25,275 nucleotides of DNA from a virus. The notes beneath the pieces were generated by a model. That model did no database searches. It had not been told where the DNA came from and worked only from the letters and a program-made list of their open reading frames with translations. Location of the stretch: IMG/VR virus record IMGVR_UViG_3300010373_000125, positions 1 through 25,275 of that record, one strand, 5' to 3'. Made by a program: the position numbers and the translations under genes. Shown here in pieces: positions 1 through 25,275 of this stretch (position 1 is its first letter; each line of letters opens with the position of its first letter).

Positions 1-348
1 CCAAAGCTGCATAATAAATATTATCAGATATACTTGCGAGAAAAGCTTCTATTACAAAAGCTTAGGAGCGATTTCAAGACTCTAGAATTCCAGAAGTGGG
101 AGTTTTACACGCAGGGTCCGAATGAGGAAACACCAAAAGAATGGCGTCTTCCAGCTTGCGGTAAGATTCTGAAAAATGAAGTATCAAGGTATCTAGAAGC
201 TGATACTGATTTGATTCAAGCTGGTCTAAAGATTTCTCATCAAGAAGAAAAGGTGGCATTTTTGCTCTCTATCTTAGGAGTAATTCAGTTCCGAAACACA
301 ACAATCAAAAATTCTATCGATTGGGCTAAATTTCAAAGTGGAGCATGA
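1..348 (+). CDS. uvsY: UvsY recombination mediator, C-terminal part (5' end outside window)
   Basis: The frame is open from base 1, so 115 residues are visible and the start lies upstream. In T4, UvsY loads the UvsX recombinase onto gp32-coated single-stranded DNA. The visible C-terminus follows the T4 UvsY layout: a basic, aromatic stretch, then an acidic 'EADTDLIQAGL' segment (T4 has an equivalent 'ADKDVLKVDTSL'), a hydrophobic helix, and the tail 'IDWAKFQSGA' where T4 ends 'MRAFEAGK'. The stop overlaps the start of uvsW (ATGA). Neighbourhood with uvsW, as in T4, supports the call. The match is made by eye from remembered T4 sequence and is convincing mainly in the last 50 residues. Confidence 0.8.
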   Translation, partial: PKLHNKYYQIYLREKLLLQKLRSDFKTLEFQKWEFYTQGPNEETPKEWRLPACGKILKNEVSRYLEADTDLIQAGLKISHQEEKVAFLLSILGVIQFRNTTIKNSIDWAKFQSGA

Positions 349-1835
349 CAGATCTAGTTATTGAAAAATTCGACAATGTCTATATAAGAATTACCTGCGA
401 TATTTCAATTTCTCAGGAACTGAAAGAATATTTTACTTTCAAGGCTCCTGGCTGGCAATTCACTCCAGCTGCTCGCTTCAAAAAATGGAATGGGGATATA
501 TCTCTATTCAATATGTTTACCGGCTTAATCTACGCAGGATTGCGCAGAAAAGTTGAACATTTTGCTCAAGAACGTGGGTATAGTATTGAGTTCGTCGGAG
601 ACTTTTCTAACCTAGAATTCTCAGTCGTAGAAGCTGTAGAATTTATCAAATCTCTCCATCTTCCAGAAGAATATAAAATTCGCGACTACCAAGCCAAAGC
701 GGTCATATCAGCAATCCGAAATAAACGATTGCTTCTTTTGTCCCCTACAGCGAGCGGTAAGTCCTTCATCATCTATATTATAACCAGATTCTTTAATTTG
801 AAAACACTAATTTTGGTTCCCAAGGTTGGTCTGGTAAATCAACTTGCCTCGGATTTCAAAGATTATGGTTTTGATGAGAAGAAAATCCACAAGATCTACG
901 CCGAGCAAGACAAAGACGATGACACCAAGAACATCTATATCTCTACTTGGCAATCACTCTTCAAAATGAAGAAGAACTACTTTGCTCAATTTGAACTGGT
1001 GATTTGTGACGAAGTCCATCTCGCAACTGCAAAGTCATTGACGGATATTTTAGAGAAATGTGAGAATGCAGAATTCCGTTTCGGCTTTACAGGTACATTG
1101 AAATCCGAGACCATTCACAAGCTTGTCCTTGAAGGATTGTTTGGTCCAGTCAAGACCGTCGCCACCACTTCTGAATTGATTGAAAAGGATCATATTTCTC
1201 CAATCAAGATCAAGGCCATCGTCCTTCAATATCCAGATTCTATAAAGCAGATGATAAATAAGAGGAAGGTTGAGGTTGACGGTAAAAAAGTAACAAAACC
1301 ATATACTTATCAAGAAGAGATAGACTTTCTGTTGGGATATGAACCCAGAAACAAGTTCATTAAGAACCTTGCCTTGTCATTAAAGGGAAATACCTTCCTT
1401 GCTTTCAGAAGGATTGAGACACAAGGGAAAATCCTTTATGAGATGATAAAGAAGGATTCTAAAGGGAATGTCTATTATATTGACGGACAATCATCAATCG
1501 AATATAGGGAAGAAGTAAGACACATCATTGAGAAGGAAATTGACTCCATTCTCTGTGCTTCCCTCGGCGTCTTTCAAGAAGGAACGAACATAAAGAAGAT
1601 CCATAACATGATCTTTACCTATCCAGCCAAGTCGGCTGTGGTTGTTCTTCAATCGATTGGTCGTGGGTTGAGAAAATCAGAGGACAAGGTGAATTTCACC
1701 CTGTTTGATATAACTGATGATATTTCTTGGAAGAAGAGAAAAAATATCACTTTAGAACATTTTGAAGAGCGAGTAAAGATTTATGCTCAACAAAAGTTCC
1801 CTGTGAAAATGTATAACGTAGCATTGAAAGGATAG
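345..1835 (+). CDS. uvsW: UvsW-type recombination DNA helicase
   Basis: A 496-residue superfamily 2 helicase, close to the 503 residues of T4 UvsW. That enzyme drives branch migration and unwinds R-loops, switching replication from origin-dependent to recombination-dependent. Visible motifs are Walker A 'SPTASGKS' (residues 133-140), motif II DEVH (222-225), motif III 'FGFTGTL' (246-252) and motif VI 'QSIGRGLRKS' near the C-terminus. The N-terminal 100 residues ('WQFTPAARFKKWNGDI') match the UvsW-specific DNA-binding domain rather than a generic RecG or Rad54 N-terminus. The ATG overlaps the uvsY stop codon, so the two are probably translationally coupled. Confidence 0.94.
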   Translation: MTDLVIEKFDNVYIRITCDISISQELKEYFTFKAPGWQFTPAARFKKWNGDISLFNMFTGLIYAGLRRKVEHFAQERGYSIEFVGDFSNLEFSVVEAVEFIKSLHLPEEYKIRDYQAKAVISAIRNKRLLLLSPTASGKSFIIYIITRFFNLKTLILVPKVGLVNQLASDFKDYGFDEKKIHKIYAEQDKDDDTKNIYISTWQSLFKMKKNYFAQFELVICDEVHLATAKSLTDILEKCENAEFRFGFTGTLKSETIHKLVLEGLFGPVKTVATTSELIEKDHISPIKIKAIVLQYPDSIKQMINKRKVEVDGKKVTKPYTYQEEIDFLLGYEPRNKFIKNLALSLKGNTFLAFRRIETQGKILYEMIKKDSKGNVYYIDGQSSIEYREEVRHIIEKEIDSILCASLGVFQEGTNIKKIHNMIFTYPAKSAVVVLQSIGRGLRKSEDKVNFTLFDITDDISWKKRKNITLEHFEERVKIYAQQKFPVKMYNVALKG

Positions 1836-1838
1836 AAG

Positions 1839-2159
1839 ATGCATAAAGAAAGAATTGTATATTTGAAGCTAAGCGACGTTTCTGATGTTATCGGTGTTCT
1901 TGTAGAAGAAACTCAATTCTATGTAGTTTTGAAAGATCCTATTCCTTGTACGATGGCAACATCTACAAGAGGAATGGTTTTAGATTTCCATAGCGGAATC
2001 ATAAACAATTTTAGATCTGTAAGTTTTAACAGAAGAAATGTGAGATATTTTATTGTTGTAGATTCGAATCTCGAATCGATATATAATGATTATAATAAAT
2101 CTTTAAAGAGATCCCTTCGGGATCTGGAGACGAAGTCTCCAATATTAATTAATGATTAA
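1839..2159 (+). CDS. Small beta-rich protein of unknown function
   Basis: A 106-residue protein beginning 3 nt after the uvsW stop. I do not recognise it firmly. The first 75 residues alternate short strands ('VIGVLVEETQFYVVLKDPI', then 'STRGMVLDF', then 'VRYFIVV'), a pattern that could fit an Sm/LSm-like small barrel, but this is inference from strand spacing only. The last 30 residues are polar, and their codons also form two perfect DNA/RNA hairpins (separate entry), so the 3' end of the gene has a double role or the tail is dispensable. Confidence 0.75.
   Translation: MHKERIVYLKLSDVSDVIGVLVEETQFYVVLKDPIPCTMATSTRGMVLDFHSGIINNFRSVSFNRRNVRYFIVVDSNLESIYNDYNKSLKRSLRDLETKSPILIND
2109..2140 (+). 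promoter_or_regulatory. Tandem perfect hairpins in the 3' end of a coding region
   Basis: Two adjacent hairpins with no spacer: AGATCCC (2109-2115), loop TTC, GGGATCT (2119-2125); then GGAGAC (2126-2131), loop GAA, GTCTCC (2135-2140). Both lie inside the end of the preceding gene, 19 nt before its stop. No U-tract follows, so this is not a classic intrinsic terminator. It could be an RNA processing site, a 3'-end stabiliser, or a terminator of unusual type at the end of the uvsY-uvsW unit, because a promoter-like region follows before gene 55. Confidence 0.6.
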
Positions 2160-2254
2160 TGTGACTATGTATATCATCACTGTCACAAAGACATTACTAT
2201 ATAGGTCTCGAGAATCCAGAATTCGTGATTTTTGAAAATTAAATTTTTTTAATG

Positions 2255-2280
2255 TTGAAGTTTAGTATGATTTCGTGTGT
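2255..2280 (+). promoter_or_regulatory. Candidate promoter for gene 55
   Basis: In the 141-nt gap before gene 55 there is a TATGAT hexamer (2266-2271) in the context GTATGATTTCGTGT, about 30 nt upstream of the start codon and preceded by a very A+T-rich stretch. The sliding-clamp gene has a near copy (GTATGATTTGTATATT, 19384-19399) at a similar distance from its start. No convincing -35 box is visible at the usual spacing, so this could be an extended -10 or activator-dependent phage promoter. The two-copy similarity is the only support. Confidence 0.4.
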
Positions 2281-2300
2281 AAAAATATAACAAGGATGAA

Positions 2301-2864
2301 ATGGAAAGTAAGCAGAATTATATCAATAACGAAAAATTTCTAGAGTACATGATAGACTACAAGAGGCGATTGAAAGAGGCAAGAGAAAACGATAAACCGT
2401 TACCGCAGATTCCGAACTATATCGGAGAATGCTTTTTGCTGATTGCGAAAAAACTCACCAACCATCGCTGGTTCGTTGGCTACTCGCAGCACTATAAAGA
2501 AGAGATGATGGGGGATGCGATCGAAAACTGCGTGATGTACATGCATAACTTCGATCCAGCTAAAAGTAAAAACCCGTTTGCTTACTTTACTCAGATTCAA
2601 TGGTTTGCTTTTAGAAGAAGGCTTGAGAAGGAAAAGAAACATTCTTATATCAAGTTCAAGAGCATCGAGAAGCAGCTGATCAATCTCAGCCTGGAATATG
2701 GAAACATAGAAGGTTTGGATTTGACTTCTACAGAGTTCAATTTTGATAATATCAACAACATTATTGAGAACTTCGAGACCAAAATCAACGAAGCTGAAAC
2801 GAAGAAGAAGAAAAACGTAGAATCCGGTCTAGAATTATTTGCTGAGGAAGACGAAGAGCCTTGA
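2301..2864 (+). CDS. 55: Late-promoter sigma factor gp55
   Basis: A 187-residue homologue of T4 gp55 (185 residues), the divergent sigma-70-family subunit that directs host RNA polymerase to late promoters. The order of segments matches T4: N-terminal 'NYINNEKFLEYMIDYK', 'FLLIAKKLTNHRWFVGYS', 'MGDAIENCVMYMHNFD', then 'KNPFAYFTQIQWFAFRRRL', equivalent to sigma region 2. The C-terminus 'SGLELFAEEDEEP' corresponds to the T4 tail 'SLDFLYEANDA', which in T4 binds the gp45 sliding clamp and couples late transcription to replication. The start is the ATG after CAAGGA. Another ATG 5 nt upstream is out of frame. Confidence 0.94.
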   Translation: MESKQNYINNEKFLEYMIDYKRRLKEARENDKPLPQIPNYIGECFLLIAKKLTNHRWFVGYSQHYKEEMMGDAIENCVMYMHNFDPAKSKNPFAYFTQIQWFAFRRRLEKEKKHSYIKFKSIEKQLINLSLEYGNIEGLDLTSTEFNFDNINNIIENFETKINEAETKKKKNVESGLELFAEEDEEP

Positions 2865-2870
2865 CTTAAA

Positions 2871-2893
2871 TAGACTTAGCAAGTATAAGTCTA
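2871..2893 (+). promoter_or_regulatory. Intergenic hairpin after gene 55
   Basis: A perfect 8-bp stem, TAGACTTA (2871-2878) and TAAGTCTA (2886-2893), with a 7-nt loop, begins 6 nt after the gene 55 stop. The next small gene starts 21 nt later with a good GGAG ribosome site outside the stem. There is no U-tract, so processing or mRNA stability is more likely than termination. Confidence 0.5.
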
Positions 2894-2914
2894 GATTCAA
2901 GTTAGGAGAAAATC

Positions 2915-3079
2915 ATGCCACAAGAAAATATTCCAATCGTGATCGTCGATATGGTCAGGAAAATGAATGATCGTTCAGCTGCTCCTTGGCAGTGCGAGAA
3001 TTTCAAGATGACCTTGGAGAACGTTCAAGCATATATCAACGAAGAACTCGCGAAATACAACAAGAGCAAGAAGAGATAA
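2915..3079 (+). CDS. Small hypothetical protein (54 aa)
   Basis: A 54-residue reading frame with a strong ribosome site (TTAGGAGAAAATC before ATG), running from 'MPQENIPIVIVDMVRKMNDR' to a lysine-rich 'AKYNKSKKR' end. It sits between genes 55 and 47. One amphipathic helix and a basic tail are visible, and I recognise no family. The ribosome site and the fit between two core genes make it a likely real gene. Confidence 0.7.
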   Translation: MPQENIPIVIVDMVRKMNDRSAAPWQCENFKMTLENVQAYINEELAKYNKSKKR

Positions 3080-3093
3080 GTTATAACTGATCA

Positions 3094-4155
3094 ATGAAAA
3101 TAGCATTATTGACGGATACGCATTTCGGGATAAGGGATGATTCTCAGCTTTTCTACAAATACTTCGACAAATTCTATGACAAGTTGTTCTTCCCTTATCT
3201 AGACGAGAATGGAATAACCGAGATCATTCATTGTGGTGATCTCGCGGATCGTCGTAAGTATATCAATTATCTGACGAAGAATCAGCTACACAAGAATCTT
3301 ATCGTTCCTATGAGGAACCGAGGGATCAAGGGCAAGTTCATCGTCGGGAATCACGATACAACATATAAAGATTCCAACGAAATAAACTGCATGTCGCAGC
3401 TTTATGGTTCCGAGTTTGAGGTTTATTCAAAGCCCACGGAGATAGAACTCGGCGGGATGTTGCTCCTGCTCATGCCTTGGATTTGTAAGGACAACGAAGA
3501 GCAATCCTTTAACATGATCAAAAACACGCAGGCTCCAGCTTGCTTTGGTCATCTAGAATTGCAAGGATTCAAGATGTACCGGGAGTTGCCACTTCTGAAA
3601 AACGGTTGGGATCCGATTTCCTTCCAGCATTTTGAGGTCGTCGGCTCGGGTCACTATCATCATAAATCTTCGGTTGGGAATATTCATTATCTCGGCGCAC
3701 CATACCAAATGAACTGGTTGGATTTTAATGATCAGAGAGGGTTTCATGTCTTTGATACAGAAACTCGTGAATTGCATTATATTCAGAACCCTTATAAGAT
3801 TTTCTACAAGATATACTATGACGATAAAGACAAGAAGCATAACGAAGTCATAACCAAGAGTTTAGAAGAGTTCACAGGCTGTTACGTTAAAGTCATAGTA
3901 AGAAACAAGACGAATCCTATTTGGTTCGATAAATATATTGATGTTCTCGAGAAGTCTGATGTGGGAGACCTTCAGGTTGCTGAGGATCATTATAATCTAG
4001 ATCTTCAGGACGACGATGATATTATTGAGGGTGCAGAAAACACGTTGACTTTAATCAAGAACTACATTAATTCTCTTGAGATGAACGTGAATCGTGAGAA
4101 GGTCGAAGAGAAGATGCAAAAACTTTACGTTGAAGCTTTGAATATGGAGAAGTGA
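3094..4155 (+). CDS. 47: gp47, nuclease subunit of the gp46/47 recombination complex (SbcD/Mre11 type)
   Basis: A 353-residue calcineurin-like phosphoesterase, slightly longer than T4 gp47 (339). With gp46 it forms the Mre11/Rad50-type complex that resects double-strand ends for recombination-dependent replication and helps degrade host DNA. Metal-binding motifs appear in order: D8-x-H10 ('DTHFG'), 'HCGDLADRR' with D49, 'VGNHDT' with N86-H87-D88, H153 in 'FGHLELQG', and 'GSGHYHH' (H187, H189). The C-terminal 100 residues are the acidic capping region. Its partner gp46 lies 744 nt downstream, separated by a small gene, a tRNA, a structured stretch and one unknown gene. Confidence 0.95.
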   Translation: MKIALLTDTHFGIRDDSQLFYKYFDKFYDKLFFPYLDENGITEIIHCGDLADRRKYINYLTKNQLHKNLIVPMRNRGIKGKFIVGNHDTTYKDSNEINCMSQLYGSEFEVYSKPTEIELGGMLLLLMPWICKDNEEQSFNMIKNTQAPACFGHLELQGFKMYRELPLLKNGWDPISFQHFEVVGSGHYHHKSSVGNIHYLGAPYQMNWLDFNDQRGFHVFDTETRELHYIQNPYKIFYKIYYDDKDKKHNEVITKSLEEFTGCYVKVIVRNKTNPIWFDKYIDVLEKSDVGDLQVAEDHYNLDLQDDDDIIEGAENTLTLIKNYINSLEMNVNREKVEEKMQKLYVEALNMEK

Positions 4156-4160
4156 TTTTT

Positions 4161-4310
4161 ATGAAAAAGAAAATCGTTTACCAAGTTTGGAATGTTGCAG
4201 GACCAACTGATAAGATCTTCTCTACTGAAGAGAAGGCTAAGAAGTATCTTGCTAGATGCAACCCATTTATGATGACGTATCTCAAGCCGATAGAGCTCGA
4301 TCCTGCTTAG
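4161..4310 (+). CDS. Small hypothetical protein (49 aa) ending inside a tRNA gene
   Basis: A 49-residue frame starting 6 nt after gene 47, 'MKKKIVYQVWNVAG...' to '...IELDPA'. The N-terminal strand followed by 'TDKIFSTEEKAKKYL' suggests a tiny beta-alpha fold. Its last codons and TAG stop are bases 1-10 of the downstream tRNA-Asn gene. It may therefore be translated from a transcript later cleaved by tRNA processing. No family recognised. Confidence 0.65.
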   Translation: MKKKIVYQVWNVAGPTDKIFSTEEKAKKYLARCNPFMMTYLKPIELDPA

Positions 4311-4375
4311 TTCAGCGGTAGAACGGAGGATTGTTAATCCTTATGTCGGTGGTTCGATCCCATCAGCAGGAGCCA
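4301..4375 (+). tRNA. tRNA-Asn (anticodon GTT), CCA encoded
   Basis: The cloverleaf is complete by eye: acceptor stem TCCTGCT (4301-4307) with AGCAGGA (4365-4371), D stem GTTC/GAAC, anticodon stem GAGGA/TCCTT with loop TTGTTAA, T stem GGTGG/CCATC (one G-U pair) with loop TTCGATC, discriminator G and encoded CCA. The anticodon reads Asn codons AAC/AAU. Ten bases overlap the end of the preceding reading frame. Phage tRNAs often offset codon-usage differences from the host, and this is the only one in the window. Confidence 0.95.
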
Positions 4376-4380
4376 ATACG

Positions 4381-4535
4381 GGAGCCGGATGAAACAAGGC
4401 GATTGAAGCTTACACTTGTCGCTTGGAAGACTTCCGCCAGTCGGTCTTTAGAATCTATGTAAGTAAGATCTAAAGGATCGCGTGAGACTGGGCGCTCTGT
4501 CCCGGAGCAGGCAAGGTGTAGAAGAACACCAGGGA
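4381..4535 (+). ncRNA. Candidate structured RNA downstream of tRNA-Asn
   Basis: The 177 nt between the tRNA and the next gene has no credible reading frame and is richer in G+C than its neighbours. It can form a series of helices: ACAAG 4394-4398 with CTTGT 4415-4419 (or an alternative AAGGCGA/TCGCTT pairing); GGAA 4425-4428 with TTCC 4432-4435; CCAGTC 4437-4442 with GACTGG 4486-4491, enclosing CTTTAGA 4446-4452 with TCTAAAG 4469-4475; GCTCTG 4494-4499 with CGGAGC 4503-4508; and GGTGT 4515-4519 with ACACC 4526-4530. T4 encodes stable RNAs C and D of unknown role in its tRNA region, a possible parallel. It lacks a T-loop signature, so it is not a second tRNA. Function unknown. Confidence 0.5.
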
Positions 4536-4552
4536 ATTTATTTGGGGATTTT

Positions 4553-4924
4553 ATGTCTGTAAAATTCAAACTTTTTAAAAAGGGTAAAGAAATTCAAGGA
4601 TATGATATCTTTATCGATAAGGTTTGGCAAGGTTCAAGAAGAACCAAAGGACAATGTGAATTAGAAGTCTGGTGGATATATCTGAAGGAATTCATGGAAC
4701 ATAACGAAGAATTGATTCTAGGAAACGGTCTCCTGGACAAGAAATGGGAAGAACTTACAGCCGAGCAGCAGAACATTTATATTAATGGCGCTGAATATAT
4801 GGTTGAAAAAAATTACGTGAAGAGGCAAGATTGTAATGTGCTCGCGAAAAAGATCTTTGAACAACAAAGAGCGCTAAAACATACGTTGAAGAAAAGGTAT
4901 GATATTCAAGAAAATCCGCTTTAA
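4553..4924 (+). CDS. Hypothetical protein (123 aa) between genes 47 and 46
   Basis: A soluble, helix-rich 123-residue protein with a tryptophan-rich middle ('ELEVWWIYLKEF', 'LDKKWEEL') and a basic C-terminal helix. The start is the ATG 7 nt after TTGGGGA. Its last 26 nt overlap the start of gene 46 in another frame, indicating tight coupling. T4 also carries small genes of unknown function in this interval. I see no catalytic motif and recognise no family. Confidence 0.75.
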   Translation: MSVKFKLFKKGKEIQGYDIFIDKVWQGSRRTKGQCELEVWWIYLKEFMEHNEELILGNGLLDKKWEELTAEQQNIYINGAEYMVEKNYVKRQDCNVLAKKIFEQQRALKHTLKKRYDIQENPL

Positions 4925-6602
4925 AAATTTACTTAGTTACGGAAACCTCTTCACTGAAATCGTTCTCAACGCGCACAAAACAACCCTGATCGTCGGCAAA
5001 AACGGTCACGGTAAATCTGCGTTGATTGATGCGATTTCTTTCGTTTTATTTGGGAGAGCATTCAGAAACATTAACAAGAACAAGCTAGTAAATAGCATCA
5101 CCAAAAAGAATTGCCTTGTAGAAATTGAGTTCGAGGCAAACAAAAAAGAATATATGGTCCGCCGAGGGATCAACCCTGAAGTCTTTGAAATCTATGAGAA
5201 CGGACATCTAATGCCGAAACCGAGCACGATGACCGAATATCAGGAGACTCTTCAAAGCATCCTCAAGATCAATTACAAAGCCTTCTTCCAAATCTGCGTT
5301 CTTGGTAAGGCAAATTTCGCTCCGTTCATGTCTCTTGATGCCACGAAGCGCAGAGAGATCGTTGAAAATCTTCTCGACATTCAAGTTTTTTCTTTGATGA
5401 ATGTCCTTTTAAAAACTGACACTGATCAGAACAAGAAGAAGATGACGGATGTTGAAACCGAGATCAAGGTCTGCACGAAGAAGTTAGAAGTTCATGAACA
5501 ACACGTTAGGAAACTGTCCCAGAACAATGACGCTTTGATTCTAGCGAAGCAAGAGAAGATCAAGGAATATGCTGATCTGATTAAAAATTTCTCTAAAGAA
5601 ATTGCTGAACGAAATAAGCAGATCAAAGAGAAAAAGGAAACGATTGCTGATCAGGAGAAGATTGAGAAGAAGCTTTCATCCTTAAACACCCTGAAACGTA
5701 AGCTGAACGAAAAGCTTTCTAAACTGAAGGAAGATATTGAGTTCTTTACGAATAATGGTAACTGCCCTGTTTGTAAGCAGGAGATTAACGAAGATTTTAA
5801 AAATACCACTGTTGAACATAAGAATAAGCACGTCAAAGAAGTAGATGACGGTCTGGTAGAACTCTTGAAGCAGCAAGAAGAGGCTTCCACGCGGTTGAAA
5901 GAAATTTCTATAGTCAATAACGAAATCGACAAATTGAACAAAGAAATCTCTTCAAACAACAACCAAATTTTCTTGAACAATCAATTGATCTATTCTGTAA
6001 ATCAGGAAATTCGTCAATTAAAACAAAAGGTAGAAAACGAATCCGAAGAAGATATAGAGAAAACAAAAAAAGAACTTGACAATCATACCGAAATAAAGAA
6101 TAATCTTCTTGAGGAAAAAGAAGTTTTAGATACTTGTGGATTCTTGCTCAAAGATTCTGGGATCAAGTCTCGCGTTATTAAGAAATATATCCCGATCATG
6201 AACAAGCTGATCAACAAGTATCTTTCAGCTTTGGATTTCTTTGTGAATTTTGAATTGAGTGAAACCTTTGAAGAAACAATCAAGTCTAGGTACCGCGACG
6301 AATTCTCGTACTATTCCTTCAGTGAAGGTGAGAAGTTTAGGATCGACATCGCCATCCTACTTTGCTGGAGAGCTATTGCCAAACAGCGCAATTCCTTTTC
6401 TTCAAATCTACTGCTTTTGGATGAATGCTTTGATTCTTCCTTGGACACGGCTGGGATTGACGATTTTATTAAAATCCTGAAATCTCTTCCGGACGATGTG
6501 AACATCTTCTTGATCTCTCATAAGGTTGATCAGTTGGTGGACAAATTCAACAAGGTGATCACGGTTGAAAAGAAGAAGAATTTTTCAGGAGTGAAGGAAT
6601 AA
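4899..6602 (+). CDS. 46: gp46, ATPase subunit of the gp46/47 recombination complex (SbcC/Rad50 type)
   Basis: A 567-residue SMC-like ATPase (T4 gp46 is 560). Walker A 'GKNGHGKS' is at residues 33-40. Two long coiled-coil arms (about 175-285 and 300-415) flank a zinc-hook 'CPVC' at 289-292. The ABC signature 'FSEGEK' is at about 474-479, Walker B 'LLLLDE' at 504-509 and the H-loop histidine H541 in 'LISHK'. It powers DNA tethering and end resection by gp47. The start is the ATG preceded by GAAAAGG, inside the end of the preceding gene. All catalytic elements are intact. Confidence 0.96.
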   Translation: MIFKKIRFKNLLSYGNLFTEIVLNAHKTTLIVGKNGHGKSALIDAISFVLFGRAFRNINKNKLVNSITKKNCLVEIEFEANKKEYMVRRGINPEVFEIYENGHLMPKPSTMTEYQETLQSILKINYKAFFQICVLGKANFAPFMSLDATKRREIVENLLDIQVFSLMNVLLKTDTDQNKKKMTDVETEIKVCTKKLEVHEQHVRKLSQNNDALILAKQEKIKEYADLIKNFSKEIAERNKQIKEKKETIADQEKIEKKLSSLNTLKRKLNEKLSKLKEDIEFFTNNGNCPVCKQEINEDFKNTTVEHKNKHVKEVDDGLVELLKQQEEASTRLKEISIVNNEIDKLNKEISSNNNQIFLNNQLIYSVNQEIRQLKQKVENESEEDIEKTKKELDNHTEIKNNLLEEKEVLDTCGFLLKDSGIKSRVIKKYIPIMNKLINKYLSALDFFVNFELSETFEETIKSRYRDEFSYYSFSEGEKFRIDIAILLCWRAIAKQRNSFSSNLLLLDECFDSSLDTAGIDDFIKILKSLPDDVNIFLISHKVDQLVDKFNKVITVEKKKNFSGVKE

Positions 6603-6733
6603 TGCATCCTTGTGCTGGTGAATGTATAGTTAGAAATTGCCCTGGAGCAAACACTTGTGTTTGGATTAAACGACGTATTCCCTTGATTTTATTTGGGATT
6701 TTATTTTTAGTAGCGGTGATTTATGGATTATAG
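6602..6733 (+). CDS. Small cysteine-rich single-pass membrane protein (43 aa)
   Basis: A 43-residue frame whose ATG shares the last A of the gene 46 stop (TAATG) and whose end overlaps the next gene by 11 nt. The N-terminal 19 residues carry four cysteines (C4, C8, C13, C19) with CxxxC spacing. After 'WIKRR' there is one hydrophobic span (about residues 26-42, 'IPLILFGILFLVAVIYGL'). This predicts an inner-membrane peptide with a metal-binding or disulfide-bonded head. No family recognised. The tight packing between two genes argues that it is real. Confidence 0.6.
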   Translation: MHPCAGECIVRNCPGANTCVWIKRRIPLILFGILFLVAVIYGL

Positions 6734-7124
6734 GATTGATAGTTACAGAACGCTAGATTCAACTCGTTTCACCGCGATTGAAATCGGCATTTTTCAGGAT
6801 ATGATTGCCAAAATCGAAGCGCAATCACAAATGGTGTTTAAAGGCACCAACCGTAAAACATTTGGGGAATCGATTGCTTTGATTCACTCAGAACTTTCTG
6901 AGGCTTTAGAAGCCTATAATAAAGATCTTATGGATCATCATCTTCCTCACAGAAAAGGCGTCGAAGTAGAACTGGCGGACGCCATCTATCGAATTTTCCT
7001 TCTCGCAGCCAAAGAAGGTTATGATATTGCTTCTGCTTTAGCTGAAAAGAAGCTTTATAATCAAACAAGAGAAGATCACAAACCAGAGAACCGTGCAAAG
7101 CAAGGTGGAAAGAAGTTAGTATGA
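6723..7124 (+). CDS. MazG-like nucleoside triphosphate pyrophosphohydrolase
   Basis: A 133-residue all-alpha NTP-PPase. The family motif is present as E57-x-x-E60 in 'HSELSEALEAY' followed by E83-x-x-D86 in 'VEVELADAIYRI', which coordinate magnesium. The C-terminal 'LYNQTREDHKPENR' is typical of phage MazG-like proteins. Such enzymes hydrolyse (d)NTPs to monophosphates. In a phage this can clean the nucleotide pool, remove unmodified or unusual dNTPs, or blunt stringent signalling. It is coupled to the deformylase downstream by an ATGA overlap. Confidence 0.85.
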   Translation: MDYRIDSYRTLDSTRFTAIEIGIFQDMIAKIEAQSQMVFKGTNRKTFGESIALIHSELSEALEAYNKDLMDHHLPHRKGVEVELADAIYRIFLLAAKEGYDIASALAEKKLYNQTREDHKPENRAKQGGKKLV

Positions 7125-7636
7125 CTGTTTTGACACTTGTCAAATATACTGATCCTGTTCTACACAAAGAGGCGGCGGAATTTGATTTTTCTAAACCGCC
7201 ATTGGATCCAGTGCTTCTAGCAAAAGATTTGGCCGAGACAATGGCTGCTAAGTCTGCGCTAGGTTTAGCTGCACCACAGGTCGGCATTCCCTATCGCGTG
7301 TTTGCAGTGGCTTCTAACCCTGTTCTCGTGATGTTCAACCCTTTGATGGTTGACGTCTCTGAAGAGAAGGCAGAATTCCCTGAAGGTTGTCTCAGCTTTC
7401 CTGGTGTTATGATCAAAAAAATGCGTCCGAAGTCAATTAAGATTCGTTATGCTTACCCGAATGGAGAAGTCAAGACGGAGAAATATACCGATTTGACCGC
7501 TCGAATCATTCTCCACGAGTATGATCATATCGCGGGAGTGACTTTCATGGATGATCTTTCGAAGCTGAAAAAGGATATGGCTTTTAAGAAGGCTAACAAA
7601 TTGATGCGTGAAGATTATTACAGGACGACTCTATGA
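7121..7636 (+). CDS. def: Peptide deformylase
   Basis: A 171-residue metalloprotease that removes the formyl group from nascent proteins. All three family motifs are intact: 'GLAAPQVGI' (residues 48-56), 'EGCLS' (88-92, metal ligand C90) and 'HEYDH' (132-136, ligands H132 and H136, catalytic E133). At 171 residues it is near bacterial length, without the long C-terminal helix of some cellular enzymes. Deformylases recur in phages, where they are thought to support rapid maturation of N-termini during infection. The start overlaps the preceding stop by ATGA. Confidence 0.94.
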   Translation: MTVLTLVKYTDPVLHKEAAEFDFSKPPLDPVLLAKDLAETMAAKSALGLAAPQVGIPYRVFAVASNPVLVMFNPLMVDVSEEKAEFPEGCLSFPGVMIKKMRPKSIKIRYAYPNGEVKTEKYTDLTARIILHEYDHIAGVTFMDDLSKLKKDMAFKKANKLMREDYYRTTL

Positions 7637-7643
7637 ATAAATA
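7635..7643 (+). promoter_or_regulatory. Late-promoter-like AATAAATA box
   Basis: GAATAAATA straddles the end of the deformylase gene, 34 nt before the next start codon. T4-type late promoters consist only of a -10 element of TATAAATA type read by gp55, and gp55 is encoded here. The match has one departure at the second base, and short A+T-rich matches are common at this base composition, so support is weak. Confidence 0.25.
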
Positions 7644-7645
7644 AC

Positions 7646-7671
7646 CCAAATATATTTTCCATTATTTGGAG
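7646..7671 (+). promoter_or_regulatory. Hairpin covering the ribosome site of the PSD-like gene
   Basis: CCAAATA (7646-7652) pairs with TATTTGG (7663-7669) around a 10-nt loop. The two G residues closing the stem are the first half of the GGAG Shine-Dalgarno (7668-7671) for the ATG at 7677. Folding would partly hide the ribosome site, giving a possible translational control point for the decarboxylase and the coupled pentein gene. Confidence 0.4.
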
Positions 7672-7676
7672 TTATT

Positions 7677-8399
7677 ATGGCCCAGAGTCTTGAAGAGTGG
7701 ATCGAAACACACGTTAAGCATTATGATAAGATTGATGTGAAGACGGTCTATAACCAATTATTTTTTAGAGAAGAAGTCCGTCCTACTTTCTATGAGCCGA
7801 TGAAATTCTACGCTCCGGCGGACGGAGTGATCATCAACCAGAAAGTGGTCAAACCACAAGAAAAGATTGTAGAGATCAAAGGGCAGAATTATACTCTAGA
7901 GCATATTCTTCCGGGTCAAAGGCTAGAAAACAGAAATTATTACGTCATCGGGATCTTCATGACATTGTTTGATGTTCATGTGAACCGGATGGCGACTTCT
8001 GGGTTTCTCCATTTTGAAGATGTTGCTCCGATCCTTTCCAACAATCTCTCGATGATTTTCATGGAAAAGGACATCTTCAAGGGAAACATTAATTACAAAG
8101 AGAGCGATTACCAGTATCTTTTTTATAATGAGAGAGTTATTAATAGAATTCTGAATCCGGAACTTGGTCTGAAATATTACATGGTGCAAATTGCGGACGC
8201 TGATGTCGGTTCTATCACGCATTTCACTCGCAGCCAGCACAAGTATTTCTTGCAAGGAGAAAGATTCTCATTTATTCGTTGGGGGAGTCAACTAGATTTG
8301 ATCATTCCTGAGGATCCTAAATACAAGTTGAGATTTCTCCAGAACGAAATGATGCATGTTAAAGCTGGAGAAGATTTATTGATTGAGGTATCAAAATGA
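7677..8399 (+). CDS. Phosphatidylserine-decarboxylase-like pyruvoyl enzyme
   Basis: A 240-residue protein with family landmarks in order: 'APADG' (46-50, D49), 'IKGQNYTLEHIL' (67-78), 'FMTLFDVHVNR' (94-104, D99 and H101), 'NER' (151-153), 'ADADVGSI' (173-180) and 'GERFSFIRWGSQ' (194-205). The family self-cleaves between Gly and Ser of an LGST/GGSS motif to make a catalytic pyruvoyl group. Here the motif is W-G-S-Q with G203-S204 kept, so cleavage is plausible. There is no membrane anchor, as in the short soluble class. Substrate could be phosphatidylserine, but the neighbours also allow a serine-type adduct on a DNA base (inference). It overlaps the pentein gene by ATGA. Confidence 0.83.
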   Translation: MAQSLEEWIETHVKHYDKIDVKTVYNQLFFREEVRPTFYEPMKFYAPADGVIINQKVVKPQEKIVEIKGQNYTLEHILPGQRLENRNYYVIGIFMTLFDVHVNRMATSGFLHFEDVAPILSNNLSMIFMEKDIFKGNINYKESDYQYLFYNERVINRILNPELGLKYYMVQIADADVGSITHFTRSQHKYFLQGERFSFIRWGSQLDLIIPEDPKYKLRFLQNEMMHVKAGEDLLIEVSK

Positions 8400-9304
8400 A
8401 AACTGAACAAGATTTAAAGATTCCAGCGTTCTTGATGTGTGCTCCGTATAATCTGGCCACAACCGAACCAAATAATATTTGGATGCATGAGATGAGCAGG
8501 AAGGAACTCGAAGTCAACGTTGATCGTGCAATTTCTCAGTGGTTTAACCTTTACTTCATTCTTTCTACCTCCGCTTTGGTCAAGTTGATTCCCACTGTAG
8601 AAGGCTTGCAAGATCAAGTTTATGTAGCCAATCTTGGCATCATGCTTCCCCATCTTTCGGGAAATAAGATCGTTGTTTCAAATTTCCTTTCGCCTCCGCG
8701 TAGGGGTGAGCAACCAATCGGAATCAAATATTTCTCGATGAACAATAAGAATGTCTATACGCCGAGCGAAACCTGGGAAGGTGAGGCAGATCTCAAATTC
8801 GTTCGTGACAATCTATATATCGGCGGATATGGCCAGCGTACAAATCCCCTTGCCTACGATTGGTTCGAGCGGTCTTTTGATATGAAGATCATCCGCCTGA
8901 AGATGGTAGATGAATATCTTTACCATCTAGATTGCTCTGTTTTTCCGTTGAATACGCAAAAAGTGCTTGTTTGCACTTCCCTTTATGAGAAGCAAGAATT
9001 AGAGGAACTAGAAAAGCACGTAGAGATCGTTGACGTTCCTATTGACGATGCTTACTACGGTGCAACAAATAGTTGCCGCGTAGGTTCTATGGTTCTTTCT
9101 CATAGCAATCTTTTCGAGTATAGAATCGGTGATGAACATTATCAAGGCGAGAAGCATAAGACGGAATTCTTGACCAAAGCTTGTGAAGATGCTGGACTCG
9201 AACCGATGTTCGTAAACATCTCTGAATTCATGAAATCGGGTGCGATGCTCTCATGCATGATCATGCATCTCAATTATCACGATTATTCTTATCCGAATCA
9301 ATAA
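8396..9304 (+). CDS. Pentein-fold amidinotransferase/amidinohydrolase
   Basis: A 302-residue member of the superfamily holding glycine amidinotransferase, arginine deiminase and dimethylarginine dimethylaminohydrolase. Visible landmarks are N-terminal 'CAPYNLATTEPNNIWM', 'GEADLKF' (129-135, acidic residues E130 and D132), 'GGYGQRTN' (143-150), 'YHLDCSVFPL' (176-185, catalytic H177), 'YGATNSCRVGSMVL' (221-234) and C-terminal 'GAMLSCMIMHLN' with the catalytic cysteine C287. All acting residues appear intact. The reaction (amidino transfer from arginine to an amine, or hydrolysis of a guanidine) cannot be decided from sequence. Translational coupling to the PSD-like gene suggests a joint pathway. 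Confidence 0.82.
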   Translation: MKTEQDLKIPAFLMCAPYNLATTEPNNIWMHEMSRKELEVNVDRAISQWFNLYFILSTSALVKLIPTVEGLQDQVYVANLGIMLPHLSGNKIVVSNFLSPPRRGEQPIGIKYFSMNNKNVYTPSETWEGEADLKFVRDNLYIGGYGQRTNPLAYDWFERSFDMKIIRLKMVDEYLYHLDCSVFPLNTQKVLVCTSLYEKQELEELEKHVEIVDVPIDDAYYGATNSCRVGSMVLSHSNLFEYRIGDEHYQGEKHKTEFLTKACEDAGLEPMFVNISEFMKSGAMLSCMIMHLNYHDYSYPNQ

Positions 9305-9322
9305 TTCTGGTTTACGAAATTT

Positions 9323-9330
9323 CCTAAATA
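9323..9330 (+). promoter_or_regulatory. Late-promoter-like CCTAAATA box
   Basis: CCTAAATA lies in the 53-nt gap before the dioxygenase gene, 28 nt upstream of its ATG. It resembles the TATAAATA-type late -10 boxes of T4-like phages with two substitutions at the 5' side. The short length makes chance occurrence likely. Confidence 0.25.
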
Positions 9331-9357
9331 CAGTAGAAATTACTGGATGAGGATAAT

Positions 9358-10740
9358 ATGACTGAAAAACACTGTAAAAGTTACATTGACGGTACTTGTG
9401 TAGAATGCGATAGATTGCCCGCAAAAGTGATCCAAGCTGAGAAAAAGTACGACTGTGAAGATATTATCGGCCAATTTATAGGAGCAGAACGCTATGACAT
9501 TTTGGTTGAGGATGATTGTGATTTCTATGCTCCTTCTTTGGATGGCAGCAGAACTGAACAAAACATTATCTTCAAGTACCGCAAGCATATCTTTACTCCT
9601 GAAGAATGTGAACTCGCTTACGCGGGATTAAAAGAAGCTGCTCAAGAAACGCAGAACCGAGGAGATGCTGCTGGCCCAAGAGGCCAAATCCTTATTTCTG
9701 AGAAGCGTGGCGGTCGTGAATGGGTGACTGATTACCAGAGAGAAGTCTTAAAGTGGCTTCAGCGTCCGGATAATGTTCTAGATGATGGCCAAACGCTCCA
9801 AGATATTCAGAACAAGTATAAGAATCGTGATCAATCTACGGACACCAGAGGACAAGTTTGGCTCCGCAGCAAAGTCATCGATAAGTTGGTGAAGGATGAA
9901 ACAAAATATTTTGGGTGGTTTGATCGTTGGGTTGATGATGTTATGCGTCTTTCTAGAAATGAGCAGCGAAAAGATGCAGCCATTATCGAAAGCTATATTT
10001 CTGTCACGAATTATGCTCAGGGTGCTATGTCAGGAATTGCGGGATATTATGATAGATATCCGCGCTATCCGTACGGTAGACCAACATCTTATACGGAGAA
10101 GAGCAAAGAAGATTTTGAAAAATCATTCCCGTATTTGAGGAAGCTTGATCAATGCTTCCGGAACCTTCTTCCTGAACGCTGGACAAACCAACGCAAGGCA
10201 GCTGATAAGCTGGATCCGAAATTCGTCATCGATTCTACGGTCTTTACGACCCTTACAATCAATTATAACTGGCGAACAGCTTGCCACCGAGATGCTTCTG
10301 ATCTTCCAACAGGATTTTCTAATATCAGTGCTGTCGGCAGAGGTTGGCAAGGAGCAGAATTCATCCTTCCCGAATATCGCGTTGCGGTAAAGTTGGAACC
10401 TGGAGATTTGCTCCTTGTCAACAATCATGAAGGCATCCACGCCAATGAGGCATTGATTGGAGACGATAATGACAGATTGTCTATCGTCGCCTACTTTCGT
10501 GAACCTATGTTGGATCTCGGCTCTTATGAGTATGAGGCAACGAGACGAAAATACGTTGACGAACGTCGTTATAACAAGGAGCACCCTCTACAGAGACATC
10601 TTTGGAATGGGATTTCCCAAGGAATGTGGGAGGAAAAAGAATGGTATGATTGGTTGAGGAATCAACCGAACGGTGAAGCAATGCTGAAGGAATATCATCC
10701 GGAAGCAGTTGTGGAAAACTCTTTGGAGAATTTCTTTTAA
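9358..10740 (+). CDS. TET/JBP-family 2-oxoglutarate/Fe(II) dioxygenase
   Basis: A 460-residue protein whose C-terminal half carries a double-stranded beta-helix core of the TET/JBP type: 'TTLTINYNWRTACHRDAS' with iron ligands H310 and D312, 'GWQGAEFILPEYRVAV' (329-344), 'LEPGDLLLVNNHEGIHAN' with H361, and 'DRLSIVAYFRE' with the 2-oxoglutarate arginine R373. TET/JBP enzymes hydroxylate the 5-methyl of 5-methylcytosine or thymine within DNA, and phage members feed further base modification. The N-terminus has a CxxC pair ('DGTCVECD', C14 and C17). The last residues 'NSLENFF' resemble a sliding-clamp-binding tail. Which base is oxidised is unknown. A collagen-type prolyl hydroxylase is the less likely alternative. 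Confidence 0.85.
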   Translation: MTEKHCKSYIDGTCVECDRLPAKVIQAEKKYDCEDIIGQFIGAERYDILVEDDCDFYAPSLDGSRTEQNIIFKYRKHIFTPEECELAYAGLKEAAQETQNRGDAAGPRGQILISEKRGGREWVTDYQREVLKWLQRPDNVLDDGQTLQDIQNKYKNRDQSTDTRGQVWLRSKVIDKLVKDETKYFGWFDRWVDDVMRLSRNEQRKDAAIIESYISVTNYAQGAMSGIAGYYDRYPRYPYGRPTSYTEKSKEDFEKSFPYLRKLDQCFRNLLPERWTNQRKAADKLDPKFVIDSTVFTTLTINYNWRTACHRDASDLPTGFSNISAVGRGWQGAEFILPEYRVAVKLEPGDLLLVNNHEGIHANEALIGDDNDRLSIVAYFREPMLDLGSYEYEATRRKYVDERRYNKEHPLQRHLWNGISQGMWEEKEWYDWLRNQPNGEAMLKEYHPEAVVENSLENFF

Positions 10741-10752
10741 GGAGATTATATT

Positions 10753-10914
10753 ATGCGTAATTTCAATGTGATTGTTATCGAACGTAAGGTTCTTGCTAAA
10801 CTTCAGAAGGCTCCTGGCACCCTTGTAGAAGCCGATCATCATCGGGCTAGAATTACCGACGAGAAGTGCCTCTCGGTTTGGGGACCAGTTTATAATTTCA
10901 TGCGAGTGATATGA
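10753..10914 (+). CDS. Small hypothetical protein (53 aa)
   Basis: A 53-residue frame with an excellent ribosome site (AAGGAGA, directly at the dioxygenase stop), from 'MRNFNVIVIERKVLAKLQKA' to 'WGPVYNFMRVI'. It contains a predicted strand-helix start and a histidine pair in 'EADHHRAR'. No family recognised. Its stop overlaps the next gene's start. Confidence 0.65.
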   Translation: MRNFNVIVIERKVLAKLQKAPGTLVEADHHRARITDEKCLSVWGPVYNFMRVI

Positions 10915-11123
10915 TGGAAAAGTTTAGATATGAATTAGATATTGCTGGTAAGCAGGTTTTTGGTAGCTTTTTCTTTCCCTTGACTGTTGGAGAAACTATT
11001 GTTTTGGAAAGAAGATATAGGGTTGCCCGTATTGTGAGATATCCTACCGTTTACAGAAATGAAAACGGTAGAGAAACAATGGACGAGAAGTTAGTTCCTC
11101 TAGCAGTTTTGGAGAAAATATGA
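10911..11123 (+). CDS. Hypothetical protein (70 aa)
   Basis: A 70-residue, strand-rich protein ('LTVGETIVLERRYRVARIVRYP') with the look of a small beta-barrel. Two tandem ATGs (10911, 10914) precede it and I keep the first, which overlaps the previous stop. An ATGA overlap couples it to the next gene. No family recognised, and no catalytic motif is visible. Confidence 0.65.
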   Translation: MMEKFRYELDIAGKQVFGSFFFPLTVGETIVLERRYRVARIVRYPTVYRNENGRETMDEKLVPLAVLEKI

Positions 11124-11416
11124 AAATCGTAGCATTCCCAGTCAAAGTAAAAAATACAGGCTCAGGTCTTCGCGTGCATCTGAATACTGGTCATGTTTGG
11201 TTTTTGGGGTTGTATGAAGATCGACTACATCGCGTTATGAAAGCTTTGCGAAAGGCTGGATACAAGCATATTAATACGACAAATTATAAAGAACTTGGTA
11301 GATGGTTGATGAATGTTCGCCCAGCTTTAGAATTTGAATATAGCCTTTTAATGCCCTTTGGGCAATTTTATGATATTGAATTTGTTGATGTTCCAGCATT
11401 ATCGGAGGGTTTTTGA
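11120..11416 (+). CDS. Hypothetical protein (98 aa)
   Basis: A 98-residue soluble protein that begins with beta strands ('MKIVAFPVKVKN', 'HVWFLGLYED') followed by a helix 'RLHRVMKALRKAGY'. It is coupled by ATGA to the gene before and overlaps the TTG start of the gene after. I do not recognise the family. Confidence 0.68.
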   Translation: MKIVAFPVKVKNTGSGLRVHLNTGHVWFLGLYEDRLHRVMKALRKAGYKHINTTNYKELGRWLMNVRPALEFEYSLLMPFGQFYDIEFVDVPALSEGF

Positions 11417-11772
11417 TTAACATCGTTTTAGTAAACCCAAAACCGTACAAAGAATATAAAAATTTCCAGAATTTCCTAGAGAAATTTGGACACGGTAAAT
11501 GCATTTGTCCTTACTGCTCAGGATTAAAGAAGATTGTTGCTCCGGGAGAAGAACGGGATCCAATCGAAGGTCATAAATTATCTAGAAGAATTCCCTGTCC
11601 TAGATGTCAAGGCACCGGAGAAATCCCTCTAGAAGATTTCAAGAAACTTTACCGTAAAGAAAGAGAAACTTACTTGAAGTCATATAGATCATGGAAGCAT
11701 AGGCAAGAAATTTATGCTTCTATTCTGAAAAAATTAAATAACGAAGAATTGAAGTTGTTAGGATTAAGATGA
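11413..11772 (+). CDS. DnaJ-type zinc-ribbon protein
   Basis: A 119-residue protein with cysteine pairs 'CICPYCSG' (residues 31-38) and 'CPRCQGTGEI' (62-71). The second is the CxxCxGxG repeat of DnaJ zinc fingers, so one zinc site formed by the two CxxC pairs is likely. The C-terminal half is a charged helix rich in Lys/Glu/Tyr. The start is taken as TTG at 11413 because GGAGGG lies just upstream and no ATG fits. No J-domain is present, so a DnaJ chaperone role is unlikely. The protein may bind nucleic acid or a protein partner. Confidence 0.7.
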   Translation: MINIVLVNPKPYKEYKNFQNFLEKFGHGKCICPYCSGLKKIVAPGEERDPIEGHKLSRRIPCPRCQGTGEIPLEDFKKLYRKERETYLKSYRSWKHRQEIYASILKKLNNEELKLLGLR

Positions 11773-12131
11773 TTGACTTAGATATTTTTTACCATTATAT
11801 TGGGATGTTTGTAACCTGGGTTGGTGCTTTTACCTTCGCCCTTTGCGTAGCAGCGGTCATCGTCAGCCTCTTCGCTTACTATTTTCCGAGGATCCATTTC
11901 GGAAAGACAAAACACGAAGGATATCTGCAATTCCACCAGAAATATGGAATCATCACATACAAGGATGATTTCAAAAAAGAAACGACCTGGAAGACAGAAG
12001 TTTTTCAGAAATATAAACTCAAGAGAATCTTTGGTCTTAGCCGGAAACAAAAGCCGACTTGGATGCTCGCTCTTATAACATTTGATGGTAAAAATTATGC
12101 GTACGATTTTCCCCCAGATAAGTCTGAATAG
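11769..12131 (+). CDS. Single-pass membrane protein (120 aa)
   Basis: A 120-residue protein with one strong hydrophobic segment (residues about 10-37, 'YIGMFVTWVGAFTFALCVAA' and following) and a basic cytoplasmic tail. The tail includes 'KYKLKRIFGLSRKQKPTW' and ends 'DKSE'. It is joined to the previous gene by an ATGA overlap, and its end overlaps the start of the PLP enzyme by about 47 nt. Function unknown. It could anchor a partner at the inner membrane. Confidence 0.65.
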   Translation: MIDLDIFYHYIGMFVTWVGAFTFALCVAAVIVSLFAYYFPRIHFGKTKHEGYLQFHQKYGIITYKDDFKKETTWKTEVFQKYKLKRIFGLSRKQKPTWMLALITFDGKNYAYDFPPDKSE

Positions 12132-13182
12132 AGACGAAATTCACTGGGAAGACTATTTAGAAGTTCTAACTCCAGTCGAGAAAGTAGGAAAGCTATGGTT
12201 TAAACGAGGGGATTATTTCGCTCCTCTTGGCTACGGCTTTATCAACGGAGACAAAGTCAAAGTAGGTATTCATATTTTCAATGAGTATATTAAAGATAAA
12301 CACGATGCCATTCTCGGCGGCATGTCTTTACATTCTCCGCAACATTCCTTCCAAGCTGTTGCCGCTAAACATTATAATATTCCTTCTTATCATATCATTG
12401 GTAGTACGACTCCTGAATCTGCACTAAGGCACGAGAATATAGAAATCGCCGCTCGATTTGGTGCCAAGTTTAAAATCATCAATATCGCGTACAATCCGGC
12501 GATCCAGAAGGCTGTTCAGGATGAGATGAAGCTTCGCTTCCAGAATGCTTATCCTCTCGGGTATGCTATCTCCCTCGACCACCATAAAGAACCCGCTGCT
12601 GAGATTGAGAAATTTCATCGGATTGCTTCTCATCAAGCTGAAAATATTCCAGACCATATTGAAAACATCGTAATCCCTGCCGGGTCATGTAATTCTACTA
12701 CCGGAATTCTCTATGGTTTGGCCTTGCATCGTCCCAAGAATCTGAGAAATGTTTACTTGATCGGAATTGGCCCACAGAAGATCAATTATTTTGAGGAACG
12801 GCTTGACATCATCGAAAAGGTTACGAAGAAGGATATAAAGATCTATAAAAGAAATTTCGTGGATCATCCGGAACTGAGCAATTCTATCCTTGACTTTTTT
12901 CAGGATGATGACGGAAAATATAATTTGCACTACCATGATCTTCAGAAGCGCAAGATCTATGAATATGCGGATACGGAGACTTGTAACTATGAAGGTATAG
13001 AATTGCATCCTCGCTACGAAGCCAAAGTCTTCAAATGGATGTACGAGAATCTTAACGCTGCTTTGATGAACGATAAGACATTGTTCTGGATCATCGGTTC
13101 TGCGCCAAGGATGTCGGCTTTAATGAACAACGAGGCTTTGGTGAAGCAGCTTACACAGCCGGAGTTTAAAACATGGGTTTGA
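12085..13182 (+). CDS. Fold-type-II PLP-dependent enzyme (ACC-deaminase/threonine-synthase-like)
   Basis: A 365-residue protein of the tryptophan-synthase-beta fold. 'LWFKRGDYFAPLGYGFINGDKVK' corresponds to the family 'KREDlf...NGgKvR' segment, making K57 in 'NGDK' the likely Schiff-base lysine. 'LGGMSLHSPQHSFQAVAAK' is the phosphate/substrate loop of ACC-deaminase-like members, and 'IVIPAGSCNSTTGILYGL' is the glycine-rich PLP-phosphate loop. Such phage enzymes occur with DNA base hypermodification genes, where PLP chemistry remodels an amino-acid adduct (knowledge of the pathway type). A role here is inferred. The start is uncertain: ATG 12085, ATG 12097 and TTG 12082 are all in frame within the preceding gene, with no clear ribosome site. 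Confidence 0.8.
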   Translation: MVKIMRTIFPQISLNRDEIHWEDYLEVLTPVEKVGKLWFKRGDYFAPLGYGFINGDKVKVGIHIFNEYIKDKHDAILGGMSLHSPQHSFQAVAAKHYNIPSYHIIGSTTPESALRHENIEIAARFGAKFKIINIAYNPAIQKAVQDEMKLRFQNAYPLGYAISLDHHKEPAAEIEKFHRIASHQAENIPDHIENIVIPAGSCNSTTGILYGLALHRPKNLRNVYLIGIGPQKINYFEERLDIIEKVTKKDIKIYKRNFVDHPELSNSILDFFQDDDGKYNLHYHDLQKRKIYEYADTETCNYEGIELHPRYEAKVFKWMYENLNAALMNDKTLFWIIGSAPRMSALMNNEALVKQLTQPEFKTWV

Positions 13183-13385
13183 GTCTTCTCAAAGAGAAAA
13201 TGAGACGCAGGAAACAAGTTTTCTGGAGTGCTTATTATATCGCCAAGCTTTATTGCGATTTGGATGATTACTATAAGCAAATCGCGGTGAATTGCCTGGT
13301 GACTGTCGGTAAAATGCAACAAAAGGAAGAAAATGACCGATTGGCGTCAAATTGTAAACCTTTATTAAATAGGTATAGAAATTAA
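13173..13385 (+). CDS. Small basic hypothetical protein (70 aa)
   Basis: A 70-residue frame overlapping the PLP gene end by 10 nt. It has a basic N-terminus ('LLKEKMRRRKQVFW') followed by 'SAYYIAKLYCDLDDYYKQIA' and a polar end, and is mostly helical. No motif recognised. It is the last gene before the homing-endonuclease remnant, so its C-terminus might have been altered by that insertion. Confidence 0.55.
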   Translation: MGLSLLKEKMRRRKQVFWSAYYIAKLYCDLDDYYKQIAVNCLVTVGKMQQKEENDRLASNCKPLLNRYRN

Positions 13386-13401
13386 TGCCTACGAGTAAAA
13401 A

Positions 13402-13939
13402 ATGAATGGGAACATAAAGGACATAAAAAATCAAAGATTTGGTAGATTGGTTGTTTTAGAATTGTTGTCCGAAAATCCTCCTAAGTGGAAATGTCAATGT
13501 GATTGTGGAAATACAACAAACGTACAAGGAACAACTTTAAGATATGGAACAACAAAAAGTTGTGGGTGTTTGCGAAAGGAATATAATAAACGACCAAAAC
13601 CCTATAAACAAAAGAGACCTTATGAATACCTGTATAACAATTTAACAAAAAGTTCTAAAGAACGATCAATAATCTGCAAATTAACTTATGAAGAATTTTT
13701 AGAACTAGTAAATATAAAGAATTGTTTTTATTGTAATAATGAAATAGATTGGGCACCACCCTTTACTCCCGAAAGGGGGAAAGCAACAAAGAACCAATTT
13801 AGATAGAAAAAACAACAAAGGAATTTATGAAAAAGAAAATGTTGTTGTTTGTTGTTGGAAATGTAATGATGGAAAGGGTGCGCGATATACATTTGAAGAA
13901 TGGTTTGGAATGACGAAATATTTTAGAGAAAAGAGATGA
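13402..13939 (+). pseudogene. Frameshifted HNH homing endonuclease
   Basis: The first frame (13402-13806) encodes a zinc-rich N-terminal module ('RFGRLVVLELL', 'WKCQCDCGN', 'TTKSCGCLRKEY') found in phage HNH homing endonucleases, then the first half of the HNH domain ('CFYCNNEIDW'), before a premature stop. The next frame (from about 13780 to the TGA at 13937-13939) supplies the rest: 'TNLDRKNNKGIYEKENVVVC', then 'CWKCNDGKGARYTFEEW'. Removing one G from the GGGGG run at 13775-13779 joins the two parts into one continuous reading frame ('ERGKQQRTNLDRKNN'). The A+T-rich composition differs from neighbours, consistent with a recent mobile gene. Either the gene is decayed, a sequencing error sits in the G run, or the frame is shifted during expression. 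Confidence 0.82.
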
Positions 13940-15012
13940 TAGATTATAGACTTCCTGAATATAGAAGAAAAGTTTTTTTGGATTTCTATAAATTTCATTC
14001 TAAGTACAAGGGACATCCAGGATTTGTATATGGATTGATGCCCTATTTTTCAGAGGTATTCCATCTAGACCAAGAACAAAAATTTACGGTTGCTTATCTA
14101 AATGGAATCTGGCAGAACATGATCAGCACGTGGTTGATCTTTGAAAGATTTCCAACATTAAAAGAACTCAATTCTCCTAGCTTTTCTAAATGGTTCCGTG
14201 AGAATTATGAGAAGCTTGGAATTGATACGGATCGCCGCTACGTCAAAAATCAGCTGGAGAAATGCATAGAGAACTACGTCAAAGTTCTTGACGGAAAATC
14301 CCAGGTTGATTTCTTCGGAGACCTCAGTAAATCCCAAAACACCTACGAAAATTTCAACAAGGTTTGGGACAAGGTGATAACAGATTTTTATCTTTTCGGG
14401 AGGCTTGCAACCTTTTCTTATACTGAATATCTAAGAATTATGGGGTTGAACATTGAATGTTATTCCTTGTTCTTGGATGATATATCGGGGAGTCGCTCTC
14501 ATCGTAATGGACTGTGTAAAGTGATGGGATGGGACTCTCTGATATATGATGATAAGCTAAACCCTGGATTCGAGGGAAAATATACTACAGAACAAATTGA
14601 GATGATGGCAGAGGCGGGAGACGAGTTGCTGCAAGCCTCTTTTGATTCTGCCGTTGAGGATCCTAGTTTTTTCACACTAGAATCAACGTTCTGCTGCTAC
14701 AAATCGTGGCATAAAAAGAACCGTCGTTATCCAAATTGTTATAACGACATGTTTCACGATAGAATTAAATTTTCGGAAGCAAGATGGGACGGGAAAGTAG
14801 ATCTTTCTCATTTCTGGAAGGCGCGGAAAGTCTACCTACCGGATTATTTGAGGTTGGAGGACAACCCCAATGATCCGGGTCTTGTTCCTGAAAAACAGAA
14901 TTGGTATAGAGAAACCGGCCAAGTCATTATGATGTCGAAGGATTTCCCTGAGTATGATAATCCTTTTGACCGCAAGATTTGGAGCAAAGGATTGGAGAGT
15001 TTCTATGATTGA
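13936..15012 (+). CDS. Probable amino-acid:DNA transferase (thymine hypermodification family)
   Basis: A 358-residue, tryptophan- and tyrosine-rich helical protein. The N-terminal 'FYKFHSKYKGHPGFVYGLMP' (18-36), then 'AYLNGIWQNMISTWLIFERF' (53-72) and 'DDISGSRSHRNGLCKVMGWD' resemble what I remember of the ADDT-type proteins of phage base-hypermodification loci. There a DNA-glycosylase-like helical fold replaces the phosphate on a phosphorylated hydroxymethyluracil with an amino acid. This family match is from memory and is the least certain key call. Support comes from context: a P-loop kinase, a dioxygenase and a PLP enzyme lie close by. The C-terminus 'GLESFYD' resembles a clamp-binding tail. 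The ATG overlaps the HNH stop (ATGA). Confidence 0.6.
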   Translation: MIDYRLPEYRRKVFLDFYKFHSKYKGHPGFVYGLMPYFSEVFHLDQEQKFTVAYLNGIWQNMISTWLIFERFPTLKELNSPSFSKWFRENYEKLGIDTDRRYVKNQLEKCIENYVKVLDGKSQVDFFGDLSKSQNTYENFNKVWDKVITDFYLFGRLATFSYTEYLRIMGLNIECYSLFLDDISGSRSHRNGLCKVMGWDSLIYDDKLNPGFEGKYTTEQIEMMAEAGDELLQASFDSAVEDPSFFTLESTFCCYKSWHKKNRRYPNCYNDMFHDRIKFSEARWDGKVDLSHFWKARKVYLPDYLRLEDNPNDPGLVPEKQNWYRETGQVIMMSKDFPEYDNPFDRKIWSKGLESFYD

Positions 15013-15277
15013 TGTTGGACTTGTTGTTTTTTTCCTTGCGTTGCTTTGTAATAATATTGTGGTCTGGTGTTTTGGTATTCATGAAGGATATAAAAGAGGC
15101 AGATATGAATTTGAGAAGCTTCAGAGGGTTGTGAAAGATCTTTACTTCTCCGCTTATTGGAAGTCAGACCGCCTTGAACCGACCTACGAGAAAATTCTCT
15201 GGGAAAGAGTTCGTGATGAGGCTCTTATTCAACCAGGGCAAACAAGTGCTATTCTCGGTCAACCAAGGTGGAAGTAA
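15005..15277 (+). CDS. Membrane-anchored hypothetical protein (90 aa)
   Basis: A 90-residue protein with an N-terminal hydrophobic segment (residues 4-25, 'VGLVVFFLALLCNNIVVWCF') and a cytoplasmic helical tail ending 'ILGQPRWK'. The ATG at 15005 overlaps the previous stop and is preferred over an in-frame upstream start inside the transferase gene. It lies directly before the SemiSWEET-like gene with no gap, so the two membrane proteins may act together. No family recognised. Confidence 0.6.
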   Translation: MIDVGLVVFFLALLCNNIVVWCFGIHEGYKRGRYEFEKLQRVVKDLYFSAYWKSDRLEPTYEKILWERVRDEALIQPGQTSAILGQPRWK

Positions 15278-15544
15278 ATGTTCATCAATATAATTGGTAC
15301 ACTAGGCAATCTCGGATTTGCCTACGCTTGCCTACCTACAGCATGGAAAACCTTTAAAGCTGGTAAAAGCATCGGAGTTCCAGTCAGTCTTGCTTGGAAT
15401 ATTTGGGTTTCCTGTTTACTTTTTTACTCATATACGTTTTTATCATATACAGATGATATCCTAGTTTGGATCGGTGGTATGGTTGAGATTTCCTCCTATA
15501 CTGTCGTTCTTTGGTATCATTATTTACCCAGGAGAACAAAATGA
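15278..15544 (+). CDS. SemiSWEET/PQ-loop-like small membrane transporter
   Basis: An 88-residue protein with three predicted membrane helices (about residues 3-22, 36-54 and 61-82). It carries the family start 'IGTLGNLGFAYACLPTAWKT' followed by 'GKSIGVPVSLAWN', where the conserved Pro in helix 1 and 'SIGVP' after the first loop are typical of bacterial SemiSWEET proteins. These form dimers that move sugars or other small molecules down gradients. A phage copy inside a modification-gene block could bring a precursor into the cell or be a metabolic helper (inference). It overlaps the kinase start by ATGA. Confidence 0.75.
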   Translation: MFINIIGTLGNLGFAYACLPTAWKTFKAGKSIGVPVSLAWNIWVSCLLFYSYTFLSYTDDILVWIGGMVEISSYTVVLWYHYLPRRTK

Positions 15545-16110
15545 AAATCGTCTGTCTACTAGGCGAGCCGGGAGCAGGCAAATCGACTTTGATGAAACGA
15601 TTGATTGATGAATTAGACGTCAATCTTCGTTATTTTGATGCCGTTGATCTTGTTCCGTTTCATACGAATTCTGATAGGAAAATCATGGTTCTAGGAAAGT
15701 ATGAAGACGGAGAAGTCTTTGGTGGAACCGATAAGATGAGCATGCAGGTTCAGGCTTATGCGGTAGAGTTTCTAGATAATCTAGACAAGAACACGCTTTT
15801 CAAGGATGTGGAAGTCATTCTCTTTGAGGGTGATCGTCTAGCAAATTCAAAGTTCCTAGAACATTTTTCTGAAGATCATCAACTTTATGTGATTTATCTT
15901 CAGACGTCGGAAAAAACCAGGAAGCAGCGTTTCCTAGAAAGAAACAGTGATCAAAACGAAACTTGGCTTGCTGGTAGAAATACAAAGGTTCAGAACATCG
16001 TAAAGAATTTCCTTTTGATGGATTACATTGAGAAATGGGATAACAATAATTTGGAAGATCAATCCAAAATTGTAGCAAGAGTAGAAGGTATAGTGTATGA
16101 CAGAGATTAA
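15541..16110 (+). CDS. P-loop kinase resembling 5-hydroxymethyluracil DNA kinase
   Basis: A 189-residue P-loop kinase with Walker A 'GEPGAGKST' (8-16), a distinctive 'LGKYEDGEVFGGTDKMSMQV' block (51-70), the 'LFEGDRL' acidic motif (94-100) and a lid-like 'FLERNSDQNETWLAGRNTKV' (131-150). This combination of GTDxxS and EGDR motifs recurs in phage kinases annotated next to base-hypermodification enzymes, where they phosphorylate hydroxymethyluracil in DNA. I rely on memory for that. A small-molecule or nucleotide kinase remains possible. The ATG at 15541 follows AGGAGAACAAA and overlaps the stop of the transporter gene. An in-frame start 30 nt upstream is rejected. Confidence 0.7.
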   Translation: MKIVCLLGEPGAGKSTLMKRLIDELDVNLRYFDAVDLVPFHTNSDRKIMVLGKYEDGEVFGGTDKMSMQVQAYAVEFLDNLDKNTLFKDVEVILFEGDRLANSKFLEHFSEDHQLYVIYLQTSEKTRKQRFLERNSDQNETWLAGRNTKVQNIVKNFLLMDYIEKWDNNNLEDQSKIVARVEGIVYDRD

Positions 16111-16441
16111 GTATCGCTTCGGGGAAGACAAATATATAGCGGAAGCCAAGAAATGGATCGATGATACCTATCAAGGATATCATTATATTTCCGAGGCTGA
16201 CGGAGCTAGGGAGGAAAAGACGCAAGCAACTGATTTCATTATTGATTCCGGTCATGGAACGGGTTTCAATATTGGCAATATCATGAAGCTTGCTCGTCGT
16301 TATGGTAAAAAAGAAGGATATAATCGTAAGGATCTTCTGAAGATCATTCACTACGCAATTATCCAGCTTTACGTACAAGACGTTATGAAATTGAACAAAG
16401 GAGATAGAAATGCCGTGGCCACGGAAACATCGCCCACGTAA
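16097..16441 (+). CDS. DUF3310-like phage protein
   Basis: A 114-residue protein with the pattern 'YISEADGAREEKTQATDFI', 'GFNIGNIMKLARRYGKKEGY', 'RKDLLKIIHYAIIQLY'. It recalls the DUF3310 family of small phage proteins, in which a conserved 'GNI.KY..R.g.K' segment is followed by 'D..KA..Y'. The family is often near nucleotide or DNA metabolism genes but its function is unknown to me. The start overlaps the kinase end by 14 nt, and the end overlaps a tiny basic peptide gene in another frame. Confidence 0.6.
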   Translation: MTEIKYRFGEDKYIAEAKKWIDDTYQGYHYISEADGAREEKTQATDFIIDSGHGTGFNIGNIMKLARRYGKKEGYNRKDLLKIIHYAIIQLYVQDVMKLNKGDRNAVATETSPT

Positions 16442-16499
16442 GGGTCGTCGTAAGGTCGGTTCTCATATTAGAAAGGCTAGGAGAGCCAATAAGAAGTGA
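16410..16499 (+). CDS. 29-residue highly basic peptide
   Basis: A frame of 29 codons with a strong ribosome site (AAAGGAGATAGAA before ATG), nested in the last 32 nt of the DUF3310-like gene and ending at the start of the Nudix gene (GTGA overlap). Fourteen of 29 residues are Lys or Arg, plus two His ('MPWPRKHRPRKGRRKVGSHI' then 'RKARRANKK'). It looks like a nucleic-acid-binding or ribosome-binding peptide. Ribosome site quality and exact fit between two genes are the evidence. No homologue is known to me. Confidence 0.6.
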   Translation: MPWPRKHRPRKGRRKVGSHIRKARRANKK

Positions 16500-16993
16500 A
16501 ATTGATAACAGGTAGAACATTGAAGCAATATGTTCTGGCCTTGGTTTTTGATCAGGAACTTGAAAATGTCCTGATGATTCAGAAGCTAAAGCCAGAATGG
16601 CAAAAAGGAAAGCATAACGGCATCGGTGGAAAGATCGAGATGGGGGAGTCTCCTCTTCGGGCTATGAAAAGAGAAATGGCTGAAGAAACGGGTCTTACTA
16701 TTGATGATTTTAGGTATGTCATGTTTCTTTCCAACGAAAATTATGAAATGTGGGTCTATACCGCTTTGGCAGATCTTTCGAAGGCAGCAACGAAAGAGTC
16801 AGAGTCGGTTGTCGTCCGCAGCTTGAATCCACACGATCAGAACTATTTCGCGAACTTCGAGATCATTCCGAATCTTGACTGGATGATCCCTTATTGCAAG
16901 TATTTCTTTAGTGATGACAATGACAATATCTTGCTCATCAACAAAATAAAATCTGACCGTATCCTTGATCATGAAAAACCAAAGACTAAATAA
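16496..16993 (+). CDS. Nudix hydrolase
   Basis: A 165-residue Nudix protein. The box GX5EX7REUXEEXGU is complete: G45 'GKIEMGE' E51, then R59-E60, E63-E64 and G66 in 'REMAEETGL'. Substrates could be oxidised or modified nucleoside diphosphate derivatives. In this block it might clear a modified dNTP or a sugar nucleotide, but the sequence does not decide. The GTG start at 16496 shares bases with the stop of the basic peptide gene, and AGGAGAG lies about 10 nt upstream. Confidence 0.9.
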   Translation: MKLITGRTLKQYVLALVFDQELENVLMIQKLKPEWQKGKHNGIGGKIEMGESPLRAMKREMAEETGLTIDDFRYVMFLSNENYEMWVYTALADLSKAATKESESVVVRSLNPHDQNYFANFEIIPNLDWMIPYCKYFFSDDNDNILLINKIKSDRILDHEKPKTK

Positions 16994-17029
16994 TAACAAC
17001 AATGTGTTTTGATTGATTGAGGAGTTGTA

Positions 17030-18013
17030 ATGCCAGAAATTAACATTGAATTAGATGTACTTAGGAAGCGTTCGATTTTTCTAGCTGTCCCAATGTATGG
17101 TGGCCAATGCCACGGCATGTTTGCCCGATCTGTAGCAGATCTCACCGGAATGACAACGCACTACGGAATCCAGCTACAGCTTTATTTCCTATTTAACGAA
17201 AGTCTCATCCAGCGCGCAAGAAATTATTGTGCGGATGAATTCATGCGTTCAAACTGCTCGCATTTCTTGTTCATTGACTCCGATATCGGATTTAATGCCA
17301 AGGATGTTCTAGCAATGTTGGCTCTTCAATCTGACGAAAGTCCTTATGATGTCATCGCCGCTCCCTATCCTAAGAAGTGCATTTCTTGGGAGAAGATCAA
17401 GCAGGCAGTTGATAAGGGTGTCGCAGATCAAAATCCTGGAATTCTAGACCAGTTCGTTGGTGATTATGTTTTCAATCCAAAGGCGAGCGTTGGTGGAAGC
17501 ATTCCTCTCAATGAGCCTGTAGAAGTTTCCGAGGCTGGAACGGGTTTCATGATGATCCGCCGCAAGACCATGGAGAACTTCGTCGCGAATTATCCAGAGA
17601 AGATGTACCGTCCGGATCATGTCCGCACAGAACATTTTGACGGTTCTCGTGATATTTGCGCTTTCTTCGGTGTCGATGTCGATAAGGGTCGTGACGAAAA
17701 GAAGCTTCGTCAAATTGTTGAATTCTTGCAGAATTCTGGCGATATGAACAAGGAAGCAGTAAACTCTTTGGCCGCAGAATTGCAGATTGCTTTGGAGAAT
17801 CCAGCTGCAAGCCGTCGTTTGCTTTCCGAGGATTATCAGTTTTGCTATGATTGTCAAAAGGTTGGGATGAAGACTTGGCTTTGTCCTTGGATTCAACTCC
17901 AGCACGCAGGAAGCTATGTTTTCGGTGGTTCTTTGGCCGCATTGGCTTCTATCGGTGCCGCAGCAACGGCAGATCCTGCTGCTCTAGGAAAGGATAAGAA
18001 GGTAAAGAAATGA
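17030..18013 (+). CDS. GT-A type glycosyltransferase
   Basis: A 327-residue protein of a type common in T4-like marine and soil phages. N-terminal 'IFLAVPMYGGQCHGMFARS' starts the Rossmann-like nucleotide-sugar fold, 'FNESLIQRARN' follows, and 'FLFIDSDIGF' holds the metal-binding DxD (D83, D85). 'AGTGFMMIRRKTME' and 'LSEDYQFCYDCQKVGMKTWL' correspond to acceptor-side segments, with 'LQHAGSYVFGGS' near the end. The tail after residue 300 is low-complexity Ala/Lys. Acceptor unknown: a hydroxymethylated base in phage DNA is attractive given the dioxygenase nearby, but a host surface glycan is possible. A GAGGAG ribosome site precedes the ATG. Confidence 0.82.
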   Translation: MPEINIELDVLRKRSIFLAVPMYGGQCHGMFARSVADLTGMTTHYGIQLQLYFLFNESLIQRARNYCADEFMRSNCSHFLFIDSDIGFNAKDVLAMLALQSDESPYDVIAAPYPKKCISWEKIKQAVDKGVADQNPGILDQFVGDYVFNPKASVGGSIPLNEPVEVSEAGTGFMMIRRKTMENFVANYPEKMYRPDHVRTEHFDGSRDICAFFGVDVDKGRDEKKLRQIVEFLQNSGDMNKEAVNSLAAELQIALENPAASRRLLSEDYQFCYDCQKVGMKTWLCPWIQLQHAGSYVFGGSLAALASIGAAATADPAALGKDKKVKK

Positions 18014-18357
18014 ATTTCACAGCCGAACAAGTAAAGGAAGATAAGGAATTTCTTCAACAGATCGTTGCCAGAGCATGGTGCGATCCAAAGAATGCTCATA
18101 AGGAATTTGACGCCGATCTTGCCAATTCCATCGTTGAGAAAACACTCTATGCTTTGTTGACATGGAAAGATCTCGCAGTCCATATGAGTAATAATTCTGA
18201 CTACTACAGAGGTCTTCTAGACGAGATTGGTGATCTTTTTGGTAGGGACGCATATACTTGCGATGATGGAAGTCTCTCAGAAGATATTCTTAGAGCAAAA
18301 GTTCCCGAGTTGGTAAGAAATATGTTTAATTCTTTACCAAGATTGACTAAATTTTGA
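18010..18357 (+). CDS. Hypothetical protein (115 aa) coupled to the glycosyltransferase
   Basis: A 115-residue acidic helical protein ('AEQVKEDKEFLQQIVARAWC' to 'NSLPRLTKF') with an ATGA overlap to the glycosyltransferase stop. No membrane segment or catalytic motif is visible, and no family recognised. Coupling suggests co-expression with the glycosyltransferase. Confidence 0.65.
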   Translation: MNFTAEQVKEDKEFLQQIVARAWCDPKNAHKEFDADLANSIVEKTLYALLTWKDLAVHMSNNSDYYRGLLDEIGDLFGRDAYTCDDGSLSEDILRAKVPELVRNMFNSLPRLTKF

Positions 18358-18386
18358 TTGACTTTAGAGTATAGATGGAGTATAAA

Positions 18387-18839
18387 ATGGGCAAGGCACT
18401 AAACGATTATGAAATCAAGGATGCTTATGAAGAATTGATGGCTTCTACTAGAAAGAATTCAACATCAAAGATGGTCATGTACGGTTCTCCTTCACAACTT
18501 AATCAAACGCCAGTTATTCAAGATAATAAACCAGGAACATATTTAAACGGCCAAAGAATAGATGCTCCGGCTGGTTCTGGTGGTGGTAAGACCGAGTTTG
18601 CTGATAAGGTGATTAAGTATTATCAGTACGACAAGATTCACAGGACAATTTTTGGCGTACCGGCTCCATATCCGACTCCTGACAAGAAGTCAGATCTGCG
18701 TCCAAGAAAGACTTATACGACGAAGGATTGGGATCAGGCGTACAGTGCTTGGTCTAAAGGCGAAATTCAGCATTATGAAGATGATCTACCAAAGAATATT
18801 ATGAAAAATGCTTTTACAGCACATCATAACTTTCTATAA
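18387..18839 (+). CDS. Hypothetical protein (150 aa)
   Basis: A 150-residue protein: N-terminal helices ('LNDYEIKDAYEELMAS'), a Gly/Pro/Asn-rich middle ('APAGSGGGKTEF', not a P-loop), then a charged tyrosine-rich C-terminus with 'TTKDWDQAYSAWSKGEI'. I choose ATG 18387 because GGAG (18377-18380) lies at ribosome-site distance. The in-frame ATG at 18375 has no ribosome site. No family recognised. Confidence 0.65.
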   Translation: MGKALNDYEIKDAYEELMASTRKNSTSKMVMYGSPSQLNQTPVIQDNKPGTYLNGQRIDAPAGSGGGKTEFADKVIKYYQYDKIHRTIFGVPAPYPTPDKKSDLRPRKTYTTKDWDQAYSAWSKGEIQHYEDDLPKNIMKNAFTAHHNFL

Positions 18840-19143
18840 GGATCAAGATCCCGTAAGAATTCGCTCTTCGGAAACCCCTCTAACGCACGTAAACCTTGGC
18901 CCGGATAGTAAAAGAGTCAATCAGAAAGAAGATCTGAATCAGTTTGACGAAACTCAGCTGATTCAGATTTATAACCATCTTACCAATGGAGCATCTATCA
19001 GGAAAACATATCCCGATACTATAGATAAGATCTGGGGAATGATGACCAAACCCGAATTTTCTGCTGACGGTTGGTATGATTCTCTCTCAGATTCTGTTGA
19101 ACAAAAGGCTGAACCCAAAAACAATCTTGAAGACTTCTTTTAA
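18808..19143 (+). CDS. Small acidic-tailed protein (111 aa) with clamp-binding-like C-terminus
   Basis: A 111-residue protein overlapping the preceding gene by 32 nt. It has a polar N-terminus, a central helical stretch ('FDETQLIQIYNHLTNGASIR') and an acidic linker ending 'NNLEDFF'. The tail resembles the clamp-binding ends of T4 gp33 ('TLDFLL') and gp55, and T4 gp33 is 112 residues, so a late-transcription co-activator role is an idea worth testing. I cannot align the rest to gp33 by eye. Start is uncertain: ATG 18808 has only a weak upstream purine stretch and no better start is in frame. Confidence 0.6.
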   Translation: MLLQHIITFYKDQDPVRIRSSETPLTHVNLGPDSKRVNQKEDLNQFDETQLIQIYNHLTNGASIRKTYPDTIDKIWGMMTKPEFSADGWYDSLSDSVEQKAEPKNNLEDFF

Positions 19144-19155
19144 GGAGAATTGATT

Positions 19156-19368
19156 ATGAAGATCCGTCCTGAATTGGTTGACAACTTTGGTGAAATCCTC
19201 GCTGTTGGCCCTGTCTTTGCTATGAACGACCCTCGCATCCAGAATTGGATTGCCCAAAATCTTCACGTTCAATATAAGAAGAATTTTCTAGGCCAAGATG
19301 GCATCAAGGTCAATCTTGTTCAGCTTATGGAAGAGGGTCAAGACGAACGACAGCTTTTGCAAGAATAA
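19156..19368 (+). CDS. Hypothetical protein (70 aa) upstream of gene 45
   Basis: A 70-residue protein ('MKIRPELVDNFGEILAVGPV' to 'EGQDERQLLQE') with an AAGGAGA ribosome site that directly follows the previous stop. The in-frame TTG 6 nt upstream is rejected in favour of this ATG. Mixed alpha/beta character, no motif, no family recognised. It is the last gene before the sliding-clamp promoter region. Confidence 0.65.
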   Translation: MKIRPELVDNFGEILAVGPVFAMNDPRIQNWIAQNLHVQYKKNFLGQDGIKVNLVQLMEEGQDERQLLQE

Positions 19369-19370
19369 AC

Positions 19371-19399
19371 TTTACTTTATTTGGTATGATTTGTATATT
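19371..19399 (+). promoter_or_regulatory. Candidate promoter for gene 45
   Basis: TATGAT (19385-19390) in the context TTGGTATGATTTGTATATT lies 31 nt before the gene 45 start. The same GTATGATTT core and spacing precede gene 55. No clear -35 hexamer is visible at standard spacing. Confidence 0.45.
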
Positions 19400-19401
19400 A
19401 C

Positions 19402-19416
19402 AAGAAAATGGGAGTT
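19402..19416 (+). promoter_or_regulatory. Candidate RegA operator in the gene 45 leader
   Basis: AAGAAAATGGGAGTT contains the Shine-Dalgarno of gene 45 (GGGAG) 5 nt before ATG. The regA leader has the same string with one extra A. In T4, RegA represses translation of gene 45 and of its own gene by covering the ribosome site region, so a shared leader element is what an operator would look like. Confidence 0.45.
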
Positions 19417-19421
19417 AAATA

Positions 19422-20081
19422 ATGAAATTAGACAGTAAAACCGTTGAAGTTCTAAAGAGTTTCTCAACAATCAATCCATCAATTCTGGTGAAGGTAGGAA
19501 ATGTTCTTCAGACCATTTCACCGACCAAGACATTGATGGCGAAAGCGGTTGTGAAGGACTCTTTTGATAAGGAGTTTGCCCTCTTTGATGTCAGCCGTTT
19601 CCTCGCGGTTCTTTCGCTCTTCAAGGAGCCGGAAGTGAAGCTTTACGAGAACAATCTTGAGGTCGTCGGCTCGGGCAAACGTGTTTCTTACGCTTACTGT
19701 GACAAGGACTCGATCGTTGTTCCTCCAAACAAGGAGATCAAACTTCCTTCAGTCGATGTTCAGTTTGATGTGACGGAAGAGCAACTTGCTGAAGTCTCTA
19801 AGGCTCGTGGCATCCTTGGTCATCCCGATGTTGTTTTCGTCGGCGCAAATGGCAAGGTCATGCTCCAGGCGATTGACGTTAAGCGTCCTACGGATGATAT
19901 CTATAGCGTTGATGTTGGCACGACCGAGGCAACTTTCATGGCGGTCTTTAAGCCAGAGAATTTGAAGCTTCTTCCCGCGAATTATAGCATCTCAATCAGC
20001 AAGAAGGGCATCAGTCACTGGAAAGCAAGCGAGGAGCTACAGTATTTTGTGGCGGTCGAGGGTACGTCAACGTACGAATAA
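19422..20081 (+). CDS. 45: Sliding clamp gp45
   Basis: A 219-residue homologue of T4 gp45 (228). The opening 'MKLDSKTVEVLKSFSTINPS' matches the T4 pattern 'MKLSKDTTALLKNFATINSG', followed by 'EFALFDVSRFLAVLSLF', 'SIVVPPNKEIKLP', 'VSKARGILG' and 'PENLKLLPANYSISISKKG', all in T4 order. The trimeric ring holds DNA polymerase on DNA and, in T4, activates late transcription with gp55 and gp33. A small GTACG-TCAA-CGTAC hairpin (20062-20075) sits at the 3' end just before the next start codon. Downstream genes 44, 62 and regA keep the T4 order. Confidence 0.95.
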   Translation: MKLDSKTVEVLKSFSTINPSILVKVGNVLQTISPTKTLMAKAVVKDSFDKEFALFDVSRFLAVLSLFKEPEVKLYENNLEVVGSGKRVSYAYCDKDSIVVPPNKEIKLPSVDVQFDVTEEQLAEVSKARGILGHPDVVFVGANGKVMLQAIDVKRPTDDIYSVDVGTTEATFMAVFKPENLKLLPANYSISISKKGISHWKASEELQYFVAVEGTSTYE

Positions 20082-20082
20082 T

Positions 20083-20346
20083 ATGGTTGCAGGAACTCCC
20101 GCTCCCGATCCACAAGCCAATGATTGTATAACCTTTACAGTTTCGGTTTATCCGGATCGTACAATCGCAAAAATCAACGGCACAATCACAGATATGAAGA
20201 TCATGCAAAAGATCATTAAATTGTCTGAGATTGTTGCCACTTTAGATGAGCCTGTGTATAAAACTAATTTTTCCGGTAAATACGCGGGCGGTGCGGGATG
20301 TATTCCTTACTCTATAGGAAATGGAGGAGCAGGCAGTGCTGGATAA
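20083..20346 (+). CDS. Hypothetical protein (87 aa) after gene 45
   Basis: An 87-residue protein starting 1 nt after the gene 45 stop: strands 'DCITFTVSVYPDRTIAKING', then a helix 'MKIMQKIIKLSEIVATL', ending in a glycine-rich tail 'YSIGNGGAGSAG'. In-frame codons upstream lie inside gene 45, so ATG 20083 is chosen. No clear ribosome site is visible, suggesting re-initiation after gene 45. The glycine-rich tail coincides with the ribosome site (GGAGGAG) of the next gene, which may explain its composition. No family recognised. Confidence 0.6.
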   Translation: MVAGTPAPDPQANDCITFTVSVYPDRTIAKINGTITDMKIMQKIIKLSEIVATLDEPVYKTNFSGKYAGGAGCIPYSIGNGGAGSAG

Positions 20347-20959
20347 ACAAGAAGTAGATATTTGGGTTGTTATTGAGGGTGAACCTTTCCTTTCTCGTGC
20401 GAAAGCTTATAGAAAAGAAAAAGAAAGAGTTCTTGAGATCTACCGTGTGTTCGCTAAAGAGCGCGGTGCTGAAGAACTCACAATGTATACTCATCTGACG
20501 GGTTTGAGATTTCCACCCGGAAAGATTCCTGCCGGTTGGGGCAAACCGATGGCTAGTGGGTTTTCTTTCACAAAGAAAACCAAGGATGGTCAAGAAGAGC
20601 GCGAAAAGCTTCTTGCTCTTCCAAAGCTTCCCAAAGTCAGCGAAGTTTACGGAAATACAATCCTTGAAGAACTTCGTTTCAATAATGAATACGGCGAAGG
20701 TTTTAGTAGCATAGGAAAGTATTTCGATTGTATGGCGGTCGGTTGGATCGGTGATACATATATTGGTAGAGTAGTCGATACTTCCGTCGCAGCCAAGAAT
20801 CACCTTGAACAAAATCCGAAGCATAAAATTTCCAAGAAATATCTAAATTGGAAGCTTCCAGTCGGACTCAGACAAATTTCTAAGGCACAACTTGATCTTA
20901 TGACTGCTAAATATGAAGTAGAACAAGAAGAAAAGGAAAATAATGGCAAGAACGTATGA
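20336..20959 (+). CDS. Hypothetical protein (207 aa)
   Basis: A 207-residue soluble protein beginning at GTG 20336, preferred over the ATG 15 nt upstream because GGAGGAG (20324-20330) is ideally spaced for the GTG. Early strand 'EVDIWVVIEGEPFLSRA', a basic region, 'GFSFTKKTKDGQEEREKLLA', and a lysine/glutamate-rich C-terminal helix. No catalytic motif recognised. It sits between clamp and clamp-loader genes, so a replication-linked role is possible but unproven. Its end overlaps the HAD gene by 17 nt. Confidence 0.7.
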   Translation: MLDKQEVDIWVVIEGEPFLSRAKAYRKEKERVLEIYRVFAKERGAEELTMYTHLTGLRFPPGKIPAGWGKPMASGFSFTKKTKDGQEEREKLLALPKLPKVSEVYGNTILEELRFNNEYGEGFSSIGKYFDCMAVGWIGDTYIGRVVDTSVAAKNHLEQNPKHKISKKYLNWKLPVGLRQISKAQLDLMTAKYEVEQEEKENNGKNV

Positions 20960-21320
20960 TGCACCCACAAAGAATGGATGGATTGCAGTAGATTTAGACG
21001 GAACTTTGGCCGAATATGAATCTTTTAAGGGTGCGGATGTTATAGGAAAACCAATCCCGTTGATGGTCGAAAGAATTAGAAGATGGCTTGCGGATGGTTA
21101 CGAAGTAAGAATTTTTACGGCTAGAGTTTCGGAACCAAATCCTGTAATGCGTGAAAGGTGTCATCAAGCCATCTATGATTATACAAAAGAGCACATCGGC
21201 GTTGGTCTCAAAGCCACAAACATAAAAGATTATGCGATGATTGAACAGTGGGATGATCGTGCAATTCAGGTGATTCCGAATACAGGAGTTCAAGTAGGCA
21301 ACCAAAGTCGCTTGGTTTAA
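20943..21320 (+). CDS. HAD-superfamily phosphatase-like protein
   Basis: A 125-residue minimal HAD protein. Motif I 'AVDLDGTLAEYE' supplies nucleophile D17 and acid/base D19. 'VRIFTARVSEP' is motif II (Thr/Ser region), and 'MIEQWDDRAIQVIPNTG' supplies the acidic motif IV. No large cap domain, so substrates may be macromolecular or nucleotide phosphates. A 3'-phosphatase role, analogous to that of T4 polynucleotide kinase-phosphatase, is possible but not shown. Confidence 0.8.
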   Translation: MARTYDAPTKNGWIAVDLDGTLAEYESFKGADVIGKPIPLMVERIRRWLADGYEVRIFTARVSEPNPVMRERCHQAIYDYTKEHIGVGLKATNIKDYAMIEQWDDRAIQVIPNTGVQVGNQSRLV

Positions 21321-21377
21321 TTTCAGCCTTCAAATAAACTTTAAGGTAGATAAGAAGCTTTCAAAGGAACTTATATT

Positions 21378-21518
21378 ATGAGAAAGAACAATGAATATCG
21401 CGGTGCGAAGCGAATTGAAGCCAAGGTACGCAACCTAGATTGGCGCAAGCTTGAACGCAAGAAACACAATGTCACTCTTCAAATTGAGGTCGTTCTCCCG
21501 CCTGTGGAGAAGAATTGA
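21378..21518 (+). CDS. Small basic hypothetical protein (46 aa)
   Basis: A 46-residue, very basic protein ('MRKNNEYRGAKRIEAKVRNL', then 'DWRKLERKKHNVTLQIEVVL') ending TGATG with the start of gene 44. An AAAGGAA ribosome site precedes it. The 57-nt gap upstream (21321-21377) contains AACTTTAAGGTAGATAAG, which might be promoter-like but is unconvincing. The pattern of a basic N-terminal half and a final beta strand could fit RNA binding. No family recognised. Confidence 0.62.
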   Translation: MRKNNEYRGAKRIEAKVRNLDWRKLERKKHNVTLQIEVVLPPVEKN

Positions 21519-22462
21519 TGCTACAGGATGTTGTTTGGGTAGAAAAATATCGTCCGCATACGATCGACGAATGTATTCTTCCTGCTGAGTATAAAAAGCA
21601 ATTCAAACAATTTGTCGTCGCGGGCACGATCCCAAATTCGTTGTTCGTTGGTGGCCCAGGGATTGGCAAAACAACCGTCGCAAGAGCCTTGCTTGATGAG
21701 TTGAAATGCGATTATATCATCATCAACGGCTCGCTAGACCGCAACATTGATGTTGTCCGCACCGAAATTCAGAACTTTGCTTCCTCTATGTCCCTCGCCG
21801 GAGGAAGAAAGTATGTCATTATCGACGAAGCTGATGGTCTGAACGCTGATTCTACTCAAAAGGCTCTCCGTAGCTTTATTGAAACCTTCTCAAAGAATTG
21901 TGGATTTATTTTCACTGCCAACTATAGGAATAAGCTGATTGAGCCTCTTCATTCAAGGCTTTCTATCATTGAGTTCCGGATCCCAAAAGCAGAGAAGCAA
22001 AAGCTTGCCGCCGAGTTTCACAAACGCATTTGCGAGATTCTTACTCAAGAGAACGTAGAGTATGACAAGGCAGCGGTTGCCAAATTCATCATGCGTTTTT
22101 TCCCGGATTTTCGTCGTGTCTTGAATGAACTTCAAAGGTTCGCTGGCTCGGGTCGGATAGACGAAACCCTGCTGCAAGATCTTACAGCAGATTCTATGAA
22201 GGAATTACTCGGTTTCATCAAGGAAAAGGATTTCACAAACGCCAGGAAATGGGTTGAGACCAACGAGGATCTTGGGGATGCGGTTGTTTTCAACAGCTTC
22301 TACACCACTTGCTTTGAATATTTTGAAAAAAGCGATATTCCTCAACTTGTTCTTTTGATCAACGAATATCAGTATAAGGCATCCTTCGTGCAAAATCGCA
22401 AGATCAACCTTGCTGCATTTATCGTAGAAGTGATGGCAGGAGTAGGGTTTAAGAATGATTAA
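21518..22462 (+). CDS. 44: Clamp loader large subunit gp44
   Basis: A 314-residue AAA+ ATPase (T4 gp44 is 319) that opens and loads the gp45 ring with gp62. 'WVEKYRPHTIDECILP' is the clamp-loader start, Walker A 'GGPGIGKTT' is at 45-53, Walker B 'IIDEAD' at 101-106, sensor 1 near 'FTAN' (132-135), and 'LHSRLS' (144-149) stands where cellular loaders have the SRC arginine-finger motif, as in T4 where the Cys is also lost. I use ATG 21518, which overlaps the previous stop; a TTG just upstream is also in frame. Confidence 0.95.
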   Translation: MLQDVVWVEKYRPHTIDECILPAEYKKQFKQFVVAGTIPNSLFVGGPGIGKTTVARALLDELKCDYIIINGSLDRNIDVVRTEIQNFASSMSLAGGRKYVIIDEADGLNADSTQKALRSFIETFSKNCGFIFTANYRNKLIEPLHSRLSIIEFRIPKAEKQKLAAEFHKRICEILTQENVEYDKAAVAKFIMRFFPDFRRVLNELQRFAGSGRIDETLLQDLTADSMKELLGFIKEKDFTNARKWVETNEDLGDAVVFNSFYTTCFEYFEKSDIPQLVLLINEYQYKASFVQNRKINLAAFIVEVMAGVGFKND

Positions 22463-22655
22463 GGTAGAAACGAAAAGCAAAGTTCCTTCTTGCTATCTTT
22501 GCGGCGATCCGTTGAAGGAAGAGGAACCTGCGCATATTGTGATCAAGGCGGAAGATGGAGAAGTCCAGAAGCCAATCTGCGGCGTCTGTGAATATATTTG
22601 TTCAAAGGTCACTGAGCAAAACGAAAGCTTCAATAATACGATCGACGATGAGTGA
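22455..22655 (+). CDS. Zinc-ribbon protein (66 aa) between genes 44 and 62
   Basis: A 66-residue acidic protein with CxxC pairs 'CYLC' (13-16) and 'CGVC' (42-45) spaced like a treble-clef or zinc-ribbon finger. It overlaps gene 44 by 8 nt at its start and gene 62 by 8 nt at its end, so it is locked into the clamp-loader operon. T4 has no gene here. It may be an accessory factor of the clamp loader or a regulator (inference from position). Confidence 0.75.
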   Translation: MIKVETKSKVPSCYLCGDPLKEEEPAHIVIKAEDGEVQKPICGVCEYICSKVTEQNESFNNTIDDE

Positions 22656-23025
22656 TCCGTTTGAGTTTATAAATTCCATCAACGACCACAACTATGTCGC
22701 TGATGATAATGACCTGAAGGATTATAACCCCTTCTTGACGATGATCAACTTTTCGTTCTTCCCGGACACGATCCTGATTGCTAATCAGTTGAACATGTAC
22801 GGGAGGGTTACCAAGAAGCAGCATTATGACTACCTTTTCTTCTCGGTCTCAAGGAAGAAGAGATATTCAAAGTGGTTTAAAAAAGAGAACGATGAAGATA
22901 TCTCTTTTTTACAGGAAGTATTCAAGTGCAGTTATGTGAAAGCGAAAGAGTATAGCAATTTATTGACTGAACTCCAAAAGAAAGAACTAAGAAAGAAATG
23001 GGAAAAAGGAGGGGTTAATAAATAA
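22648..23025 (+). CDS. 62: Clamp loader small subunit gp62 (short form)
   Basis: A 126-residue protein, well below the 187 residues of T4 gp62. The alignable core is 'LNMYGRVTKKQHYDYLFFSV', then 'SRKKRYSKWFKKENDEDI', against T4 '[24 protein letters not shown]'. In T4 one gp62 joins four gp44 subunits in the loader. The N-terminal and C-terminal parts seem trimmed. The reading frame is open further upstream, but ATG 22648 within the end of the zinc-ribbon gene is the natural start ('MSDPFEFINSIND'). The position between 44 and regA is as in T4. Confidence 0.85.
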   Translation: MSDPFEFINSINDHNYVADDNDLKDYNPFLTMINFSFFPDTILIANQLNMYGRVTKKQHYDYLFFSVSRKKRYSKWFKKENDEDISFLQEVFKCSYVKAKEYSNLLTELQKKELRKKWEKGGVNK

Positions 23026-23041
23026 AAGAAAAATGGGAGTT
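23026..23041 (+). promoter_or_regulatory. Candidate RegA operator in the regA leader
   Basis: AAGAAAAATGGGAGTT, ending 4 nt before the regA ATG, repeats the gene 45 leader element with one added A. It includes the GGGAG ribosome site. Autogenous repression by RegA at such a site is established for T4, and this site is inferred from the repeat. Confidence 0.45.
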
Positions 23042-23045
23042 GTTT

Positions 23046-23453
23046 ATGAGTACCGTAGTTGATAATTTTGTAGAAGTGACTTTAACCGATCCTGGCTACT
23101 TTTTGACAGTCAGGGAAACCCTAACAAGAATTGGTATTGCGATTAAAAAGACGAAAACACTTTATCAGTCTTGCCATATTTTGCACAAAAGAGGAAAGTT
23201 CTATATCGTACATTTCAAGGAACTGTTTTTGCTGGACGGCAAGGAATCAACTCTGAGCTCTGAAGACATCGCCCGCAGAAACACGATCGTAAGCCTTCTA
23301 GAAGAATGGGATCTAGTAAAAGTTGTTAACAAGGCAAAGATCGAGGAACCGAAAGCCTCGATGAGTTTGATCAAGGTTATCCCATTCAAAGAGAAGAACG
23401 AGTGGACTTTGGTAGAGAAATATCGCATCGGAAGGATTAAGAAGAATGTCTAA
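23046..23453 (+). CDS. regA: Translational repressor RegA
   Basis: A 135-residue homologue of T4 RegA (122): 'VEVTLTDPGYFLTVRETLTR' parallels T4 'IEITLKKPEDFLKVKETLTR', then 'YQSCHILHKRGKFYIVHFKE' is almost the T4 string, then 'RRNTIVSLLEEWDLVKVV', and the end 'KNEWTLVEKYRIG'. RegA binds ribosome-binding regions of early mRNAs, including gene 45, the clamp-loader genes and its own. ATG 23046 is chosen over TTG 23040 because GGGAG lies 6 nt upstream of it and it fits the T4 length better. About 10 residues are added at the N-terminus and 5 lysine-rich ones at the end. Confidence 0.95.
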   Translation: MSTVVDNFVEVTLTDPGYFLTVRETLTRIGIAIKKTKTLYQSCHILHKRGKFYIVHFKELFLLDGKESTLSSEDIARRNTIVSLLEEWDLVKVVNKAKIEEPKASMSLIKVIPFKEKNEWTLVEKYRIGRIKKNV

Positions 23454-23604
23454 AAGTATCATAGAAAAAGATTACGGATTTATTGACGGTTGGAGAGACA
23501 CAAAGCCAGGATCGTTGATTGGTGGTGGATCGGCCAATATCGAAGGCTGGCGTCCGATTTCAAACAAGGAACGTGGCGTTATAGATGGTGGATCCGTTAT
23601 CTAA
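23446..23604 (+). CDS. Small hypothetical protein (52 aa) after regA
   Basis: A 52-residue frame overlapping the regA end by 8 nt. It contains three short related units with a Gly-rich turn: 'GFIDGWRD', 'SANIEGWRP' and 'GVIDGGSVI'. These look like imperfect beta-hairpin repeats. In T4 the polymerase gene 43 follows regA, and it is absent from the rest of this window. No family recognised. Confidence 0.55.
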   Translation: MSKSIIEKDYGFIDGWRDTKPGSLIGGGSANIEGWRPISNKERGVIDGGSVI

Positions 23605-23638
23605 GATTTATAGAATTATTTGAGTAGTAAAATAGCAA

Positions 23639-23673
23639 CAGAGAGTATAAGCTAGGTAGTCTGGCTGTCTCTG
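23639..23673 (+). promoter_or_regulatory. Composite hairpin in the leader of the 80-aa gene
   Basis: Outer stem CAGAGA (23639-23644) with TCTCTG (23668-23673), inner stem AGCTAG (23650-23655) with CTGGCT (23661-23666, one G-U pair) and loop GTAGT. It lies in the 89-nt gap after the regA unit, 12 nt before an AAAGGAG ribosome site, and is followed by no U-tract. It could be an mRNA-stabilising or protein-binding leader structure. Confidence 0.5.
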
Positions 23674-23693
23674 CCTATCCGAGATAAAGGAGA

Positions 23694-23936
23694 ATGAAAA
23701 TGGAATTTAAAAACGAGTCAGAAAATACGTTTACGGATATCTCATCAGAGTCTTACCGAATTTATGAATATCCAGATGGTTTCAAGATCACGGTCACCAA
23801 TCCTCTAAAGCTTCATGTTTCTAAGAGCGGTGGGCACCGTTTGTTCGATGAGCAAGGAATTTCCCACTATATTTCGCCAGGATGGCGTCATCTAAGCTGG
23901 CAAGCAAAAGAAGGTCAGCCAAACTTCGTTAAATAA
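23694..23936 (+). CDS. Hypothetical protein (80 aa)
   Basis: An 80-residue beta-rich protein ('ESYRIYEYPDGFKITVTNPL', 'LHVSKSGGHRLFD', 'HYISPGWRHLSWQA'). AAAGGAG (23686-23692) serves either ATG 23694 or ATG 23700, and the second has better spacing and would shorten the protein by two residues. The alternating strands suggest a small barrel or sandwich. No family recognised. Confidence 0.65.
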   Translation: MKMEFKNESENTFTDISSESYRIYEYPDGFKITVTNPLKLHVSKSGGHRLFDEQGISHYISPGWRHLSWQAKEGQPNFVK

Positions 23937-23953
23937 CCAAGGAGTTCTATATT

Positions 23954-24382
23954 ATGAATTGGAAAAATGTTGTTGCAGTTTTTGTAGCTGCTTTGTTTTT
24001 TGCTCTTTTGTTTATTCATGTTGCTCACGCAACTGCAGCTAAAGAGTGGAAATATAATACGCCAGAAACCCATGCTTGGTTTGAGAACCTTCGGAATCCT
24101 GATTGGCCTTATTCACCAGATGCGGATCAAGGTTTAAAAGGAATTTCTTGCTGCAAAGAAGCTGATGCTGATGTTCTCCGAGATCATGGTGATTGGAGAA
24201 TCGATGAGGACGGAAAGTCCTACGACGTTCTTCTACGCGGCAACTGGGAAAAGATCCCACCTTATGCCGTCCTAAATAATCCGGAAGGCGGAAATCCCAC
24301 TGGCGGAGCCGTGGTTTTCTATAACCATTATCTAAATTTCCCACCAACCGTTTATTGCTTTGTGCGTCCTCCGGAGGGTTGA
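23954..24382 (+). CDS. Secreted protein of a type seen in Rhizobiales
   Basis: A 142-residue protein with a clear signal peptide: basic 'MNWKN', hydrophobic core 'VVAVFVAALFFALLFIHV', probable cleavage after A-H-A (residue 26). The mature part has 'ETHAWFENLRNPD', 'GISCCKEADADVL', 'SYDVLLRGNWEKIPPYAVLN', 'NPTGGAVVFYNHYL' and 'VYCFVRPPEG'. This order of motifs recalls small exported proteins of unknown function in alphaproteobacteria such as Bradyrhizobium and relatives. That makes the gene a plausible host-derived acquisition and the best host clue here. It could act in the periplasm or as part of the virion. Confidence 0.75.
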   Translation: MNWKNVVAVFVAALFFALLFIHVAHATAAKEWKYNTPETHAWFENLRNPDWPYSPDADQGLKGISCCKEADADVLRDHGDWRIDEDGKSYDVLLRGNWEKIPPYAVLNNPEGGNPTGGAVVFYNHYLNFPPTVYCFVRPPEG

Positions 24383-24384
24383 TC

Positions 24385-24672
24385 ATGTACGAATCTACTT
24401 GTCTTCTTCAGCTTGCAAATAACATTGAAATTCTTGAGAGAATGAAATATTGGGCTGAGGGCAAACCGCCCGATTCCAAATTTGATGTCCGAGTTGAATG
24501 GCTTTGGGGAAGCGGTGTTTCCGGTTATAAAGACGTTGTTACTGCTGTTAAACCTTACCTAGAAGATAACCTAGCGGATATTATCCAAGATGCAATCCGG
24601 AAGCAAGAAGCAAAGGTAAAAAAACTAAAGGAAGAATGTAGAAAGTTCCTCTGTGAAGATAGCAGCAATTGA
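24385..24672 (+). CDS. Hypothetical protein (95 aa)
   Basis: A 95-residue helical protein starting at ATG 24385 after GGAGGG (24373-24378); an in-frame ATG 30 nt upstream lies within the preceding gene and lacks this spacing. N-terminal 'LLQLANNIEILERMKYW' and a lysine-rich C-terminal coiled segment ('IRKQEAKVKKLKEECRKFL'). It overlaps the GTG start of the resolvase gene by 20 nt. No family recognised. Confidence 0.65.
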   Translation: MYESTCLLQLANNIEILERMKYWAEGKPPDSKFDVRVEWLWGSGVSGYKDVVTAVKPYLEDNLADIIQDAIRKQEAKVKKLKEECRKFLCEDSSN

Positions 24673-25207
24673 TTATTCGATGACATCTCCTTCCCTCTGT
24701 TTCTTCAACACAGAGGAAGAGTATAAGTTCGAGAATTGCACCTTCTTTAATGTCAATGGGTTGCCCAAGACATATGGACGGCATCTAGGGCACGTAAACG
24801 TTGCTCCTCTACCGCTTTTCGAAACTGATTTAGATAGATATTATTCATTAACATTTTGGGCAATCCATCATATCACGAAGCAGAAAACAGAGAAGGTCTA
24901 TATCGAAGACTATTCTATGGGTTCCAAAGGTCGTGTTTTTGGAATTGCTGAAAACACGGGATTGTTAAAGCATTTCATTTGGCGTTACAATATTCCGATA
25001 GTTCCTATTGCTCCTACCAAAATAAAGAAAGACTTTACTGGTAAAGGTGGAGCAAAAAAGGCACAAATGGAAGAAGAATTCAAAAAAAGAACTTGCCTAG
25101 ATTTGAGAAAAGTATTAAACCTTACTGATAAGCAAGAAAATCCTATTTCTGATATTATAGATTCATTTGCTCTTGGAGAAATTGCATATAATGAAAGTAA
25201 AGCATGA
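24653..25207 (+). CDS. RuvC-like Holliday junction resolvase
   Basis: A 184-residue RNase-H-fold nuclease. The four acidic residues of RuvC are in place: D7 in 'AAIDYSMTSP', E85 in 'VYIEDYSMGSKGR', and D167 and D170 in 'ISDIIDSFALGE', with the D-x-x-D spacing of E. coli RuvC (D138, D141). 'PTKIKKDFTGKGGAKKAQM' (121-139) is the conserved basic substrate-binding loop. It would cut four-way junctions before packaging, the job of endonuclease VII (gp49) in T4, which has an unrelated fold. GTG start. Confidence 0.85.
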   Translation: MKIAAIDYSMTSPSLCFFNTEEEYKFENCTFFNVNGLPKTYGRHLGHVNVAPLPLFETDLDRYYSLTFWAIHHITKQKTEKVYIEDYSMGSKGRVFGIAENTGLLKHFIWRYNIPIVPIAPTKIKKDFTGKGGAKKAQMEEEFKKRTCLDLRKVLNLTDKQENPISDIIDSFALGEIAYNESKA

Positions 25208-25275
25208 GTTGAAGTCCTGGGTTGGCTTGTTTGAGCCGCTCTATCAAGGAATAAAGTCCCACGATCTTCGTGTTC
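25191..25275 (+). CDS. DUF3850-like (ASCH/PUA fold) protein, 5' part only
   Basis: The first 28 residues run to the window edge: 'MKVKHELKSWVGLFEPLYQG' then 'IKSHDLRV'. The pattern 'HELK.W...FE....G.K..dlR' is typical of DUF3850 proteins of phages and bacteria, predicted RNA- or nucleotide-binding ASCH/PUA-like domains. The start overlaps the resolvase end by 17 nt, and a GGAG lies about 11 nt upstream. The 3' part is outside the window. Confidence 0.7.
   Translation, partial: MKVKHELKSWVGLFEPLYQGIKSHDLRV

Follow-up and report, generated by a model that had tools for sequence, protein, structure and literature searches.

The window, by which we mean the whole stretch of 25,275 bases that was analysed, an IMG/VR virus record, carries a T4-type core (UvsW, a gp47/gp46-like nuclease, late sigma factor, sliding clamp, clamp loader and RuvC-like resolvase). 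The decarboxylase gene under study overlaps a second gene, and both share the window with genes of a thymine-hypermodification module:

7677-8399, + strand: PSD-family decarboxylase proenzyme, proposed pyruvoyl-dependent ornithine decarboxylase (PF02666 and AF2 model)
7821-7823, + strand: codon of D49, family-conserved aspartate
7977-7979, + strand: codon of H101, family-conserved histidine
8064-8066, + strand: codon of E130, clade-invariant acid inside an insertion
8196-8198, + strand: codon of D174, clade-invariant acid and candidate binder of a substrate side-chain cation
8280-8291, + strand: W202-G203-S204-Q205, with the predicted self-cleavage site G203/S204
8396-8399, + strand: ATGA overlap of the decarboxylase stop with the dihydrolase start
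8396-9304, + strand: arginine-dihydrolase-like enzyme (302 aa) of the type of the ArgZ/AgrE N-terminal domain, for which conversion of arginine to ornithine is proposed
9358-10740: TET/JBP oxygenase
13936-15012: aGPT-Pplase relative, 35% to a Glutamicibacter phage gene annotated aGPT-Pplase clade 2
15511-16110: P-loop kinase, Ploopntkinase3 homologue

The product of 13936-15012 also gave a Pfam match to aGPT-Pplase clade 3, below the cut-off. Just upstream of the decarboxylase lies a phage peptide deformylase gene (7121-7636, PF01327 E 7.5e-36); in Stenotrophomonas phage DLP_6 a deformylase gene adjoins a TET-like gene. Between the two modules, 12082-13182 encodes a PALP/D-cysteine-desulfhydrase-like protein (Pfam below cut-off, phrog_3650 at E 6e-90) with no relative in the loci examined. 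The phrog_1574 protein at 17030-18013 is possibly a glycosyltransferase, with a very weak Anp1 match only.

The PSD family is that of the self-cleaving decarboxylase behind the membrane lipid phosphatidylethanolamine. The ORF at 7677-8399 starts with ATG and encodes 240 aa, and its only Pfam match was PF02666 (PS_Dcarbxylase), with an E-value of 4.7e-27 over residues 29-234 and a score of 95.4 bits (cut-off 22), so that the family match is not due to chance. Homology to AdoMet_dc (PF02675), by which SpeDC and SpeDA are recognised, was not found in the same Pfam search. We located R201-W202-G203-S204-Q205, D49 and H101 in the protein, as claimed in an earlier reading made from the sequence only, which had also assigned it to this family. 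By analogy with the family, a cut is predicted between G203 and S204, with S204 turned into a pyruvoyl group. The AF2 model reached a pLDDT of 86.8, with low confidence at residues 136-147 and modest confidence around E130; one database hit (L003) was left out of the alignment used for structure prediction. The fold comparison proposed by the sequence-only reading gave a single significant match in the PDB, the PSD-family tryptophan decarboxylase PsiD (8x4q, E 2e-4), and did not return the E. coli PSD, an absence that should not be over-read, the PDB entries for that enzyme being cleaved chains.

We then compared the decarboxylase with its relatives. Phage homologues were found in Campylobacter Fletchervirus phages and in six Bacteroides phages (INPHARED), and profile scans recovered decarboxylase relatives in more than 200 IMG/VR contigs and dihydrolase relatives similarly in more than 200. 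A single-protein scan of the viral contigs returned no relatives; the viral sets are best matches to the query and not a random sample. About 25 bacterial loci (L181-L206) were also collected from Verrucomicrobiales, Actinomycetota and MAGs of Methylococcaceae, Thermodesulfobacteriota and Planctomycetota. G203, S204 and Q205 are invariant in the 44 non-redundant phage and bacterial members of this clade. Thus W-G-S-Q is indeed present, as the sequence-only reading had it, but is no one-off variant, GSQ being fixed in its own clade; nor were LGST and GGSS the right comparison, the nearest short-type PSDs carrying (R/K)FGS(R/S/C) at the cleavage site. Homologues lacking the Gly-Ser pair, which would have spoken against that reading, were absent among the 44. 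In 31 ordinary PSDs used for comparison the residue after the serine is R, S, C or others; GSQ occurs in two of them, both membrane-type (L207 and L212), and the motif is therefore characteristic of the clade without being exclusive to it.

The catalytic positions D49, H101, N151 and G203/S204 are retained in nearly all members of both sets, with D49 and H101 present in 44/44 clade members and 31/31 ordinary PSDs. Two acids, by contrast, separate the sets. E130 is found in 44/44 clade members and lies in a clade-only insertion, also holding N123 and M126, where 31/31 ordinary PSDs show a gap. Position 174 is D throughout the clade (44/44) versus G in 27 and A in 4 of the ordinary PSDs. Judging from the sequences, newly fixed acids next to a catalytic core that is kept would be expected for a substrate with a positive side chain. 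In a maximum-likelihood tree a moderately supported branch (74/94) set the ordinary PSDs apart from the clade. The bacterial clade members had a maximum 19-residue Kyte-Doolittle hydropathy of 0.9-1.4, whereas ordinary short PSDs mostly reached 1.8-3.0, and by this measure no hydrophobic membrane-associating segment was found in the clade members. PSD equivalog models gave at best 57.9 bits with the window decarboxylase, more than 100 below cut-offs of 183 and more. Also, 16 of 17 bacterial carrier genomes contain a second, ordinary and higher-scoring PSD, the exception being a draft MAG, which makes phosphatidylethanolamine synthesis by the clade member unlikely.

The partner gene at 8396-9304 was examined by profile and by fold. 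A profile search of the PDB retrieved AgrE at 2.9e-32, and the AF2 model (pLDDT 92.2) matched AgrE/ArgZ best (E 3e-22, TM 0.82). The top 13 PDB fold matches were all arginine dihydrolases, followed by DDAH at 1e-13; amidinotransferases were weaker than DDAH and agmatine deiminase was at 1.8e-8. The key catalytic residues N79, H177 and C287 are intact in the window protein, and the AgrE positions N22, D65, N71, R90, E118, R139, H168, D170 and C264 are conserved in 24/24 members of the dihydrolase family. We take N71 to be the residue that sets a dihydrolase apart from a deiminase, and R90 and R139 to be the carboxylate-binding arginines of AgrE/ArgZ; PDB titles describe N71S and C264S mutants that trapped intermediate and substrate. 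The curated NCBIfam Arg_dihydro cut-off was missed by a wide margin (101.8 bits against 450), so the window protein is distantly related to these enzymes and may form another product. Fold ranking and residues made an amidinotransferase, the name given in GenBank to the Campylobacter phage proteins, or a dimethylargininase less likely. A dihydrolase is similarly favoured over a deiminase by the AgrE profile match, the fold ranking and the conserved residues.

The two genes are linked almost exclusively. Among the best 80 dihydrolase-anchored viral loci, 56 extended 1.5 kb or more to either side and could be evaluated, and in 56/56 a PSD-like gene lies directly downstream of the dihydrolase. 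From the other side, in 67 of 73 PSD-anchored viral loci a co-oriented dihydrolase gene lies no more than 2 kb away; the other six are Campylobacter phages, with the dihydrolase elsewhere in the genome. In one of these, GU296433, it is found at 33707-34690 under the annotation 'Aminidotransferase'. The halves of the pair are named 'phosphatidylserine decarboxylase' and 'Aminidotransferase' in GU296433.1 (L002) and in L277, about 42 kb apart, and both gene names are probably wrong. Of 50,697 phage records in INPHARED, all 45 with a GSQ-type PSD have a dihydrolase, and one extra record has a dihydrolase without PSD. In 142 sampled genomes from the order of Verrucomicrobiales genome G008, both families were present in the same 4 (Fisher p 6e-8), strong matches being counted and a fifth, weak dihydrolase match set aside. 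The loci and records are not independent of one another, but the same association turns up in unrelated backgrounds and with either order of the genes. Viruses usually show dihydrolase followed by PSD and bacteria mostly the reverse; the window has the bacterial order. Several viral dihydrolase-PSD pairs overlap by a TAATG-type junction, and the ATGA overlap in the window suggests a likely translational coupling. Two Bacteroides-type phages, L003 and L024, retain the pair, but L024 has its dihydrolase about 1.6 kb away from the decarboxylase and on the other strand, and a number of nearby genes are reversed as well.

Since the decarboxylase is found almost always with an arginine-cutting enzyme, the pair most likely leads from arginine to putrescine, a small polyamine required both for growth and for the multiplication of phages. 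We consider it probable that the two genes form an auxiliary metabolic module, arginine to ornithine to putrescine, in which the PSD-fold protein is a pyruvoyl ornithine decarboxylase. In the scheme we infer, the ArgZ/AgrE-type dihydrolase would hydrolyse L-arginine by way of an intermediate bound to C287, leaving L-ornithine, two ammonia and CO2. The decarboxylase proenzyme would cut itself at G203/S204 and the pyruvoyl group derived from S204 would bind ornithine through its alpha-amino group as a Schiff base, while the side-chain ammonium of ornithine may be gripped by D174 and/or E130; loss of CO2 would then release putrescine. A dihydrolase that yields ornithine, adjacent to a pyruvoyl amino-acid decarboxylase, points to putrescine as the product, and the phage would gain a larger polyamine pool in the infected cell. 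A literature search joining PSD, ODC, putrescine and arginine, with subscription papers outside its scope, returned nothing relevant by title or abstract, and neither gene of the pair is mentioned in the published transcriptome study of phage NCTC 12673.

Other assignments were weighed against this route. The PSD-like enzyme might instead take arginine, giving agmatine, or citrulline, giving N-carbamoylputrescine, with the partner handling the product or acting as a deiminase. Phage pyruvoyl enzymes are known to use either arginine or ornithine (PMC9992855), and the superfamily of the partner includes agmatine deiminase and arginine deiminase. The partner is, however, nearest to arginine dihydrolases in fold and sequence, N71, R90 and R139 are all kept, and agmatine deiminase is a far poorer fold match (1.8e-8 against 3e-22). 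If the partner's substrate is an amino acid, the dihydrolase takes the first step and ornithine is the intermediate; we regard this other choice of substrate as rather unlikely. A true phosphatidylserine decarboxylase raising phosphatidylethanolamine in the infected cell agrees with the Pfam match, the GenBank annotation and the conserved catalytic residues. The sequence-only reading had already doubted such a role, and we rejected it on hydropathy, model cut-offs, the carriers' second PSD and the nature of the constant partner, an arginine enzyme and not a PS synthase; the invariant new acidic residues also argue against it, and it appears highly improbable. Soluble PSDs do exist, so that the low hydropathy weighs against PSD function and does not decide.

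The same early reading offered a new substrate, which now seems probable, and named as an example a serine-like group attached to DNA, for which ornithine or another arginine-derived amino acid is the more likely replacement. The TET/JBP oxygenase, hydroxymethyl-base kinase homologue and aGPT-Pplase homologue of the window could suggest that the decarboxylase works on phage DNA, its substrate being an amino acid carried by 5-hydroxymethyluracil, as such pathways later modify appended groups. Relatives of the hypermodification module were found in mycobacteriophages, ViI-like Salmonella phages and 12 IMG/VR loci. None of these 12 has a PSD-like gene or the partner within the stretches examined, and among the loci examined the pair meets thymine-hypermodification genes in this window only. 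The modules therefore look independent, and a serine-like DNA group was discarded as the general role of the family. Bacteria carry the pair too, where it adjoins transporters and, in Verrucomicrobiales, a PotD/PotF-like protein; action on DNA would leave the constant arginine dihydrolase unexplained, and we give it very little probability. Alternatively, this phage might attach putrescine (or ornithine) from the pair to its thymine, in the manner of phiW-14, whose putrescinylthymine derives from ornithine-labelled putrescine (PMC5977210). The TET, kinase and aGPT-Pplase-like genes within the same window would fit, but each module is found without the other elsewhere and there is no direct link, so that this attachment seems most unlikely. 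Its fullest form, in which the aGPT-Pplase-like protein (13936-15012) would put arginine-derived putrescine or ornithine on thymine hydroxylated by TET/JBP and phosphorylated by the kinase (15511-16110), is a distinctly long shot; if true, this putrescinyl-type DNA would be a hypermodification with its own arginine-derived supply line.

Returning to the arginine-to-putrescine route, we examined the polyamine genes of the carriers. In Verrucomicrobiales carriers, which are draft genomes, family searches found neither AdoMet_dc nor a full-length OKR-type decarboxylase, and agmatine deiminase in one genome only. The alanine-racemase-fold family PF02784 has as a rule one match per genome (two in G016), which is LysA in the one carrier scored and is read likewise in others. 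Some actinobacterial carriers do have conventional decarboxylases, which counts against the proposed route. A deoxyhypusine-synthase-like homospermidine synthase was present in 1/17 carrier bacteria. In 20 large carrier virus records no AdoMet_dc-family spermidine-pathway gene was found, so a downstream use of putrescine is not visible there. At several Verrucomicrobiales loci the pair is followed by genes for a MATE exporter and for a spermidine/putrescine-binding protein resembling PotD/PotF; L185, L186, L189-L191, L197 and L203 have the MATE exporter (as do most others), this PotD/PotF-like protein and also a hybrid histidine kinase, which may form a polyamine-sensing unit. L182, L183 and L184 (two actinobacteria and the Methylococcaceae MAG) have an ABC exporter at the pair or adjoining it. 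The GU296433 annotation likens the phage PSD to AF210249_12, which we take to belong to the bleomycin cluster. A natural-product role is possible in some bacteria.

If the proposed route is correct, the clade annotated as phosphatidylserine decarboxylase, including proteins of well-known Campylobacter phages, is misnamed; it would comprise ornithine decarboxylases of a fold undescribed for that reaction in searchable papers, coupled to an arginine dihydrolase. For some Verrucomicrobiales, whose putrescine route is missing, this two-step pathway would be a candidate, and among phages, in which PMC9992855 reports no arginase, it would be the first route of its kind from arginine to putrescine.

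Several known systems resemble parts of this one. PsiD of Psilocybe, a PSD-family pyruvoyl-type self-cleaving L-tryptophan decarboxylase, provides a precedent for free amino acids as substrates within the PSD family (PMC12603985). It is eukaryotic, with a model chain of 350 residues, an aromatic substrate and 14% identity to the window decarboxylase. We know of no arginine-enzyme partner for PsiD. Short-type bacterial and archaeal PSDs (archaetidylserine decarboxylase) share the Pfam family, the D-V-H-V-N-R motif and D49/H101/N151/G203/S204, but have GSR, GSS or GSC, G or A at D174, hydrophobic segments, no E130 insertion and no dihydrolase neighbour. The window partner and ArgZ/AgrE are alike in fold and in catalytic N71, H168 and C264 and differ in identity (about 26%), the partner being a stand-alone domain without the ornithine cyclodeaminase part and below the NCBIfam cut-off. 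The pyruvoyl ornithine and arginine decarboxylases SpeDC and SpeDA of phages and bacteria, of which phage-encoded ones have been shown to make putrescine or agmatine, derive from AdoMet decarboxylase, whereas the window protein matches PF02666 only; the papers on them mention neither phosphatidylserine decarboxylase nor arginine dihydrolase (PMC9992855, PMC10407285). The giant virus Klosneuvirus KNV1 encodes an arginase and an ornithine decarboxylase leading from arginine through ornithine to putrescine (PMC9992855), with enzymes unrelated to those of the window at both steps, a manganese arginase and a PLP decarboxylase.
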